A stretch of DNA of 64,000 bases from a virus, in IMG/VR virus record IMGVR_UViG_3300046167_000554, positions 89,515 to 153,514 of that record; one strand, given 5' to 3'. How positions within the stretch are numbered: the first letter of the stretch is position 1; each line of letters opens with the position of its first letter. The position numbers and the translations under genes are program-made. Shown here piece by piece: positions 1-64,000 of the stretch. The notes below the pieces were generated by a model, which ran no database searches, had not been told where the DNA came from, and saw nothing but the letters and a program-made list of their open reading frames with translations.

Positions 1-2
1 CA

Positions 3-2738
3 GTAGTTTCATCAGAGGTATCTGCAACTTCTAATGGTTCATGGAGTGGAGACCCATCACAAGGTGGTGAATGGGTAGCAGGACTTGAGATTACTAGAGA
101 GATTACAGAGACACCTGAAATACAAACAAGAACAGGTGTAACTACAAGTGTTGTAGAAGATATTGTTGAAACAAGAAACGATAGAATTGTAAGTGTTGCA
201 CTTATACCTTTCATTCGTTCAAGAACGATTGAGATTGATGCAACAAACTTGAAACCAAATTCAAACCATTACTTCTACTTCGATAATATTGCAGTAGACA
301 AATATGTTAGACCACATAGTGCAACATATTCACAAGACAGTGGTGTAACAACAACATCATATTGTAAAACAGATGGTAATGGTAGACTTAGAGCATTCTT
401 TACAATACCTAATAATGATACAGAAAGGTTCCCAACAGGACAAAGAGAGTTAAGAGTAACATCTTCTTTCTATAACCTAAGTAACCCTGCGTCTAATGGT
501 AGTGGAATGTATCAAGCACAAGGATTATTGCAATCATCACAAACAGAGATTACTGCTACAAGAAATGGTAGAGTTATTCTTGACAGAGTTAGGGGTGAGA
601 GAACAATTAATAGAAGAGGTGAAAGACTTGCAACATCAACATTTGATGAGAATGCACCACCAATACCAGTTGACCAAACACCACCAATTCTTGACCCAAT
701 TGATGAGTTACCACCAGTACCACCTAGAGGGCCACAATTACCACCACCACCGCCACCGCCACCACCAATCGTGCCACCAATATTACCACCAGTAATTGAT
801 AGACCAGTGCCGATAGAACTACCAATCATAATAGACGATAGGGGCCCTAATGTCAGAGACTTCGTGTTAGTACCTGATGGAAGGTTTGTGAGTTCAAGAT
901 TAGAAAGAGGTTGGGGTGACCCACTTGCACAATCATTCTTGGTTGAAGCAGCGGGTGGAATGATGATGTCATCAATAGACATATTCTTCCAATCAAAAGA
1001 CGCTAACTTACCAGTATCAGTAGATATAAGAAACATGGTAAATGGATATCCTGGCCAGACAATATTACCATTCTCAACAGTGACTAAAAATCCTGAAGAT
1101 GTTAATGTCTCAGAAGATGGTGCAACTGCAACAACATTTACATTTGACTCACCAGTTCTTCTAGAAGAAGATTGTGAATATTGTTTCGTAGTATACTCAA
1201 ACTCAAATGAATATGAGTGTTTCATATCTAGAATGGGTGAAACAGACCTTGCAACAAGTCAAACAATTAGTGGACAACCATACGCAGGTTCGTTGTTTAT
1301 GTCTCAGAATGCATCCACATGGACTGCAGAACAGACTGATGACCTCAAGTTTAACATGAAGATTGCTAAATTTGATACATCTAAAACCCCTGTATTATAC
1401 TTTGAAAATAATGACTTGTCAAGTGCAAAATTACAAGAGAGTCCAATAGAAACATTTAGTGGACAAACATATGTTAAGGTATACAACTATATGCATGGTA
1501 TGTACAACACTGCATCTAATGTAACACTTTCGGGTGTAACAGGAGATAAGACAGGTTGTGTTATGACTATAGGAACACCTAGTGTAACAGGAACACCTAA
1601 TAATGGAACCTTTACGGGTAAAGCATCAACAGGTGGAACAGGAACAGGATTGACATTCGATATAACTGTAGTTGACAATGCAATAACAAGTTGTACAATT
1701 GCAACTACTGGAAGTGGATATACAGCTGCAGACTCAATCACTATTACAGATTTTGATGGTGCAACTACAGCTGATGCAACTGTAACAGTAAGTACTGTTG
1801 AAGACACATTAGGTGGAATACCAGTTAATGCAATTAACAAAACATTTACTACAATTGCAAATATGGGTATCGACTCATTCACTGTAGTACCCGACTTGTC
1901 ACCATATAACCTTAAAACAAGTTATGCATCTGATGACTCAACATTGGGTGGTGGTGCAAATGTAATGTCAACACGAAACTATTACTTTGATGCAATTCAT
2001 ACAATGATACCAAATGTTCAATTAAAGAACACTAATATCTTTGTTGCAGTTAAGACAACCCCTATGAATTCACCTGAAGGGTCAATCAGTGGAACAGTAT
2101 ATTCTAGAAGAACAAGTTCAGAGTTTATAACACTGAATGATAACGTGTTCTTTGATTCACCAAGTATTATTGCATCTCCAATTAATGAAGTAAGTGAAAT
2201 GTCAAGTACTAAATCATTTGAATGTGCAGTACAATTACAATCATACAACCCTAATTTATCCCCAATTATTGATACAGGGTCTATTGGTGCAATTGCAATT
2301 GCAAACAGACTAAACAACATAGATACCAGTGCAGATGTACCTACAGGAACCACGTATGTGAGTTCTAACGAACCCGAAGGAGATAACAATGCAATGGTGT
2401 ACGTCACACGTAAGGTGAACCTTAAAACACCTGCTAGTTCAATTAGAGTAACAGCAGATGTCTTTAGACCACCTACAACAGATGTGAAGTTTATGTATAA
2501 GATTATTAAGAACGATGAAGACACACCATTAGATGATATCGGTTTCTCATACTTTAATACAGATGGTTCACCCGATATATCAACAGAAGCAGATGCAAGA
2601 AACTTTAAAGAATATGAATTCACTGCAGATGATTTGCCTGAGTTTAGTTCATTCATTATTAAAATCGTAGGACAAGGAGAAAGTACATCAGTAGTACCAT
2701 TGGTATCTGCATTGAGATGTATTGCACTTGCAACGTAA
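3..2738 (+). CDS. Virion structural protein, proline-rich, 5' end outside window
   Basis: The frame is open from base 3, so the gene begins before the window; the first internal start-like codon is a TTG at 249. The N-terminal part reads as a phage structural segment with 'PFIRSRTIEIDATNLKPN', a pattern I associate with baseplate or tail proteins of T4-like cyanophages. A proline-rich linker (about bases 650-830) joins it to a long threonine/serine/glycine-rich beta-type C-terminal region. It heads the tail-fibre gene array, and its stop overlaps the next start (TAATG). Exact role (baseplate, fibre attachment) is not determined. Confidence 0.75.
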   Translation, partial: VVSSEVSATSNGSWSGDPSQGGEWVAGLEITREITETPEIQTRTGVTTSVVEDIVETRNDRIVSVALIPFIRSRTIEIDATNLKPNSNHYFYFDNIAVDKYVRPHSATYSQDSGVTTTSYCKTDGNGRLRAFFTIPNNDTERFPTGQRELRVTSSFYNLSNPASNGSGMYQAQGLLQSSQTEITATRNGRVILDRVRGERTINRRGERLATSTFDENAPPIPVDQTPPILDPIDELPPVPPRGPQLPPPPPPPPPIVPPILPPVIDRPVPIELPIIIDDRGPNVRDFVLVPDGRFVSSRLERGWGDPLAQSFLVEAAGGMMMSSIDIFFQSKDANLPVSVDIRNMVNGYPGQTILPFSTVTKNPEDVNVSEDGATATTFTFDSPVLLEEDCEYCFVVYSNSNEYECFISRMGETDLATSQTISGQPYAGSLFMSQNASTWTAEQTDDLKFNMKIAKFDTSKTPVLYFENNDLSSAKLQESPIETFSGQTYVKVYNYMHGMYNTASNVTLSGVTGDKTGCVMTIGTPSVTGTPNNGTFTGKASTGGTGTGLTFDITVVDNAITSCTIATTGSGYTAADSITITDFDGATTADATVTVSTVEDTLGGIPVNAINKTFTTIANMGIDSFTVVPDLSPYNLKTSYASDDSTLGGGANVMSTRNYYFDAIHTMIPNVQLKNTNIFVAVKTTPMNSPEGSISGTVYSRRTSSEFITLNDNVFFDSPSIIASPINEVSEMSSTKSFECAVQLQSYNPNLSPIIDTGSIGAIAIANRLNNIDTSADVPTGTTYVSSNEPEGDNNAMVYVTRKVNLKTPASSIRVTADVFRPPTTDVKFMYKIIKNDEDTPLDDIGFSYFNTDGSPDISTEADARNFKEYEFTADDLPEFSSFIIKIVGQGESTSVVPLVSALRCIALAT

Positions 2739-2944
2739 TGGGAGTAAAGGTAGACGGACACTCAAAACTAGAACGAGATGAGAGTTCACACGCAATAGTT
2801 AATACTGATATGGAACAGTATAGACTTGCAAAGAAACGAAAAGAAGTATTTCATAATCAAAAAAATGAAATAAATACATTAAAGGAAGAAGTATCTGAAA
2901 TAAAAGGACTTCTTCAGAATATTTTAGGAAAATTAAATGGCTAA
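2738..2944 (+). CDS. Small coiled-coil protein
   Basis: A 68-residue protein starting at the ATG that overlaps the upstream stop (TAATG). The N-terminal half is charged; the C-terminal half (about residues 38-68) has heptad-like spacing of I, L and V and ends in 'LLQNILGKLNG', so a short coiled coil is likely. It overlaps the next gene by 8 nt, so the three genes are probably translationally coupled. Position suggests a minor tail or fibre-assembly protein. I do not recognise the family. Confidence 0.6.
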   Translation: MGVKVDGHSKLERDESSHAIVNTDMEQYRLAKKRKEVFHNQKNEINTLKEEVSEIKGLLQNILGKLNG

Positions 2945-4190
2945 GACTGTAGACACATTCAGTACTATTGAAGACTTCAGAGTCAGGTATAACGAACTTG
3001 CAACTGATGTCGGAGATAAGTCGGGACTAAGAACTCAACAAACGGGTACTATTATTGATGCTGTAAATTCTATAGAAGATAAATCATTCTTCTTCCAAGA
3101 GTTTATTTACAATGTAACATCATCACAAACAGTATTCAATGGAGACGATGCATTTGATAATTCCTTACTTTTCAGAAGAGATAGAATTCAAGTATTCCAT
3201 ATAGATGGTGGAGTAAGTAAACACTTACTAGAGGGTAATGACTACTCTATTGCATCACCTGATGGAAATCTTCATAAAGAAATTCAATTAAACGTAGCTG
3301 CAGAAAGTGGAGATAAACTAGTTGTTTACTCATTCACTGGTTCTTACTTAGGAACTGTTTCAAGTGGAACAGGTGCAGTTGGATACTTCTCAGAAACATC
3401 TGCAAACACAATCTATAATAACAATGATAGTGGAATAATTTTAAATGGAACTTCAGTAGGAAGAACTACAGCACTTGAATCAGGTTATGAAATACAATTA
3501 GCAGGTGAAACATACGTAGAAGATAACGTAACACTTGCAACAAGTAAGACACTTACTGCACCTACTTTGACTACAGGTGGTGCATCTATTACAGGAACAA
3601 CTGGAACAGGATTTACAAACATAACATCCACATTGTTTAGTGGTAATGTTAATGGTACAACTGCAACCTTATCGGGTACAGTTACTGGTGGTTCTTTAAC
3701 AGATGGTACTTTAACTTCTACAGGTGGTACTATTACTGGTGCAGCTTCTATTACATCTACAAAATTCGTAGGTGATGTCTATAAGGATGATGGAACCACA
3801 AAGATTTTAGAAAACTCAACGGGTGCATTGACTGGTACAGTATCTAGTTTATCAAACCATGATACCGATGACCTTTCAGAAGGTACTGCAAAATTCTTTA
3901 CTGATGCAAGAGCAAGAAGTGCAATTAGTGTTGGTGGAGATTTAACATATAATAGTAGTACAGGTGTGATTTCCTTTACTCAAACTGAAGGTGATATCAC
4001 TGCAATTACTACAAATAGTAGTAGTGGTTTGTCAGGTGGAGTCACAGTAGGAGCAGCTTCTTTGTCTGTAAATACATCGAATGGTGTGAAAAAAGTAAGT
4101 AATAATGTAGTTTTAGATTATGAGACTGTAAGTTCTGCACCAAGTAGTGTTGGTTCAACTTCAACTGGTCACTTATGGTTTGTGATATGA
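2937..4190 (+). CDS. Tail-fibre-like structural protein
   Basis: A 417-residue protein. The N-terminal 130 residues form a distinct domain ('FFFQEFIYNVTSSQTVF', 'RRDRIQVFHIDG') of the type used to attach fibres in marine T4-like phages. The rest is low-complexity T/G/S repeats ('TGGSLTDGTLTSTGGTITG') typical of beta-structured fibre shafts, with a 'DTDDLSEGTAKFFTDARARSAIS' type segment seen again in the fibre genes at 10973 and 11236. Probably a distal fibre or short-tail-fibre-like protein. Assignment rests on composition and context. Confidence 0.7.
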   Translation: MAKTVDTFSTIEDFRVRYNELATDVGDKSGLRTQQTGTIIDAVNSIEDKSFFFQEFIYNVTSSQTVFNGDDAFDNSLLFRRDRIQVFHIDGGVSKHLLEGNDYSIASPDGNLHKEIQLNVAAESGDKLVVYSFTGSYLGTVSSGTGAVGYFSETSANTIYNNNDSGIILNGTSVGRTTALESGYEIQLAGETYVEDNVTLATSKTLTAPTLTTGGASITGTTGTGFTNITSTLFSGNVNGTTATLSGTVTGGSLTDGTLTSTGGTITGAASITSTKFVGDVYKDDGTTKILENSTGALTGTVSSLSNHDTDDLSEGTAKFFTDARARSAISVGGDLTYNSSTGVISFTQTEGDITAITTNSSSGLSGGVTVGAASLSVNTSNGVKKVSNNVVLDYETVSSAPSSVGSTSTGHLWFVI

Positions 4191-4191
4191 T

Positions 4192-5499
4192 ATGTCAGAC
4201 GAAATATATTTAAATACTGGTACAACGATACAACAGCCCTATCAAGCGCAAGGGCCTGCTAACGCACAACAACCCGTTATTGCACAACAGGTTAGAAACT
4301 ATACTGCTAATGCAAGACAACCTAGTGAGTATCAGACTCGTACACCATTTACATATAGAAATCCAAGTAATGCACGTCAACCTAGTATAAGGAATACACA
4401 AAGTCCCTTTACATATGCAAGACAAGGTCAATCACCATTTACGTATAACTTTAGGTCACCTAGTACATATACAAGACAGGGTCAAACACCATTTACATAC
4501 AGTCATAGACAACCTATAACATATGCAAGACAGGGTCAAACACCATTTACGTATGATTATCAGTCACCTTCAACATATAGAACCCCTGTAAATCAACAAG
4601 AACCTAATATAAGGAGTAAACAATCTCCTTTTACATATGGTCATCCAGCAGCTGCCCAATCACCTTTTACATATAACTATAGAAGTCCGTTTACGTATCA
4701 AAGAACTGGTCAGTCACCATTTACATATCAAGCAACTGGGACAACACCAGTGATATACAGTTACCAACAACCTTTTCCGTATATTGCAAATGGACAGCAA
4801 CCAAACATAAGGAATGCACAACAACCATATCCATATAGTACTACACAAGCATCTTCCCATCAGCAACCAAATTTAGCAAGTGGAAGACAACCTTACATAT
4901 ATGCAGCGTACACTTATCACAATACTGGTTCTACAGGAACTACTGCCCCAGTATATCAAATAGATGTTAGTTCACAAGACCAAAATGATGCGAATGCTTA
5001 TATTTGGGTTAAAACTGTAGGAAGTAATTTAGAAGTATATGTATCTGCAAACTTCGACAATTATGCTGACTTTACATCAACAAGTGGTGGCAGTGGGACT
5101 ATAAGTACTAACACTAATTATAAAGTTGCAACATTGGTAGATGGAGCTGGGTATAAAGTAAGATATACAGCAGGTAGTTACTATAATATAACACAAGAGG
5201 GTGGTGAACCTACAGTAATAGGATTAGTACTAGCAAGTAATGTTCCAAACTCAACCAGTACAACTGGTGGTGTTACTATAGGAACAAACTCACTTTGGGG
5301 GTCAGGTAGTGTTCATTATGTACGTTCTAGAGTTCGTGCTTTGCCAGATGAAGGATTTGAAGGAATCGGAAGTGCTGGTGCGTCTGTAGATATAAATCTA
5401 TTCTTTGATAAAACAGGAGCTACAACTATCTCATACCCAATTTCAATGATGTGTGAAACAGATTTCCCTGAAGAGGAAGAAGAGGAAGAAGGAGTATAA
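4192..5499 (+). CDS. PFTY-repeat protein 1, candidate adhesin or fibre
   Basis: A 435-residue protein. Residues about 15-240 are a mosaic of 6-10 residue units ending in P-F-T-Y, P-S-T-Y or P-Y-P-Y-I (for example 'ARQGQTPFTY', 'NYRSPFTY'). The C-terminal half is non-repetitive and looks globular, ending in a run of glutamates. The same units recur in three other genes of this window (5503, 13259, 14367). The repeat is in register in protein, and the DNA copies differ mainly at third positions, so selection acts on the protein. Probably surface exposed on the tail; no function can be read directly. Confidence 0.75.
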   Translation: MSDEIYLNTGTTIQQPYQAQGPANAQQPVIAQQVRNYTANARQPSEYQTRTPFTYRNPSNARQPSIRNTQSPFTYARQGQSPFTYNFRSPSTYTRQGQTPFTYSHRQPITYARQGQTPFTYDYQSPSTYRTPVNQQEPNIRSKQSPFTYGHPAAAQSPFTYNYRSPFTYQRTGQSPFTYQATGTTPVIYSYQQPFPYIANGQQPNIRNAQQPYPYSTTQASSHQQPNLASGRQPYIYAAYTYHNTGSTGTTAPVYQIDVSSQDQNDANAYIWVKTVGSNLEVYVSANFDNYADFTSTSGGSGTISTNTNYKVATLVDGAGYKVRYTAGSYYNITQEGGEPTVIGLVLASNVPNSTSTTGGVTIGTNSLWGSGSVHYVRSRVRALPDEGFEGIGSAGASVDINLFFDKTGATTISYPISMMCETDFPEEEEEEEGV

Positions 5500-5502
5500 A
5501 CC

Positions 5503-6324
5503 ATGCCTACAGGACAACAGCCATATATATACCAACACCAAATCGTGTTCCAACAGGTAACTATTACTGAGCTTCAAGGACAGTCTCCTTTTACTTATCA
5601 ACATCAGTCTCCTTTTACTTATCAAAATTCAGGAAGAAATCCTATTGCTAATGTATCTGCACAACAACCTTTTCCGTATATTGCAAATGGACAGCAACCT
5701 TATCCATATATTGCAAATGGACAAGAACCAAACATAAGGAATGCACAACAACAGTTCTTTTATCAAGACCAAAGGAATGCAAGACAACCTATTATCTATC
5801 AACATAGGTCTCCACTTACATATAGAAATCCTGTTAATGCACAAAATCCTATAAGTGGAGTTAATGCACAACAACCTTACCCTTACATTGCAAATGGTCA
5901 AAGTCCATATATTGCAGATGCACAACAACCATATCCGTATACTGCAAATGCACAAAATCCAAGTATCGAATCTGCACAACAACCTTATCCATATATTGCA
6001 AATGCAAGAAACCCTAGTACATATCAACATAGGTCTCCACTTACGTATAGGAATCCTGTATCGGGTCAACAACCTCATATTGTAAATAAACAATCACCAT
6101 TTTTCTATACAGGTTCTTACCAAGTAGCGTATGCATATAGAAGTCCATTCATTGCACAAGTGCAACAACCCTCAACTAGACCTGTAGGCCCAGTTGCAAA
6201 AGTAAAAGGAATATACCGAAATAATAACGGAACTGTAGAGAAAGTAAACCAAGTATATGTAAATGATGGTGGTTCTTTAGAAAAAATTCATCAATCTGTA
6301 CCTACTGCTCAGTTTCAGAAATAA
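5503..6324 (+). CDS. PFTY-repeat protein 2
   Basis: A 273-residue protein begun by the ATG at 5503, 3 nt after the previous stop. Almost all of it consists of the 'QQPYPYIAN', 'QHRSPFTY' and 'RNPVNAQ' units. The last 50 residues form a separate motif ('KVKGIYRNNNGTVEKVNQVY'), which I have seen as a short module in phage fibre proteins. It forms a pair with the gene upstream. The late promoter that follows belongs to the next gene. Confidence 0.7.
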   Translation: MPTGQQPYIYQHQIVFQQVTITELQGQSPFTYQHQSPFTYQNSGRNPIANVSAQQPFPYIANGQQPYPYIANGQEPNIRNAQQQFFYQDQRNARQPIIYQHRSPLTYRNPVNAQNPISGVNAQQPYPYIANGQSPYIADAQQPYPYTANAQNPSIESAQQPYPYIANARNPSTYQHRSPLTYRNPVSGQQPHIVNKQSPFFYTGSYQVAYAYRSPFIAQVQQPSTRPVGPVAKVKGIYRNNNGTVEKVNQVYVNDGGSLEKIHQSVPTAQFQK

Positions 6325-6329
6325 TTCTG

Positions 6330-6337
6330 TATAAATA
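6330..6337 (+). promoter_or_regulatory. T4-like late promoter TATAAATA, 5 nt before ATG
   Basis: Exact TATAAATA octamer followed by five bases (GTTAT) and the ATG at 6343. There is no Shine-Dalgarno between octamer and start codon. This is the late-promoter box recognised by the gp55 sigma factor encoded at 38628. The spacing implies transcription starting at or next to the ATG. Confidence 0.75.
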
Positions 6338-6342
6338 GTTAT

Positions 6343-6675
6343 ATGGCTATACTTGCAAACTTATTCATCGACCAAGGCACCGACTTTTCTATTACTGTAG
6401 ATGTAACAGATAGTAATGGTGAAATTTTAAATATGTCAGGATATTCTTCTGCTGGTCAAATTAGAAAGACTTATGAGTCTTCAACAGTAAGTGCAACATT
6501 CACCACTTCTATATCTGCAGCTGCTGGTCAAGTTACCTTATCTTTAAATGATACAGTAACATCAGCATTAGGTGCTGGAAGATATGTTTATGACCTAAAC
6601 GTCACATCAAGTGGTGGAGTTACAACAAGAGTAGTTGAAGGACAAGCAATTGTAACGCCAGGTGTAACGAGGTAA
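6343..6675 (+). CDS. Small beta-rich virion protein
   Basis: A 110-residue protein with alternating polar and hydrophobic segments ('FSITVDVTDSNGEILNMSGY', 'AGRYVYDLNVTSSGGVTTRV') that look like an immunoglobulin-like or fibre-attachment beta sandwich. It resembles small structural proteins placed beside fibre genes in T4-like marine phages. Directly downstream of a late box and followed 3 nt later by another small gene. Role in fibre assembly or attachment is inferred. Confidence 0.65.
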   Translation: MAILANLFIDQGTDFSITVDVTDSNGEILNMSGYSSAGQIRKTYESSTVSATFTTSISAAAGQVTLSLNDTVTSALGAGRYVYDLNVTSSGGVTTRVVEGQAIVTPGVTR

Positions 6676-6678
6676 ATC

Positions 6679-6918
6679 ATGGCAATAAAAGGAACATTAA
6701 GTAGAGTAGCAACCATAGGTGGTAGAGTCGCAGGTGCAACCAATGTCCGTGCAAAACAAGTAGCAATCGGAACTGGTGCTGGTGCAGACCTTTCTGCAAA
6801 ATCAATCAACGACCTTGCAGACGTAACTGCATCTGAAACAGATGACGGACTCTTATCATATGATGCAACATCAGATAAATGGACTACGACTACAGTTTTA
6901 GATGGTGGAACATTCTAA
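6679..6918 (+). CDS. Short fibre-like protein
   Basis: A 79-residue protein. The middle reads 'INDLADVTASETDDGLLSYDATSDKWTTTTVLDGGTF', a short module common in phage tail-fibre proteins. The terminal 'GGTF' also ends the 538-residue fibre protein at 7067. It may be a truncated or free-standing fibre module. Confidence 0.6.
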   Translation: MAIKGTLSRVATIGGRVAGATNVRAKQVAIGTGAGADLSAKSINDLADVTASETDDGLLSYDATSDKWTTTTVLDGGTF

Positions 6919-6944
6919 AACACTAAATAACTATACAAATCAAG

Positions 6945-7031
6945 GATACCAACCAGTGAAGGTATCGACCCTCATAGTGAGAGGATAGAATTTTATATAT
7001 TATGTAATCACGACCTCGACAGTGACAGGTC
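6945..7031 (+). promoter_or_regulatory. Three hairpins with AGTGA loops upstream of a fibre gene
   Basis: The 148-nt gap before the gene at 7067 contains three inverted repeats. The first is GATACC / GGTATC at 6945-6966, the second CCTC / GAGG at 6970-6984, and the third GACCT / AGGTC at 7012-7031. Each loop contains AGTGA. This could be a leader-RNA element bound by a protein, or a recombination or packaging site. No known element is recognised. Confidence 0.4.
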
Positions 7032-7066
7032 ATTTAAAATAACTCAATTTTTATAGGAAAATAAAA

Positions 7067-8683
7067 ATGGCAACAGTAATTCAAATTAAAAGAAGTACAG
7101 CGTTATCAGCACCAGCAATCTCAGATTTAGCAGAAGGTGAATTAGCGTACGTACAGGATAGAGCGAATTCAGGTGCTGGAGCAAAATTATACATCGAATC
7201 TGTAGATTCTGATAACAGTACTCCATTAATACAAGCCATCGGTGGTAAGTATTATACGGATATGTTAGCAGGTTCTTCTGCAACTCCTGCCAACTTTAAA
7301 GTTGGTAATGGTTCAACAGCAGGTGCAAGTGTACAATTAATGGAAGACTCAGACAACGGAACAAACTTTGTTGCGTTGAAAGCTGCAGATACATTAGGTG
7401 CTTCAACAACTTTCGTTCTACCAACAGCAGATGGTAGTGCAAACCAAGTCATCGGTACAGATGGTTCAGGTAACTTATCATTCTTATCAACAACATCAAC
7501 ACTAGCAGGTGCAACGGATTCAGATATTTCTTCTCCAACAGGTGGACAACTACTTGTTCATGACGGAAGTAATTCTTTTGACAACGTATCAATGAGTGGT
7601 GACGTTACTATGGCATCTAGTGGTGCAGTAACAATCGGAAACGATAAAGTTACAACTGCTAAGATTCTAGACAGTAATGTAACAGTAGGAAAAATCGACT
7701 TCTTAGTAGACGAAGACAATATGGCTTCTGACTCTGCAGTCAAAGTTCCTTCTCAGCAATCTGTTAAAGCATATGTAGATTCACAAGTAACAGCACAGGA
7801 CTTAGACCTTGCTGGTGATAGTGGAACTGGTGCAGTCGACTTAGACTCTCAGTCAATCACATTTACTGGTGGAACTGGTGTAACAACTTCTGTTTCAGGT
7901 CAAGCAGCGACTTTCGCTATTGGTCAGGCAGTTGCAACAACATCTAACGTAACTTTCAACAACGTAGACGTTGATGGAACACTTACATCTGATGACATCA
8001 CATCTACAAACATTGCAGCTTCAGGAAACTTAACTGTTTCAGGAAACTTGACAGTAAACGGAACAACAACAACAGTTAACTCTACAACAGTAGAAATTGA
8101 TGACCCTGTATTTGAAATCGGTGAAGGAACTTCAGACGATAACTTAGACAGAGGTATCAAATTCAACTGGCACAATGGTTCAGCTGCTAAAGTTGGTTTC
8201 TTTGGTTTAGACGATTCAACTGGTAAATTCACATTTATCCAAGATGCAACAGACACATCTTCAGTCTTCTCAGGAAGTGCTGGTAATGTAGCATTTGGTG
8301 GAATAGAAGGTACTGGTCTTGCATTAAGTGGTTCAATTACATCTATCGATGGTGCAGCTCCAACAGCTGGACAGTTAATGGTTGGTAATGGTACTAACGG
8401 AGATATGGAACTTGCAACTTTAACTGCTGGTGAAGGTATTGACGTAACTAATGCAGATGGTGCTATCACTATTGCTTCTGAAGTCGGTACTGCTTCTAAC
8501 CTAGGTGCTGTTATTATTGCAGCTGCTGAAGGTATGGACGTATCTTACTCAGGTGGAACTGCAACAATTAGTGCCGAAGACGCAACTGATTCAAACAAAG
8601 GTATTGCAAGTTTTGCTTCTGCTAACTTTACAGTATCTAGTGGTGCAGTTACAGTCACTGGTATTGACGGCGGAACATTTTAA
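7067..8683 (+). CDS. Tail-fibre protein, Mtd-N-like start
   Basis: A 538-residue protein. The N-terminus 'MATVIQIKRSTALSAPAISD' followed by 'LAEGELAYVQD' fits the N-terminal domain shared by many phage fibre and receptor-binding proteins (major-tropism-determinant N type). The shaft is T/S/G-rich. A section near residues 345-400 ('DDPVFEIGEGTSDDNLDRG') recurs in the fibre at 11236. The upstream gap holds a hairpin cluster, and a GGAAAAT sequence lies just before the ATG. Likely part of the host-recognition apparatus. Confidence 0.75.
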   Translation: MATVIQIKRSTALSAPAISDLAEGELAYVQDRANSGAGAKLYIESVDSDNSTPLIQAIGGKYYTDMLAGSSATPANFKVGNGSTAGASVQLMEDSDNGTNFVALKAADTLGASTTFVLPTADGSANQVIGTDGSGNLSFLSTTSTLAGATDSDISSPTGGQLLVHDGSNSFDNVSMSGDVTMASSGAVTIGNDKVTTAKILDSNVTVGKIDFLVDEDNMASDSAVKVPSQQSVKAYVDSQVTAQDLDLAGDSGTGAVDLDSQSITFTGGTGVTTSVSGQAATFAIGQAVATTSNVTFNNVDVDGTLTSDDITSTNIAASGNLTVSGNLTVNGTTTTVNSTTVEIDDPVFEIGEGTSDDNLDRGIKFNWHNGSAAKVGFFGLDDSTGKFTFIQDATDTSSVFSGSAGNVAFGGIEGTGLALSGSITSIDGAAPTAGQLMVGNGTNGDMELATLTAGEGIDVTNADGAITIASEVGTASNLGAVIIAAAEGMDVSYSGGTATISAEDATDSNKGIASFASANFTVSSGAVTVTGIDGGTF

Positions 8684-8708
8684 TAACGTTTAATACTAGG
8701 AGACCATA

Positions 8709-9536
8709 ATGGCAACAGTAATTAATTTTAAAAGAAGTTCGACTCAGAATTCAGTCCCAGCTACATCCGATTTATCATTGGGTGAAGTTGCGATTAATAC
8801 CTATCATGGTAGAATGTATACTGAGAAGAATGACGGGTCAGCATCGATTACAGAAATCGGTTCTAACCCTGCTTCTTTAACTGTTAATGATGCTTTTAGT
8901 TTTCCTACATCAGATGGTAGTTCTAATCAGATTTTGCAGACAAATGGAAGTGGAACAGTATCTTGGGCTTCACAAGCTAGTTCAGGTATTGTAATATTCA
9001 CATATTCTATTGGGTCTACAACAACTACAGTAACTGGGAATGACGATAGTTCAAACTCATTATTGTATAGTGCTGGTACAGAACAGGTATTCTTGAATGG
9101 TGTTAAGTTGATAGATGGTGGAACCGATTATACGGCCACTAACTCAACTACAATTACACTTGAAGAGAATGCATTATCAGGTGATGTCATCGAAGTAGTA
9201 GCAATAACAGCTGCAGCTAACCTTGTTCAAGGTTACTATACTGCAAGTAGTTATTCTGCAACGACAGCTGACCAAGTATTATCATCTAATGCAATTGCAA
9301 ACAAAGGCATTAAATATGTGCTTAACGCAACTCATGCCTCAGCAGGCACACACGCTGCAGAGGTTTTATTAATTAATGATGGTTCTAGTGCATACTTCGT
9401 TCAATACGGAGATGTGTACTCTAATTCATCGTTGTTCAGTTTGACTGCTGATGTTGATTCAGGAAATATGAGACTTCTCGTAACTCCTGCCAACACCAAC
9501 ACGACAATTGATACGTTCCAAATTAGACATTCTTAA
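8709..9536 (+). CDS. Tail-fibre protein, second Mtd-N-like copy
   Basis: A 275-residue protein with the same opening as the gene at 7067 ('MATVINFKRSSTQNSVPATS'). The middle carries 'FTYSIGSTTTTVTGND' and a short beta segment, and the C-terminus ends 'TIDTFQIRHS'. A C-terminal module around residues 195-275 ('LLINDGSSAYFVQYGDVYSN') is shared with the genes at 9550 and 10059. AGGAG precedes the ATG. Probably a distal fibre or receptor-binding protein. Confidence 0.7.
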   Translation: MATVINFKRSSTQNSVPATSDLSLGEVAINTYHGRMYTEKNDGSASITEIGSNPASLTVNDAFSFPTSDGSSNQILQTNGSGTVSWASQASSGIVIFTYSIGSTTTTVTGNDDSSNSLLYSAGTEQVFLNGVKLIDGGTDYTATNSTTITLEENALSGDVIEVVAITAAANLVQGYYTASSYSATTADQVLSSNAIANKGIKYVLNATHASAGTHAAEVLLINDGSSAYFVQYGDVYSNSSLFSLTADVDSGNMRLLVTPANTNTTIDTFQIRHS

Positions 9537-9549
9537 GGGGGATTGAACT

Positions 9550-9960
9550 ATGGCAAAATCAAATGCATTTAAAATCGCAGAGTTAATAAGAGTCTTCTCT
9601 TACGATTCATCTGCTGATGTTATCACTACTTCTAAAGAACTAGATACTAAACATAGAACTTCAAGTTCTTTGACAACAACTGCAACTACAGAGGTAAATT
9701 TAGATACCTTTGCTCATGCTTCATATAGAGCAGCGAGATACATTGTAGCAATGTCAAGTGGTTCGGATTTCCATTCCACAGAAATAGTATTAGTACATGA
9801 CGGAAGTGCAGTGACGATGACACAGTATGGTACACTTAAATCTGCCTCTTTGGCATCATTTGATTCAGATATTTCTGGAACAGATGCGAGATTAAGAATA
9901 ACTCCAGCGTCAAGCAGTTCTACAGTAATTAATATTCATAGAGTATTAGTTTCAGCGTAA
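9550..9960 (+). CDS. Fibre C-terminal-domain protein
   Basis: A 136-residue protein carrying the terminal module found in its neighbours ('YIVAMSSGSDFHSTEIVLVH', 'MTQYGTLKSASLASF'). It has a short N-terminal extension starting 'MAKSNAFKIAELIRVF'. AGGGGGAT lies before the ATG. It is followed by a strong terminator, so it ends a transcription unit. Probably a fibre tip or a small fibre-associated protein. Confidence 0.65.
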   Translation: MAKSNAFKIAELIRVFSYDSSADVITTSKELDTKHRTSSSLTTTATTEVNLDTFAHASYRAARYIVAMSSGSDFHSTEIVLVHDGSAVTMTQYGTLKSASLASFDSDISGTDARLRITPASSSSTVINIHRVLVSA

Positions 9961-9980
9961 AACTTCTTTATATTATACGG

Positions 9981-10008
9981 AAAGGGGAACTTCGGTTCCC
10001 CTTTTTTT
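9981..10008 (+). terminator. Rho-independent terminator with UUCG loop
   Basis: Stem GGGGAAC / GTTCCCC closed by a TTCG tetraloop, followed by a run of seven Ts. A textbook intrinsic terminator placed 20 nt after the stop at 9960. Confidence 0.92.
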
Positions 10009-10028
10009 GTTCTTTATTTCTCAAATGT

Positions 10029-10036
10029 TATAAATA
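10029..10036 (+). promoter_or_regulatory. T4-like late promoter TATAAATA
   Basis: Exact octamer 22 nt upstream of the ATG at 10059 and just after the terminator, so it restarts late transcription for the next fibre gene. Confidence 0.75.
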
Positions 10037-10058
10037 GTATAACACAAGAGATTCTTTT

Positions 10059-10896
10059 ATGGCAACAAAATCTAAATTTTATGCAGACCTAGGATTAGAA
10101 TCAGCAAGTAATTTGCAAGTTGATGGTAATGCAACCATTACAGGTGATTTAACAGTTAACGGTACAACGGTAACAGTTAATTCTTCCCCAAACTTCAGTA
10201 GCTGATTCAATGTTAGAACTTGCAAACGGCAATACATCTTCAGATACACTAGATATTGGGTTCTATGGTAATTACGATGATGGATTATCAGACAGTGGTG
10301 CTACAGAATTTACAGGTCTATTCAGAGATGCAACAGATTCCACATGGAAATTATTTGATGGTCTTGAAGTAGAACCCTGGTTCAACTGTTAATATAACAG
10401 GAACAGGATATGCACTTGCAGACATACTCGTAGGAGATTTAACTGCAACAACTATCACTGCAACTAATAGTATCACAGGTGCTTTCTATTGTTTTCCCAA
10501 CATCAGATGGTACAAGTGGTCAGGCAATAGTCACAAATGGTTCAGGAACCCTTATCCTTTGCAACAGTATCAGGTGGTTTAGACGGTGGAACTATAACAA
10601 CTACATCAACAACTGCAACTACAATGGATAGTTTTGCAATAGGAACATATAGAAGTGCAAAATATCAAGTCTCTATATCAGATTCTACTAGTGGAGACTA
10701 TCAACATACAGAAGTCTCAGTAGTTCATGACGGAACTAGTGCATACTTTACCCAATACGGAACAATAACAACAGATACAAGTGAATTAGCTACTTTCGGA
10801 GTAGACATAAACATAAATACCCTTAGAATCAGAGTCACATCTGCCTCAGCAAATTCAACTGTATATAAATTTAAAAAAATACTTGTAGATATCTAA
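10059..10896 (+). CDS. Tail-fibre protein, frame broken at four sites
   Basis: The reading runs from ATG 10059 ('MATKSKFYADLGLESASNLQ') to the stop at 10896. It is interrupted by four single extra bases near 10190, 10375, 10483 and 10549. Removing one base at each restores one continuous protein of about 278 residues. Its C-terminus matches the fibre module of the genes at 8709 and 9550 ('VVHDGTSAYFTQYGTI'). All four sites are one base too long inside A, C or T runs. I annotate one fibre gene. A true pseudogene is possible but less likely, because the protein remains conserved across every break. Confidence 0.65.
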
Positions 10897-10926
10897 AAAA
10901 AGTGCGTGCCGAGAGGACACACTTAT

Positions 10927-10934
10927 TATAAATA
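10927..10934 (+). promoter_or_regulatory. T4-like late promoter TATAAATA
   Basis: Exact octamer 38 nt upstream of the ATG at 10973. Just before it, bases 10900-10925 contain an imperfect hairpin (AAGTG / CACTT) without a T run, so it is not called a terminator. Confidence 0.7.
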
Positions 10935-10972
10935 TCTGTATAATAACACATTCTTAGACTAGGACAACGAAT

Positions 10973-11236
10973 ATGGCAACAAAAAACACATTTGTAGTAG
11001 AGTATGGGATTACAGTTGGTTCTACCGAAATTATCACTTCTTCTGGAAAACTTGCAGCTGCAGCGATTTCAGAATTAGATACAGACAATCTTTCGGAAGG
11101 GTCATCAAATCAATACTTTACTAACGCAAGAGCTAGTAGAACAGCTATTTCACTTGCATCAGGCGAAACAAATCTAAGTTATAACTCATCAAATGGTGAA
11201 CTCAGTTTACCAGGTGTTAACGGAGGGTCATTCTAA
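10973..11236 (+). CDS. Short fibre-like protein
   Basis: An 87-residue protein, 'MATKNTFVVEYGITVGSTEI', with the 'DTDNLSEGSSNQYFTNARAS' module shared with the genes at 2937 and 11236. It ends 'LPGVNGGSF', like the end of the short protein at 6679. Its stop overlaps the next start (TAATG). Probably an N-terminal or joining piece of the fibre. Confidence 0.6.
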   Translation: MATKNTFVVEYGITVGSTEIITSSGKLAAAAISELDTDNLSEGSSNQYFTNARASRTAISLASGETNLSYNSSNGELSLPGVNGGSF

Positions 11237-13207
11237 TGGCAGGCGAAAAGAATTTTAATATTAAAAATGGTCTATCCGTTGGTGGTGTAGAAGTTATAAC
11301 TAGTGCTGGTGCCTTTTAACAGGTACAGCAATTGTAGAATCAATTGACGATAGAGTCAATGCTCTATTAGTGGCAGGAACAGGAATCACATTAACATATG
11401 ATGATTCTGCTGGAAGTTTAACAGTATCAGGACAACAAGGTGATATCACAGGTATCGTTGCAGGTGCCTTGGTCTTACTGGTGATGCAACTTCAGGTGAT
11501 GCAACATTAGCAGTTGGTGCTGGAACAGGTATTACTGTAAATGCAGATGACATTGCAATCGACCTTAAAGATGAAGATGACATGTTATCAGACAGTGCAT
11601 CTCACGCTGCATCACAGCAGTCTATCAAAGCATACGTTGATGCAAGTATCTTAACAAAAGATAATACAGACGAGATTACAGAAGGAAGTTCAAACCTCTA
11701 CTTTACTGCAGAAAGAGTTGCAGATACAGTTGGTGGAATGGTCGGTTCAAATACAGAAACAGGAATTACAGTCTCATATGACGATAGTGATAACACTTTA
11801 GACTTTGTAGTTGGAACACTTAACCAAAATACAACAGGTAGTGCAGCTACTTTAACTACTCCAAGAACTATTTCAGGTACTGCATTTGATGGTTCTGCAG
11901 ACATTACTTTAACGACTGCTGGAATTACAGAAAACACAAACCTATACTTCACAAACGAAAGAGTTGACGACAGAGTTAATTCTTTAATTGTTGCTGGAAC
12001 AGGACTTACATCTACATATGATGACAGTGCTGGAACACTTACACTTAACGGACAAGTTGGTGATGTGACTAGTGTAGTTGCTGGTGCTGGTTTAACAGGT
12101 GGTGGAACTTCAGGTGACGTTACTTTAGACCTAGATGCGACAGTAGCAGGTGACGGACTTGCACACTCAAGTGGTGTTCTTTCCGTAACAGTAGATGACA
12201 GTTCAATCGAAACAGATTCAGACACATTAAGAGTCAAAGCAAGTGGTGTTACTAATGCCATGTTAGCAGGTTCTATTGCAAACAGTAAACTTGCAAATGA
12301 TAGTGTAACAGTTAACTCACAAGAAGTTGACTTAGGTTCTTCTATCACATTAACGACTGCAAATGTCGGTGAGAATACAAACCTTTACTATACAGACGAA
12401 AGAGTTGACGATAGAGTTAATGCATTATTGGTTGCTGGTACTAACATAACAACATCATATGATGACAGTGCTGGAACATACACAATTAACTCTTCAGGTA
12501 AAACACAAGAAGAAATAGAAGACATTGTAAACGGATTAGTAGTTGGTGGAACAAACATCACTTCTACATATGATGACGCTGCTGGAACACTTACACTTGC
12601 TGGATTATCAGACAGTGCTATCCAAGGTAAAATTACTGTAACGGATGCTGGTGGAGATGGTTCACTTGCATACAGTGGTGGAACAATTACATATACTGGC
12701 CCTAGTGCATCTGAGACAAGAGCTCATTTAAGTGCTGGAACTGGTGTAACATATTCAGGTGGTGCATTCAGTATTGGTCAGGCAGTTGCAACTTCAAGTA
12801 ACGTAACGTTTGCAGACTTAGTAGTAAGTGGTAACCTAACAGTTAATGGTGCTACTTCAACAGTAAGTTCTACTAATACAACAATGACCGACTCATTAAT
12901 TGAGTTAGGAAATGGAACTACTGGTTCTCCAGCTGGAGACGCAGGTATAGTCATTGAAAGAGGTGATGAAAGTAACGTGTTTATGGGTTGGGACGACAGT
13001 GCATCAAGTTTTGCATTCGGAACAACTACTGCAACAGGTGCTTCAACTGGTGCATTAACAGTGACACCAGCAGCGGTATCCACGGGTGCATTGACAATAA
13101 CAAATGCATCTAATAGTGGTGGAACTGCAAGAAATGTTTACCAATCAACATCAGCTCCTACGAGTGGTGATGGTGCGGTTGGTGATTTATGGGTACTTTA
13201 CTCCTAA
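11236..13207 (+). CDS. Long tail-fibre protein, frame broken at two sites
   Basis: The protein starts at ATG 11236 ('MAGEKNFNIKNGLSVGGVEV'), overlapping the previous stop. Two breaks, each of two extra bases, lie near 11312-11317 and 11467-11472. At both, C and T runs are each one base too long (for example GCCTTGG where GCTGG is expected). After correction the protein has about 655 residues. It carries repeated 'ENTNLYFTNERVDDRVN' and 'GTGLTSTYDDSAGTLTL' modules, a typical fibre shaft. Near the C-terminus it shares a domain with the gene at 7067. Confidence 0.68.
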
Positions 13208-13258
13208 TATAGGGGTTTAGTATCTCAATAAATAACAATAATTAATGGAATAAAGTAA

Positions 13259-14356
13259 ATGGCATCAGGTTCACAAAAAGTAAAAACACCAACAGGTTGG
13301 AATTCAACCCAAGGTGCATGGGTAAAGACAGGTTCTTCCACATGGAAAGCAGTCGACCAAATTTATGTTAAAACACCTACAGGGTGGAATGATGCATCAG
13401 GTCAAGAATTAACTCAAATACCTTATCCGTATATTGCAAATGCACAAGAACCAAACATAAGGGATGCACAACAACCTTATCCGTATATTGCAAATGCACA
13501 AGAACCAAACATAAGGGATGCACAACAACCATACCCTTACATTGCAAATAATCAGCAACCAAACATAAGGGATGCACAACAACCTTATCCTTATATAGCG
13601 AACGCAAGACAACCTTCTACATATCAACATAGAAGTCCATTTACTTACAGAAACCCAAGTAATGCAAGACAACCTAGTACGTATCAACATAGAAGTCCAT
13701 TTACGTATCAAAGAACTGGTCAAACACCTTTCACATATCAATATAGAAGTCCATTTACGTATGCTAGACAAGGTCAAACACCATTTACGTATAACTATAG
13801 GTCACCTAGTACGTATGCAAGACAGGGTCAAACACCATTTACGTATAACTTTAGGTCACCTAGTACGTATGCAAGACAAGGTCAAACACCTTTCACATAC
13901 CAGTATAGAAGTCCCTTTACATATGCAAGACAGGGTCAAACACCATTTACGTATAACTATAGGTCTCCGTTCACTTACAGGAACCCTGTATCTGCACAAC
14001 AACCTACTATTAAGAATGCACAGCAACCTACTATTAAGAGTGCTCAGCAACCTAATATAAGGTCAGCACAACAACCTAATATAAGGTCAGCACAAGAACC
14101 AAATATTAGGAATGCAAGACAACCAAATAACGCACAGAATCCATTTACGTTCCAAAACCCGTTTACATTCAATGCAAGACAACCAAACAATGCAAGACAA
14201 CCAAACAATGCAAGACAACCGAATAATGCAAGACAACCAAACAATGCAAGAAGTCCAAGTATTGCTCAACAGCCAGGCTCATATATCGCATACTTCCAAC
14301 AATCATATTTCTTTACATTTGGAAGTCCAAGTCAGTTCCCTGGCGAGGAACCTTAA
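13259..14356 (+). CDS. PFTY-repeat protein 3
   Basis: A 365-residue protein. Residues 1-50 form a small domain with two 'KTPTGWN' motifs. The remainder is the repeat mosaic, in blocks: first 'AQQPYPYIAN' / 'AQEPNIRD' alternation, then 'ARQGQTPFTY' / 'NYRSPFTY', then short 'ARQPNN' units. The C-terminus ends 'FGSPSQFPGEEP'. The DNA copies are near-identical over tens of bases, so recombination among them is likely. AATAAATA lies upstream at about 13223, a possible late box. Probable surface or fibre protein. Confidence 0.75.
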   Translation: MASGSQKVKTPTGWNSTQGAWVKTGSSTWKAVDQIYVKTPTGWNDASGQELTQIPYPYIANAQEPNIRDAQQPYPYIANAQEPNIRDAQQPYPYIANNQQPNIRDAQQPYPYIANARQPSTYQHRSPFTYRNPSNARQPSTYQHRSPFTYQRTGQTPFTYQYRSPFTYARQGQTPFTYNYRSPSTYARQGQTPFTYNFRSPSTYARQGQTPFTYQYRSPFTYARQGQTPFTYNYRSPFTYRNPVSAQQPTIKNAQQPTIKSAQQPNIRSAQQPNIRSAQEPNIRNARQPNNAQNPFTFQNPFTFNARQPNNARQPNNARQPNNARQPNNARSPSIAQQPGSYIAYFQQSYFFTFGSPSQFPGEEP

Positions 14357-14366
14357 GGAGTAAATT

Positions 14367-15329
14367 ATGCCAATTGGATTTAGAGTCATACCATATCACG
14401 CACATGCAAGGACTTCTGTTAATGTACAGACGCCGTTCACTTTTCAAGCACCATTCACGTTTCAGGCACCCTTTACGTTTCAGGCACCTTTTACGTTTCA
14501 GAACCCGTTCATTGCACAAGCAAGACAACCGAATAATGCAAGACAACCTTTTACGTTTCAGAACCCATTTACGTACAATTATAGAAGTCCTTATACGTAC
14601 AACCATAGGTCACCATTTACGTACCAACATAGAAGTCCTTTTACGTATCAACATAGAAGTCCTTTTACGTATCAACATAGGTCACCATTTACGTACAGAA
14701 GTCCTGTATCTGCAAGAGAACCAAACATAAGGTCAGCACAACAACCTTATCCGTATATTGCATCTGCACAAGAACCAAACATAAGGTCGGCACAACAACC
14801 TTATCCGTATATTGCTAACAATCAACAACCTACGATTAAGAATGCACAACAACCTTATCCGTATATTGCTAACAATCAACAACCTAATATAAGGAATGCT
14901 CAACAACCTTATCCGTATATTGCAAATGCACAAGAACCTAATATTAGGTCAGCACAGCAACCTTATCCGTATATTGCTAATGCACAAGAACCTAATATTA
15001 GAAACAATCAAGCACCATTTACATACCAAAACCCTGTAAATGGACAAGAACCTAATATTAGAAACGCTCAGACTCCGTTTACGTATCAAAGAACTGGTCA
15101 AACACCATTTACTTACCAGTATAGAAGTCCTTCTACTTATGCAAGACAGGGTCAGACTCCGTTTACGTATCAACATAGAAGTCCGTTCACATATCAAAGA
15201 ACTGGTCAGACTCCATTTACGTATCAACATAGAAGTCCATTCACGTATGCAAGACAGGGTCAAACCCCCGAAGCAAGATGGGATGGAGTTGGTTCACAAC
15301 AGTGGCCTGCAACACCTATTAGTGGATAG
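14367..15329 (+). CDS. PFTY-repeat protein 4
   Basis: A 320-residue protein starting 'MPIGFRVIPYHAHARTSVNV', 10 nt after the previous stop, with AAGGAG before the ATG. Repeats begin at residue 20 with 'QAPFTF' hexads, change to 'QHRSPFTY' octads, then to the 'QQPYPYIAN' and 'ARQGQTPFTY' units. It ends with a short unique tail containing 'RWDGVGSQQWPATPISG'. A terminator follows, so it closes the tail-fibre region. Confidence 0.75.
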   Translation: MPIGFRVIPYHAHARTSVNVQTPFTFQAPFTFQAPFTFQAPFTFQNPFIAQARQPNNARQPFTFQNPFTYNYRSPYTYNHRSPFTYQHRSPFTYQHRSPFTYQHRSPFTYRSPVSAREPNIRSAQQPYPYIASAQEPNIRSAQQPYPYIANNQQPTIKNAQQPYPYIANNQQPNIRNAQQPYPYIANAQEPNIRSAQQPYPYIANAQEPNIRNNQAPFTYQNPVNGQEPNIRNAQTPFTYQRTGQTPFTYQYRSPSTYARQGQTPFTYQHRSPFTYQRTGQTPFTYQHRSPFTYARQGQTPEARWDGVGSQQWPATPISG

Positions 15330-15349
15330 TACTAAAGTAAAAGAAAGAA

Positions 15350-15372
15350 GAGGGACTATGTCCCTTTTTTTT
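15350..15372 (+). terminator. Rho-independent terminator
   Basis: AGGGAC / GTCCCT stem with a short TAT loop followed by a run of Ts, 20 nt after the stop at 15329. Confidence 0.88.
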
Positions 15373-15375
15373 CGT

Positions 15376-15383
15376 CCTAAATA
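15376..15383 (+). promoter_or_regulatory. Late-type box CCTAAATA, 5 nt before ATG
   Basis: Six of eight positions match TATAAATA. It lies exactly 5 nt before the ATG at 15389 and immediately after a terminator. No Shine-Dalgarno is present. Confidence 0.6.
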
Positions 15384-15388
15384 TATGC

Positions 15389-16963
15389 ATGGAACATATT
15401 GAATCATTAGAAGACCTAAAACAGGTAGTAAAACCAAATCAAAACTATAGGGAAAAATCTTTCCATATTGGTAATTTCGATTTAAAAAGAGAAAAGACTG
15501 AAAAAGAAGAAGAGACTTTAAGTATGTTAGAGTACCTTTTTAATGAAATATGTCCACCATTAAAATATTTCACTTGGGGTGATTTTTTAGAACAAAGAAA
15601 GAAAGACAAATTTACGGGTTTCAATGGTTTACAGAACCAATCTTCTACCTACCACTACTTCTTACCACATGGTTATACTGCAGAGGTAAGACCCGAAAAG
15701 GTGACAAGAGGTCATGCTGGTATGGATATGAAGAATTTAGAAGGCTATATTGATATTAGAGACATTGCAAATTGGGAAGTTATTGAAGGTGGAAAGGATA
15801 AAGACCATCCACATGCATATGAAAGTCTTTCCTCAATGTATTACCATAGTGCAAAAGCACATTGGATTATACAAGACATCCAAAAGAATGGACTAATACA
15901 TCCTATTCAAGGTATAACAAAGGAAAGTGGAGACAAGTTTGGATTTGCAATTCATCCAGGCTCTGTTCGTTCAGGATGTTTTGAAGAGATGGAAGACCCA
16001 TCTATGGAAGTAATGATATGGGACAAACATGATGTCATTACTGGTATTGAACCAATGACATTAAATGATGCACTTGAGTTTTGGAAAAATAGATTAGAAG
16101 AACAGGATGCAGATGTATACAACGTATCCTTTATGTTCAATGAAGGTCATTTAGAGTTCCAACACGACCTATCTAATTTAAATTTCAGACCAAAGGTACA
16201 TGAGTTCAATAAGAAGGTACATGAACTTTCCAAAGGTAAACCCATCAATATTTACATTGGATATGATAGTAGACACACTACATTACCTGAAATTAATAAA
16301 CATTCTATACTCACCAGTATTAAAAGGGGTCTAGGTAATGGTTGGTTTCATGACCAAGTCAGATGGGAACCTGAGATTAAGTTCCTTGACAAATCTAAAA
16401 TTCCCGAGTATAATAGAGAGTATGCAAATCAATCTACTGAGTTTACATATAGTAGATTTCTAATTCCTTACCTAGAAAACTATGAAGGGTTTAGTATATT
16501 CTTAGATGATGATTTCATCTTTGAGAAAAGTATACTACCAATGTTCTATTATCTAAATCCTGATGATGCAGTTGCATGTGTAAAGTATCCACATTACGAA
16601 CATGATACAACTAAATTTGATGGAGAAGTCAACATAGATTATCCATGTAAGTTGTGGTCAAGTCTAATGGTGTTTAATAATGGACATGAAGATTGCAAGA
16701 AACTAACACCCGAAGTTGTTAACACTTGGACTGGAAAACAGTTACATCAGTTTGAGTGGACAGATAAGATTAGTGAGATACCTCAAAAATATGTCTTTGT
16801 AGAGGGTTATGATGACCCCAAAGAGAAGTGGGATTTTACTGCAATTCACTATACAAGAGGTGGCCCATGGGTAGAAGGTATGGATTTTAGTGGTATAAAT
16901 AATTTGGAACACTATAATAAGTGGTTAAACAAACATAAGAACGAGGTAATTAATAATGAATAG
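15389..16963 (+). CDS. Glycosyltransferase, GT-A type, with N-terminal extension
   Basis: A 524-residue protein. The C-terminal half is a GT-A fold glycosyltransferase: 'INIYIGYDSR' opens the nucleotide-sugar domain near residue 288, 'STEFTYSRFLIPYL' follows, and 'FLDDDFIF' near residue 371 is the DxD metal and sugar-nucleotide site. 'HYTRGGPW' near the end is also typical of this family. The N-terminal 270 residues are a separate domain I do not recognise. Such genes occur in T4-like marine phages. Possible roles are modification of the virion or of the host surface. No signal peptide is seen, so it should act in the cytoplasm. Confidence 0.78.
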   Translation: MEHIESLEDLKQVVKPNQNYREKSFHIGNFDLKREKTEKEEETLSMLEYLFNEICPPLKYFTWGDFLEQRKKDKFTGFNGLQNQSSTYHYFLPHGYTAEVRPEKVTRGHAGMDMKNLEGYIDIRDIANWEVIEGGKDKDHPHAYESLSSMYYHSAKAHWIIQDIQKNGLIHPIQGITKESGDKFGFAIHPGSVRSGCFEEMEDPSMEVMIWDKHDVITGIEPMTLNDALEFWKNRLEEQDADVYNVSFMFNEGHLEFQHDLSNLNFRPKVHEFNKKVHELSKGKPINIYIGYDSRHTTLPEINKHSILTSIKRGLGNGWFHDQVRWEPEIKFLDKSKIPEYNREYANQSTEFTYSRFLIPYLENYEGFSIFLDDDFIFEKSILPMFYYLNPDDAVACVKYPHYEHDTTKFDGEVNIDYPCKLWSSLMVFNNGHEDCKKLTPEVVNTWTGKQLHQFEWTDKISEIPQKYVFVEGYDDPKEKWDFTAIHYTRGGPWVEGMDFSGINNLEHYNKWLNKHKNEVINNE

Positions 16964-17513
16964 TTTAGTATATACAGAAGAGAGTAAGTTAATAGTTGAA
17001 AAACCTAATGGGTTAAAGTATGAATTTGATAATGTTGATGCTCCTGATTTAGGATTTGAGTATGATATGGTTGTCTATGATGACATAGAAGTCAAAGTTT
17101 TAAAGTGGGATGATGAGAAGGGTGACTTCAATTCACAAGATAAGATACCATTAACAAACGAAGAGAAGGATGCAATTGAAACTTACATTGCAAACTCTGA
17201 ACCACCTATTGGATGGAACCTGAACAATCAATATCTACAACAAATAAATGAAATTTGTCATCAATATGTTGATGATTGTTCTGAAAAGTATGGTTTTCAA
17301 AATCATATAGAGTGTACATATGTAGGAAGAGAGGGGTCAGCACATCCTTACAGAAGTAATGCAAAACGTGTACTAGAATATGCAGATGCAGTATGGTGTA
17401 TCTATGTACAGATTGCAGATGAAATTCAATCTACAAGAGAAGATTTATTAAAATCTATAGATGAATACCTTCAAGTTTTACCCGAAGCACAACAAGCTAG
17501 CTCCCGATTCTAG
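16956..17513 (+). CDS. Conserved hypothetical protein
   Basis: A 185-residue protein overlapping the glycosyltransferase stop by 8 nt. The middle has 'SEPPIGWNLNNQYLQQINE', and the C-terminal half has 'GREGSAHPYRSNAKRVLEYA', patterns I associate with an uncharacterised family near the tail region in marine T4-like phages. No membrane segment. It could be a tail-assembly or accessory factor, but the sequence alone does not say. Confidence 0.6.
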   Translation: MNSLVYTEESKLIVEKPNGLKYEFDNVDAPDLGFEYDMVVYDDIEVKVLKWDDEKGDFNSQDKIPLTNEEKDAIETYIANSEPPIGWNLNNQYLQQINEICHQYVDDCSEKYGFQNHIECTYVGREGSAHPYRSNAKRVLEYADAVWCIYVQIADEIQSTREDLLKSIDEYLQVLPEAQQASSRF

Positions 17514-17534
17514 ACAACAGTAAAAAGGTTTTCA

Positions 17535-18260
17535 GTGAAGATACATTATGTAACTGAACCATTCAAGTTATCAGAAATACCTTTAAAGGATGTTTATGTC
17601 TTTGATGATTTCTTATCTTCAGAAATGCATCGTGCAATAGATTCACATATATATCGTTCAAGTATATGGTCTAAGACAAATCAAGTTAGAGGAGATAGTC
17701 CTACTGGGTTAGCACATCATAGTTTTTGGGGTGCAACATATTTTCGTGGAGTAGAAGGTGGAAGTAAGAAAGTAGTTGATAATGATATGAATCCAAGGGA
17801 TACTTATCTTGCACAATGGTTTAATAGAAAGATACAAACCGACTTTGGATTTCAGTGGGTCAGATTTCAATACATGGGACTGAATTCACAAACACAAGGT
17901 CTTCAAGGAACAACACATGCAGATTGTTCACCTGAAGATGAGTGGAATCTTTCATTTCTTTACTATACCAATAAATTTTGGAATAAGGAATGGGGTGGTT
18001 CATTGAGATTTTACGATGAAATGCAACAAGGAATTGATGGTAGAGATGAACATATTAAAAATCATCAAATTGGTGAAGTAGAGTTTAAACCCAACAGACT
18101 GTTAATGTTTGACGGAAGAATTCCACATGGTGCAGATGCACCTTCTCCTAAAGCAAGATATATGGATAGAAAATCCATTGTTCTTAGAGGAGACGAAATA
18201 AGATTAATAAAAGATACAAGTGAGTGGTTTCATGCCAACGATAGAATTTACAACATTTAA
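17535..18260 (+). CDS. 2-oxoglutarate/Fe(II)-dependent oxygenase
   Basis: A 241-residue protein from the GTG at 17535. The iron ligands are visible: His-Ala-Asp in 'TTHADCSPEDEWNLSFLYYT' and the distal His in 'LLMFDGRIPHGADAP', followed by an Arg-containing strand. This is the HxD...H fold of prolyl-hydroxylase-type dioxygenases. Substrate unknown. It lies beside a glycosyltransferase and a second oxygenase, which suggests a protein or glycan modification set. The start codon is uncertain, because GTG is the only good candidate after the preceding gene. Confidence 0.78.
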   Translation: MKIHYVTEPFKLSEIPLKDVYVFDDFLSSEMHRAIDSHIYRSSIWSKTNQVRGDSPTGLAHHSFWGATYFRGVEGGSKKVVDNDMNPRDTYLAQWFNRKIQTDFGFQWVRFQYMGLNSQTQGLQGTTHADCSPEDEWNLSFLYYTNKFWNKEWGGSLRFYDEMQQGIDGRDEHIKNHQIGEVEFKPNRLLMFDGRIPHGADAPSPKARYMDRKSIVLRGDEIRLIKDTSEWFHANDRIYNI

Positions 18261-19116
18261 TACAAAAACACTAGAGGACTTTAGGCCTGTTCTTGCTAAG
18301 AAACTTACACCTGAGTGGTGGAAAAAAACTAAAGTTAATGTTGATGTACGAGGACATAAAGTGCAAACTATACGTTCTTGTCCTGCTATGGATGATTGGT
18401 TAAAGAGTGGTTGGTTGTTAACTGCAAATAGAGACATACATGTAGATTTAGAGACTGGTTCTGATAGTACTTTTAAGACAAGAGCTCATAATGGGTATGG
18501 TTCTCCATCTCATCCTAATGTGCAGACTGCAAATGCATTTGAATACTTAGGAGATTCAGGCCCTGTTAAGGATGCATTCAAAATGAAGAATCCATGGAAC
18601 ATAATAACTCCAAAGGGGTATTCATGTTTTTACTTAGACCCATTCTTATTTCAAAATGAATACTTTGCAACATGGCAAGGTATAATAGATACTGATAACT
18701 TTAATAAAAATATTGATAATGCACAAATCATATTCTACCCTAAAGTAACTCACTCATTTACTATAACAAAGGGTACTCCTCTTTGTCAAGTAATACCATT
18801 CAAAAGGGAGACTTGGAATGCATCTTACATTGTACAGGACTCACAAACCTTTACAGAGAATAGGTCTATAGTTACCTCTCATCATGATAACGAGTTTCCT
18901 ACTATGGACGAGATGGGTAGACATAAGGGTCTATCGGAAGAGGAAAGAAAGATAACTGGTAAGATGGGTGCATATAGAAAACAAGGATACTGGCAAGAGA
19001 AAGGTAAAAACTTTAAACAAGATAATCCACCACCTGAATGTCCTATGCATGTGGTCAGTGAAGACACACCTGAAATTCAATTAGAACTTCCAATAGGAGA
19101 CAATAATGGCAGTTAG
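18232..19116 (+). CDS. DUF6065 family protein
   Basis: Start chosen at ATG 18232 ('MPTIEFTTFNTKTLEDFRPV'), overlapping the upstream stop by 29 nt. The family signature is visible: 'SCPAMDDWLKSGWLL', 'NPWNIITPKGYSCFYLDPF', 'GIIDTDNFN' and 'TKGTPLCQVIPFKRETW'. Family members are mostly annotated as unknown, often next to oxygenases, as here. It is a cupin-like sequence in its last half. Function not established. Confidence 0.75.
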   Translation: MPTIEFTTFNTKTLEDFRPVLAKKLTPEWWKKTKVNVDVRGHKVQTIRSCPAMDDWLKSGWLLTANRDIHVDLETGSDSTFKTRAHNGYGSPSHPNVQTANAFEYLGDSGPVKDAFKMKNPWNIITPKGYSCFYLDPFLFQNEYFATWQGIIDTDNFNKNIDNAQIIFYPKVTHSFTITKGTPLCQVIPFKRETWNASYIVQDSQTFTENRSIVTSHHDNEFPTMDEMGRHKGLSEEERKITGKMGAYRKQGYWQEKGKNFKQDNPPPECPMHVVSEDTPEIQLELPIGDNNGS

Positions 19117-19813
19117 ATTACTATTTCCTACCTTTATATTTGAAGTAGATTTACTTAATGATGATTTACATCCTAATGATGGACTCACTAAAGAGTACCT
19201 AAATCTATTAAAAGATACTATGGATGGAATGAGACAAAGAGACCCCGAAGGACGAAGAATATCTAATGCATATACTGGGTGGCAATCCAACGATGGTTGT
19301 GAAACAAATCCAATATTTGCACAACTACATAAAAAGATATCACGAGTCTTTCAGAGAGAGGTTATTCCATTTCATGGTTTGGACTCATCAAATGCAGTCA
19401 TGCAAATGGGTAATATGTGGGCAAACATAAACGATTTTAGTGCATGGAACAAACCACATTTACATAATGGGTGTTGGTATAGTGGTGCATTCTATATCCA
19501 TGCAGATGGAGACGAAGGTTCTTTAGATATTATAGATAAAGACTGTAAGGTCGTATCAGACTTTCCACATTCAACTAGAACACCTACATCTTATAGTATT
19601 CAACCTACATCAGGAAAGTTAGTGTTGTTCCCTAGTGGTACTATGCATATGGTAGAACCTAACATGACAAACAAAGAACGTTATTCAGTTGCATTTAATA
19701 TTGAAATGAGATATCAGACTAATGAAGGTAGATATCCAATAAATGAAGATACTTACAATGGGGACGAATTTAAATTTGAAATAGACCCTAATGGAGACCC
19801 CATACTGAAGTAG
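19106..19813 (+). CDS. 2OG-Fe(II) oxygenase, TIGR02466-like
   Basis: A 235-residue protein overlapping the previous gene by 11 nt. The family features are the 'MWANINDFSAWNKPHLHNGC' iron-binding segment (His-Leu-His), the 'GKLVLFPSGTMHMVEPN' segment with the second His, and a terminal 'RYSVAFNIEM' strand with the Arg that binds 2-oxoglutarate. The first ligand pair is HLH, a known variant of HxD. Substrate unknown. Third gene of a four-gene tightly packed cluster. Confidence 0.78.
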   Translation: MAVRLLFPTFIFEVDLLNDDLHPNDGLTKEYLNLLKDTMDGMRQRDPEGRRISNAYTGWQSNDGCETNPIFAQLHKKISRVFQREVIPFHGLDSSNAVMQMGNMWANINDFSAWNKPHLHNGCWYSGAFYIHADGDEGSLDIIDKDCKVVSDFPHSTRTPTSYSIQPTSGKLVLFPSGTMHMVEPNMTNKERYSVAFNIEMRYQTNEGRYPINEDTYNGDEFKFEIDPNGDPILK

Positions 19814-19817
19814 ATAT

Positions 19818-19825
19818 CCTAAATA
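19818..19825 (+). promoter_or_regulatory. Late-type box CCTAAATA, 5 nt before ATG
   Basis: Same box as at 15376, with five bases (GATAT) before the ATG at 19831. No Shine-Dalgarno is visible. Confidence 0.6.
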
Positions 19826-19830
19826 GATAT

Positions 19831-20091
19831 ATGGATATCATAGTAAACCCAGCAATTCTTTGGAACGTCATCATAACTGTAATAGTTTTGCCGATTGGAT
19901 TCCTTGTTCGTTCAATCTTAACGGAACAAAATAGACTAAACATTCTTGTCAATAGAACTAGAGAAGAGATAGCTAGAGACTATGTTACTAGAGACCAAAT
20001 AGAAAAAGACTTCGAAAGAATCATGGATACTATAACACGTATTGATGAGAAACTAGACAGACTTCAAACAAAGACATACTTCCAAGACTAA
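19831..20091 (+). CDS. Membrane-anchored coiled-coil protein
   Basis: An 86-residue protein. Residues about 8-28 ('ILWNVIITVIVLPIGFLV') form one membrane segment. The rest ('RTREEIARDYVTRDQIEKDF') is a charged, heptad-like coiled coil ending 'IDEKLDRLQTKTYFQD'. It resembles the small membrane proteins at 53468 and 53763. Function unknown; a holin or spanin-type role cannot be shown. Confidence 0.6.
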   Translation: MDIIVNPAILWNVIITVIVLPIGFLVRSILTEQNRLNILVNRTREEIARDYVTRDQIEKDFERIMDTITRIDEKLDRLQTKTYFQD

Positions 20092-20096
20092 AAACG

Positions 20097-20104
20097 TATA
20101 AATA
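20097..20104 (+). promoter_or_regulatory. T4-like late promoter TATAAATA
   Basis: Exact octamer 22 nt upstream of the neck gene ATG at 20127, which has its own AAAGGAA ribosome site. Confidence 0.78.
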
Positions 20105-20126
20105 GTATTACAAAAGGAATACTATT

Positions 20127-20942
20127 ATGGCACAACCGAATTCAAAAGACACATTTAAGCAATACATTAAGAGGGCTCTTGGAGCTCCAGTCTTGGAAAT
20201 CAATGTTGATGATGACCAAATGGACGATAGAGTCGATGAAGCACTTCAATATTTTCGTGAATACCACTATGATGGTAGTGTAAAAACTTATCTAAAACAT
20301 CAACTTACTGAAGAAGAACTTACTGCATGGAAAACAAACGAAACCCATAATGCCGCAACAACTGGAACTCAGAATATTGCAAACCAAACTTATGGAGAAG
20401 GTCAGAACTATATCACACTTCCCGAACATGTCCTTTCAGTTATAAACCTATTCCCATTCTCAAGTGGTGTCAAATCTAATATGTTTGATTTACAATATCA
20501 ACTTAGACTAAATGACCTTTGGGATTTAACATCTACAAGTATTTTATACTACTCACAAGTGCAATCTCATCTTACAATGATGAACAACATGTTGGTGGGT
20601 CAGATACCAATACGTTTCAATATGCATAGTAATAGACTATACATAGATTACAATGCAGATAAACTAACAGCAGGTGAGTTCATTATCATCGAATGTTACA
20701 GAAAGTTAGACCCAACAGATATGACTGATATCTATAACGATATGTGGTTGAAGAAATATGCAACTGCAAAAGTTAAATATCAATGGGGTGAGAACCTTTC
20801 TAAATTTCAAGGTATTCAGTTGCCTGGCGGAGTTACACTTGATGCACAACAAATAAAACAAGAAGCACAAGAAGAGATTCAAAGACTAGAAGAAGAATCA
20901 AGATTGAACTTTGAAATGCCTGTCATGGATATGATTGGTTAA
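20127..20942 (+). CDS. gp13: Neck protein gp13
   Basis: A 271-residue protein matching T4-like gp13, especially as in cyanophages. The N-terminus 'LGAPVLEINVDDDQMDDRVD' followed by 'EALQYFREYHYD' is the family hallmark. gp13 and gp14 close the filled head and connect it to the tail. It starts the conserved neck-terminase-tail cluster, and the gene order (13, 14, 15, 16, 17) supports the call. Confidence 0.88.
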   Translation: MAQPNSKDTFKQYIKRALGAPVLEINVDDDQMDDRVDEALQYFREYHYDGSVKTYLKHQLTEEELTAWKTNETHNAATTGTQNIANQTYGEGQNYITLPEHVLSVINLFPFSSGVKSNMFDLQYQLRLNDLWDLTSTSILYYSQVQSHLTMMNNMLVGQIPIRFNMHSNRLYIDYNADKLTAGEFIIIECYRKLDPTDMTDIYNDMWLKKYATAKVKYQWGENLSKFQGIQLPGGVTLDAQQIKQEAQEEIQRLEEESRLNFEMPVMDMIG

Positions 20943-20956
20943 TACGGACATAAATT

Positions 20957-21812
20957 ATGCCTACAAATGTATTTTTTAACCATGCAGTAAACACTGAACA
21001 ACACCTCTATGAGGACTTAGTTGTTGAATCGTTAAGAATGTATGGACATGAAACATTCTACCTACCGAGAGAAATTGTAGAGGAAGATACAATTCTTGGA
21101 GAAGATGTGCAATCATCTTTCGGTGATGCATATTCTGTAGAGATGTACTTAGAAAATACGGAAGCATTTGAAGGAGAGGGAGACCTCATGTCTAAGTTTG
21201 GTGTCCAAGTAAGAGACCAAGCAACCTTTGTTCTTTCTCTTAAGAACATGGGAAAGATTCATATCACTAGACTCTAACCTTGCAACATCACTAAGACCTA
21301 ATGAAGGAGACCTAATCTACTTCCCTCTTAGTGGTTCAATGTTTGAAATTAAATTCGTAGAACATGAGAATCCATTCTATCAAGTTGGAAAACTATTCGT
21401 GTTCAAAATGCAGTGTGAACTCTTTGAATACAGTGGAGAAGATTTCGATACTGGAATGGCTGCAGACTTCATAGAAAACGAACAAGCATACACAATCGAG
21501 ATGACTATGGCAAGTGGTGGAAGTGGAAGTTATACAGTTGGTGAAGTAATCAATTACAACTCTGCATCTGCTGGAGAGGTCATTGGTTGGGTAGAATCAA
21601 CACGAACACTTACTATTAAAGATAACACTAGAACACTTGCAATCGGTGATACCTTAGTCGGTGTGTCATCAACTGCATCATATGTTATCGAAACAATTGT
21701 AGATGTCTTGACATTTGCAAACGATGGTAATGCACAAAACAAAGACTTTGAAGATAAAGCAGATGGATACTTAGACTTCTCAGAAACCAATCCTTTCGGT
21801 GAGGTCTCATAA
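20957..21812 (+). CDS. gp14: Neck protein gp14, frame broken once
   Basis: Starts at ATG 20957 ('MPTNVFFNHAVNTEQHLYED') and continues past a frame change near 21237, where TTTCTCTTAAG should be TTTCTTAAG, to the stop at 21812. The restored join reads 'ATFVLSLRTWERFISLDSNL', a continuous gp14 segment. The protein is then about 284 residues, and the C-terminal part contains a Gly/Ser-rich beta insert. Position between gp13 and gp15 fits. One extra base is the likely explanation. Confidence 0.82.
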
Positions 21813-22861
21813 TGTTTGGAACATATTTTTATAATGAAACGATTAAGAGAGCAGTCTCTATCTTTGGAACATGTTTTAATAACATTACAGTTAAGAAAGT
21901 AAAAGCAGACGGAACTGTTCTAACCGAACAAAAGGTTCCAATATCATACGGCCCAAAACAGAAATTCCTAGAAAGACTAGCAGAAGATGCTGACCTAAAC
22001 GATGGTATGAGAAGTGCAATCAGTCTACCAAGACTTGCATTTGAATTAAATGGTTTTAATTACGACCCACAAAGACAACAAAATAAACTAATTAGAAATA
22101 CAAGAACAACAGTTGAAGCAAATGATATCGGAAAGAGAGGGTATCAATATCAACCAGCACCTTATGACTTGAACTTTACACTAAGTGTTCTTGCAAAGAA
22201 CATGAATGATGCATTACAAATCGTAGAACAGATATTACCATATTTCCAACCCGAGTATACAGTCACTATGAAAATGATTGATACTATGACTGATTACAGA
22301 GATGTACCGATAGTATTGAATTCAGTTGCAATGAATGATACTTATGAGGGTGGATTTGAAGAAAGACGTGTAATAGAATATACACTAGAGTTCACAATGA
22401 AGTTATACATGTTCGGCCCTGTTTATACTGGTGAAGTTATCAGAAATGTTATTGAAAGAGATTACATTGGTGATGGTAATGATGCATTTACAAGTACAGA
22501 AATAGATGCAGCTGGTCTAGTCAAAGAGGTCAAACACTATGAACCTGCGTTCTCAGCAGTTTCAAATGCAGTTTCAGGTTCCACAACAGTGACCTTTCCT
22601 ACTGCAATAAATAGTTCTATAAGTGCAAATGATGAGGTATTCGGAACAAACCTATCAACTAATCCGACTGTCTCAAGTATTGCAGAAGATAAACAATCAA
22701 TAGTAGTGTCTAGTGCAGTTACTATAGATGCAAACACTACACTTAAATTTGTAGGTTCTGTAGATGCAAACGATACATTTGTAATTGCAGAAACTGTAAG
22801 TTTTTATGATGACGGAGCTGGTTCTACATTTACTGAAGACAAGGTCACCGATGCGAGTTAA
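21812..22861 (+). CDS. gp15: Tail sheath stabiliser gp15
   Basis: A 349-residue protein with 'MFGTYFYNETIKRAVSIFGT' and 'VPISYGPKQKFLERL', the gp15 opening. In T4 this protein caps the contracted tail at the head-proximal end. Residues about 240-349 are an extra T/S-rich beta region ('SGSTTVTFPTAINSSISAND') not present in T4 gp15. It starts at the base where gp14 ends (TAATG overlap). Confidence 0.85.
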   Translation: MFGTYFYNETIKRAVSIFGTCFNNITVKKVKADGTVLTEQKVPISYGPKQKFLERLAEDADLNDGMRSAISLPRLAFELNGFNYDPQRQQNKLIRNTRTTVEANDIGKRGYQYQPAPYDLNFTLSVLAKNMNDALQIVEQILPYFQPEYTVTMKMIDTMTDYRDVPIVLNSVAMNDTYEGGFEERRVIEYTLEFTMKLYMFGPVYTGEVIRNVIERDYIGDGNDAFTSTEIDAAGLVKEVKHYEPAFSAVSNAVSGSTTVTFPTAINSSISANDEVFGTNLSTNPTVSSIAEDKQSIVVSSAVTIDANTTLKFVGSVDANDTFVIAETVSFYDDGAGSTFTEDKVTDAS

Positions 22862-22863
22862 CT

Positions 22864-23271
22864 ATGAAAGACAATATAGACGATAAGTTAAACGACTTAT
22901 TAGATATCGATACAGAAATCAAAACAGTAAGTTCCAATGTAGTAAAGGTCACTCCTCGTTCAGAGAGTATTGAGAGTGACTATAAGTATGCACGTGAGAA
23001 CCTCTACAACCTCGTAGAGAGGGGTCAGGATGCAATTGAAGGAATACTCGAACTATCTAAAGAAACCGAACACCCGAGGGCATACGAGGTCGCAGGACAG
23101 CTTATAAAGACTGTCGGTGAGACTGCAGAGAAACTACTTGATGTGCAGAAAAAGATTAAAGATTTAGAAAAAGATGACGAAAGGAAAATAGGTACACAAC
23201 ACAATCACCTATATGTGGGGTCTACTTCAGAACTACAAAAGTTCCTAAAGAAAGAGAAACAAAAAGAATAG
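22864..23271 (+). CDS. gp16: Terminase small subunit gp16
   Basis: A 135-residue protein located directly before the large terminase. It is helical ('YKYARENLYNLVERGQDAIE', 'AGQLIKTVGETAEKLLDVQK'), typical of gp16 in T4-like phages, where it forms rings that regulate packaging. The call rests on size, helical pattern and gene order. Confidence 0.8.
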   Translation: MKDNIDDKLNDLLDIDTEIKTVSSNVVKVTPRSESIESDYKYARENLYNLVERGQDAIEGILELSKETEHPRAYEVAGQLIKTVGETAEKLLDVQKKIKDLEKDDERKIGTQHNHLYVGSTSELQKFLKKEKQKE

Positions 23272-23274
23272 AGT

Positions 23275-24864
23275 ATGGTTGCAAAAATTAATGATGGTTA
23301 TCTTGGTAATAATCTTGTAAAACGTGCTGGTGTAGAAACCAAGTATACGGATGAGGAATTACAAGAGTACATAAAATGTTCTAATAACCCTGTTCATTTT
23401 ATAGAATCATATTGTTCCATTATATCATTAGATGAAGGTCTTGTCAAATTTAAACTTCGTGGATATCAACAAAATCTAATAGAACACTATGATGATAATC
23501 GTTTCAATGTAGTTCTTGCATCACGTCAGAGTGGTAAGTCAATCACATCATGTGCATATCTATTATGGTATCTACTATTCAATCCCGAGGTTACTGTAGC
23601 AGTTCTTGCTAACAAAGGTGTAATTGCAAGGGAAATGATATCCCGTATTGTTACCATGTTAGAGAGTGTTCCATTCTTCTTACAACCAGGCGTCAAGATT
23701 CTAAACAAAGGTAATATCGAGTTTGGAAATGATAGTAAAGTAGTTGCAGCTGCAACATCTTCGAGTTCTATTCGTGGATTGTCTATAAACCTCTTGTATC
23801 TTGATGAGTTTGCGTTCGTAGAAAATGCAGAAGAGTTCTATACATCTACCTATCCCGTTGTTACCTCGGGTAAAAATTCAAAGGTTATTATCACATCTAC
23901 TGCAAATGGTGTTGGTAATATGTTCTATAAGATATATGAGAGTGCAGTTCAGAAACAATCTGAGTACAAACACTTCCTTATCAACTGGTTTGATGTGCCA
24001 GGCAGAGATGAAGAGTGGAAGAAACAGACCATTGCAAACACATCCGAAACCCAGTTCGAACAGGAGTATGGAAATAGTTTCCTAGGAACAGGAACAACAT
24101 TGATTAATTCAAATACTTTACTAGGAATGAGGTCAATTGACCCTGATTGGAATCGTGATAACATAAATATATACGATAGACCAGTAGAAGGACACGAGTA
24201 CGTTTGTACTGTTGATGTTTCACAAGGACGTGGTATCGACTATTCTACTTTTTCTATCTTTGATGTATCGGTTCAACCCTTCAAACAGGTTGCAACGTAT
24301 AGAGATAATATGATATCCCCTATGTTATTACCCGATGTTATCAATAAGTATGCACATCCATACAACGATGCATTAGTTATTATAGAGAATAATGCAGAAG
24401 GAAGTTTGGTTGCAAAGATGTTACACTATGATGTCGAATATGAAAGTGTATTCGTTCAAGGAATGAGTAAGGCAGAAGATATTGGTGTAACAATGAACAG
24501 GAAAATCAAGAGGATTGGATGTTCAACATTAAAAGAATTATTAGAAGAAAATCGATTGACGTTAATCGATAGGACGACTATAACAGAACTGATGACCTTT
24601 GTCCATAAAGGAACCTCATATGAGGCAGACAGAGGGTATCATGATGATATGGTTATGAATTGTGTTTTGTTTAGTTGGTTTATAACAACCCCCTATTTCG
24701 AACACTTAACAGATAAAGCTGTAAAAACGTTACTGTATTCTGAACAACAGAAACTAATAGAGGATGATTTACTCCCAGCAGGAGTCTTCGGTGCATTAGA
24801 AGGTCAAGAAGAGACCTTTGTAGATGTAGAAGGGGATAGATGGTTTGTAGATAGTACTTCTTAG
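23275..24864 (+). CDS. gp17: Terminase large subunit gp17
   Basis: A 529-residue packaging motor. Walker A 'ASRQSGKS' lies near residue 82 and Walker B 'LLYLDEFAFV' near residue 175. The nuclease domain has 'TVDVSQGRGIDYS' and 'IIENNAEGS' and ends with 'YHDDMVMN'. All catalytic elements of ATPase and nuclease domains are present. It follows gp16 by 3 nt. Confidence 0.95.
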   Translation: MVAKINDGYLGNNLVKRAGVETKYTDEELQEYIKCSNNPVHFIESYCSIISLDEGLVKFKLRGYQQNLIEHYDDNRFNVVLASRQSGKSITSCAYLLWYLLFNPEVTVAVLANKGVIAREMISRIVTMLESVPFFLQPGVKILNKGNIEFGNDSKVVAAATSSSSIRGLSINLLYLDEFAFVENAEEFYTSTYPVVTSGKNSKVIITSTANGVGNMFYKIYESAVQKQSEYKHFLINWFDVPGRDEEWKKQTIANTSETQFEQEYGNSFLGTGTTLINSNTLLGMRSIDPDWNRDNINIYDRPVEGHEYVCTVDVSQGRGIDYSTFSIFDVSVQPFKQVATYRDNMISPMLLPDVINKYAHPYNDALVIIENNAEGSLVAKMLHYDVEYESVFVQGMSKAEDIGVTMNRKIKRIGCSTLKELLEENRLTLIDRTTITELMTFVHKGTSYEADRGYHDDMVMNCVLFSWFITTPYFEHLTDKAVKTLLYSEQQKLIEDDLLPAGVFGALEGQEETFVDVEGDRWFVDSTS

Positions 24865-24886
24865 GATTCGTTAGAGAATAAATACT

Positions 24887-24894
24887 TATAAATA
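24887..24894 (+). promoter_or_regulatory. T4-like late promoter TATAAATA
   Basis: Exact octamer 37 nt upstream of the sheath gene ATG, with AGGAG (24921) as ribosome site for that gene. Confidence 0.8.
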
Positions 24895-24931
24895 AAACAG
24901 TAAACACTTTTTACATTAACAGGAGAAAAGT

Positions 24932-26935
24932 ATGGCATTTCAAGTATCACCAGGCATTCAGGTCTCAGAAGTAGACTTAACGAATGTTGTGCCAGCGGTA
25001 TCGTCAACAGTCGGTGCATTCGCAGGTAGTTTCCAATGGGGCCCTGTTGATGAGGTAGTAACAGTTTCCGATAGTCAAGGTTTAGTAGATAACTTCTATC
25101 ATCCAGCAAATACAGATGCTGGTGCAGAAGACTTCTATACTGCAGAGGGGTTCCTAAGATATGGTTCTGCTCTCAGAATAGTAAGGATTAATGCAACTGG
25201 TTTGTATTCTGCAAACTATTCAGGACATGCAACTTCATTAATCAAGAACCTAGAAGAATATCGTTCAACATATAAAGATTTATCACAACATGCAACAGTT
25301 GGTAAGTTCACTGCAAAATACGCAGGATTACTAGGTAATTCACTAAGAACATCAGTATGTGCATCTAGTGATGCATACTATAATGATGCAGTATCATCCT
25401 CTAGTGCATCTGCTGGTGCAGCTGCTATTGGTGCAACTGCTATTACTTTAGTTGCTGATGGTGGTGTAAAATTCACTGTAGGTGATATTATAACTTTTGC
25501 TAACCACACTACACATTATCAAGTTACTGCAATTAATACTGATGTATTAACAATTAAAGCACTTAATCAACCTGCTGGAACTGGACTAACATCAGCAATC
25601 GTGAACTCAACATCTATCGATAGATACTGGGAACACTATGCATCATTTGATAAAGCACCAAGTAAGAGTGCATCTGCACTTGCAGCTGGTGGTTCAGATG
25701 ATGAAATGCATATTGTAGTTATAGACGAAGATGGTTTATTCACTGGAACAGCTGGAACAGTATTAGAAACATTCGGTTTCGTATCAGGTGCAACAGACGC
25801 TAAAGACGCATCAGGACAATCAAACTACTATGTAAACGTTTTAGAGACTGGTTCTCAGTATGTTTATGTAACTGGACATGAAACTTCAACTCACCCAGCA
25901 GCTAATAGTGTACATACACATGCATTATCAGGTACTACTGCATTCGGTAGACCTTCTGCACCTATTCAAACATCAATGGCTGGTGGTGCAAATGGAAGAA
26001 CAGGTACTGCTGGAGAGAAACATGGTACATGGACAGACCATTTCAGTGATGGAGAAACATCAGACGTATCATTCTTAGTTGTTGGTTCAACAAGATGTGA
26101 TAGTGGTAGTGGTGTTGACCAAGATACACTTGCAGATTGGACAACATTAACCAACCAAGCAATCCTACTATGTGAAGGAAGAAAAGACTGTATGGCAGTT
26201 GTTTCTCCTAGAAGAGCATCAGTAGTTAACGTAACTTCAGAGTCATCACAATTAACAAACGTCTTAGCGGACTATGCAACAGCATCATCTTCTTCATATG
26301 CAGTATTCGACAGTGGTTGGGTATATGGATATGACAGATACAATGATAAGTACTGTTGGACACCTGCTTGTGGACATACTGCTGGTCTAATGGTTCGTTC
26401 AGACCTATTGAGAGATGCATGGTTCTCACCTGCTGGATTCTCAAGAGGACAATACTTAGGTATTACTAAACTTGCATTCAATCCTTCTAAATCATCTAGA
26501 GATGACTTATATAGAAATAGGATTAACCCAGTTGTAACATTTGCTGGACAAGGAACTGTATTATTCGGTGATAAGACTGCATTAACAGTACCATCTGCAT
26601 TTGATAGAATTAACGTAAGAAGACTATTCATCGTATTAGAGAAAGCAATTGCAACTGCAGCTAAAGCTCAGTTGTTTGAATTCAACGATGCATTCACAAG
26701 AGCACAATTTAGAGCTGCTGTTGAACCTTTCTTAAGAGACGTTAAAAACAGACGTGGACTAGTAGACTTCTCAGTTGTTTGTGACGAAACAAATAACACG
26801 GATACAGTGATTGACAGAAATGAATTTGTATGTTCAATCTTTGTCAAACCTGCTAAATCAATTAACTTTATTACATTGAACTTTGTTGCTGCGAGAAGTG
26901 GTGTCGAGTTTAGTGAAATATATGGTGCAGTTTAA
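24932..26935 (+). CDS. gp18: Tail sheath protein gp18
   Basis: A 667-residue protein. The opening 'FQVSPGIQVSEVDLT' and 'AFAGSFQWGPVDEVV' are the contractile sheath signature. The C-terminal domain has 'ALTVPSAFDRINVRRLFIVL' and the 'TNNTDTVIDRNEFVCSI' strand. A variable middle includes a beta insert near residues 160-230. It forms the contractile sheath around the tube. Its ribosome site is AGGAG. Confidence 0.95.
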   Translation: MAFQVSPGIQVSEVDLTNVVPAVSSTVGAFAGSFQWGPVDEVVTVSDSQGLVDNFYHPANTDAGAEDFYTAEGFLRYGSALRIVRINATGLYSANYSGHATSLIKNLEEYRSTYKDLSQHATVGKFTAKYAGLLGNSLRTSVCASSDAYYNDAVSSSSASAGAAAIGATAITLVADGGVKFTVGDIITFANHTTHYQVTAINTDVLTIKALNQPAGTGLTSAIVNSTSIDRYWEHYASFDKAPSKSASALAAGGSDDEMHIVVIDEDGLFTGTAGTVLETFGFVSGATDAKDASGQSNYYVNVLETGSQYVYVTGHETSTHPAANSVHTHALSGTTAFGRPSAPIQTSMAGGANGRTGTAGEKHGTWTDHFSDGETSDVSFLVVGSTRCDSGSGVDQDTLADWTTLTNQAILLCEGRKDCMAVVSPRRASVVNVTSESSQLTNVLADYATASSSSYAVFDSGWVYGYDRYNDKYCWTPACGHTAGLMVRSDLLRDAWFSPAGFSRGQYLGITKLAFNPSKSSRDDLYRNRINPVVTFAGQGTVLFGDKTALTVPSAFDRINVRRLFIVLEKAIATAAKAQLFEFNDAFTRAQFRAAVEPFLRDVKNRRGLVDFSVVCDETNNTDTVIDRNEFVCSIFVKPAKSINFITLNFVAARSGVEFSEIYGAV

Positions 26936-26947
26936 GGAGCATAAAAC

Positions 26948-27445
26948 ATGGCAACAATAGACCAATTTAAAGCACAATTAATCGGTGGTGGCCCAAGAGC
27001 AAACCGATTTAGAGTGTTCTTACCTAGAGCAGGTAATAAGATAGAATTTTTGTGTAAAGCTGCACAAATACCACCTGCTACTATAGGTACAGTCCCAGTA
27101 AACTTTAGAGGACATATCCTTAAACTTGCTGGTGACAGAACATTTGAACCATGGTCAGTAACTATTATTAATGATGTAGAATTCTCATCAAGAACTGCTC
27201 TAGAAGGATGGCAGACTGAGATTCAATCATTAGATAGTGGTGAAGGCTCAACAACCACTGATTACTTACTATCACGTGCGTATGTTGAACAGTTAAATAA
27301 AGATGACTCAGTACTAGCGAGATATGAATTCTTCAATATGTTCCCAACTTCAATCGGTGCGATTGACCTATCTTATGAAAATGTTGATGCACTGGAAGAG
27401 TTTACAGTTGATTTTGAATTCTCTCACTGGGAAAGAGTCATTTAA
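26948..27445 (+). CDS. gp19: Tail tube protein gp19
   Basis: A 165-residue tube protein placed directly after the sheath gene, with the beginning 'MATIDQFKAQLIGGGPRANR' and the terminal 'EEFTVDFEFSHWERV' segment common to tube proteins of T4-like marine phages. GGAG precedes the ATG. Confidence 0.92.
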   Translation: MATIDQFKAQLIGGGPRANRFRVFLPRAGNKIEFLCKAAQIPPATIGTVPVNFRGHILKLAGDRTFEPWSVTIINDVEFSSRTALEGWQTEIQSLDSGEGSTTTDYLLSRAYVEQLNKDDSVLARYEFFNMFPTSIGAIDLSYENVDALEEFTVDFEFSHWERVI

Positions 27446-27459
27446 TAAACGTGAAAAAG

Positions 27460-27482
27460 ACCACTTTAAAGTGGTATAAATA
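27460..27482 (+). promoter_or_regulatory. 16-bp palindrome and late promoter before portal gene
   Basis: ACCACTTTAAAGTGGT (27460-27475) is a perfect palindrome. Its last T is the first base of the TATAAATA late box (27475-27482). Five bases then separate the box from the ATG at 27488. The palindrome could be a protein site or a weak terminator hairpin. There is no Shine-Dalgarno after the box. Confidence 0.65.
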
Positions 27483-27487
27483 TTAGT

Positions 27488-29023
27488 ATGGAAATTTTTG
27501 GTTACGAAATAACTCGTAAAAAAGACGAGTTGAGAAATTTAGAGGTTGCAAATGCATCCTCTTTTGTTGCACCTGTTGAGGATGATGGGACTCCCGTTAT
27601 TGCACAACAGCCTGGTGGGTTTATATCAGGTGGTGCGTATGGTTCATATGTCGATATGGAAGGTGGTATTAAGAATGAGACAGGTCTCATTAAGAAATAC
27701 CGAGAAATATCTTTAGTCCCCGAGTGTGACTTAGCGATTGAGGATATAATAAACGAGTGTATTACATCGGATGTTCAAGACCGAATTGTAGCACTTGACT
27801 TAAGAGATGTTGAACTATCTGAAAGTATCAAAGGAAAGGTGCATAACGAGTTCAATAACATCTTATCTATGATGAAGTTCAATCAGAACTCTCATGAAAT
27901 TTTCAGAAAATGGTACGTAGATGGAAGAGTATACTTCCATAAAGTTGTTGACTCTAAAAATATCAAGAAAGGTATTGTCGACATAAGAAACGTTGACCCG
28001 TTGAAGATTAAAAAAATCCGAAACGTAGAGAAAGACAAAGACCCGAAGACGGGTGTAGAAAAGATTGTAAAGGTTGAAGAGTTTTATGTCTTCAACGATA
28101 AAGGTTTCGATAAGGGTGGTTCAGCTGGAGAAGGAAACACACTTAAGATTGCTCCCGAGGCAGTATCATATACTACTTCAGGACTATTAGACTACAGTAA
28201 GAATGTAGTCATCGGGTATCTTCATAAAGCATTGAAGACTGCAAATCAGTTATCAATGATGGAAGATGCACTTGTTATCTATAGGATATCAAGAGCTCCC
28301 GAAAGAAGGATATTCTACATAGATGTAGGTAACCTTCCAAAAGCAAAGGCAGAACAGTACCTTGCAGACGTAATGAATAAGTATAGAAATAAACTTATCT
28401 ATAATGCAGATACTGGTGAAATCAAAGATGACAGAAAACATATGAGTATGTTGGAAGATTTTTGGTTACCGAGAAGAGAAGGTGGTAGAGGAACTCAAAT
28501 TGAGACTTTGCCTGGCGGACAGAACCTTTCAGAGATAGAAGATATAGAATACTTCAAGAAGAAGTTATATCGTTCACTGAATGTTCCAGTCTCAAGAATG
28601 GAATCAGAGAATGGTTTCAACATGGGAAGGTCTGCAGAGATTACTAGAGATGAAGTTAAGTTCAACAAGTTTACGAACAGACTTCAGAAGAAATTCTCAA
28701 GAGTGTTTACAGACATTCTTAGAACACAATTAGTGTTAAAAGAAATTGTAAGTGCAGAAGAGTTTGATAAGTTTAGAGATTTTATACTCTATAACTTTGA
28801 AACAGACAATCACTTTAAAGAACTTAAAGAGTTTGAACTGTTAAGAGATAGAATGGATGTTCTATCACAAGTTAGTGAATATGTTGGACAATATTACTCT
28901 AAAGAGTATGTTAGAAAATACATTTTAATGCAGTCCGAAGATGACATTAAATTAATTAATGCTCAAATTGACCTAGAGTCAAATGATGAGGACGATAATG
29001 ATGAAGAAGGAGATGATTACTAA
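27488..29023 (+). CDS. gp20: Portal vertex protein gp20
   Basis: A 511-residue protein with the core portal segments of T4-like phages: 'YREISLVPECDLAIEDIIN' and 'FIYDVGN-like' stretches ('RRIFYIDVGNLPKAKAEQY') followed by 'EDFWLPRREGGRGTQIETLP'. The C-terminus is strongly acidic. It forms the dodecameric portal at the head vertex. Its start is 5 nt after a late box. Confidence 0.93.
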   Translation: MEIFGYEITRKKDELRNLEVANASSFVAPVEDDGTPVIAQQPGGFISGGAYGSYVDMEGGIKNETGLIKKYREISLVPECDLAIEDIINECITSDVQDRIVALDLRDVELSESIKGKVHNEFNNILSMMKFNQNSHEIFRKWYVDGRVYFHKVVDSKNIKKGIVDIRNVDPLKIKKIRNVEKDKDPKTGVEKIVKVEEFYVFNDKGFDKGGSAGEGNTLKIAPEAVSYTTSGLLDYSKNVVIGYLHKALKTANQLSMMEDALVIYRISRAPERRIFYIDVGNLPKAKAEQYLADVMNKYRNKLIYNADTGEIKDDRKHMSMLEDFWLPRREGGRGTQIETLPGGQNLSEIEDIEYFKKKLYRSLNVPVSRMESENGFNMGRSAEITRDEVKFNKFTNRLQKKFSRVFTDILRTQLVLKEIVSAEEFDKFRDFILYNFETDNHFKELKEFELLRDRMDVLSQVSEYVGQYYSKEYVRKYILMQSEDDIKLINAQIDLESNDEDDNDEEGDDY

Positions 29024-29196
29024 TGAGTAGTGAAATAGCAAAAACAATAGTTGACCAAATTGCAAATGGTAAACTAGATGCGGCAAAAGAATCAGTTTTT
29101 ACTGGTATGAAAGAAAAGGCTGCAGAAACTGTTGACATGAAAAGAGTCGAAATGCAAGTAGACTGGGTAAACAACACGAGTCAGGAAGACAAATAA
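29023..29196 (+). CDS. Small prohead-core-like protein (gp67 position)
   Basis: A 57-residue protein, 'MSSEIAKTIVDQIANGKLDA', ending 'WVNNTSQEDK'. It overlaps gp20 (TAATG) and the next gene (TAATG). It lies between portal and protease, where T4 has the core genes 67 and 68. Identity as a core protein rests on position and charge, not on clear homology. Confidence 0.6.
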   Translation: MSSEIAKTIVDQIANGKLDAAKESVFTGMKEKAAETVDMKRVEMQVDWVNNTSQEDK

Positions 29197-29498
29197 TGAA
29201 AACATTTGCAGAGATATCACACATCTTACACGAAGCAAAATTTAAAATTGCATCGGGTGAGAAAGAGTTATCTAAAGAAACTGCAAAGGTTGGTGGGAAG
29301 AAAGTAAACATTGTTTATGTGCAGAACAAACGAAATAAAGTTGATGTGTACATGGACGGAAGAAAATTTAGTGGAGATATGCCGTATAAAGATTTGAAAT
29401 CTGCTCAGAAAGAGATGAAAGATATCAAAAAAATTATGGGTAACATGTCCGAAGAAGGAATTACAATAGGGGAAATCTTAGATGAAATTAATATCTGA
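29196..29498 (+). CDS. Small prohead-core-like protein (gp68 position)
   Basis: A 100-residue lysine-rich protein, 'MKTFAEISHILHEAKFKIAS', with charged helices ('MPYKDLKSAQKEMKDIKKIM'). It overlaps the start of gp21 by 17 nt and follows the 29023 gene directly. The position matches T4 gene 68; not certain. Confidence 0.58.
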   Translation: MKTFAEISHILHEAKFKIASGEKELSKETAKVGGKKVNIVYVQNKRNKVDVYMDGRKFSGDMPYKDLKSAQKEMKDIKKIMGNMSEEGITIGEILDEINI

Positions 29499-30135
29499 AT
29501 ATAATGACTACTCAATATCACCAGTAATCGTTGAAGCAAACGAAAAGGGTGAGAAAGAACACTTTATTGAAGGTGTTTTCATGCAGTCCAACATCAAAAA
29601 CAGAAATGGTCGTGTTTACCCTAAAGAAGTAATGTTAAAAGAGGTCAACAGATACAGGGACGAGTTCATCAATAAGCAACGTGCTTTTGGTGAGTTAGGA
29701 CATCCTGAAGGCCCAACAATCAATTTAGACAAAGTGTCTCACATGATTACATCTTTAGAAGAAGATGGTAATAACTTCGTGGGACGAGCAAAGATTTTAA
29801 GCACACCCAATGGTCAAATCGTAAAGAATTTAATCAATGATGGTGCTAAATTAGGAGTATCATCTAGAGGATTAGGTTCCTTGGAAGAAAAAGGTGGTAT
29901 TCAACATGTGAAAAGTGACTTTCAACTTGCAACTGCAGCTGATATCGTTGCCGACCCGTCTGCACCCGAAGCCTTCGTAGAAGGTATTATGGAAGGTGTT
30001 GAGTGGGTAATGGAGAGTGGTATCCTTAAAGCTAAAGATGCAGAAATTATGCAGAAACAACTTAAAACTGCAAAACTAAATAAGTTAGAAGAAACTAAGT
30101 TAAATCTATGGAAAAGGTTCGTTGAGAGTCTATAA
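29482..30135 (+). CDS. gp21: Prohead protease gp21
   Basis: A 217-residue serine protease of the T4 prohead type: 'FGELGHPEGPTINLDKVSH' carries the conserved His, and 'LGVSSRGLGSLEE' carries the likely nucleophile Ser. It cleaves scaffold and head proteins during maturation. Located between portal/core genes and gp22, as expected. Confidence 0.9.
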   Translation: MKLISEYNDYSISPVIVEANEKGEKEHFIEGVFMQSNIKNRNGRVYPKEVMLKEVNRYRDEFINKQRAFGELGHPEGPTINLDKVSHMITSLEEDGNNFVGRAKILSTPNGQIVKNLINDGAKLGVSSRGLGSLEEKGGIQHVKSDFQLATAADIVADPSAPEAFVEGIMEGVEWVMESGILKAKDAEIMQKQLKTAKLNKLEETKLNLWKRFVESL

Positions 30136-30137
30136 CA

Positions 30138-30145
30138 TATAAATA
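30138..30145 (+). promoter_or_regulatory. T4-like late promoter TATAAATA
   Basis: Exact octamer 39 nt upstream of the gp22 start, with AGGAGAAAG just before that ATG. Confidence 0.8.
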
Positions 30146-30184
30146 AAAAAGAGAATACAAAATAATCTCAAACAGGAGAAAGAA

Positions 30185-31555
30185 ATGGCAGATTTAGAAA
30201 ATAACCTAGAACAAGCAATAGAAGAGGCAATGCAGCCTGATTCTAAAGCAGAAAAAGGTGACTCAAAACCTGTAAAGCAAGGTTCATCAGATGCAGCTTC
30301 AATCGAAGGTGGAAAGGGTGAAGTCGTCAAACCTGAAGAAAATCCTGTTGACAAAGCAGTTGCCTCAGTAAAAGGTGCAGAGAAAGGAACCAAAGAAGTG
30401 AGTGGAGATGCTCAACAGAAAGGTGAAGCTCCTGCCGAGAAGCAAGTAAAACTTAAAAAAGTTAAAGAAGATTCTGATGAAGACAGTTCAATGTCTAAAA
30501 TGGAATCAATCAAGGCTATCGTCAACAACATGAAGGAAATGACTAAGGAAGAAATTCAACAAGTATTGGGAACAATATCTGAAGAAGAGTTAGACGAAAC
30601 CTTGACTAAAGCAGAAGTCGCAAGACAAGTAGTCGAATCATTAAAAGCAATGGACGAAGAGTCAGTTGCAGAAACATTTGAAAAAATGAAGAAAAAGTCA
30701 GACGATGACGAAGATGAAGACGAAGTCAAAGAAGAAAAAGATGAAGACGAAGATGAAGACGAAGATGACAAAGAAGTCAAAGAGTCTGCATCAGTTGAAG
30801 CATCTTTAGTTGAAATTGAAATAGATGACGACCTATCAGCAATTTCTGAAGCATTAGACTTATCAGAAGAAAATGCTGAGAAAGCAAAAACTATCTTTAC
30901 AGCTGCAGTGAAATCAAAAGTTGCAGAACTTAAAGAAGAGTTAGAGTCTCAGTATTCACAAAATTTAAAAACCTCAGTTGATACTGTTAAAGGTGACCTT
31001 ACGGAAGCAGTTGACAAGTATCTTTCATATTGTGCAGAAGAGTGGACGAAAGAAAACGAACTTGCAATAGAAAGAGGTTTGAGGTCAGAAATGACAGAAG
31101 GGTTTATTGATGGATTAAAGACATTGTTCACTGAACATTATGTCGAAGTTCCTGAAGATAAATACAATGTTATTGACGAACTCGCAAATCGTCTCGATGA
31201 GATGGAACAAAAACTTGATGGTGAAGTCACTAGAAATATGGACATCACTGAAGAGTTAGATACTCTCAAGAGAAGTAATGTGGTTAGAGAAGCTGGAAAC
31301 GACTTATCTGAATCACAAAAAGAGAAATTAGAATCTTTATCAAATGGTGTAGACTTCAAAGACGTAGAAGACTTTCAAGAGAAAGTAGTTGAAATCAAAG
31401 AAGCTTATTTCCCAAGTGATGTAGATTCTATAGTAGAAGAAACTCTAGTAATGGAAGGTGAAGGTACATACGAGGACGAAAGTTCTGAACCTGTACTTGA
31501 CCCAACTATTGCAAGATATTCATCTGCGATTAGTAAACTTAAACCATTAGGTTAA
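30185..31555 (+). CDS. gp22: Prohead scaffold protein gp22
   Basis: A 456-residue, very acidic, highly helical protein with long Glu/Asp/Lys-rich stretches near residues 160-200. It lies between the protease and the major capsid gene, the gp22 position. T4 gp22 is the main prohead core protein and is degraded by gp21. The start is at an ATG with AGGAG. Composition and order support the call more than sequence motifs do. Confidence 0.85.
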   Translation: MADLENNLEQAIEEAMQPDSKAEKGDSKPVKQGSSDAASIEGGKGEVVKPEENPVDKAVASVKGAEKGTKEVSGDAQQKGEAPAEKQVKLKKVKEDSDEDSSMSKMESIKAIVNNMKEMTKEEIQQVLGTISEEELDETLTKAEVARQVVESLKAMDEESVAETFEKMKKKSDDDEDEDEVKEEKDEDEDEDEDDKEVKESASVEASLVEIEIDDDLSAISEALDLSEENAEKAKTIFTAAVKSKVAELKEELESQYSQNLKTSVDTVKGDLTEAVDKYLSYCAEEWTKENELAIERGLRSEMTEGFIDGLKTLFTEHYVEVPEDKYNVIDELANRLDEMEQKLDGEVTRNMDITEELDTLKRSNVVREAGNDLSESQKEKLESLSNGVDFKDVEDFQEKVVEIKEAYFPSDVDSIVEETLVMEGEGTYEDESSEPVLDPTIARYSSAISKLKPLG

Positions 31556-31572
31556 AATTAAAGGAAAATAAA

Positions 31573-32871
31573 ATGTTTTTATCAGAAAACTTACAAGAAA
31601 AGTGGAGCCCTATTCTAGAACACTCCGATTTGCCAAAAATCGAAGACAACTACAAAAGAGCAGTCACAGCAGTTATCCTAGAAAACCAAGAAAAAGCTCT
31701 TAACGAAGATAGAGTTACTCTTGACGAAGCTGCACCTTTAAATGCTACTGGTAGTTCTGCAATTAGTAACTGGGACCCGATTTTAATATCCCTAGTTCGT
31801 AGAGCTATGCCAAATCTCGTTGCATACGACATTTGCGGTGTTCAACCAATGACAGGCCCAACAGGACTTATCTTTGCTATGAAAGCAAGATATAACGATT
31901 ATTCTACAGCTGGTAGAGAAAACAAGACTGAAGCATTATTCAATGAAGCAGAAACTGGTTACTCAAATGCAGCTCAAGATACATCTACTCCTATTGCTGG
32001 CTCAAACCAAGACCCGTTCGCTAGTGCATACGCTACGAACACTGGTGCTGGTATGTCAACAGCAAGTGCAGAAGCACTTGGTGATGTTGAAGCATCAAAT
32101 GGTTTTGCTCAGATGGCTTTCACAATTGAGAAAGCAACTGTAACAGCAAAATCAAGAGCATTAAAAGCTGAGTACACACTCGAATTAGCACAAGACCTCA
32201 AAGCAATCCATGGTCTTGACGCGGAATCAGAACTTGCGAATATTCTTTCATCAGAAATTCTTGCAGAAATCAACAGAGAAGTTATCAGAAATGTTAACAT
32301 TCAAGGTAAAACTGGAGCAAGTGCTACTGCATCTGCTGGTACGTTTAACTTAGACGTTGATGCAAACGGAAGATGGTCTGTTGAGAAATTCAAAGGTCTA
32401 TTGTTCCAAATCGAAAGAGAATCAAATGTAATAGCAAAAGAAACACGTAGAGGAAAAGGTAACTTTATCCTATGTAGTTCTGATGTTGCATCTGCTCTTT
32501 CAATGGCTGGTGTATTAGATTATACTCCTGCGTTATCTACTAACTTAAACGTTGACGATACTGGTAATACTTTTGCTGGTGTTCTAAACGGAAGAGTTAA
32601 AGTATATATCGACCCATATGCTGGTGTTGATTACTTAACAGTAGGTTATAGAGGGTCTAACCCTTATGACGCTGGTTTATTCTATTGCCCTTACGTTCCA
32701 TTACAAATGGTTCGTGCAGTTGGTGAGAATACATTCCAACCAAAAATTGGTTTCAAAACTAGATACGGAATGGTATCTAACCCATTCGTAGGTGCTACAC
32801 CTGCTAGTGGACTAGCTTCTGCTGGAACTAACCAATACTACAGAAAATTTGCAGTTAGCAACATTCTGTAA
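31573..32871 (+). CDS. gp23: Major capsid protein gp23
   Basis: A 432-residue protein with the opening 'LQEKWSPILEHSDLPKIEDN' and 'WDPILISLVRRAMPNLVAYD' followed by 'ICGVQPMTGPTGLIFAMKAR', the gp23 signature. It has a proper ribosome site (AAGGAAA). A bidirectional terminator follows. It is the shell protein of the head. Confidence 0.95.
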   Translation: MFLSENLQEKWSPILEHSDLPKIEDNYKRAVTAVILENQEKALNEDRVTLDEAAPLNATGSSAISNWDPILISLVRRAMPNLVAYDICGVQPMTGPTGLIFAMKARYNDYSTAGRENKTEALFNEAETGYSNAAQDTSTPIAGSNQDPFASAYATNTGAGMSTASAEALGDVEASNGFAQMAFTIEKATVTAKSRALKAEYTLELAQDLKAIHGLDAESELANILSSEILAEINREVIRNVNIQGKTGASATASAGTFNLDVDANGRWSVEKFKGLLFQIERESNVIAKETRRGKGNFILCSSDVASALSMAGVLDYTPALSTNLNVDDTGNTFAGVLNGRVKVYIDPYAGVDYLTVGYRGSNPYDAGLFYCPYVPLQMVRAVGENTFQPKIGFKTRYGMVSNPFVGATPASGLASAGTNQYYRKFAVSNIL

Positions 32872-32890
32872 GTCAATTAATTTTGATACT

Positions 32891-32920
32891 AAAAAGGTCT
32901 CTTACGAGACCTTTTTTTTT
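32891..32920. terminator. Bidirectional intrinsic terminator
   Basis: AAAAAGGTCTC / GAGACCTTTTT stem with a TTAC loop. On the + strand it is followed by nine Ts and ends the capsid transcript. On the - strand it has a five-T run and can end the transcript from the promoter at 33244. Confidence 0.9.
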
Positions 32921-33208
32921 GTTTAATGACTTTAATCGTTCAATGTCTAGGGAATACCCTATTCTTTACAGCGTGTCCTTCTAGTGAGGCCTTACCCCAA
33001 TTTTATCTAGGTGCATAGCTCGGCACCATAAAGAAATTCGTTTACCATACTTTCCCAATTCGTCAAAAATTTCAAGTACTTCTCTGTTCGGATTCTATCC
33101 ACACCTCACGATTATATGCCACGTCTTAATTGACTTTAACAGTGTGGAACACCTTTTCTATACGGAACAACCTCTCACAACCAACTTACTTCCGTCTCGA
33201 TTTCCTAC
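32891..33208 (-). ncRNA. Candidate structured non-coding RNA (minus strand)
   Basis: The 431-nt gap between gp23 and the gene at 33303 has no protein gene on either strand that looks real. A good sigma70-like promoter on the minus strand (33244-33215) predicts a start near 33208. The shared terminator (32891-32920) would end it, giving about 310 nt. The RNA has several good stems: ACGGAA / TTCCGT, TCCACAC / GTGTGGA, GAAATT / AATTTC, GGTGC / GCACC and TAGGG / CCCTA. A long-range GTGAGG / CCTCAC pairing is also possible. No T-loop, CCA end or tag sequence is visible, so it is not a tmRNA. It matches no RNA family I can identify. Confidence 0.55.
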
Positions 33209-33214
33209 TTTACT

Positions 33215-33244
33215 AGTATACCAAAAAGTTAGGTACATTGTCAA
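33215..33244 (-). promoter_or_regulatory. Sigma70-like promoter on minus strand
   Basis: Read on the minus strand: TTGACA (33244-33239), an 18-nt spacer, TATACT (33220-33215). The spacer contains CTAACTTTTT, close to the CTCACTTTTT of the + strand promoters at 44719, 45460 and 48355. An inverted repeat TTAGGT (33229-33234) / ACCTAA (33244-33249) straddles the -35 box. It faces the gap, away from the gene at 33303. Confidence 0.78.
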
Positions 33245-33302
33245 CCTAAATACAAGGTAAAGAATAATCTTTACATTACACATACACACACAGGAGAAAA
33301 AT

Positions 33303-33521
33303 ATGAGTAATTCAGGAAAATCAGGGTTCGAAATCAGAGCCGACTTATTATCACAAGCAGAGGGTCTAATCGTCCTCAATTATCAGAGAGAGGTTGATGC
33401 TGTCTATATGCATAACGAAAACTTCCCAAATGATAAGAAACCTTTACCACTAAGAGAAATCACTGGTGAAGAGGTCATTCAAACTGCAAGACAGTTAAAT
33501 GAGTTTGTAATAGAGAAGTAA
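33303..33521 (+). CDS. Small conserved hypothetical protein
   Basis: A 72-residue protein, 'MSNSGKSGFEIRADLLSQAE', with 'REVDAVYMHNENFPNDKKPL' and 'ITGEEVIQTARQLNEFVIEK'. AGGAGAAAA precedes the ATG. Such short genes between capsid and recombination genes are common in T4-like marine phages. Function unknown. Confidence 0.68.
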   Translation: MSNSGKSGFEIRADLLSQAEGLIVLNYQREVDAVYMHNENFPNDKKPLPLREITGEEVIQTARQLNEFVIEK

Positions 33522-33548
33522 CCTAAATAGTAGTACACGGAGATAATT

Positions 33549-33761
33549 ATGTATGATAAACAAGTGAATGTAATGGAAGGGCCATGGGAAGCAAAAACGT
33601 TTCCTAATGGGGAAGAGACAACGAATGTATTAAGTCGTAAGACAATCACAACGTTAATTAGAGATGGTTATCTATGTGAAGAAACTACAACGAGAGAGTA
33701 TCGAGATGGAGATTATTTCGATACTTCCTCGTCTAAACGGATACTAAAAATAAATGGTTGA
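33549..33761 (+). CDS. Small conserved hypothetical protein
   Basis: A 70-residue protein, 'MYDKQVNVMEGPWEAKTFPN', with 'CEETTTREYRDGDYFDTSSS'. CGGAGA precedes the ATG, and the next gene overlaps by 8 nt. No known domain recognised. Confidence 0.65.
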   Translation: MYDKQVNVMEGPWEAKTFPNGEETTNVLSRKTITTLIRDGYLCEETTTREYRDGDYFDTSSSKRILKING

Positions 33762-34287
33762 TATCAATAAATCGATTCTTAATAAGAACAACTTCAGACT
33801 TATCGTTGATAAGTGTCCTACTGTTGAATACTTTGTAAGGTCAGTAAATATTCCTGGCTTAACATTTACAGAAGTAACTCAAGCGGCAGGTGTTGGGTTG
33901 GATGCATTTTTCCCTGGCGACAAAGTGTTCTATGAAACTATGTCAGTAGAGTTTCTAGTAGATGAAGACCTAGTGAACTTCAAAGAAATCTATGACTGGA
34001 TGGATGCAATTGTTCCCGTTAGAGACCCATCATTATATAAGACTTACACATCAACAACATCTACTGAAAGTAAACAATACAGTGGAACAGATAATACAAG
34101 TCAAACATCTGATATTACACTAGTAACAAATACAAACAAAAACTTACCTAATAGATACTTTAGGTTTCATGACTGTTTCCCAATAGGATTGAGTGGATTA
34201 CAGTTAGAGAGTGGTGCAGAAGCAGAACCAGTAACTACTACAGTTGACTTTAGATTTAGTTATTACGAGATAGAAAGTACTTCCTAA
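33754..34287 (+). CDS. Tail-tube-like baseplate protein (gp54 or gp19-like)
   Basis: A 177-residue protein with 'FVRSVNIPGLTFTEVTQAAG' and 'SVEFLVDEDLVNFKEIYDWM', the motif pair of tube and tube-initiator proteins of T4-like phages. The C-terminus 'TTVDFRFSYYEIES' fits the tube fold. It may be the tube initiator or an alternative tube subunit. Located well away from gp19, as in cyanophages. Confidence 0.7.
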   Translation: MVDINKSILNKNNFRLIVDKCPTVEYFVRSVNIPGLTFTEVTQAAGVGLDAFFPGDKVFYETMSVEFLVDEDLVNFKEIYDWMDAIVPVRDPSLYKTYTSTTSTESKQYSGTDNTSQTSDITLVTNTNKNLPNRYFRFHDCFPIGLSGLQLESGAEAEPVTTTVDFRFSYYEIESTS

Positions 34288-34332
34288 ATTCCCTTACTAA
34301 ATACCCATATATGTGGTATAATGGTATATATT

Positions 34333-34776
34333 ATGACGTTAGATGAATTAAAGAAACAGTGGACGGAAGATTGTCAAATAGATGATATCGAATTAGATAA
34401 TGCATCACTTGAAGTTCCTAAACTACATGCAAAATACCAAGACTTACTAACCAGTAAGATACTTGTACTAAAACAATACCAAAACAAATACAATGAACTA
34501 CTTAAAGATAAGTGGTTGTGGTATAATGGTAAAATGGATGAAGAGACTGTTAGAGAGAAAGGTTGGGAACCCGACCCATTTAATGGTCTTAAGATAATGA
34601 AGAATGACATGCAAATATTCTTCAATGCAGATAAAGATTTACAAGACCTCAATGCAAAGATTGAGTACCTCAAAGTTACTGTAGACTTCCTAAAGGAATG
34701 TATGCAAAATATTACATGGAGACACCAAACGATTAGAAACACAATCGATTGGAGAAAGTTCATGGCAGGACAATAA
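34333..34776 (+). CDS. uvsY: Recombination mediator UvsY
   Basis: The start is the ATG at 34333 ('MTLDELKKQWTEDCQIDDIE'), giving 147 residues. The helical pattern and the terminal 'IRNTIDWRKFMAGQ' fit UvsY, which loads the UvsX recombinase on SSB-coated DNA. uvsW follows after one oxygenase gene, close to T4 order. A TATAAT at 34317 lies 10 nt upstream. Confidence 0.8.
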   Translation: MTLDELKKQWTEDCQIDDIELDNASLEVPKLHAKYQDLLTSKILVLKQYQNKYNELLKDKWLWYNGKMDEETVREKGWEPDPFNGLKIMKNDMQIFFNADKDLQDLNAKIEYLKVTVDFLKECMQNITWRHQTIRNTIDWRKFMAGQ

Positions 34777-35450
34777 TGATATTAAACAATTACTGTTACA
34801 CAATACCTATGTTATTTGATGATAGTGAAGTCGAACAGATACATCAACATGCAATGCAATATCCTATTATGGAAGGACAGGTAGGTTTCCAAAAGAGTGA
34901 CCCCGATGGGGAAGACAATGGTGGAAGAACCGATAGTAAGATAAGACAATCTGATGTAAGATGGTGTGAAGACATGTTACCACAACATTTAATAGATAAG
35001 TTATATGGTGCAGTTGAACATGCAAAGTCAGAATGTGGTTGGGGATTTGATTTTGAATATCAAGAAAAAAACCAGTATACCATATACAAACATAGACCCG
35101 ATGCAGAAGTAACGGGTGATTTCTATACATGGCATACAGATGCAGGCCCTACTCCATATGAACATAATGGTATGATAAGAAAGTTAAGTTACACTATTCA
35201 ACTATCCGACCCTGATGATTATGAGGGTGGAAACTTTCAATGGATAGAAGATATACGTGCAAAGGATACTCTTACTAAAGGTAATTACAATAGAAACATG
35301 GAAGACTTTGTTGTCACTGCACCATTCTCTGCAAAACAGAAGGGGTCTCTTATCCTATTCCCATCATTTCTACATCACCAAGTCACACCCTTAATAAGAG
35401 GAACTAGAATATCATTAGTTGGTTGGTTATGTGGATATCCTTATAGATAA
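34776..35450 (+). CDS. 2OG-Fe(II) oxygenase, prolyl-hydroxylase-like
   Basis: Start chosen at the ATG 34776 (overlapping the uvsY stop, TAATG). Iron ligands His-Thr-Asp ('DFYTWHTDAGPTPYEH') and a distal His ('LFPSFLHHQVTPLIRGTRIS') with a 2OG-binding Arg are visible. The fold is that of prolyl hydroxylases, widespread in marine T4-like phages. The substrate is not known. It sits between uvsY and uvsW. Confidence 0.82.
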   Translation: MILNNYCYTIPMLFDDSEVEQIHQHAMQYPIMEGQVGFQKSDPDGEDNGGRTDSKIRQSDVRWCEDMLPQHLIDKLYGAVEHAKSECGWGFDFEYQEKNQYTIYKHRPDAEVTGDFYTWHTDAGPTPYEHNGMIRKLSYTIQLSDPDDYEGGNFQWIEDIRAKDTLTKGNYNRNMEDFVVTAPFSAKQKGSLILFPSFLHHQVTPLIRGTRISLVGWLCGYPYR

Positions 35451-36872
35451 ATGAAAGTTACAGTATCAAAAGTGGATGAGGTCTTCATGCACGTTGATTG
35501 TGATGATGGTCTTGCAAAAGACTTACATGACTTCTTCTCATTCAAAGTACCAGGCGCAAAGTTTATGCCTTCCTACAAGAATAAGTGGTGGGATGGTAAG
35601 GTCTATCTTTTTTCAATAAAAACACACAAAATTTATATCGGACTACTTCCATATGTAGATGAGTTCTGTAGAGAAAGAGGATTTGAGTTTGAAGGTGTTA
35701 CAGATATCCTAGGAACTAAAACAAGAGAGAAAGTCAGTCAATCTTGGTTAGCAGATTTAAAACTTCCCTTTGAACCTAGAGATTATCAGATAGATGCACT
35801 CAATGAAACAATTCAATATGGAAGACAACTACTATTGTCTCCAACTGCAAGTGGTAAGTCTCTTATCATTTATTTACTTGCAAGATACTATGATAAGAAA
35901 ACAATAATTATTGTTCCTACTACATCGTTAGTAGAACAGATGACAAAGGATTTTGAAGAATATGGATATGATAAAGATGTGTGTAAAATTTATAGTGGTC
36001 AACCTGTATTTCCTGCTGACATTACGATATCAACATGGCAAAGTTTTGCTAAAGCACCTAAAGAAGTCCTACAAGGATTTGACGTAGTCGTAGGAGATGA
36101 AGCTCATCTATTCAAAGCAAATGTACTGAAAGGTATACTTGAAAAGATGAAGACGACTGCAATCCGTATAGGAACTACAGGAACCTTAGATGGTTCAGAG
36201 GTTCATAGATTGCAACTAGAAGGGTTGTTCGGCCCAGTCAAAAAGGTCATAACCACAAAGGAATTAATGGACGAAGGAACTATTGCAAATTTAAATATTG
36301 ATTGTGTCATACTTCGTCATACTAAAATGAAGAAAATGACCTACCAAGATGAGATGGATTACCTCGTATCAAGTGATAGTAGAAATGAGTTTATATGCAA
36401 CTTAGTGTATTCCCTAAGAGGAAACACACTAGTATTGTTTCAATACATAGAAAAACATGGTCAACCATTATGGGAATTGTTCAATCCCATGGTCAGTAGA
36501 ATGAATGGAACATTGCATTATGTTCATGGTGGAACTGATACAGAAGACCGAGAAATGGTTAGAGAAATAGTCGATAATCCAAAAAAGAAAAATAATGTCA
36601 TACTAGCATCATACGGAACTTTCTCTACTGGTGTAAATATAAAGAAGATTGATAATGTAGTCTTTGCATCACCCTCAAAATCAAGAATTAGAAACCTACA
36701 ATCTATTGGTAGAGGTCTAAGAAAAGCAGATGGTAAAACAGAGATGAGGTTATTTGATATATCAGATGACTTACAATGCAATAATCATACTCTCAACCAC
36801 CTCAAAGAACGTATAAATATATACAACGAAGAAAACTTTACATACGAGATAAGGCAATTTGATTTAAAATGA
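35451..36872 (+). CDS. uvsW: Helicase UvsW
   Basis: A 473-residue superfamily 2 helicase: Walker A 'SPTASGKS' near residue 134, 'GDEAHLF' (DEAH box) near residue 218, and 'NLQSIGRGLRKADGK' (motif VI) near residue 420. In T4, UvsW handles branched DNA and late replication switching. Starts at the base following the oxygenase stop. Confidence 0.92.
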   Translation: MKVTVSKVDEVFMHVDCDDGLAKDLHDFFSFKVPGAKFMPSYKNKWWDGKVYLFSIKTHKIYIGLLPYVDEFCRERGFEFEGVTDILGTKTREKVSQSWLADLKLPFEPRDYQIDALNETIQYGRQLLLSPTASGKSLIIYLLARYYDKKTIIIVPTTSLVEQMTKDFEEYGYDKDVCKIYSGQPVFPADITISTWQSFAKAPKEVLQGFDVVVGDEAHLFKANVLKGILEKMKTTAIRIGTTGTLDGSEVHRLQLEGLFGPVKKVITTKELMDEGTIANLNIDCVILRHTKMKKMTYQDEMDYLVSSDSRNEFICNLVYSLRGNTLVLFQYIEKHGQPLWELFNPMVSRMNGTLHYVHGGTDTEDREMVREIVDNPKKKNNVILASYGTFSTGVNIKKIDNVVFASPSKSRIRNLQSIGRGLRKADGKTEMRLFDISDDLQCNNHTLNHLKERINIYNEENFTYEIRQFDLK

Positions 36873-37195
36873 CAAGACCACAAGATTTAACACCAAGACA
36901 ATACGAAGTTGTAAAACTTAGAACTGGTACTGAACTTGTCGGAATGGTCAGAGAAACACCTAAAGGATTACAGGTAACCCTACCTATGATATGTCAATTA
37001 TCAATCACTGGTGGTAATTCAACCCTTGCAACATTCTATCCGTATGCACCCCTATCTTCAGACCCAGTCTTATTGATTGCACCAAATGATGTTATGCATA
37101 GAAGTGTTATGAATGAACAATTCATTCCGTTCTATGACGAAGCTTCGTCTAAGTGGTTGAACATGGTAGAGACAGGGAACTATTCCATTGACTAA
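36869..37195 (+). CDS. Small conserved protein after uvsW
   Basis: A 108-residue protein, start overlapping uvsW (ATGA). The 'YEVVKLRTGTELVGMVRET' strand pattern resembles Sm-like small beta proteins, but I cannot confirm this. The same position is occupied by a conserved hypothetical gene in related marine phages. Confidence 0.62.
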   Translation: MTRPQDLTPRQYEVVKLRTGTELVGMVRETPKGLQVTLPMICQLSITGGNSTLATFYPYAPLSSDPVLLIAPNDVMHRSVMNEQFIPFYDEASSKWLNMVETGNYSID

Positions 37196-37358
37196 TGATT
37201 TACATTCTCATAGTAGAAAACTTGCAAAGGGTTTTGTTGATGATGCATTACAACAAGTCATAGATGCAACTGGTGGGGATATCACGGATGAAGAACTTGA
37301 CATGTTAGAAGAGTTTGAAGCATTTCAAGAATCCAAAGAAAAAAAAGTTATTCATTAA
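37188..37358 (+). CDS. Very small acidic protein
   Basis: A 56-residue frame from a TTG at 37188 to the stop at 37358, 'MTNDLHSHSRKLAKGFVDDA', with an acidic helical end ('DITDEELDMLEEFEAFQESK'). It overlaps the previous stop by 8 nt. The start codon is uncertain, but coding is supported by clean amino acid composition and by filling the gap. Confidence 0.5.
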   Translation: MTNDLHSHSRKLAKGFVDDALQQVIDATGGDITDEELDMLEEFEAFQESKEKKVIH

Positions 37359-37452
37359 TTCTTAGGTTTTCAATCTTACTAAATAAGTGCGTAGACTCAG
37401 TGTACTTATAACTGATTATACATTTTACTTATAACTTAACTTTAGGAAAACC

Positions 37453-37626
37453 ATGACCACAGCAACTTATTTTGCGAAGAGCATGGTACGAAAAGCTAGA
37501 GAAGTCAACCATGTCATTCGTCCTCAAAAACGAAAATTAGTTGACACTATCGAATTTCTAGTGCTGATGACTCTTCCATTCTTACTACCATTTATAGTGA
37601 TGGCGTTATCCGTAAAAGGATACTAA
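37453..37626 (+). CDS. Small membrane protein near cytochrome c
   Basis: A 57-residue protein, 'MTTATYFAKSMVRKAREVNH', with one membrane segment near residues 35-55 ('IEFLVLMTLPFLLPFIVMAL') and a basic N-terminal half. TTTAGGAAAACC precedes the ATG. Part of a set of five small genes with a cytochrome c. Function unknown. Confidence 0.6.
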   Translation: MTTATYFAKSMVRKAREVNHVIRPQKRKLVDTIEFLVLMTLPFLLPFIVMALSVKGY

Positions 37627-37628
37627 CC

Positions 37629-37718
37629 ATGAACTTACAAAAACTTAGAGAAACTTTGGAGATATCCACGTTGATGGGTATCTTTATAATTTCAGTATTT
37701 TCAATTACAGGAATATAA
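37629..37718 (+). CDS. Micro membrane protein (29 residues)
   Basis: A 29-residue frame starting 2 nt after the previous stop: 'MNLQKLRETLEI' then a hydrophobic 'LMGIFIISVFSITGI'. It ends 1 nt before the cytochrome start. Small size limits confidence, but it fits the packed set of membrane genes. Confidence 0.45.
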   Translation: MNLQKLRETLEISTLMGIFIISVFSITGI

Positions 37719-37719
37719 T

Positions 37720-38154
37720 ATGAAAGGATACATTTTTACAATCTGTATTGCAATGGTTACGACTATTGCATTTGCATATAACGGACTCGAATACAAAGGA
37801 GTACCTAGTCACACCTCTTGCACTGGTCAGTGTTATGTTGACTATGTTGCATTGAACGGAACACCTGCTGAGATGGAACAGAGAAAGAAAGAACTTGCAA
37901 GTACAGATGAGTTTAGTGATATCAGAGGTCTATGGGCAGGTTGTGCAGCTTGTCATGGTGCAGAAGGTCAAGGTATGGCAGTCTTCCCTAAACTTGCTGG
38001 TCAGTCACAAGACTATATTGTTGGTAGACTTAATGCATATAAGAATAGAGAAACAGTCGGTAACATGTCTTCTACTATGTGGTCTCAAGCAGGAATGTTA
38101 AGTGATGCACAAATTAATATGATTGGTAAGTTTATAGAGGTGGAGTTAAAGTAA
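37720..38154 (+). CDS. Secreted class I cytochrome c
   Basis: A 144-residue protein. Residues 1-19 ('MKGYIFTICIAMVTTIAFA') are a signal peptide. The haem-binding motif C-A-A-C-H in 'GCAACHGAEGQGMAVFPKLA' lies at about residues 74-78. 'LSDAQINMIGKFIEVELK' is the usual C-terminal helix, and a Met in 'NMSSTMWSQAG' may be the sixth haem ligand. A second Cys pair ('SHTSCTGQCYVDY') is unusual. The product would be a periplasmic single-haem electron carrier. It sits in a group of small membrane genes, suggesting an electron-transfer unit. Confidence 0.85.
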   Translation: MKGYIFTICIAMVTTIAFAYNGLEYKGVPSHTSCTGQCYVDYVALNGTPAEMEQRKKELASTDEFSDIRGLWAGCAACHGAEGQGMAVFPKLAGQSQDYIVGRLNAYKNRETVGNMSSTMWSQAGMLSDAQINMIGKFIEVELK

Positions 38155-38360
38155 TGTACGTTCCTTGGTTTACAAAACCCGATACTCAAAAGAAAATACT
38201 ACAGGTTGTAAATCTCTCTCCTGATGTGTCCGTTTTAGATAAGATAGAAGAAGTTCACCCAATGAAACAGATTGCAGTGATGTCAGTCGTGCAAGTCCTC
38301 GTTTTCGGTTTTATGCTGTTGTCCTTTTGGTTAATCAACGTAGGATTGGACAGATTATGA
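38154..38360 (+). CDS. Small membrane protein after cytochrome c
   Basis: A 68-residue protein overlapping the cytochrome stop (TAATG). The C-terminal half has one clear membrane segment ('IAVMSVVQVLVFGFMLLSFW'). Coupling to the cytochrome suggests a membrane anchor or partner. Function unknown. Confidence 0.6.
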   Translation: MYVPWFTKPDTQKKILQVVNLSPDVSVLDKIEEVHPMKQIAVMSVVQVLVFGFMLLSFWLINVGLDRL

Positions 38361-38482
38361 AACACTATATAGTATATACAGTTTTAGGATGGTGCATGTT
38401 TGAACTTGCCGTTGGTGATATCGATAGAATGAGTCGTGCAATCAGTAGTCCTAGTAAGAGTAGAGTAGTTTCCTACACTTAA
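38357..38482 (+). CDS. Very small protein after cytochrome group
   Basis: A 41-residue frame starting at an ATGA overlap with the previous stop, 'MKHYIVYTVLGWCMFELAVG', with a weak hydrophobic N-terminal half and a basic tail. A gap with promoters follows. Supported by coupling only. Confidence 0.45.
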   Translation: MKHYIVYTVLGWCMFELAVGDIDRMSRAISSPSKSRVVSYT

Positions 38483-38555
38483 TCCCTTATTATAGTATAT
38501 CCCCCTTGGGACATATTCATTTTATCATACTTTTCCCAGTTGTCTAGGGACTTTT

Positions 38556-38621
38556 TATAAATACTTTAAAATAAATAAATATGAAAAAACCCCTTGTCAA
38601 TCCCCATTTAATCAGTATAAT
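38556..38621 (+). promoter_or_regulatory. Late box and sigma70-like promoter before gp55
   Basis: A TATAAATA at 38556-38563 precedes a TTGTCA (38594-38599), 16-nt spacer and TATAAT (38616-38621). The TATAAT is followed by AGAGGT and the ATG of gp55 at 38628, so its transcript would have almost no leader. The sigma70-type box fits early or middle expression of the late sigma factor. Confidence 0.65.
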
Positions 38622-38627
38622 AGAGGT

Positions 38628-39191
38628 ATGACTACTAAAAAAGACCCTAAAAAAGCAGAACATTACGTCAACAATAAAGAGTTTACTGCAGCTGTAGACG
38701 ACTTCAATAAGTCAGTCAAGAAGTCAATTGCAGAAGGAAAGGAAACTCCTAGAATGACGGAATACATTGGGGAATGTATTTACAAAATTGCTACTCGTTT
38801 ATCGACTAGACCAAACTTTATCAATTACACTTACCGAGACGAAATGATTTGTGATGCAATCGAGAATTGTATCCAATACATAGGTAACTTTAATAGAGAA
38901 AAATCAGACAATGCATTTGCATATGTCACTCAGATTTGTTATTACGCTTTCTTAAGAAGGATTCAGAAAGAGAAGAAACAAGTCTACATCAAACAACAAG
39001 CAACCGATGCCACAGGTATCACCATGGATGCTTTCACAACAATAGATGGACAACATGATTCATCACTTACAAATACAAATGTAGAGTGGATGCAAGAGAA
39101 CATGAATCGTGTTGAATACGAACCTCGTAAATCCAAAAGAAAACCAAAAGAAAATACAAAAACTAACTTAGAGAAATTCACCAAAGAATGA
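38628..39191 (+). CDS. gp55: Late sigma factor gp55
   Basis: A 187-residue protein matching T4 gp55: 'KIATRLSTRPNFINYTYRDE' and 'IENCIQYIGNFNREKSDNAF' followed by 'AYVTQICYYAFLRRIQKEKK'. This short sigma family directs the host polymerase to TATAAATA boxes, which this window has in many places. Located just before gp47 and gp46. Confidence 0.9.
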   Translation: MTTKKDPKKAEHYVNNKEFTAAVDDFNKSVKKSIAEGKETPRMTEYIGECIYKIATRLSTRPNFINYTYRDEMICDAIENCIQYIGNFNREKSDNAFAYVTQICYYAFLRRIQKEKKQVYIKQQATDATGITMDAFTTIDGQHDSSLTNTNVEWMQENMNRVEYEPRKSKRKPKENTKTNLEKFTKE

Positions 39192-40255
39192 AGTTTGCAA
39201 TCCTAAACGATACCCATGCTGGGGTACGTTCTGATATGGTCGAGATGTCCGAATATCAAGGACGTTTTTACAATGAAGTATTCTTTCCATATATGGAAGA
39301 GAATGATATTACACATATAGTTCACTTAGGTGATTACTTTGATAGAAGAAAGTATATTAACTTTGCAACTATGAAAGCAAATATAAAACACTTCATAGAA
39401 CCTATGACAGAGAAGGGGTTTACTATGGATTTAATCCTAGGTAATCATGACACTTATTATAAGTCAACAAATGAAGTGAATGCACCCGAGTTACTTTTAT
39501 ACAATCAACCAAATGTAAACGTTATTGCAGAACCCGAAGTAAAAGAGTTCGATGGTTTTAATGTTGCATTAGTTCCGTGGATTAATCCCGAAAACTATGC
39601 AGATTCAGTTGAGTTCCTTAGAAGTGCAAATGCATCATGGTGTATGGGTCACTTTGAATTTGAAGGTGCATTGATGATGCCAGGCATGACATGTCAACAC
39701 GGGTTCGACCATTCCTATGTTAAGAGATTTGACAAAGTATTGAGTGGTCACTTCCATCAGAAATCAGAGTTTGCAAACATCCGATATCTTGGAAGTCAAA
39801 TGCAATTCACATGGTCAGATTATGGAGATAACAAATACTTCCATATCTTTGATACCGATACACAAGAGTTAACACCAGTCTTAAATCCAATAGAAATGTT
39901 TGAGAAAGTATTCTATGATGATACTAAAGAAACATTCGAATCAATTGCAAATGCAGATTACAGTAATGTAACCAAGAAGTTTGTAAAAGTGATAGTAGTG
40001 AACAAAGACAACCCATATTGGTTTGATACATTCTTAGATAAGATACATGCAAATGCACCGATACATTTATCAGTAGTAGACGACCATAAACACATGGATG
40101 TGTTAGGAGACGATGAGATAGAAGATATAGAAGACACTCTAACTATTCTATCAAAGTATGTGGATGGTTTAGATATCCAAGGCAAAAAGAAACCACTCAA
40201 CGAATTAATGACCACACTATACAATGAAGCCTTAGATGAACATTCCTTTTTATGA
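39188..40255 (+). CDS. gp47: Recombination nuclease subunit gp47
   Basis: A 355-residue SbcD/Mre11-type nuclease with 'NDTHAGVRSDM', 'HLGDYFDRRK', 'LGNHDTYYKS' and 'GHFHQKSEF', the phosphoesterase motifs in order. It pairs with gp46 to resect DNA ends. Overlaps both neighbours by 4 nt. Confidence 0.94.
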   Translation: MKFAILNDTHAGVRSDMVEMSEYQGRFYNEVFFPYMEENDITHIVHLGDYFDRRKYINFATMKANIKHFIEPMTEKGFTMDLILGNHDTYYKSTNEVNAPELLLYNQPNVNVIAEPEVKEFDGFNVALVPWINPENYADSVEFLRSANASWCMGHFEFEGALMMPGMTCQHGFDHSYVKRFDKVLSGHFHQKSEFANIRYLGSQMQFTWSDYGDNKYFHIFDTDTQELTPVLNPIEMFEKVFYDDTKETFESIANADYSNVTKKFVKVIVVNKDNPYWFDTFLDKIHANAPIHLSVVDDHKHMDVLGDDEIEDIEDTLTILSKYVDGLDIQGKKKPLNELMTTLYNEALDEHSFL

Positions 40256-41967
40256 TAATATTTAAGAAAGTAAGATATAGAAATCTCTTATCCAGTGGAA
40301 ACAAATTTACTGAAATTCAATTAGACTCACATAACACCACCCTTATTTTAGGGGAGAATGGTGCTGGTAAGTCCACACTTCTCGATGCATTATGTTTCGG
40401 ATTATATGGACGTGGGTTCAGAAACCTTAAGAAAGAACTACTAGTCAATAGTATGAACGAGAAAGAACTAGTCGTTGAGATTGAGTTCTCTATTGGTAAG
40501 AAACAATACAAAATCATGCGTGGTGCAAAACCAAACAAATTCGAAATATATGTTAATGATGTGTTCGTCAATCAAGATGCAACAGTCAGAGACTATCAAG
40601 AACACTTAGAAAAGAACATACTCAAAATGAGTTTCCGTTCCTTTACTCAAGTCTGTATCCTTGGGTCAGCAAACTTTACACCTTTCATGCAGTTAAAGAC
40701 TGCAGAGAGACGTAGACTTGTAGAAGACCTATTGGATATATCAATCTTCTCAACTATGTCAGACATATTAAAGAAGAAGATTTCTAACCATGTGATTGAG
40801 GTTAGAGAGAATAAACATGAAATACAAATTATGGAAGAACGTATCAGTGGTTTGAACTCTCAACTTAATGCACTCCGTGAAAATAGAGAAAAGAAAATCT
40901 CTAAGTTTGAAAACACTGTAGAAGAAACTCAAACTAATATCACAAATCTCATGGAGACCATAAATGAAAAGACGGAAAATGTGGTGGAGAAAAAATCCAC
41001 TATCTCAGATAAAGATAAAACAGAAACTAGACTCAAACAAACAGTTGACATGGAAGCTAAACTTGAGGATGCTAAAAGAAAAGCAATTAAGGAAATTAAA
41101 TTCTATGAGACCAATGATGATTGTCCCACATGTAAACAAGGATTAGATGAAGAACATAAGAAGAAACACATTGAGGAAAAACAGGACAAAGTTACAGAAA
41201 TCAAAACGGCAGTTTCTACACTTGAAGAACAAGTTGAAGAACTCAACAGAGAAATCCAACGAATCGATGGAGTTCAAGACAACATAAACACTATTCAAAA
41301 AGAAGTTGGTATACTACAAACTGAAGTGTTATCTAATCAGAAGTTTATTACAAAGATTCAGAAAGAGATTGATGATTTGAAGATTGAGATAAGTGGTAAT
41401 GGTGATACTCAAAGTAAGATAGAAGACAGTGAAGAGAAACTAGATATCTTACATTCTAGAGCAGAAAACCTAACATCACAAACACACTATTTTGAACTAG
41501 GTCAGATGTTACTAAGAGACCAAGGTGTCAAACAAAAGATTATCAAACAGTATGTTCCAATCATGAACAAACTAATCAACAAGTATCTTGCACAACTTGA
41601 ATTCTATGTTGGGTTTGAACTCAATGAGGCCTTCGAGGAAACCATCAAGTCAAGGTTCAGAGACGTATTCAAATACGATAACTTCTCTCAAGGTGAGAAG
41701 ATGAGAATCGACCTTGCACTACTATTCACATGGAGAAGTGTTGCAAGAATGAAGAACAGTGTTAACACTAACCTATTGATATTAGATGAAGTATTTGATT
41801 CATCACTTGATACTGCTGGAACAGACGACTTCTTTAAACTTCTCTATACACTTACAGAGAAGACTAATGCATTCATTATATCACATAAAGGGGATGCACT
41901 CTATGACAAGTTCGAGAATGTTTTACGATTTGAAAAATATAAATCGTTCTCTCGACTTGCAGAATAG
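40252..41967 (+). CDS. gp46: Recombination ATPase subunit gp46
   Basis: A 571-residue SbcC/Rad50-type ATPase: Walker A 'LGENGAGKSTLLDALCF' near residue 35, a long coiled coil, zinc hook 'CPTCKQG' in the middle, signature 'NFSQGEKMRID' near residue 480 and Walker B 'LLILDEVFDSSLD' near residue 510. All catalytic parts are present. Confidence 0.95.
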   Translation: MIIFKKVRYRNLLSSGNKFTEIQLDSHNTTLILGENGAGKSTLLDALCFGLYGRGFRNLKKELLVNSMNEKELVVEIEFSIGKKQYKIMRGAKPNKFEIYVNDVFVNQDATVRDYQEHLEKNILKMSFRSFTQVCILGSANFTPFMQLKTAERRRLVEDLLDISIFSTMSDILKKKISNHVIEVRENKHEIQIMEERISGLNSQLNALRENREKKISKFENTVEETQTNITNLMETINEKTENVVEKKSTISDKDKTETRLKQTVDMEAKLEDAKRKAIKEIKFYETNDDCPTCKQGLDEEHKKKHIEEKQDKVTEIKTAVSTLEEQVEELNREIQRIDGVQDNINTIQKEVGILQTEVLSNQKFITKIQKEIDDLKIEISGNGDTQSKIEDSEEKLDILHSRAENLTSQTHYFELGQMLLRDQGVKQKIIKQYVPIMNKLINKYLAQLEFYVGFELNEAFEETIKSRFRDVFKYDNFSQGEKMRIDLALLFTWRSVARMKNSVNTNLLILDEVFDSSLDTAGTDDFFKLLYTLTEKTNAFIISHKGDALYDKFENVLRFEKYKSFSRLAE

Positions 41968-41974
41968 ATAAATA
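41967..41974 (+). promoter_or_regulatory. Late-type box GATAAATA, 5 nt before ATG
   Basis: Seven of eight positions match TATAAATA. The five bases GTAAT then lead to the ATG at 41980. It overlaps the gp46 stop codon. No Shine-Dalgarno is visible. Confidence 0.6.
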
Positions 41975-41979
41975 GTAAT

Positions 41980-43456
41980 ATGAAATCATTTAAAGAACAT
42001 CTCGTAGAAACTCCTATGAAGGCAGATTTCCAAGACATCTATAAGAGAGATAACAAGAAGAAATTCAATGATAAGGCTCTAAAAGGTGAATTGGAACTTG
42101 AAGATGGTGGTAAATTAGGAAGACTATCTAAAGACGACCTCGCACTAAAACAATTAATGTCAGTAGATGATGAAAGAGAATTGGACGTAGCACCAATCAG
42201 AAGTCATATCAAAACTAATTGGGGTATCAATACAATTTCTAAAGTCAGTAAAGACATGAATGGTTTGTCTATTGGTGAAGGTGGTAAGAAACCTAGTGGA
42301 GAAGACTGGGAAGCTATTATTGCAGTTGCAGTAAACAAAATCAATGGTCTTAAGTGGAACACTGGTGAAGAATGGGAACGTGCAGAGAAGTATTGGGGAG
42401 ACCATGAAATACCTGCTATGAAACTTGGTCAAGAGTTTATATCCAAATTAAAAGTTAAGAGTCTTAAACAATTAGGTTCTTCAACAGCAAAAACTTCACC
42501 CACATGGAATGCACCAAACAAAACACCTAAAACGGATTTGATTGATGGGGAAACACCATATATCTCTTAAGAAACATGGAAACTCTCAATTGATGTCGGG
42601 TAAGAAAGAAGAAGTTCTTGCAACCTTTAAAGCTGCACAAGAAAATTTTGGTGAAACCAAAGCAGGAAAAGTTGTAATCAAAAAAGTAATGAATACCTTA
42701 GAAGAGAAGATGGTTACACTTACGGAGAAGGGAACAGTAGATTCAATAAACAAACTTAGAGGTAAATCTAATCTTACTTCACAAGAACTAGACCGAATTA
42801 AAGAATTGGATAATGCACAACTAAATGCAAAAGAAATTAATGACGAACTAGATAACATATTTAAGTCACTACCATTCAAATCTCACGTTGCATTTGAAGC
42901 TGCAACAGGTAGAAGTAAATTTGCACCTTCACCCGAAGCAGTTGCAAACTTAGTAGTAGTGTTTAAAGACACTGGTTCGATAACAGATACACTAAAACTA
43001 GATTCTGCTGAAGGAGCAGGAATGAAACTTGCAAAGGGTAATGACTTTTATGTCTCATTCAAGAGTGGTGGTGGAAAAGGTTCCAAACCATACCTTTCAA
43101 TGAGAACAAAGAAATTAAAAGTACAATCTTTACAAAACTCCTATGCAGATGATACTTTCCGTAGTATAATTATGGAAGAGATAAACAAAGAAGGATTACT
43201 TACAGAAGACATGCAACAACTAGATGAGTTTGCAATATTCAACAAATTAGCAGGTAAAGTTAAAGATGTGTCTATGAATGTTGTGACCAAAGTTAGTAAT
43301 GCAATGAAGAACATCTTAGATAGAATTAAGAAAGTTTTTCAGTACATCTACAAACTAGGTAAACAAGCAGTCAAAGCTCTAATGAACTTCTTTGGTGTTG
43401 AAATAGGTAAAGTTAAGATAACAAAAACTGGTGGAATAGTACCACTAACGGATTAA
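41980..43456 (+). CDS. Large conserved hypothetical protein, frame broken once
   Basis: The N-terminal part starts 'MKSFKEHLVETPMKADFQDI' and ends in the wrong frame at 42570. The continuing frame ('KKHGNSQLMSGKKEEVLATF') carries on to 43456. A one-base insertion near 42562-42566 explains the break. The joined protein of about 491 residues has a helical C-terminal region ('NIFKSLPFKSHVAFEAATGR', 'NAMKNILDRIKKVFQYIYKL'). 'MKSFKEHL' resembles starts of small proteins in marine T4-like phages. Function unknown. Confidence 0.62.
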
Positions 43457-43458
43457 TT

Positions 43459-44082
43459 ATGTATGAATTGGTAGAAGAGGCCTCCAAGGTCTTAAGGACT
43501 CCACCCCTTAAATTTGATTTTGAAAACCCATCCCAAGACCCAAAAGAAGTAGAAGAACAACTTGCAAATGCAATGGAGAACTTTGGTGGGATAGGACTTA
43601 GTGCAAACCAAGTTGGATTAGATGTCAGATGTTTTGTAATGAGAACCCAAGATGGTGCAGTGTGTTTCTTCAATCCCGAACTAACAAAAGTATCACAAGA
43701 AACTGATTTACTCAAAGAAGGTTGTTTATCTTTCCCCGATATATACCTTATGATAAAACGTTCCAAAGTTATTGAAATGAAATACAATGATAGTGAAGGT
43801 AAAGAACACATAATAACACTTGATGGACTCGGAGCAAGATGTGCTCAACATGAGATTGACCATCTAAACGGAATAGTATTTTTACAACGTGCATCTAGAT
43901 TGAAGTTAGATAGAGCATTAAAGTCACGTCCCAAAGAACGTGCAAAGAGAATAGAATATGAAAAACGACAAGCACTTGCAAAATATATCCAAAGCATGCA
44001 GTCCAAAGATGATACCACAAATGTTGACACCGATGGAGTGTCAGACACTAGTCCAGTGGTACAAGAGTCATCATCAACTTAG
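43459..44082 (+). CDS. def: Peptide deformylase
   Basis: A 207-residue protein with all three metal-site motifs: 'GIGLSANQVGL' (residues about 44-54), 'EGCLSFP' (near 88) and 'HEIDHLNGIVF' (near 131). It removes N-formyl groups from new proteins in the cytoplasm. Phage copies are known in marine myoviruses. The C-terminus has an extra basic helix and a short tail. The start of the next gene lies inside its C-terminal region. Confidence 0.92.
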   Translation: MYELVEEASKVLRTPPLKFDFENPSQDPKEVEEQLANAMENFGGIGLSANQVGLDVRCFVMRTQDGAVCFFNPELTKVSQETDLLKEGCLSFPDIYLMIKRSKVIEMKYNDSEGKEHIITLDGLGARCAQHEIDHLNGIVFLQRASRLKLDRALKSRPKERAKRIEYEKRQALAKYIQSMQSKDDTTNVDTDGVSDTSPVVQESSST

Positions 44083-44624
44083 AACTATAGGGGATAATAC
44101 CGATTATCGTGCAATCAATCGAATGCACATTCATAATCCATTAATTCGAGACCTATTCGTCAAAGTAGACTCACAAGTCATTGGAGAAATCCGTAAGGAA
44201 ACCGACCAAGTAGTGTATCCCGAAATGTCATCCATAACAGAGTGGCCCGATAGGTGGTATTCAACCACCACACTTAGACACTTATTCTAGGTATGAGTTA
44301 GATGAAAGAACTACAGAAGAAGAGAAAGATAGACTTGCAGAACATCCTTCACGAGAGTGGACATTAATCTTATTCTTAAATGATGATTTTAAAGGTGGAG
44401 AAACCTATTTCCCCGAACTAAAACAAGAGTTTACACCAGTAGAAGGAAGTGGTCTACTGTTTCAAGGAATTTACCTACACCATGGGGTAAATAAAGTAAG
44501 ACGTGGTTCTAGACGAACCATATCCACATGGTTTACTACAGATTTTTCTAATATACTCCATCCCGTTCCAGTAAGAGATTTAGAACAAGACAATCTTAGT
44601 ATCAAACAAACAACCCACTCGTAG
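44009..44624 (+). CDS. 2OG-Fe(II) oxygenase, prolyl-hydroxylase-like, frame broken once
   Basis: Starts at ATG 44009 ('MIPQMLTPMECQTLVQWYKS'), inside the deformylase C-terminus. One extra base near 44246 (CCC for CC) breaks the frame. When corrected, 'EWPIGGIQPPHLDTYSRYEL' continues, with the His-Leu-Asp iron ligands. The second His is in 'GLLFQGIYLHHGVNKVRRGS', followed by Arg. It ends 10 nt inside the tRNA gene. The protein is about 205 residues. All iron and 2OG-binding residues are present in the restored frame, so it is likely functional. Confidence 0.78.
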
Positions 44625-44691
44625 CTCAACTGGATAGAGCAATGGTCTTCTAAACCATAGGTTACAGGTTCAAGTCCTGTCGGGTGGGCCA
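44615..44691 (+). tRNA. tRNA-Arg (UCU)
   Basis: A 77-nt cloverleaf with acceptor CCACTCG / CGGGTGG (one T-G wobble), D arm GCTC / GAGC, anticodon arm ATGGT / ACCAT, T arm ACAGG / CCTGT with TTCAAGT loop, discriminator G and encoded CCA. The loop CTTCTAA gives anticodon UCU (44649-44651), reading AGA, the common arginine codon of these phage genes. Its first bases overlap the stop of the upstream oxygenase. Confidence 0.93.
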
Positions 44692-44718
44692 AATAATCAC
44701 AAAAAACCCCTCTAAAAG

Positions 44719-44748
44719 TTGACAATGCCCCTCACTTTTTTGTATACT
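44719..44748 (+). promoter_or_regulatory. Sigma70-like early promoter
   Basis: TTGACA (44719-44724), 18 nt, TATACT (44743-44748). The spacer contains CCCCTCACTTTTTT, shared with the promoters at 45460 and 48355. It drives the small genes from 44776. Confidence 0.85.
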
Positions 44749-44775
44749 ATGTATATAATGAAAAAAGGAGATAAC

Positions 44776-44973
44776 ATGTCAAACATTCACAACGACAACA
44801 TTAATCAAGAAATTATGGAAGATATCCTATCTATGGCAGATAAGGATATTTGGAATGTAATTTTTGCAATTGAAAACGAATTTGGTATTGCAGAAGTACC
44901 AAGTCCTACAGGTGGTGCAAATGGTTTCATTGCAAAACTGTTCGAACTTAGAAAAGAAGCGAGGTCTATTTAA
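44776..44973 (+). CDS. Small early protein
   Basis: A 65-residue protein from the ATG with AAAGGAG upstream, 'MSNIHNDNINQEIMEDILSM'. Mostly helical and acidic, ending 'KLFELRKEARSI'. Its stop overlaps the next start (TAATG). Function unknown. Confidence 0.65.
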   Translation: MSNIHNDNINQEIMEDILSMADKDIWNVIFAIENEFGIAEVPSPTGGANGFIAKLFELRKEARSI

Positions 44974-45281
44974 TGTTGGATACGAGTTACATAGAAGTTG
45001 GGTATGATACCTGTAAGTATACTATAGATGGTATAACAACCACTGCTATAATCAAAGAGGTTACTCCTCATCATATCGCAGTAAAACCTATCAGTAGACT
45101 AGGTAAGAATGTATTTGAGACTAATTTAGATACTACTTTCATAGGACAAATATTCTCTTCAGATTGTTATGATGCAATTGACTTAGAGATATGGATGGAC
45201 GGAAGAGGTTGTGATAACTCTGCAATCGGTGTGAGTGGTTGTTATGAACCATACACTATGTTAATGACAGAGGTTGCTTAA
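44973..45281 (+). CDS. Small early protein
   Basis: A 102-residue beta-rich protein ('ITTTAIIKEVTPHHIAVKPI', 'CDNSAIGVSGCYEPYTMLMT'). It overlaps its neighbours on both sides by 1 nt. No known domain recognised. Confidence 0.62.
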   Translation: MLDTSYIEVGYDTCKYTIDGITTTAIIKEVTPHHIAVKPISRLGKNVFETNLDTTFIGQIFSSDCYDAIDLEIWMDGRGCDNSAIGVSGCYEPYTMLMTEVA

Positions 45282-45457
45282 TGAAATATCTCAAAGAGAT
45301 TACAGATTGGGATATATCCAATCACACTTACATAGTCAATGATGCTGGACACTTAGTTGGATACATCAAGACTGGAACTAAAGATGAGATAATCTTCAAG
45401 TCCCCAATGAAACAATTCTCCAAATCTAGGAGAAAATTCATTACCCTCAAAAGATAA
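45281..45457 (+). CDS. Small conserved protein
   Basis: A 58-residue basic protein, 'MKYLKEITDWDISNHTYIVN', with 'GYIKTGTKDEIIFKSP' followed by a lysine/arginine-rich end. The 'GYIKTGT' motif recurs in short proteins of marine T4-like phages. Starts by overlapping the previous stop. Confidence 0.6.
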   Translation: MKYLKEITDWDISNHTYIVNDAGHLVGYIKTGTKDEIIFKSPMKQFSKSRRKFITLKR

Positions 45458-45459
45458 AT

Positions 45460-45489
45460 TTGACAATGGGTATCACTTTTTGATATACT
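45460..45489 (+). promoter_or_regulatory. Sigma70-like early promoter
   Basis: TTGACA (45460-45465), 18 nt, TATACT (45484-45489). The spacer ATGGGTATCACTTTTTGA carries the same CACTTTTT block as the promoters at 44719 and 48355. It precedes the VWA gene. Confidence 0.84.
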
Positions 45490-45517
45490 ATAGTCTGAAT
45501 CGGGAAACAACTTAATT

Positions 45518-47901
45518 ATGAAAAATACAAGAAACCAAAAAGACCAACTTGCAAAACTAATGGCTGCAGAGAATATCACTGTTGTTCATAAGAAAATACC
45601 AACTGCATATTTTGATGTAAAGAATAGAATACTTGCTTGTCCTATCTTTAAGGAAGATATGTCTGCAGAACTTTATGACTTATTCATGGGTCACGAAGTT
45701 GGTCATGCATTGAATACACCTTACGAGGGTCTTCACTCTGCATTAGAAATGAATAGAACACTTAAAGGATATCTTAATGTTGTAGAAGACGTTAGGATTG
45801 AGAAAGCAATCAAGAACAAATTCCAAGGATTAAGGAAGTCATTCTTTACTGCATACAATGAATTAATGACAATGGATTTCTTCGGTCTTGAGAAAAGAAA
45901 TCTTTCAGAACTTTCATTGATTGACAAAATCAATTTACAAACTAAGGTCGGTTCAAGACTTGGTCTTCAGTTCAATAAAGTAGAACAAGAATTCTTAGAC
46001 ATGTCAGAAGCATGTAAGACTTGGGAAGACGTTGTTGAATGTGCTACTGCAATCTATGAGTGGTCTAAAGAGAATGAGACAAGGACTGAAGATGATGAGA
46101 TGTTAGTTCCTCAAATGTTTGACCTTGATGAAGATGGAGACGAAGAGGGTGACGAAGAAGAATCAGAAATGGAAGAGATGGAAAACGAATCTCAAGAATC
46201 TGCTGATGGTGGTGATTCAGACGAAGATGATGCAGAAGAGGATTCACTTCCCGAGTTAAATGAGGTTGACACTGGTGACACTTCAGAGGAAGAAGCAGAA
46301 CAAGAAGGTGACACTGATGATGCAGAACAACAAGTCAAGTCTACTGGTGGTAAAGAAGGTGGTGCTGACCAAGGTTATCATGACGAAGAAGATGGTGCAA
46401 GGGAATCAATCACTGAACACGCTGCACATAACAATGAAGACCAATTCATGTCTTCAGAGAATGTAGTCAAAACTACAATCGACTTAAAACCACTTTTCAA
46501 AAAAGAAGATATGAGAAAAGGAATTGTTGATTTCAAACAAGTCTTAAGTGACTGGAAAACATATGTAGAAAATCCTTCAGAATATACTACACCCGAGAAA
46601 CATGCACATAATTATGCAAGGGGAGCTTTCACTGCAAAGAAAATAGAAAACAAAAACAAAAAGATTGTTGCTCACATGGCAAAAGAGTTTGAAATGAAAC
46701 AGTCTGCACAACTTTCTAAGAAAGCATTCACTGGTAAAACTGGTAAGTTAGATATGAATAGACTTGCAAAATACCAAATCGTTGATGATATTTTTAAAAG
46801 AGCAGTCTACTTGCCTGAAGGTAAGAACCACGGACTAAATGTTCTTTTAGATTGGAGTGGTTCAATCAATAACCAAGTGAATGACCTTTTAGAACAATCA
46901 ATGATACTTGCAGAGTTCTGTAGAAAAGTTAACATCCCTTATAGAGTTTATCTTTTCAGTGATGCATATTACCCTAGTGGGACTGAAAGAGACTACTATG
47001 GAAACAGTGGTAAACTGATTGAGATTATGTCTAACGAAATGAACAATAGACAACATAGAGAAATGATGTCCTACCTAGGATGCATCTACTCTAATCACTT
47101 TTGTGGAAACATCAATTGGAGAAGTTATGAGAAAACTATTCAACAATACAATGACTTCTTTGGTGAGTTTGAAACAATTGATAATGATGGAAGATACTGG
47201 GACTTAGAATACAACTTCAGACCTCAAAACTATAGACTCGGTGGAACACCTCTTGACCAAACACTTATTATGTTAAGACAACTACTTCCCGAGTTCAATG
47301 CACAATACGGAATTGAGAAGTCAATCCTAACAGTTATCACTGATGGTTATTCTCATGGTGCTGACTTCCTTAACAGAACTATTGAAGAAAAGGAAGACAT
47401 GGTTGCACAAGAAAAGAACTGTAATGATGATGGGATTTCTTGGAGAGTAGAAAAGTCTAGAGACCTAATTGACCCATACTCTAAACAAAGTGTTTCCCTT
47501 CAAGGTCAAGCTGGTACTATTCAAGAAATGCATTTCTCAATTACTCAAAACTTCTTGGAGTGGATATCAGAAACATGTAATGTTACAGTTACTGGGTACT
47601 TTGTTCTTGGTAGAAAACATGACGTGTATGGTCATCTTCCTTATACTAACGATCATACAGGACAGACTATGATGACTTCTTGGAAAGAGATAAGAAAAAT
47701 GGTATGGTAGTTAACTGCACAAGGATACAACAAATTATTCCTTGACTGTGCAACACCTTGGGACTGACAGGTGATGATGAACTTGGAGACGACTTCATCG
47801 ATGCAAAAAAAGTCAGAGTGATGGCTGCATTCAAAAGAAATCAGAAATCCAAAACTACATCAAGATTTTTAACTAACGAATTTATAAAGGAGATTGCATA
47901 A
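45518..47901 (+). CDS. VWA-domain protein, cobaltochelatase CobT-like, C-terminus broken
   Basis: A protein of about 730 residues to an in-frame TAG at 47708. The N-terminal domain is helical and may bind the ATPase partner ('LYDLFMGHEVGHALNTPYEG'). Residues about 200-300 are a long acidic linker. The C-terminal von Willebrand A domain has the MIDAS start 'LLDWSGSINNQ' and 'TVITDGYSHGADF'. After the TAG, the same frame continues for 18 codons ('LTAQGYNKLFLDCATPWD'). A two-base extra then shifts it to 'DDELGDDFIDAKKVRVMAAF', ending at 47901 with a typical C-terminal helix. I annotate the whole frame but cannot explain the TAG. Confidence 0.72.
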
Positions 47902-48086
47902 TGGATAAAGTTATTTTAGAAAGGAATGAGTATAAGAGCGTTTGTCAACAAGGTTGACAGCATATAGGCTTGACTCAAGGAATCATGGTTCCACATATGG
48001 TTAACCACGATAAGGAATTGGATGTATTTGAAATCACACTATTGGATTCAGATATGGACACTACATTTTTACAGGAGCAAGTATAA
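47901..48086 (+). CDS. Small protein with in-frame TGA
   Basis: An ATG at 47901 (overlapping the VWA frame stop) opens 'MDKVILERNEYKSVCQQG', then an in-frame TGA at 47955-47957, then 'QHIGLTQGIMVPHMVNHDKE' to a stop that overlaps the next ATG (48086). The remaining frame is continuous, so either a base error or a real broken gene is possible. Function unknown. Confidence 0.4.
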
Positions 48087-48352
48087 TGAATGCATTACAA
48101 GTTGAAGAGAGTTACTACATTTCACACACTACCGATTACAGTTCATTTGCAGATGCAATTCAGAACGTGGGCCCTGGGCCATGCACAGTCTTTGATTGTC
48201 CAAATCAAGTGAAGTGTAAAGAAGAAAAGGTTGAGTGTAAAGCATTCAGATATTGGGTGAACAATGGGTCATTTGAAACCTATTCAAAAAAAGATGGTGG
48301 TATGATATCTATAGAAAAAGGTGTAGGAAAGTTACTTCAACCAATAAAATAA
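48086..48352 (+). CDS. Small conserved hypothetical protein
   Basis: An 88-residue protein with a cysteine group ('GPCTVFDCPNQVKCKEEKVE') that could bind metal, and a 'CKAFRYWVNNGSFETYSK' end. The start overlaps the preceding frame's stop (TAATG). Followed by a promoter. Function unknown. Confidence 0.62.
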   Translation: MNALQVEESYYISHTTDYSSFADAIQNVGPGPCTVFDCPNQVKCKEEKVECKAFRYWVNNGSFETYSKKDGGMISIEKGVGKLLQPIK

Positions 48353-48354
48353 AC

Positions 48355-48384
48355 TTGACAAAGCCCCTCACTTTTTTATATACT
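48355..48384 (+). promoter_or_regulatory. Sigma70-like early promoter
   Basis: TTGACA (48355-48360), 18 nt, TATACT (48379-48384). The spacer AAGCCCCTCACTTTTTTA is nearly that of the promoter at 44719. It drives the ATPase gene at 48426. Confidence 0.86.
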
Positions 48385-48425
48385 ACTAATGATGAGAAAA
48401 AAAGTTAAATAACGGAGACTATATT

Positions 48426-49655
48426 ATGACTGATACAAAAAGAACTTACGACAGAAGCGAGTCGATAACAGTGGCGGGAAAACCGTTTCACTATACGCCT
48501 GATAGGAAAGAATTCCTAGAAACGTTGACCAAGACGTACCCTAATAAAACTTCCTTTACGAAGGAAGAGATTAATAACACTGGTCACTTCCCATATTGGA
48601 TTAAATCTGCAAGGTATAATTTCAAAGAGGGTGTTGGTATCTTCAATCTTGAGGGCTGCTATCAGTGGTTACAATGGTGGGTATGAACCCGAAGTTGTTA
48701 CACCAAAAGTTATTCCGATTCCTGCTCAACCTGTTGCAAGTAACATGCCTGTTGCTGCTCAAACTGAGAGTGTGAATCTTATGTCGGATGCAAAAATAAT
48801 TCCCGAGAAGATGGACAACTATGTTCCATTCGGACACTTCAAAGATGTTAAGAACATCATCAAATCTAAAATCTTCTTTCCAGTATTTGTTACTGGTCTG
48901 AGTGGTAACGGTAAAACACTTATGATTGAACAAGTGTGTGCCCAACTGAAGAGAGAACTCTACAGGGTCAACGTTACAATCGAAACCGATGAAGATGATT
49001 TAATGGGTGGTCACACTCTAGTCAATGGTAACATTGTCTACAGGGAAGGGGCCAGTTATCAAAGCAATGAGAAAAGGTGCTGTCCTTCTTCTTGATGAAG
49101 TTGACTTGGGTTCAAACAAGTTAATGTGTCTACAATCAGTTCTTGAAGGTAAAGGATACCTAATCAAGAAAACTGGTGAGTGGGTTGCACCTAAAAAAGG
49201 TTTCACTATTCTTGCTACTGCAAACACGAAAGGTCAAGGGTCAGACGATGGTAAATTCATCGGGACTCAAATCATGAATGAGGGCGATGCTTGAAAGATT
49301 TGCAATTACCATGCAACAAGAATATCCGCCAGTGGTTACTGAAAGAAAAATTCTTGAAATGGAAATGGCATTGACTGGTGAAGTTGATTCAGAGTTCACA
49401 ACCAAACTGGTTGACTGGGCAGACATTATCAGAAAGACCTACTATGAAGGTGCTATTGATGATGTTATCACAACAAGAAGACTTGTTCACATCGTCAATG
49501 CATTCAGAATGTTCAATGACAAACTGAAGTGTATCACAATGTGTATCTCAAGGTTTGATGAAGAGACTAGGAATAGTATTCTCGACCTCTACTCCAAGAT
49601 TGATGCTGGAGTGGACTTGAATGCAGAAAACTCTATTGACGAAATGGAAGACTAG
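48426..49655 (+). CDS. MoxR/CobS-type AAA+ ATPase, frame broken three times
   Basis: Starts 'MTDTKRTYDRSESITVAGKP'. Single extra Gs near 48653, 49048 and 49282 break the frame. Corrected, the protein of about 408 residues has Walker A 'GLSGNGKT', Walker B 'LLLDEVDL', sensor 1 'ILATANT' and a C-terminal helical domain ('IDDVITTRRLVHIVNAFRMF'). This is the MoxR/CobS family that works with VWA proteins such as the one at 45518, often to insert metals or remodel complexes. CobS/CobT-like pairs are typical of marine T4-like phages. All catalytic residues are kept across the breaks, so the gene is probably intact in nature. Confidence 0.8.
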
Positions 49656-49670
49656 GAGTATACTAGTATC

Positions 49671-49955
49671 ATGTCAAACAAAATAGAATACAAATACAAT
49701 GAGAAGGAACTCCTTTCGGAGTTCTCTTCTTATGTAGATGCCACATATGGTGCTCACTACTCTAAAGATAAGTTTCAGGCGACTGAGTTTATTATGGACG
49801 GTGGTCACGGTGAGGGATTTTGTATCGGTAACGTGATGAAATATGCACAACGATACGGTAAGAAGGATGGTTATAATCGTGCTGACCTTCTCAAGGTAAT
49901 CCATTATGGATTCCTTGCATTGTACAACCACGATGTTTATAAGGAGACTAAGTAG
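49671..49955 (+). CDS. DUF3310 protein
   Basis: A 94-residue protein with 'IGNVMKYAQRYGKKDGYNRA' and 'DLLKVIHYGFLALYNHD', the core of DUF3310, a small protein family common in phages and often annotated as nucleotide kinase-like. Just upstream of the clamp gene. Function not established. Confidence 0.75.
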   Translation: MSNKIEYKYNEKELLSEFSSYVDATYGAHYSKDKFQATEFIMDGGHGEGFCIGNVMKYAQRYGKKDGYNRADLLKVIHYGFLALYNHDVYKETK

Positions 49956-49957
49956 TG

Positions 49958-50623
49958 ATGAAAATTAGTGATGACACGAGGAATGTCTTAAAAAATTTCT
50001 CAACAATAAACCAAGGTATTAAAGTCAGTGAGGGCAACCAACTGAAAACAATATCGAATATGAAAAACATTCTTGCAGTTGCAACTGTATCTGAGGAATT
50101 TCCTCAAGATTTCAGTATCTACAATCTGCCAGAGTTCTTAGGTGCAACCAGTTTACTGGAAGACCCCGACTTTCAGTTCAATGATTCTTCTTTGAGTATT
50201 GCAGATAGCAATTCTTCAATGAATTATTTCTTTGCAAGTGAAGGTATGGTGGTAACGCCAGATAAAATGATTACAATGCCTGAGTCAGAAGTATCATTTG
50301 ATGTGTCTTCAACACTGTTGAATGACCTTAACAAGGCTGCAAGTGTTCTAGGTGTAGGTGATTTGATTTTAAAATCAGATGGTACTACTATAACCTTAGA
50401 AGTTACAGACAAAAAGAATGACACTTCAAACACATTCAGCAGAGTTGTTGGAACTGGAAACGGTGTGTCTTTCATAATGAACTTTAAGATTGAAAACTTG
50501 AAAGTGCTAGAGGGAAACTATTCAGTTTCAGTATCTTCAAAAGGTATCTCTAACTTCAAGAACAAAGATATTGATTTGGAGTACTTTATCGCATTAGAAC
50601 CCGATTCAAAATATGATATTTAA
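49958..50623 (+). CDS. gp45: Sliding clamp gp45
   Basis: Start chosen at ATG 49958 ('MKISDDTRNVLKNFSTINQG'), giving 221 residues. The pattern and order match T4 gp45, the trimeric processivity clamp, which also activates late transcription with gp55. Followed by clamp-loader genes as in T4 (45, 44, 62, regA). Confidence 0.88.
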   Translation: MKISDDTRNVLKNFSTINQGIKVSEGNQLKTISNMKNILAVATVSEEFPQDFSIYNLPEFLGATSLLEDPDFQFNDSSLSIADSNSSMNYFFASEGMVVTPDKMITMPESEVSFDVSSTLLNDLNKAASVLGVGDLILKSDGTTITLEVTDKKNDTSNTFSRVVGTGNGVSFIMNFKIENLKVLEGNYSVSVSSKGISNFKNKDIDLEYFIALEPDSKYDI

Positions 50624-50744
50624 CCTATATATTAGTGTGAGTATTGTACTAGTCTCTACAATTATCACGGGAGTAATTCAATCTCATCAATCTTCAAGGG
50701 TGAATTACACTGTGGACTCGGCGGGGAGTTCATCTCTATTATGA
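50613..50744 (+). CDS. Small membrane protein
   Basis: A 43-residue frame overlapping the gp45 end, 'MIFNLYISVSIVLVSTIITG', with one membrane segment (residues about 5-22) and a short polar tail. It ends in an ATGA overlap with gp44. Supported by coupling and composition only. Confidence 0.45.
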   Translation: MIFNLYISVSIVLVSTIITGVIQSHQSSRVNYTVDSAGSSSLL

Positions 50745-51688
50745 AAGAAGAATTTTTATACGTGGAAAAGTATCGACCTCAAACAATTGAGGATACGATA
50801 CTTCCCAACCATCTAAAAGATACATTCAAAAAATTCGTTCAAGAAGGCGAGATACCTAACTTATTACTTTGTGGTTCTGCTGGTGTTGGTAAAACAACAG
50901 TTGCAAAAGCACTGTGTAATGAGATGGGTGCCGACTTCATTGTAATCAATGGTTCGGACGAGGGTAGATTGATTGATACCCTAAGAACTAAGATTAAAAA
51001 CTTTGCATCTACAATGTCACTTAGTGGTGGTTCAAAGGTGGTGATACTAGACGAGGCAGATTATATTTCTGCTGACTCAGTTCAACCTGCTTTGAGAAAC
51101 TTTATAGAAGAGTTCTCTTCTAATTGTAGATTCATCTTTACTTGTAACTACAAGAACAGAATTATTGCACCACTACATTCTAGAACAACAGTGATTGATT
51201 TTTCAATCAAACCTTCAGAGAAACCTCAACTTGCTCAAGACTTTATGAAAAGGTTGATGGGTATATGTACAACCGAGGGAATCGAATACGAACCAAAAGT
51301 TCTTGCTGAACTGGTTATGAAGTTCTTCCCCGACTTTAGACGTTGTCTGAATGAAGTGCAACGATATGGTATTGGTGGTGTCATTGACACTGGACTTCTA
51401 TCTACACTTAGTGAAGAGAAGTTAACACCTCTTATTGATATGATTAAAGAAAAGAATTGGAGTGGAATGAGAAAGTGGGTCGGAGAGAATTCAGACAATG
51501 ACTTTAATACACTTTACAGGAAAGTGTTTAATTCACTTGAAGTGAAACTTGAACCATCTTCAATACCAGCTGCAGTTCTAATCATTGCAGACTATCAATA
51601 CAAATCTGCATTTGCAATGGACTCAGAGATTAACTTCACTGCATGTCTAACAGAGATTATGTCGGAGTGTAAATTCAAAAATGGGTAA
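50741..51688 (+). CDS. gp44: Clamp-loader large subunit gp44
   Basis: A 315-residue AAA+ protein with Walker A 'CGSAGVGKTTVAKALC' near residue 45, Walker B 'VVILDEADYI' and sensor 1 'FIFTCNYKNRI'. It loads the gp45 clamp together with gp62. Confidence 0.93.
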   Translation: MKEEFLYVEKYRPQTIEDTILPNHLKDTFKKFVQEGEIPNLLLCGSAGVGKTTVAKALCNEMGADFIVINGSDEGRLIDTLRTKIKNFASTMSLSGGSKVVILDEADYISADSVQPALRNFIEEFSSNCRFIFTCNYKNRIIAPLHSRTTVIDFSIKPSEKPQLAQDFMKRLMGICTTEGIEYEPKVLAELVMKFFPDFRRCLNEVQRYGIGGVIDTGLLSTLSEEKLTPLIDMIKEKNWSGMRKWVGENSDNDFNTLYRKVFNSLEVKLEPSSIPAAVLIIADYQYKSAFAMDSEINFTACLTEIMSECKFKNG

Positions 51689-51806
51689 ACTAAGACAGTG
51701 GTTAAGAAAGTGGATTGATGCACAAGTAGAAAGGTCATTACAAAGACAAGCAAATAAAATGTTTTCAAAACACAGCGTAGAATATAGAGATGGAGATAAC
51801 ACATGA
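51681..51806 (+). CDS. Small basic protein
   Basis: A 41-residue protein overlapping the gp44 stop by 8 nt, 'MGKLRQWLRKWIDAQVERSL', a basic amphipathic helix. Its TGA overlaps the next ATG by 4 nt. Coupled gene; function unknown. Confidence 0.5.
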   Translation: MGKLRQWLRKWIDAQVERSLQRQANKMFSKHSVEYRDGDNT

Positions 51807-52069
51807 CACAATATGACGAAACAGTAGATAGACAAAGGAGATTAATCCTTGCAGAGGAATGGGCAAGTGGTGTTAAATCACTTCATGCACATTCATTAAC
51901 GTCACTATGGTACGACACTAGGGGTAATGATGGTTCAGTAATGGACATAGAATACAACAATGGTGTCGTCCAAAGAGAGATTAAAGAAACAGGTGAAACT
52001 GTATTCTTTGGTGAACCTGTTACAGGTGACGACCTTCTACAACTCTTCGGACAACATACAGGAAAGTAA
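51803..52069 (+). CDS. Small conserved protein between gp44 and gp62
   Basis: An 88-residue protein, 'MTQYDETVDRQRRLILAEEW', with a 'LWYDTRGNDGSVMDIEYNNG' core and a 'DDLLQLFGQHTGK' end. AGATGGAG lies near the start. No known domain recognised. Confidence 0.6.
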   Translation: MTQYDETVDRQRRLILAEEWASGVKSLHAHSLTSLWYDTRGNDGSVMDIEYNNGVVQREIKETGETVFFGEPVTGDDLLQLFGQHTGK

Positions 52070-52463
52070 ATGTCCAAACGTAATCCTTTTGACTTTGTCA
52101 AGTCCGTATCCTATGATAAAAAAGATATCATGGTCGACTCTGTTGAAGAGAAAGCTTACGCCCCCCTTCCTAATAAACAAATCATTATCTTATCATCAAG
52201 ATTCTGTTTTCTTTACTAATGAAATGAATTGCAGACATGGGTCAGACCATCGTCTTCAATATGTGTTTTTCCTAAATACTCTTAGAAAAAGACAAAGATT
52301 TTCAAAGTGGTCTAAACCATATATTAGTAAAAAAATCGATGTCGTAAAGAGTTACTATCAGATATCAACAAGAGAGGCAAAAGAATATGTATCCCTTCTA
52401 TCTGATAAACAAATACGTGAATTGAAAAACAGAATGAATCTTGGTGGAAGAGAAGATGGATGA
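52070..52463 (+). CDS. gp62: Clamp-loader small subunit gp62, frame broken once
   Basis: Starts at ATG 52070 ('MSKRNPFDFVKSVSYDKKDI'). The run of six Cs at 52161-52166 is one too long. Corrected, the join reads 'YAPFLINKSLSYHQDSVFFT' and continues 'NEMNCRHGSDHRLQYVFFLN' with a helical C-terminus ('EAKEYVSLLSDKQIRELKNR'). This fits gp62, as does its place between gp44 and regA. About 130 residues. Confidence 0.82.
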
Positions 52464-52867
52464 ACATAACCCTATAGTAGACGAACTAGTCGAAATAACA
52501 TTTCCCGAAAAGGACGATTTCCTTAAGATTAGGGAAACACTTTCACGTATAGGTGTTGCATCAAGAAAAGAACAAGAACTATTTCAATCATGTCATATCC
52601 TTCATAAACGTGGTCATTACTACATTACTCACTTTAAAGAACTATTCAAACTAGATGGTAAGCCTAACTCAATAGATGAGTCTGATATAGGTAGAAGAAA
52701 CACCTATAGTTAAACTATTAGCACAATGGAAACTTCTTACTATAGTAGATGAAACTAAAGTATCTGACCCTACTGCACCCCTATCCCAAATCAAAATCAT
52801 TCCTTTCAAGGAAAAAAGTCAGTGGAAATTGACAACTAAATACAGTATTGGGTCTAATAATTCATAA
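52456..52867 (+). CDS. regA: Translational repressor RegA, frame broken once
   Basis: Start chosen at ATG 52456. 'LVEITFPEKDDFLKIRETLS' and 'SCHILHKRGHYYITHFKELF' match T4 RegA. The frame is broken near 52704 (one extra T) and resumes 'VKLLAQWKLLTIVDETKVSD' to the end 'QWKLTTKYSIGSNNS' at 52867. RegA binds mRNA start regions and represses early genes. It overlaps gp62 by 8 nt, as in T4. Confidence 0.83.
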
Positions 52868-52899
52868 ATACTACTGTTAATAACTAACAGGAGATACTT

Positions 52900-53094
52900 A
52901 TGTGGGACTTTATTAGTAGTATTTGGGCATTTATGTCTGCTATACCAGCAATCATTTCAATATGTTCAGTAATCGTTATGATGACAGACACACCTAAAGA
53001 CGATGCTCTTTGGGCTAAGTGTTATAAATACATAGAAGTCTTTGCACTAGCAATAGGAAAAGCAAAAGACAAAAATCCATTATTGGATAAATAA
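52900..53094 (+). CDS. Small membrane protein
   Basis: A 64-residue protein, 'MWDFISSIWAFMSAIPAIIS', with a membrane segment at residues 8-28. AGGAG precedes the ATG. CATAAATA at 52863, a late-type box, lies upstream. Function unknown. Confidence 0.6.
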   Translation: MWDFISSIWAFMSAIPAIISICSVIVMMTDTPKDDALWAKCYKYIEVFALAIGKAKDKNPLLDK

Positions 53095-53107
53095 ATAGGA
53101 GTATATC

Positions 53108-53389
53108 ATGGAAGCATATGTAGTTATAGGTATAATCGTTGCAATCGTTGTTGTCAAGTTCGTTTTGGACGGCAACAAAAAACCAACAGTTAAATCTAAA
53201 CCAGTACCTTCTAAGCCAGTACAGAAGAAACCTACTACTGCACAACTTAAGAAATTGACGAAAAATCAATTACTTGATATTGCAGATAAAAATGACATCA
53301 AAGGTGTTACAAAAAGTGGTGCTAAAGCTGTAGTTGTCTCTCAAATAAGAGATAATTGGTCTGAGGGTGATGAGTTTGAAGAGGAGTAA
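53108..53389 (+). CDS. Membrane-anchored protein with SAP-like domain
   Basis: A 93-residue protein. Residues 4-20 are a membrane segment. Then comes a lysine/proline-rich linker and a helical C-terminal domain 'LKKLTKNQLLDIADKNDIKG', similar to SAP/Rho-N type DNA-binding helices. Followed by a strong terminator. Function unknown. Confidence 0.6.
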   Translation: MEAYVVIGIIVAIVVVKFVLDGNKKPTVKSKPVPSKPVQKKPTTAQLKKLTKNQLLDIADKNDIKGVTKSGAKAVVVSQIRDNWSEGDEFEEE

Positions 53390-53406
53390 TCCACTCTAAC
53401 GTTCTT

Positions 53407-53432
53407 AAGGGGTCTTTATGACCCCTTTTTTT
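53407..53432 (+). terminator. Rho-independent terminator
   Basis: Stem GGGGTC / GACCCC with a five-base loop and a seven-T run, 18 nt after the stop at 53389. It separates the replication block from the curli-like block. Confidence 0.9.
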
Positions 53433-53454
53433 CGTCTAAGAGAAGTCGAAAAAG

Positions 53455-53462
53455 TATAAATA
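53455..53462 (+). promoter_or_regulatory. T4-like late promoter TATAAATA, 5 nt before ATG
   Basis: Exact octamer, five bases (ATGGT), then the ATG at 53468. No Shine-Dalgarno. Probably the promoter of the whole curli-like block. Confidence 0.78.
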
Positions 53463-53467
53463 ATGGT

Positions 53468-53761
53468 ATGGATATATTTGTATTGATAGGTGAAGTGGGA
53501 GCTCCGATTGCTGGAAGTCTAGTGATGGGGTTCTTCATATTCACTGTTATCAAACAAATTCTAGAAGGTGTCGTTGACGACATAAAAACTTTAACCATGT
53601 TCTGTAAGTCACTGGAAAATCGTGCAAGAACCATGTCTAATGAGATGATAAAGATAGACATGTTAGTGTCAAGTGCCTTAGAATTGAGACCCGACATAGA
53701 GAGAGTTGCACGTGCAGAGAACTTTGTGGAAGATGGGAAAGTGGATACGAGGAGAGATTAG
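53468..53761 (+). CDS. Small membrane protein, first gene of the curli-like block
   Basis: A 97-residue protein with a membrane segment near residues 10-28 ('GAPIAGSLVMGFFIFTVIKQ') and a charged helical tail. It resembles the proteins at 19831 and 53763 in architecture. Translation probably starts at the very 5' end of the transcript. Function unknown; a role in the envelope is inferred. Confidence 0.6.
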   Translation: MDIFVLIGEVGAPIAGSLVMGFFIFTVIKQILEGVVDDIKTLTMFCKSLENRARTMSNEMIKIDMLVSSALELRPDIERVARAENFVEDGKVDTRRD

Positions 53762-53762
53762 T

Positions 53763-54053
53763 ATGGAGACGGAAGTAGTTGAAGTAGTAGCAAATACAGA
53801 CCCTACATTGGTGTCCTTACTTAATGATTATGGATTTCCTATTGTAATGATGGTCGGACTTGGATATTTTATATACTATATTTGGTGGTTTGTGGGTGAG
53901 AAATTAGAACCCGAAATTGAAAAACAACACTTTGCACTTATCAGAGTGATTGACCAAGTAAGAATGTTAGACCAAGACCTAATACGTTTACAACAAAAAG
54001 TGGATGTAGTTCTTGAATACAAAGAGAATGAAAAGAAGAGGAAAACGAAATGA
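53763..54053 (+). CDS. Small membrane protein, second gene of the curli-like block
   Basis: Start chosen at ATG 53763 ('METEVVEVVANTDPTLVSLL'), giving 96 residues. One membrane segment ('DYGFPIVMMVGLGYFIYYIW') is followed by a long charged helix ('KQHFALIRVIDQVRMLDQDL') ending in a lysine-rich tail. Overlaps csgF by 4 nt. Possibly a partner of the first gene. Confidence 0.58.
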   Translation: METEVVEVVANTDPTLVSLLNDYGFPIVMMVGLGYFIYYIWWFVGEKLEPEIEKQHFALIRVIDQVRMLDQDLIRLQQKVDVVLEYKENEKKRKTK

Positions 54054-54511
54054 TTAAACCAACAGTATTAATTATAGGTTTATGTTTTGCACTTAGTGTA
54101 AGTGCAGATGAAATTGTTCACAAATTTAAGAGTCCATCCTTTAGTGGAATAGGACAGAGTTCTCATTATCTTACGATTGAGAACCAAGAGAAATCAAGAC
54201 GTGATAAGATTGCTCAGGACATAGAAGATAGAATTGCAAAAGCAGAAAGAGATGCAAATAACACTACCCTTGCAAAATTTCTTAGAAATGTCGAAAGTAG
54301 AATTTACGCTCAGATAGCAAAACAGTTAGTAGAAAATATGTTCTCTAACGGAGAAGCAGCAGACTATGGTGTTTTCACTATAGAAGGTAATACAGTTACA
54401 TACGAAAAATTAGTTGGAGAAGATGGTGCAGAATTCATCAGATTAACTATTGTTTCAAGTGATGGCACAACAACAACTTTAGATATACCAGTAGGTACAG
54501 GAAGTTTCTAA
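54050..54511 (+). CDS. csgF: Curli assembly protein CsgF-like
   Basis: A 153-residue protein. Residues 1-19 ('MIKPTVLIIGLCFALSVSA') are a signal peptide. The mature start 'DEIVHKFKSPSFSGIGQSSH' corresponds to the CsgF N-terminus, the part that plugs into the CsgG pore. The end ('LTIVSSDGTTTTLDIPVG') matches the CsgF C-terminal strands. CsgF couples the pore to surface nucleation. It lies 3 nt before csgG. Overall similarity is clear but low, and the middle is longer and more charged than in E. coli. Confidence 0.84.
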   Translation: MIKPTVLIIGLCFALSVSADEIVHKFKSPSFSGIGQSSHYLTIENQEKSRRDKIAQDIEDRIAKAERDANNTTLAKFLRNVESRIYAQIAKQLVENMFSNGEAADYGVFTIEGNTVTYEKLVGEDGAEFIRLTIVSSDGTTTTLDIPVGTGSF

Positions 54512-54514
54512 AAA

Positions 54515-55366
54515 ATGAAAAATCTCGGATTGGTAGGATTGATTATCTTGCTCACCAGTGGGTGTGCAAGTATTCCTTCGTCTTATGATTCGTGTGATTC
54601 AACTGTAATGAGTAAGGTAGGTACTTGTATAGAAAAGGCAGAGGTCGTGAAGATACCGACCTATCAAGAACTTTCAGACTTACCACCTGCTAAAGTAATG
54701 CCAGTAGTTGCAGTTTATGGGTTCTTAGATAAGACAGGACAAAGGAAGAGAATGGATGGAGTTGCATCTTTCTCTACTGCAGTGACCCAAGGTGCAGAAG
54801 CATTTTTAATTGATGCACTTAAGACTGCTGGAAAAGGTAAATGGTTTAGAGTAGTAGAGAGAACAAATTTGGATGCACTTGTAAGAGAGAGACAGATTGT
54901 TCGTTCTGCTAGAGAAGACTTTGCAAATCAAGAAGGTAATGAGGATTCCCCAACGGGTATTCAACCTCTCTTGTTTGCTGGTATCCTACTTGATGGTGGG
55001 ATAATTGGTTATGACACTAACATTGAAAGTGGTGGTAGGGGTGCAAGAACACTTGGTGTTGGAGCATCAGTTTCCTATCGAAGAGATGTGGTGACTGTAA
55101 GTTTGAGAGGAATCTCAGTTCTTACAGGAGAAATATTACTTAATGTACAAACCACTAAGACTATTCTTAGTACTGGTGGGGGGTATGATGTGTTCAAATT
55201 TATGGACATGGATACCCAACTTGTGGAAGTAGAAGACGGAGTTGCAACAAACGAAGGAGTATCGAAAGCTACTCGTTCTGCAATTGAACTTGCAGTCTTA
55301 GAACTAATATACCAAGGACACGATAGAGGTTTTTGGAAAATAGAGGAAAAACAAAATGAGGAATAA
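54515..55366 (+). CDS. csgG: Curli export pore CsgG
   Basis: A 283-residue lipoprotein: lipobox 'LLTSGC' with Cys17. The mature protein aligns well with E. coli CsgG over its whole length: 'VVAVYGFLDKTGQ', 'FSTAVTQGAEAFLIDALKTA', 'NLDALVRERQIVRSAREDFA', 'GGIIGYDTNIESGGRGAR', 'DRGFWKI'. CsgG forms a nonameric outer-membrane channel. Two of three constriction residues known from E. coli (Tyr51 and Asn55) are replaced around 'RMDGVASFSTAV', while the Phe is kept. It overlaps the next gene by 11 nt. Confidence 0.95.
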   Translation: MKNLGLVGLIILLTSGCASIPSSYDSCDSTVMSKVGTCIEKAEVVKIPTYQELSDLPPAKVMPVVAVYGFLDKTGQRKRMDGVASFSTAVTQGAEAFLIDALKTAGKGKWFRVVERTNLDALVRERQIVRSAREDFANQEGNEDSPTGIQPLLFAGILLDGGIIGYDTNIESGGRGARTLGVGASVSYRRDVVTVSLRGISVLTGEILLNVQTTKTILSTGGGYDVFKFMDMDTQLVEVEDGVATNEGVSKATRSAIELAVLELIYQGHDRGFWKIEEKQNEE

Positions 55367-56084
55367 ATTATTCATTACATTATGTTTATCATTAGGGTTA
55401 ACTGGATTCGTATCTGCTGGAGCAGACGATAACGAAATTTGGTTACAACAGTCGGGTGACAATTTAGTCTTAAATTTCACTCAAAGGGGTTATGGAAACA
55501 AAGTCGGATTAGATGACTTTTCAGGAACATCAGCTGATATGATTATCACTGGTGCATCTAACACCTTTACATTAGTGCAAGACGGAGATAACAACAAATT
55601 ATATGGGCCTTTTCTTGCAGATAGTTCAACAGTAAATTTAACGTTTACTGGTGATTCTAACTCCATGGATTGGAACGTAGGATATGTTGGTAGTGCAGAT
55701 AACTTAAACATGTTAGGTGTTATTACAGGTGACTCAAACACATTTGACATTGATGTCGGATATGATGCATCTGCAGAATATCTTAACTGGGATTTAGTAC
55801 TTACTGGTGACTCAAACGTATTCACTACTAAGATAGATAGTGACAATGCAGTTTGGAACTGGACTATTACAGGTTCATCAAATGATATTAATACTAACCA
55901 ATCAGATGCAACCGATAACAGTATCACTGCAGTCTTAACTGGTTCTACAAATGATATAGACATCATTCAGAAAAGTGGAACTACAGGTTGTCCAACTGGT
56001 CAGTCATGTAGTGGTATTATTGATGTATCTTTCGTGACTTCTAATGCAAATATTGATATCGTTCAGAAAGATTCTGGCGAGTAG
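55356..56084 (+). CDS. Curlin-like repeat protein 1
   Basis: A 242-residue protein: signal peptide 1-21, then seven repeats with a G-[DSA]-[SNT]-N turn ('VITGDSNTFDIDVGYD', 'VLTGDSNVFTTKI') at roughly 20-25 residue spacing, and 'LQQSGDN', 'FTQRGYGN' near the start. This is the pattern of curlin and CsgA-like amyloid subunits. Near the end is a Cys pair ('GCPTGQSC'). Probably exported by CsgG next to it. It is not CsgA by sequence identity, only by repeat logic. Confidence 0.72.
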   Translation: MRNKLFITLCLSLGLTGFVSAGADDNEIWLQQSGDNLVLNFTQRGYGNKVGLDDFSGTSADMIITGASNTFTLVQDGDNNKLYGPFLADSSTVNLTFTGDSNSMDWNVGYVGSADNLNMLGVITGDSNTFDIDVGYDASAEYLNWDLVLTGDSNVFTTKIDSDNAVWNWTITGSSNDINTNQSDATDNSITAVLTGSTNDIDIIQKSGTTGCPTGQSCSGIIDVSFVTSNANIDIVQKDSGE

Positions 56085-57180
56085 TCTTTTACTTATTGGT
56101 TCAGTTTCAGCTGAACCGATAGGTGAGATTATAGAATATAAGGGTTCAGCAGGACTTCAGAGAGACGGAGAGTCTACTCTTGTCAGTGCAAATACTGAAC
56201 CTGAAGTCTTGATGTATGATACAGCAAAGACCCAAAATGGTAGAATGAAAATTCAGTTCAAGGGTGACCAAGAACTAGACTTAACAGAACATACCAAGGT
56301 TTGGATAGACGAGGTTTACTATGACCCCGACCCATCCAAGTCAAAGATGGCCATAAGAATGGCACAAGGCACTGCTCGGTTTGCTTCGGGTTTCGGTGGA
56401 AAAATAAAGAAAAGTAACATAAATATATCTACACCTACTGCACAAATTGCTGTGGTTGGAACCGACTTCACTACAAGTATTGATGAACTCGGAAGGTCAC
56501 TTGTTATACTTTTGCCTGATAAATTTGGTAATCCTTCAGGTAAAATTATAGTCAGTAACGCAGGTGGAAGTGTAACACTAGAAGAGGCCTATCAAGCAAC
56601 GATGGTTTCAACTTTTGATGATTCACCCACTAAACCAGTGACAGTGAATGGTATTGATGGGAGTATGATTGACAATATGTTTATTGTGAATCCACCCGAA
56701 GAGGTTACAGAACAAGTTGCAGAAGAATCGTCTAACAACGAAAATGATAGTAACAACATTCTAGACGTGGACTTCCTAGAGTTCAATGATTTAGAAGAAG
56801 ACTATTTTGAAGATGATGAATTGGAATATACAGAACTCGACAGAGACTTATTAGATGTCGATTTCTTACAAGATTTACTGGATGTAGTTTTAGAGATTGA
56901 CCGAAAGGTTGGTATTGATGCACAAAGAAGGTCAGACCCCTTTGGAGTTGCAAGAATAGAAGGAACTGCATTTGGGTTGGACAAGGACTCTCAATACAAT
57001 ACAATTGTAGATAAGGGTCTTGGTCAAATTTGGTTCTATAGGGAAGTACAGGGAATTATCTCTATTAAAATCCCAATCTATGCACAAGCAACGATTAGAA
57101 CCACTACAGACGAAAAAGGTTCACTAATTAAAGTGGGTGATGGTTCGTCTATAAATATTACCATCACACAAACAAACTAG
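56044..57180 (+). CDS. FecR-domain periplasmic protein
   Basis: A protein of up to 378 residues, starting inside the previous gene (ATG 56044 or TTG 56053). Signal-like N-terminus 'KILASSLLLIGSVSAEP', then a FecR domain (about residues 25-180: 'GEIIEYKGSAGLQRDGEST', 'ISTPTAQIAVVGTDFTTSI'), then an acidic linker and a second beta segment. FecR domains sit in the periplasm, often pairing with sensors. In bacteria FecR genes are commonly next to CHASE2 cyclases, as here. Confidence 0.85.
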   Translation: MQILISFRKILASSLLLIGSVSAEPIGEIIEYKGSAGLQRDGESTLVSANTEPEVLMYDTAKTQNGRMKIQFKGDQELDLTEHTKVWIDEVYYDPDPSKSKMAIRMAQGTARFASGFGGKIKKSNINISTPTAQIAVVGTDFTTSIDELGRSLVILLPDKFGNPSGKIIVSNAGGSVTLEEAYQATMVSTFDDSPTKPVTVNGIDGSMIDNMFIVNPPEEVTEQVAEESSNNENDSNNILDVDFLEFNDLEEDYFEDDELEYTELDRDLLDVDFLQDLLDVVLEIDRKVGIDAQRRSDPFGVARIEGTAFGLDKDSQYNTIVDKGLGQIWFYREVQGIISIKIPIYAQATIRTTTDEKGSLIKVGDGSSINITITQTN

Positions 57181-57189
57181 GAGAATTAT

Positions 57190-57339
57190 ATGAATAGTAT
57201 GTTAGAAAAACTTCGTAATTGGCATGAATTTCAGTTAACTGGATTTCAAGATGCAATGAGACTTGACGATTACCATATGTTATGGTTATCATTTAGTAAA
57301 GGAGTAATATTCACATTATTATTTTTATGGATTATCTAA
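57190..57339 (+). CDS. Small membrane protein
   Basis: A 49-residue protein, 'MNSMLEKLRNWHEFQLTGFQ', with one C-terminal membrane segment ('SFSKGVIFTLLFLWII'). Preceded by a GGAGAATT sequence. Its stop overlaps the next start (TAATG). Part of the curli-like block; function unknown. Confidence 0.55.
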   Translation: MNSMLEKLRNWHEFQLTGFQDAMRLDDYHMLWLSFSKGVIFTLLFLWII

Positions 57340-57974
57340 TGAAAAGAATTATATTATTAATTTTATTGACACCTCTAACATGGGCTGGGGATAACCACGT
57401 CCATGTTGAGCAGGTAGGAAGTGGAGACGTTGACCTTACCATAACACAAGCAGGTTATGACAATGAAATTAAGTTCTCATTTGCACATAGTGGAAACACA
57501 TTCAATCTATTACAAACAGGAAATGGAAACTCTATTTCTTGGGTCTCTTACTGGGGGCCAGGAAAGTCTTGGGGTGGTGACGTAGACGGAATCAACAATA
57601 CTGAAAACGTAGAACAGAGTGGTGGTGCAACATATGGTAGACACATATGGGGAGACAGTAATACAGTAGACATATATCAAAACGGAAGTCACACACATAA
57701 CATAGACATTCACTCAAACTCAGTAGACCATGAACTACACCAGTCGGGTAGTGGTTCACATTATGCACACACTTACTTTTATGGAAGTGCAACAGGTTCA
57801 GATACCAGTATCATGCAGAAGGGTTCGGGAAATCACAATGCACAAATTCAACTTCAAGGAAACTATCCTACAACACTGAATCTTTTACAAGAAGGTTCAA
57901 CAAACAAATCATATACACTCACCCAAAATTGTGTTACAGCAGGTGGTTGTTCAGTATCGGTCACTCAACAATAA
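57339..57974 (+). CDS. Curlin-like repeat protein 2
   Basis: Start chosen at ATG 57339 ('MKRIILLILLTPLTWAGDNH'), giving 211 residues with a signal peptide of about 16. Eight Q-x-G motifs follow, such as 'HVEQVGSGDVDLTITQAGYD' and 'NTFNLLQTGNGN', in the style of curlin repeats. It ends with a Cys pair ('NCVTAGGCSVSVTQQ'), like the other curlin-like protein. Likely a second exported amyloid-like subunit. Confidence 0.75.
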   Translation: MKRIILLILLTPLTWAGDNHVHVEQVGSGDVDLTITQAGYDNEIKFSFAHSGNTFNLLQTGNGNSISWVSYWGPGKSWGGDVDGINNTENVEQSGGATYGRHIWGDSNTVDIYQNGSHTHNIDIHSNSVDHELHQSGSGSHYAHTYFYGSATGSDTSIMQKGSGNHNAQIQLQGNYPTTLNLLQEGSTNKSYTLTQNCVTAGGCSVSVTQQ

Positions 57975-57975
57975 T

Positions 57976-58374
57976 ATGGCATATTCACAAAAAGTAATCG
58001 ACAGATTTGAAGGTGTTCTCAATGCACCCGAACAATTCTCTGTTGGTAGATTCGACCCCAATGACCCTAATGTTGCAACAGGAATGACTGGAGCTCCTGC
58101 TTGTGGAGATGTGATGAAACTGCAACTCAAACTTGACGAGAACGAAATGATAGTAGACGTGAAGTTTAAGACTTATGGTTGTGGAAGTGCAATTGCAAGT
58201 AGTTCATTATTTGTTGACTTACTCAAAGGTAAAACTATAGAAGAAGCAAAACTTATTAAAGATAAAGAGATTGCAGAAATTCTAGAATTACCACCCATAA
58301 AATTACACTGTAGTGTTCTTGCAGAAGACTCAATCAGAAAGGCAATAGAGGATTGGGAAACAAAGAGTGTATAG
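57976..58374 (+). CDS. iscU: Iron-sulfur scaffold protein IscU
   Basis: Start at ATG 57976, 132 residues. The three cluster cysteines are present: Cys43 ('GAPACGDVMKL'), Cys69 ('TYGCGSA') and Cys112 ('KLHCSVLAEDSI'). The order and spacing match E. coli IscU (37, 63, 106) with a constant shift. It builds Fe-S clusters and passes them to target proteins. Placed inside the curli-like block, just before the cyclase, 4 nt from the previous stop region. No iscS or other Fe-S genes are seen in the window. Confidence 0.9.
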   Translation: MAYSQKVIDRFEGVLNAPEQFSVGRFDPNDPNVATGMTGAPACGDVMKLQLKLDENEMIVDVKFKTYGCGSAIASSSLFVDLLKGKTIEEAKLIKDKEIAEILELPPIKLHCSVLAEDSIRKAIEDWETKSV

Positions 58375-60205
58375 TTGGAAAACAGTCCTCATCACAATCG
58401 GTGTATTTGTAGGACTTAAAATTTGGTCTCCTTATCTCGTAGAGAATATCACTTGGTCTTACTTTGATGTTCTTCATCAGAGTCAGGAAAAAGTTCAGGT
58501 AGATGACATAGTCTTAGTAGACATAGACGAGAAGTCACTTGAAGTGTTCGGTCAATATCCTATCAAACGTAGTATCTATAGGGATATCCTACTTGACACT
58601 CATTACACTAATACACATGTTTTCACTCAACTCTTTAACCAACCTGATAGAAATCAGGGAGAGGATGAAATCTTTGCAGAAGGATTAGTCAATAGATTGA
58701 CAATTCTATCAGCTGCACCTACCATTCAAAAGAACACTGGTTCTGCACCCTTCGTAGGTAACTCTACTTTCGGTAGTGGAAAGGCAACAGACCACCTATG
58801 GAATTTTACAGGAATATCAAGTCCTATCAGGATACTTCAGGATAATACTTACGGAGTTGGGGTTACTGTTGCAACACCTAGTGTAACTGGGACTGCAAAC
58901 TTTGATGGAACGATAAGGTCTATCCCGTTAATCGTAACTGCAAACGAACAGGTATATCCGTCTCTTGCACTGGAAACACTTCGTGCATTAAAAGACCAAC
59001 CATCCTATCAAACTAAAATTACAGAAGTCGGAGTAGAGTGGGTAAGAATGGGTAGAGACAAACCTATTACCACCACTCCAACAAGTGATGTTATGGTAAC
59101 CTATTGGAATGAGTTCCAACGGGTTTCTGCAGTAGACTTACCTAATCTAAATCTTACTAATAAGATTCTTGTATGGGGTCTGACGGCAGAGGGTTTAAAT
59201 AATCCAGTTTCAACCCCAGTGGGAATATTGTATCCTCACGAAGTTCAAGCAAACCATATCCAAACCGCCTTGTCAGGAGTTCAAATACAACAATCCTACT
59301 ATCTTGAATTGCTCGAGATTGTTCTTCTGATGACAGTTCTTGTATTGATATTGGTGATGGTTTACAGGCTTCCCACAATTCTTTCGGGGATAATGAGTCT
59401 AACACTTGTAGGACTTCAAATCTTCGGGAGTTATTATATTTGGACTTCAAGTCTCGTTCTTTTCGATACCTTCTTTTCATCAATTGCCTCCTTGATTGTG
59501 TTTGGTCATGCCTCTTTCAATCAATACTATACAACCTACCAACTCAAAGAAGAAATTAAGAAGCAGTTCCAAAAGTATTTATCTCCTGACATGGTTGACC
59601 AACTCGCAGAGAATCCCGATTTACTTAAATTAGGTGGAGATAGAAAGGAACTTACTTTCATGTTTATGGACATATGTGGATTCACCCCCATAAGCGAACA
59701 CTACATGAAACAAGACGACCCCGAGGGATTAGTAGAATTGATTAACAAATTCCTTGACATGCAAACAAAGATAATCCTAAATAATAATGGAACAATTGAT
59801 AAGTATATGGGCGATTGTATTATGAGTTTTTGGAATGCACCTTTAGATTGTCCCGACCATGCCGAGATGGCAGTCAAGTCTGCAGAAGAAATACTAATTG
59901 CTACCAAGGAACTCAATGAAGAACTCAAACCACTCGGCCTTCCCCCTATCAATGTTGGTATTGGTATTAACACTGGTGAGTGCATCGTTGGAAACATGGG
60001 GTCAGAACTTAGATTTGACTATTCCGTCATTGGAGATGCCGTCAACCTTGGAGCTAGACTCGAAGGACAAACAAGAAATTATGATGGGGTGGACGTGTTG
60101 TTGGGACAAGAAACATATCGACAATGTCCGTCTAGAGCATTCACTGAAGTCGACAGGATTACAGTTAAAGGAAAATCCGAACCAGTTACAGTTTACACTA
60201 TCTGA
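58367..60205 (+). CDS. CHASE2 membrane adenylate cyclase
   Basis: A 612-residue protein from the GTG at 58367. One N-terminal membrane helix, a CHASE2 sensor domain (about residues 40-300: 'DDIVLVDIDEKSLEVFGQYP'), three further membrane helices (about 308-395) and a class III cyclase domain (about 425-612). Metal Asp in 'MDICGFT' and 'DKYMGDC', the purine-specific Lys-Asp pair and the Asn/Arg of 'VNLGARLE' are all present. It should make cAMP (or cGMP). It overlaps iscU by 8 nt and belongs to the FecR-containing block. A cyclase of this kind is unusual in a phage. Confidence 0.92.
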   Translation: MYSWKTVLITIGVFVGLKIWSPYLVENITWSYFDVLHQSQEKVQVDDIVLVDIDEKSLEVFGQYPIKRSIYRDILLDTHYTNTHVFTQLFNQPDRNQGEDEIFAEGLVNRLTILSAAPTIQKNTGSAPFVGNSTFGSGKATDHLWNFTGISSPIRILQDNTYGVGVTVATPSVTGTANFDGTIRSIPLIVTANEQVYPSLALETLRALKDQPSYQTKITEVGVEWVRMGRDKPITTTPTSDVMVTYWNEFQRVSAVDLPNLNLTNKILVWGLTAEGLNNPVSTPVGILYPHEVQANHIQTALSGVQIQQSYYLELLEIVLLMTVLVLILVMVYRLPTILSGIMSLTLVGLQIFGSYYIWTSSLVLFDTFFSSIASLIVFGHASFNQYYTTYQLKEEIKKQFQKYLSPDMVDQLAENPDLLKLGGDRKELTFMFMDICGFTPISEHYMKQDDPEGLVELINKFLDMQTKIILNNNGTIDKYMGDCIMSFWNAPLDCPDHAEMAVKSAEEILIATKELNEELKPLGLPPINVGIGINTGECIVGNMGSELRFDYSVIGDAVNLGARLEGQTRNYDGVDVLLGQETYRQCPSRAFTEVDRITVKGKSEPVTVYTI

Positions 60206-60509
60206 ACCACCTAGTACGTTTGACTGGACTGCATTCTATACTCTTCAACTACTAGATATCTATTCTACATATCGTGGACTTAAATATGATTGTGTCGTAG
60301 AAATGAATCCAATCGTAGGAGAGTCTCCTTCAGTTGCTAGAATGTTTGCAGTTAAGACTGCAATTCTAATACCTGCTATTGAGGTGGATAGAAGAAACAA
60401 CGAAATAACTGAAGATACATTCCACGAAATGAACTTTCTTATGTCCATAGTAGTTGCAAATAACTTTGACCAAGTAAAACAGGCAAAAAAATATTGCAAT
60501 AAAAGATAA
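60081..60509 (+). CDS. Small conserved protein, DUF5658-like
   Basis: The frame to the stop at 60509 carries 'WTAFYTLQLLDIYSTYRGLK' and 'NPIVGESPSVARMFAVKTAI' followed by 'LIPAIEVDRR', the shape of a small DUF5658-type protein with membrane segments. The start is uncertain: the first clear in-frame ATG is at 60081, inside the cyclase, and a downstream alternative start is possible. It may be the last gene of the block. Confidence 0.5.
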   Translation: MMGWTCCWDKKHIDNVRLEHSLKSTGLQLKENPNQLQFTLSEPPSTFDWTAFYTLQLLDIYSTYRGLKYDCVVEMNPIVGESPSVARMFAVKTAILIPAIEVDRRNNEITEDTFHEMNFLMSIVVANNFDQVKQAKKYCNKR

Positions 60510-60516
60510 AAACCCC

Positions 60517-60565
60517 TTGAAATTTTAGAAAAAGTCCTTATAATAGTAGTATGGTGTTATAAATA
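60517..60565 (+). promoter_or_regulatory. Sigma70-like promoter and late box before hsp20
   Basis: TTGAAA (60517-60522), 16 nt, TATAAT (60539-60544), then a TATAAATA late box at 60558-60565. The Hsp20 start has AAAGGAGAA (60613). Two promoter types suggest expression through much of infection. Confidence 0.72.
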
Positions 60566-60624
60566 CCATTGTGATGCCCATTAGGGGTCACATAACAATA
60601 ACTTGCTTAATAAAGGAGAAAACT

Positions 60625-61041
60625 ATGACTATCTATGACGATGTCTTCGGGAAATCATTCCCATTCGCAATCGGGTTCGACAGAACTCTACAACTATTAG
60701 AACGTGCTGATACACATTCTAATGTAAACTATCCACCTTACAATATTGTAAAACACGATGCAGAGAACTTCTCTATCGAACTTGCAGTAGCTGGATTTGA
60801 TAAGAAAGATATTTCAATCTCAAAAGAGAAAGAAGTTCTTGCAATTGAAGGTAAACAAAAGGATGGAGAGGAACTTGAGTATGTCCATAAAGGACTTGCA
60901 TCACGTTCATTCAAAAGAACATTCACACTTGCAGACGATATAATCGTTAAAGGTGCAGATATGAAGAATGGTATTTTGAGTGTCAGTTTAGAGAGAATTG
61001 TGCCTGAGGAAGACAAACCTCAAGAAATCAAAATTTCTTAA
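60625..61041 (+). CDS. Small heat-shock protein Hsp20
   Basis: Start at ATG 60625 (138 residues) with a good ribosome site. The alpha-crystallin domain is clear: 'FSIELAVAGFDKKDISISKE' and 'GLASRSFKRTFTLADDIIVK' and 'MKNGILSVSLERIVPEEDK'. It is an ATP-independent chaperone, common in marine T4-like phages. Confidence 0.92.
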   Translation: MTIYDDVFGKSFPFAIGFDRTLQLLERADTHSNVNYPPYNIVKHDAENFSIELAVAGFDKKDISISKEKEVLAIEGKQKDGEELEYVHKGLASRSFKRTFTLADDIIVKGADMKNGILSVSLERIVPEEDKPQEIKIS

Positions 61042-61049
61042 AAAACCCC

Positions 61050-61078
61050 TTACAGATACACCTGTTATGAGTTATAAT
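61050..61078 (+). promoter_or_regulatory. Sigma70-like promoter
   Basis: TTACAG (61050-61055), 17 nt, TATAAT (61073-61078), upstream of the peroxiredoxin gene. An inverted sequence, GATACACC / GGTGTATC, spans 61055-61087. Confidence 0.6.
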
Positions 61079-61112
61079 GGGTGTATCTTTTTTATATTAT
61101 GGAGAACTAAAA

Positions 61113-61637
61113 ATGTCAGAAGAAATTCACATGGGTAAACCACTAGAGGTAGGAATGTCCTTACCCGAAGTAATAGTCCCAGTCAGAGTCGATGGAGACT
61201 TTGTAATGTTAGACACTAAAGAACAATTTGCAGATAAGAGAGTAATCTTATTTGGATTGCCTGGTGCATTCACCCCAACATGTTCATCACAACAATTGCC
61301 TGGCTTTGAGAAACTATTCTCTCAATTCCAAGAAAAGGGAATTGATGAAATCTATTGTGTATCAGTTAACGATTCATTCGTAATGAATGCATGGTTTGAT
61401 GGTCAAGGGATTGAAAATGTGAGACCACTTCCCGATGGGAATGGTGAGTTTACACATGAGATTGGTGCAGAATGTAGAAAGTCTAATCTAGGTTTTGGTA
61501 TGAGGTCTTGGAGATATGCAGTTGTAGCCAACAATGGTATTGTTGAACAGGTGTTTATTGAAGAAGGATATCAAGACAATGCAGAGAACGACCCTTACGA
61601 GGTATCAACACCCGAAAACGTTCTAGAAAACCTCTAG
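61113..61637 (+). CDS. Peroxiredoxin, Prx5-like
   Basis: Start at ATG 61113 (174 residues) with GGAGAAC upstream. Peroxidatic Cys57 lies in 'LPGAFTPTCSSQQLPGF', the Prx5 signature. It reduces peroxides and could protect the cell or the phage from oxidative stress during infection. The domain is complete. Confidence 0.88.
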   Translation: MSEEIHMGKPLEVGMSLPEVIVPVRVDGDFVMLDTKEQFADKRVILFGLPGAFTPTCSSQQLPGFEKLFSQFQEKGIDEIYCVSVNDSFVMNAWFDGQGIENVRPLPDGNGEFTHEIGAECRKSNLGFGMRSWRYAVVANNGIVEQVFIEEGYQDNAENDPYEVSTPENVLENL

Positions 61638-61664
61638 ACAATACTACGCTAAATATAGTATAAT
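61635..61664 (+). promoter_or_regulatory. Sigma70-like promoter, 6 nt before ATG
   Basis: TAGACA (61635-61640), 18 nt, TATAAT (61659-61664), then AGGTTT and the ATG of queD at 61671. The spacing predicts a nearly leaderless transcript. Confidence 0.6.
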
Positions 61665-61670
61665 AGGTTT

Positions 61671-62108
61671 ATGTCATATAGAGTAATCAAAACATATGGA
61701 AATGATACTGGATTATCATGTGCATTCCGTCAATGGAAAGCAGATAGTCACTGCAATCTAATACATGGATATGCATTAGGTTTTGAAATTACTTTTGAGT
61801 CAAAGACACTAAACGATAAGAATTGGGTTATTGACTTTGGAGATTTGGGTGTGTTAAAAGATTTTCTTAAAAAGTCTTTTGACCATACAACTGCAGTTGC
61901 AGAAGACGACCCAAACCTTATTGAGTTTACTAACCTAGAAAAATCGGGTATGATTAACTTGTTCATTATGAAAAATGTAGGATGTGAAGCATTTGCACAA
62001 TTAGTGTATGACTTCTGTTCAACCACTTATGGTGACGACAGAGTTAAAGTCGTATCAGTAAGATGTTTTGAACATGGAGCAAATAGTGCTGTATTCGGAA
62101 ATTTTTAG
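61671..62108 (+). CDS. queD: QueD-like 6-carboxytetrahydropterin synthase
   Basis: A 145-residue protein of the QueD/PTPS family: 'ADSHCNLIHGYALGFEITFE' is the zinc and catalytic Cys segment, and 'FDHTTAVAEDDPN' is the second part. The usual H-G-H is H-G-Y here, so one zinc ligand differs. I have seen this variant in phage QueD-like proteins. It works in preQ0 synthesis, followed directly by queE. Confidence 0.82.
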   Translation: MSYRVIKTYGNDTGLSCAFRQWKADSHCNLIHGYALGFEITFESKTLNDKNWVIDFGDLGVLKDFLKKSFDHTTAVAEDDPNLIEFTNLEKSGMINLFIMKNVGCEAFAQLVYDFCSTTYGDDRVKVVSVRCFEHGANSAVFGNF

Positions 62109-62904
62109 AAGTATTCAAGGTGAAGGTCATTACACGGGAGTCCCAACTGTTTGGTTGAGATTCTTTGGTTGTAATTTAGAGTGTAATGGATTTGGCCAGA
62201 CCAATCCTAAAGACCCATCTACATATGAACTACCTTACGAAAAGATTGACCTAACAGAGATAACATCCGTAGAGGAATTACCAGTATTCAAATACGGATG
62301 TGACTCTTCTTATTCATGGTCTAAAAAGTTTGCAAAGATACAAAAGAAAGGAACACCCGAAGAGGTTGCAGAGAACCTTCAATCTCTGATTACATCAGAC
62401 CAATATCATATTGCATTCACTGGTGGAGAACCATTACTACCAGCTGCACAAAAGAATATGGTAAAGATAATGGAACACATGAAGCATCATGACATTACCA
62501 TTGAAACTAATGGTACTCAACAACTTAAAACAGAATTTCACAATTACTTTTCATTCTATGACAAAGAGTTATTCTTTTCAATCAGTCCTAAGATACAGGG
62601 AACTAGTGGAGAGATAGATGCAGTCAAACCCGAAATCATTAAAACATATCATGACCTATCTGATAAAGGTCAACTTAAGTTTGTTTGTAATGGAACCGAT
62701 GAGTCATGGGAAGAGATTGAAAATGCAATACAAGATTGTAGAGACCTAGGTATTGAATATCCAATATGGATTATGCCTGTAGGTGCATTAGAAGAAACAC
62801 AAAAAGACAATGCAGCTATGATTGCAGAACAAACAATGGATAGAGGATACAATGTATCTGCAAGAGTTCATTGTTACATATGGGGAAATCAAATTGGAAC
62901 GTAA
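62074..62904 (+). CDS. queE: QueE 7-carboxy-7-deazaguanine synthase
   Basis: Start at ATG 62074 (or GTG 62086), overlapping queD by about 35 nt, about 276 residues. 'FRSIQGEGHYTGVPTVWLRF' and 'FGCNLECNGFGQTNP' start the radical-SAM region. The third cluster Cys is displaced by a long insert to 'KYGCDSSYSW', seen also in phage forms. 'AFTGGEPLLPAAQ' and 'ETNGTQQL' follow. It converts 6-carboxytetrahydropterin to CDG on the way to preQ0. Confidence 0.88.
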   Translation: MEQIVLYSEIFRSIQGEGHYTGVPTVWLRFFGCNLECNGFGQTNPKDPSTYELPYEKIDLTEITSVEELPVFKYGCDSSYSWSKKFAKIQKKGTPEEVAENLQSLITSDQYHIAFTGGEPLLPAAQKNMVKIMEHMKHHDITIETNGTQQLKTEFHNYFSFYDKELFFSISPKIQGTSGEIDAVKPEIIKTYHDLSDKGQLKFVCNGTDESWEEIENAIQDCRDLGIEYPIWIMPVGALEETQKDNAAMIAEQTMDRGYNVSARVHCYIWGNQIGT

Positions 62905-63307
62905 TCTAATTATATCCTGTTGTCCCGATAAATTGGAAGGAAGTCATAAGGCTATTGATATCTATCAAGGAAGAAGTTACAAACTAGTACGTTCAGAAAC
63001 GCTAAATAATATTAGAGTCTTTATACTATCTGCAAAATATGGTCTACTAAAGTCAGACACTATGATTGAGAACTATGAGTTGAAGATGGATGAGGAAAGG
63101 TCACTAGAACTAATAGAAGAAGGAAGACCATTTGAGTTAGAAGGGGAAGTTTATGTTTATGGTGGAAAGAATTATAGAAATGTAGTTAATGCATGGTTTG
63201 ATAATGTTACTGAACTTGTCGGGCCAAATAGAGGAATAGGAGACCATTACTCTGCATTGAAACAGTTTATTGAAAAGAACCAAAATATAGGAAGGTTACC
63301 ATTATGA
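62894..63307 (+). CDS. DUF6884-type protein in preQ0 operon
   Basis: Start placed at TTG 62894 (or ATG 62852), about 137 residues. Family features: 'NLIISCCPDKLEGSHKAIDI' at the start and 'VFILSAKYGLLKSDTMIENY' in the middle. Such proteins are linked with nucleotide or deazaguanine modification in other operons. Placed between queE and queC and overlapping queC by 4 nt. Reaction unknown. Confidence 0.7.
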   Translation: MERNLIISCCPDKLEGSHKAIDIYQGRSYKLVRSETLNNIRVFILSAKYGLLKSDTMIENYELKMDEERSLELIEEGRPFELEGEVYVYGGKNYRNVVNAWFDNVTELVGPNRGIGDHYSALKQFIEKNQNIGRLPL

Positions 63308-64000
63308 AAGATAAAGTATTAGTAGTATTAAGTGGTGGACTAGATTCATCTGTTGCAACTATGATGATGGTTGATAAATATGGCTCTGATAATGTACAAA
63401 CTATAACATTTGATTACAATCAGAAACAAAGAGTAGAGATTGAAAAGGCATTTGAGTTAACAAACAAGTTAGGTATTAAATACAAGTTAGTCAATTTAGA
63501 TATGTTAGGAGATATTGCATCACCTATGTCTGCAAACATAAGTGGTTCTAATATAGACATGCCTAATATTAAAGAAGTATTAGGAGACCCACAACCAGTT
63601 ACTTATGTTCCATTTAGAAACATGATACTATTATCAATTGCATTGTCTCATGCAGAAGTGCAAGGGTGTAATAAGATTGTTACAGGGTTACAAGTACATG
63701 ATGAATATGGATACTGGGATACAACTCAAAAGTTTGTAGATTCTATGAATGCAGTTGCATCACAAAACAGACAACATAAAATAGAACTACTTGCACCTTT
63801 CTCAGAAATGTCAAAAACAGATGAAATAAAGATTGCAATAAAACTTGGAAAATACCCCTTGTTAAAACATACCCTTACATGTTATAATCCTACTAAGGAT
63901 ATTTCTTGTGGTACATGTCCATCATGTGCAGAAAGAATAAATGCCTTCATGAATGTAGGTAAGGTTGACCCGATACCTTATGCAATAGAGATAGATTGGA
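63304..64000 (+). CDS. queC: QueC preQ0 synthase, 3' end outside window
   Basis: The protein starts 'MKDKVLVVLSGGLDSSVATM' with the PP-loop motif 'SGGLDSS'. The zinc Cys group 'CYNPTKDISCGTCPSC' lies near residue 200, and 'VPFRNMILLSIALSHAEVQG' is the ATP pyrophosphatase core. It makes preQ0 from CDG. Still open at the window end (about 232 residues seen). Confidence 0.93.
   Translation, partial: MKDKVLVVLSGGLDSSVATMMMVDKYGSDNVQTITFDYNQKQRVEIEKAFELTNKLGIKYKLVNLDMLGDIASPMSANISGSNIDMPNIKEVLGDPQPVTYVPFRNMILLSIALSHAEVQGCNKIVTGLQVHDEYGYWDTTQKFVDSMNAVASQNRQHKIELLAPFSEMSKTDEIKIAIKLGKYPLLKHTLTCYNPTKDISCGTCPSCAERINAFMNVGKVDPIPYAIEIDW

Follow-up and report, generated by a model that had tools for sequence, protein, structure and literature searches.

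The window, which is the whole 64-kb stretch of DNA analysed here, corresponds to the final 64 kb of a virus record of 153,514 bases. The virus is a T4-like phage, with PHROGs matches for terminase, sheath, portal, scaffold, major capsid protein, helicase and sliding clamp, and its capsid protein is nearest to those of Methylophilales phage Melnitz and of Pelagibacter phages HTVC008M and Mosig (65-68 %). The locus under study runs from a putative late promoter (53455) to position 60205 and comprises, in this order, the genes for two small membrane proteins (TM1 and TM2), CsgF, CsgG, a first curlin-repeat protein (curlin 1), a FecR-domain protein, a second curlin-repeat protein (curlin 2), an optional NifU-like insert, and a CHASE2 adenylate cyclase (Table 1). 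A preliminary description of this DNA had recognised a phage-borne curli-type block with a pore, a chaperone and two candidate cargo proteins, all of which are present according to profile matches. The parts that it listed are therefore retained, but the block is larger than it listed, as the FecR-domain protein and the CHASE2 cyclase had been overlooked. A further protein, whose gene (59994-60509) overlaps the cyclase gene at its 3' end, matches DUF5658 barely above the cut-off.

Table 1. Features of the curli-type module, in window coordinates.
Feature	Position	Strand	Evidence or remark
Intrinsic-terminator-like hairpin	53407..53427	+	ahead of the putative late promoter
Putative T4-type late promoter TATAAATA	53455..53462	+	13 nt 5' of the first ATG
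TM1, 97-aa single-TM protein	53468..53761	+	phrog_18771, no known domain
TM2, 96-aa paralogue of TM1	53763..54053	+	phrog_18771
CsgF	54050..54511	+	PF10614 E=7e-12, phrog_35372 1e-39
CsgG, outer-membrane pore lipoprotein	54515..55366	+	PF03783, PDB and NCBIfam matches
Curlin-repeat protein 1 (CsgA/B-like)	55356..56084	+	NCBIfam CsgA; PF07012 in orthologues; AF2 model
Secreted FecR-domain protein	56044..57180	+	PF04773 2.9e-10
Curlin-repeat protein 2, C-terminal Cys-pair cap	57327..57974	+	NCBIfam CsgA; start may be 57339
NifU/IscU-like protein, optional insert	57976..58374	+	PF01592 1.3e-38
CHASE2 - TM - class III adenylate cyclase	58367..60205	+	PF05226 1.8e-27, PF00211 5e-16

The octamer TATAAATA occurs 14 times in the window, always on the + (coding) strand and never on the - strand. 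At the module, its distance to the ATG is exactly 13 nt, the same as at the portal gene. By analogy with T4 biology, it probably acts as a late promoter in this phage. In the 120 nt ahead of TM1, 74 of 79 relatives have the TAAATA core, against 7.5 expected, and 44 have the strict octamer, against 1.9 expected; these relatives are not independent samples. The single late promoter that had been placed ahead of the block is consistent with these counts, and the module and the virion genes apparently share one type of late promoter for their expression. A hairpin with a T-run is also found at the equivalent place in many relatives, and such a hairpin before the promoter would insulate the module from the upstream genes. 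Another TATAAATA lies within the end of the FecR gene, 5' of a 49-codon ORF (57190-57339, in the region 57150-57339 of the window) for which no family match was found.

The small genes upstream of CsgF were called histidine kinases by Wittmers 2022 (PMC9599517). This identity is questionable for TM1 and TM2: neither Pfam nor NCBIfam gives a kinase match for these proteins of about 95 aa, and no histidine is conserved among proteins of the TM1/TM2 type. Their association with the pore genes is nearly invariable, as loci selected by TM1 contain TM2 in 62/62, CsgF in 61/62 and CsgG in 61/62 cases. The sole exception (L349:7653) is a TM1-TM2 pair that is followed by neither CsgF nor CsgG.

CsgG had been described as clear over its full length, and the PF03783 match (E=6.5e-48), which spans residues 61-277 of 283, agrees with this, as does the match to the sequence of the solved E. 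coli CsgG in the PDB (E=1.3e-45). The NCBIfam CsgG model gives 7.7e-51 and 173 bits, under its equivalog cut-off of 505. A lipobox, LLTSG-C17, is recognisable by eye. The constriction phenylalanine is retained in this CsgG, and the equivalent residue is a leucine in HTVC008M and Melnitz. CsgF was correctly placed directly 5' of CsgG (csgF ends at 54511, csgG starts at 54515) and has a signal peptide, judged by eye. Its PF10614 match is above the cut-off, as for a type VIII partner; a phmmer search with CsgF gave no match in the PDB. The absence of CsgE, noted earlier for the block, extends to the whole 153.5-kb record, as a PF10627 search found no match there, nor in HTVC008M, Melnitz or genome G001, with a positive E. 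coli control. According to literature cited in PMC7029224, CsgE has a boosting but not an essential role.

The missing CsgE gate in this record, HTVC008M and Melnitz is also what an ungated hole would look like. Buchholz 2022, who reported CsgF/CsgG in Melnitz, put forward such a lysis hypothesis (PMC9004378): CsgG:CsgF would be pinholin-like or secretin-like and would time lysis or depolarisation, with the curlins vestigial or accessory. Late transcription from the promoter would suit lysis timing. However, CsgG lipoproteins go into the outer and not the inner membrane, which makes a holin role unlikely, the curlins are retained under purifying selection, and CsgF, the FecR-domain protein and the cyclase are left unexplained. 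We therefore consider this hole rather unlikely. Virion release through the pore, one of the roles proposed in the preliminary description, is unlikely, given that a capsid is much larger than this pore (argument in PMC7029224).

The two curlins were each matched by the NCBIfam models of CsgA and CsgB, with E-values of 7.4e-5 and 1.6e-4 for curlin 1 and of 5.2e-8 and 7.2e-8 for curlin 2, both CsgA scores being below the equivalog cut-offs. As the two models match both proteins about equally, the earlier statement that CsgB is not seen was too strict. With Pfam, the curlins of the window are under the cut-off or do not score at all, and an HMM built from bacterial curlin repeats reaches curlin 2 at E=0.04 only and does not reach curlin 1. 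These single-protein scores are weak, so the curlin identity is carried by the family evidence. Curlin_rpt (PF07012) is the only Pfam family found among the orthologues (14/36 for curlin 1, 13/32 for curlin 2), and the two curlin families are mutually homologous by profile comparison (prob 99 %, E 6e-20). In addition, G..N motifs are more numerous in the two curlins than in shuffled sequences (p about 0.001 and 0.005). The earlier assignment of two exported proteins with curlin-type repeats is consistent with the model matches, the orthologues and the motif counts, the signal peptides being judged by eye. AlphaFold2 gave all-beta repeat models with a pLDDT of 80 for curlin 1 and 77 for curlin 2. 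When these were compared with solved structures by Foldseek, beta-helix proteins came out on top, none of them significant.

At its C-terminus, the second curlin has a Cys-x(3-9)-Cys cap in 63/65 phage proteins vs 0/178 bacterial curlin-like ORFs, the sequences compared not being independent samples. The two cysteines of this cap probably form a disulphide. With a simple motif filter, curlin 1 was retained in 98/106 loci and curlin 2 in 64/80. At one locus (L012:10491-11207), the second curlin is 38 % identical to that of the window and the module neighbours are 75-90 % identical, as if this gene had been swapped.

The FecR-domain protein exhibits a signal peptide, recognised by eye, followed by the FecR domain at 60-150, with no further Pfam domain and no anti-sigma part. 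FecR anti-sigma proteins have a cytoplasmic anti-sigma part, a TM segment and a periplasmic FecR domain, an architecture that is not found here, and none of the module genes encodes a sigma factor. As the protein is exported and lacks the anti-sigma part, it is not an evident iron regulator. A C-terminal phi-x-phi-x-Q strand is present in 77/78 phage FecR proteins and in about 0.4 % of other non-curlin ORFs; for this background, 22/1212 ORFs matched, most of the 20 shown being, in our reading, unlisted curlins, and the pattern was picked post hoc. A true curlin repeat at the FecR C-terminus was rejected, as hhalign against both curlin families gave 1.6 and 0.6 %, no higher than the CsgG control. 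We therefore retain the terminal strand as a motif only, and at that level it looks like a curlin edge.

All catalytic residues of the cyclase are intact, namely the metal-binding D435 and D483, and K479, D557, N560 and R564. In S. meliloti, an outer-membrane beta-barrel works together with CHASE2 cyclases (PMC13001267), and a Burkholderia biofilm operon holds both FecR and CHASE2 proteins (PMC5192318), which would fit a sensor of the envelope state. In other Alphaproteobacteria, the FecR domain is found beside CHASE2 cyclases in a minority of loci only, as seen with the phage FecR profile. The NifU-like insert between curlin 2 and the cyclase is present in 12/64 related loci.

These observations, together with the co-conservation of the cyclase and the pore, could also mean that signalling is the main output: the cyclase would raise cAMP upon an envelope change reported by FecR or curlin status, and the fibre would be the sensor or trigger. 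A canonical cNMP receptor domain was, however, not found in this phage and, within the order (SAR11) to which a MAG labelled Pelagibacter belongs, occurs in only 10/147 genomes; this may not be the order of the host, as the host of this phage is unproven. We consider signalling as the main output to be unlikely. CsgG occurs in 3/147 genomes of the same order, one of the three being the phage-like contig used as entry point, so in general hosts of the SAR11 order provide neither a curli system nor a usual type of cAMP receptor. Of the whole module, the step of the cyclase is understood least, and no receptor for its cAMP is evident. The near-absence of CsgG in these genomes would also fit an auxiliary uptake role, put forward in PMC7029224 and PMC9599517, in which an open CsgG pore admits nutrients, siderophores or cofactors. 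This role seems very improbable to us, as a late promoter acts at the time when uptake helps least, the curlins, the FecR-domain protein and the cyclase are not explained by it, and the exported FecR-domain protein gives it no evident iron regulator.

In 50,697 phage records, TM1, TM2, CsgG, the FecR-domain protein and the full-length cyclase all matched one set of six, made up of two records of HTVC008M and four of Melnitz. Outside this set, there were two matches to the cyclase, covering only 24 % of the query, and one to CsgG. This CsgG, 39 % identical to that of the window, comes from an unannotated record of 1.5 kb that bears the name Salmonella phage S.Kent 1-2-1 (L393, OR851715.1) and is possibly a bacterial fragment. 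Among the 37 viral loci that were selected by the cyclase and had 6.5 kb of upstream DNA, FecR was present in 35, CsgG in 34, CsgF in 33 and TM in 32. Each of the core module genes is under purifying selection (omega 0.03-0.31, the range covering the core genes and not the NifU insert). At the sequence level, the TM pair, CsgF, CsgG, the curlins, the FecR-domain protein and the cyclase thus form one conserved unit behind a predicted T4-type late promoter. Phage-type module genes are also carried by contigs L084-L088, L090-L092 and L095, which sit in bacterial bins (Saprospirales, Sphingobacteriales, Flavobacteriales, Rhodobacteraceae, Pirellulales, Pelagibacter) and look like phage contigs misplaced in bacterial genome bins.

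Modules of this kind have already been published, with CsgF/CsgG in pelagimyophages (Zaragoza-Solas 2020, PMC7029224) and in Melnitz (Buchholz 2022), and with the full order, including CsgA/B, FecR and the cyclase, in myo- and podo-pelagiphages (Wittmers 2022, PMC9599517). The relation to pelagimyophage clusters drawn in the preliminary description is therefore correct, and the joint presence of pore and candidate cargo stands, but its novelty does not. The published pelagiphage T8SS module consists of one or two small genes, CsgF, CsgG, CsgA/B, FecR, a second CsgA/B and the cyclase, in the same order as in the window and likewise without CsgE. In contrast to it, the window has the NifU-like insert before the cyclase, and its small upstream genes have no histidine-kinase feature. 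The clusters of HTVC008M and Melnitz also share the gene order, with CsgG 47-48 % and the cyclase 35-38 % identical, and lack the NifU insert. The E. coli type VIII system (csgBAC-csgDEFG), compared here without CsgC and CsgD, has the CsgG pore, CsgF and curlin repeats in common with the window, whereas the window has no CsgE, diverged curlins, and FecR and the CHASE2 cyclase within one operon.

According to Wittmers 2022 (PMC9599517), FecR and the cyclase are not found in bacterial curli operons. Nevertheless, the MAG of Hyphomonas sp. TMED17 (L089, NHBW01000006.1) contains csgF, csgG, a curlin gene, fecR and a CHASE2 cyclase gene in the same order as the phage, on a 705-kb contig of even GC and with cellular neighbours. 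This operon differs from that of the phage by the lack of TM1/TM2, by its single curlin without Cys cap, and by a FecR without the C-terminal strand motif. In trees, its CsgG and its cyclase fall with their phage counterparts (SH-aLRT of 93 and 100), CsgG on a long branch. It is a single MAG, and a phage-type cyclase is found in 1/105 genomes of its family. We regard this operon as a probable cellular relative of the phage module, and transfer may have gone in either direction. The text of Wittmers 2022 (PMC9599517) does not mention a promoter, as judged by a word search of that text, and we saw no report in it of a Cys-capped second curlin or of a cellular sister operon. What is added here is the conservation of the promoter, the relabelling of the TM proteins, the Cys cap, the Hyphomonas operon, and the scarcity of cAMP receptors in the SAR11 order.

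Based on these observations, we lean, by a modest degree, towards a type VIII module with which the phage coats the infected cell in amyloid-like material at a late stage. CsgG:CsgF would then export both curlins, which would polymerise on the outer face into the coat. The FecR-domain protein would be part of the fibre or stay in the periplasm, and its state would be sensed by the CHASE2 domain, which would set cAMP. The most likely benefit of the coat would be either protection of the infected cell and its progeny, by receptor masking or superinfection exclusion, or the holding together of the lysate and neighbouring cells, with capture of siblings. The presence of two conserved curlins argues for such a coat, as a pore without cargo would not need them. 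Counting against it are the lack of CsgE, the diverged curlin repeats, the lack of a significant Foldseek match, and the fact that no clumping was seen in Melnitz infection (PMC9004378). A fuller version, which has a small but appreciable chance of being right, is a true amyloid coat with a Cys-capped curlin, a curlin-type strand in FecR, two inner-membrane proteins, and cAMP feedback on the state of the coat through CHASE2. If true, the virus would equip the cell surface with an organelle that has a feedback loop of its own and sends cAMP into a host in which the usual receptor is mostly missing.

Some of the ocean's most abundant phages carry curli-type modules. The choice of their role is narrowed by the probable late transcription, the conserved cargo, the cellular operon relative, and an all-or-none inheritance that takes in the two unnamed membrane proteins, and two current labels, histidine kinase and FecR iron regulator, are questioned. 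A direct test is feasible in cultured pairs, namely HTVC008M on HTCC1062 and Melnitz on H5P1. The Melnitz cyclase (L083:11044-13095) exhibits a serine at the position of the expected transition-state asparagine (GDSVSTAAR), which makes its activity doubtful.
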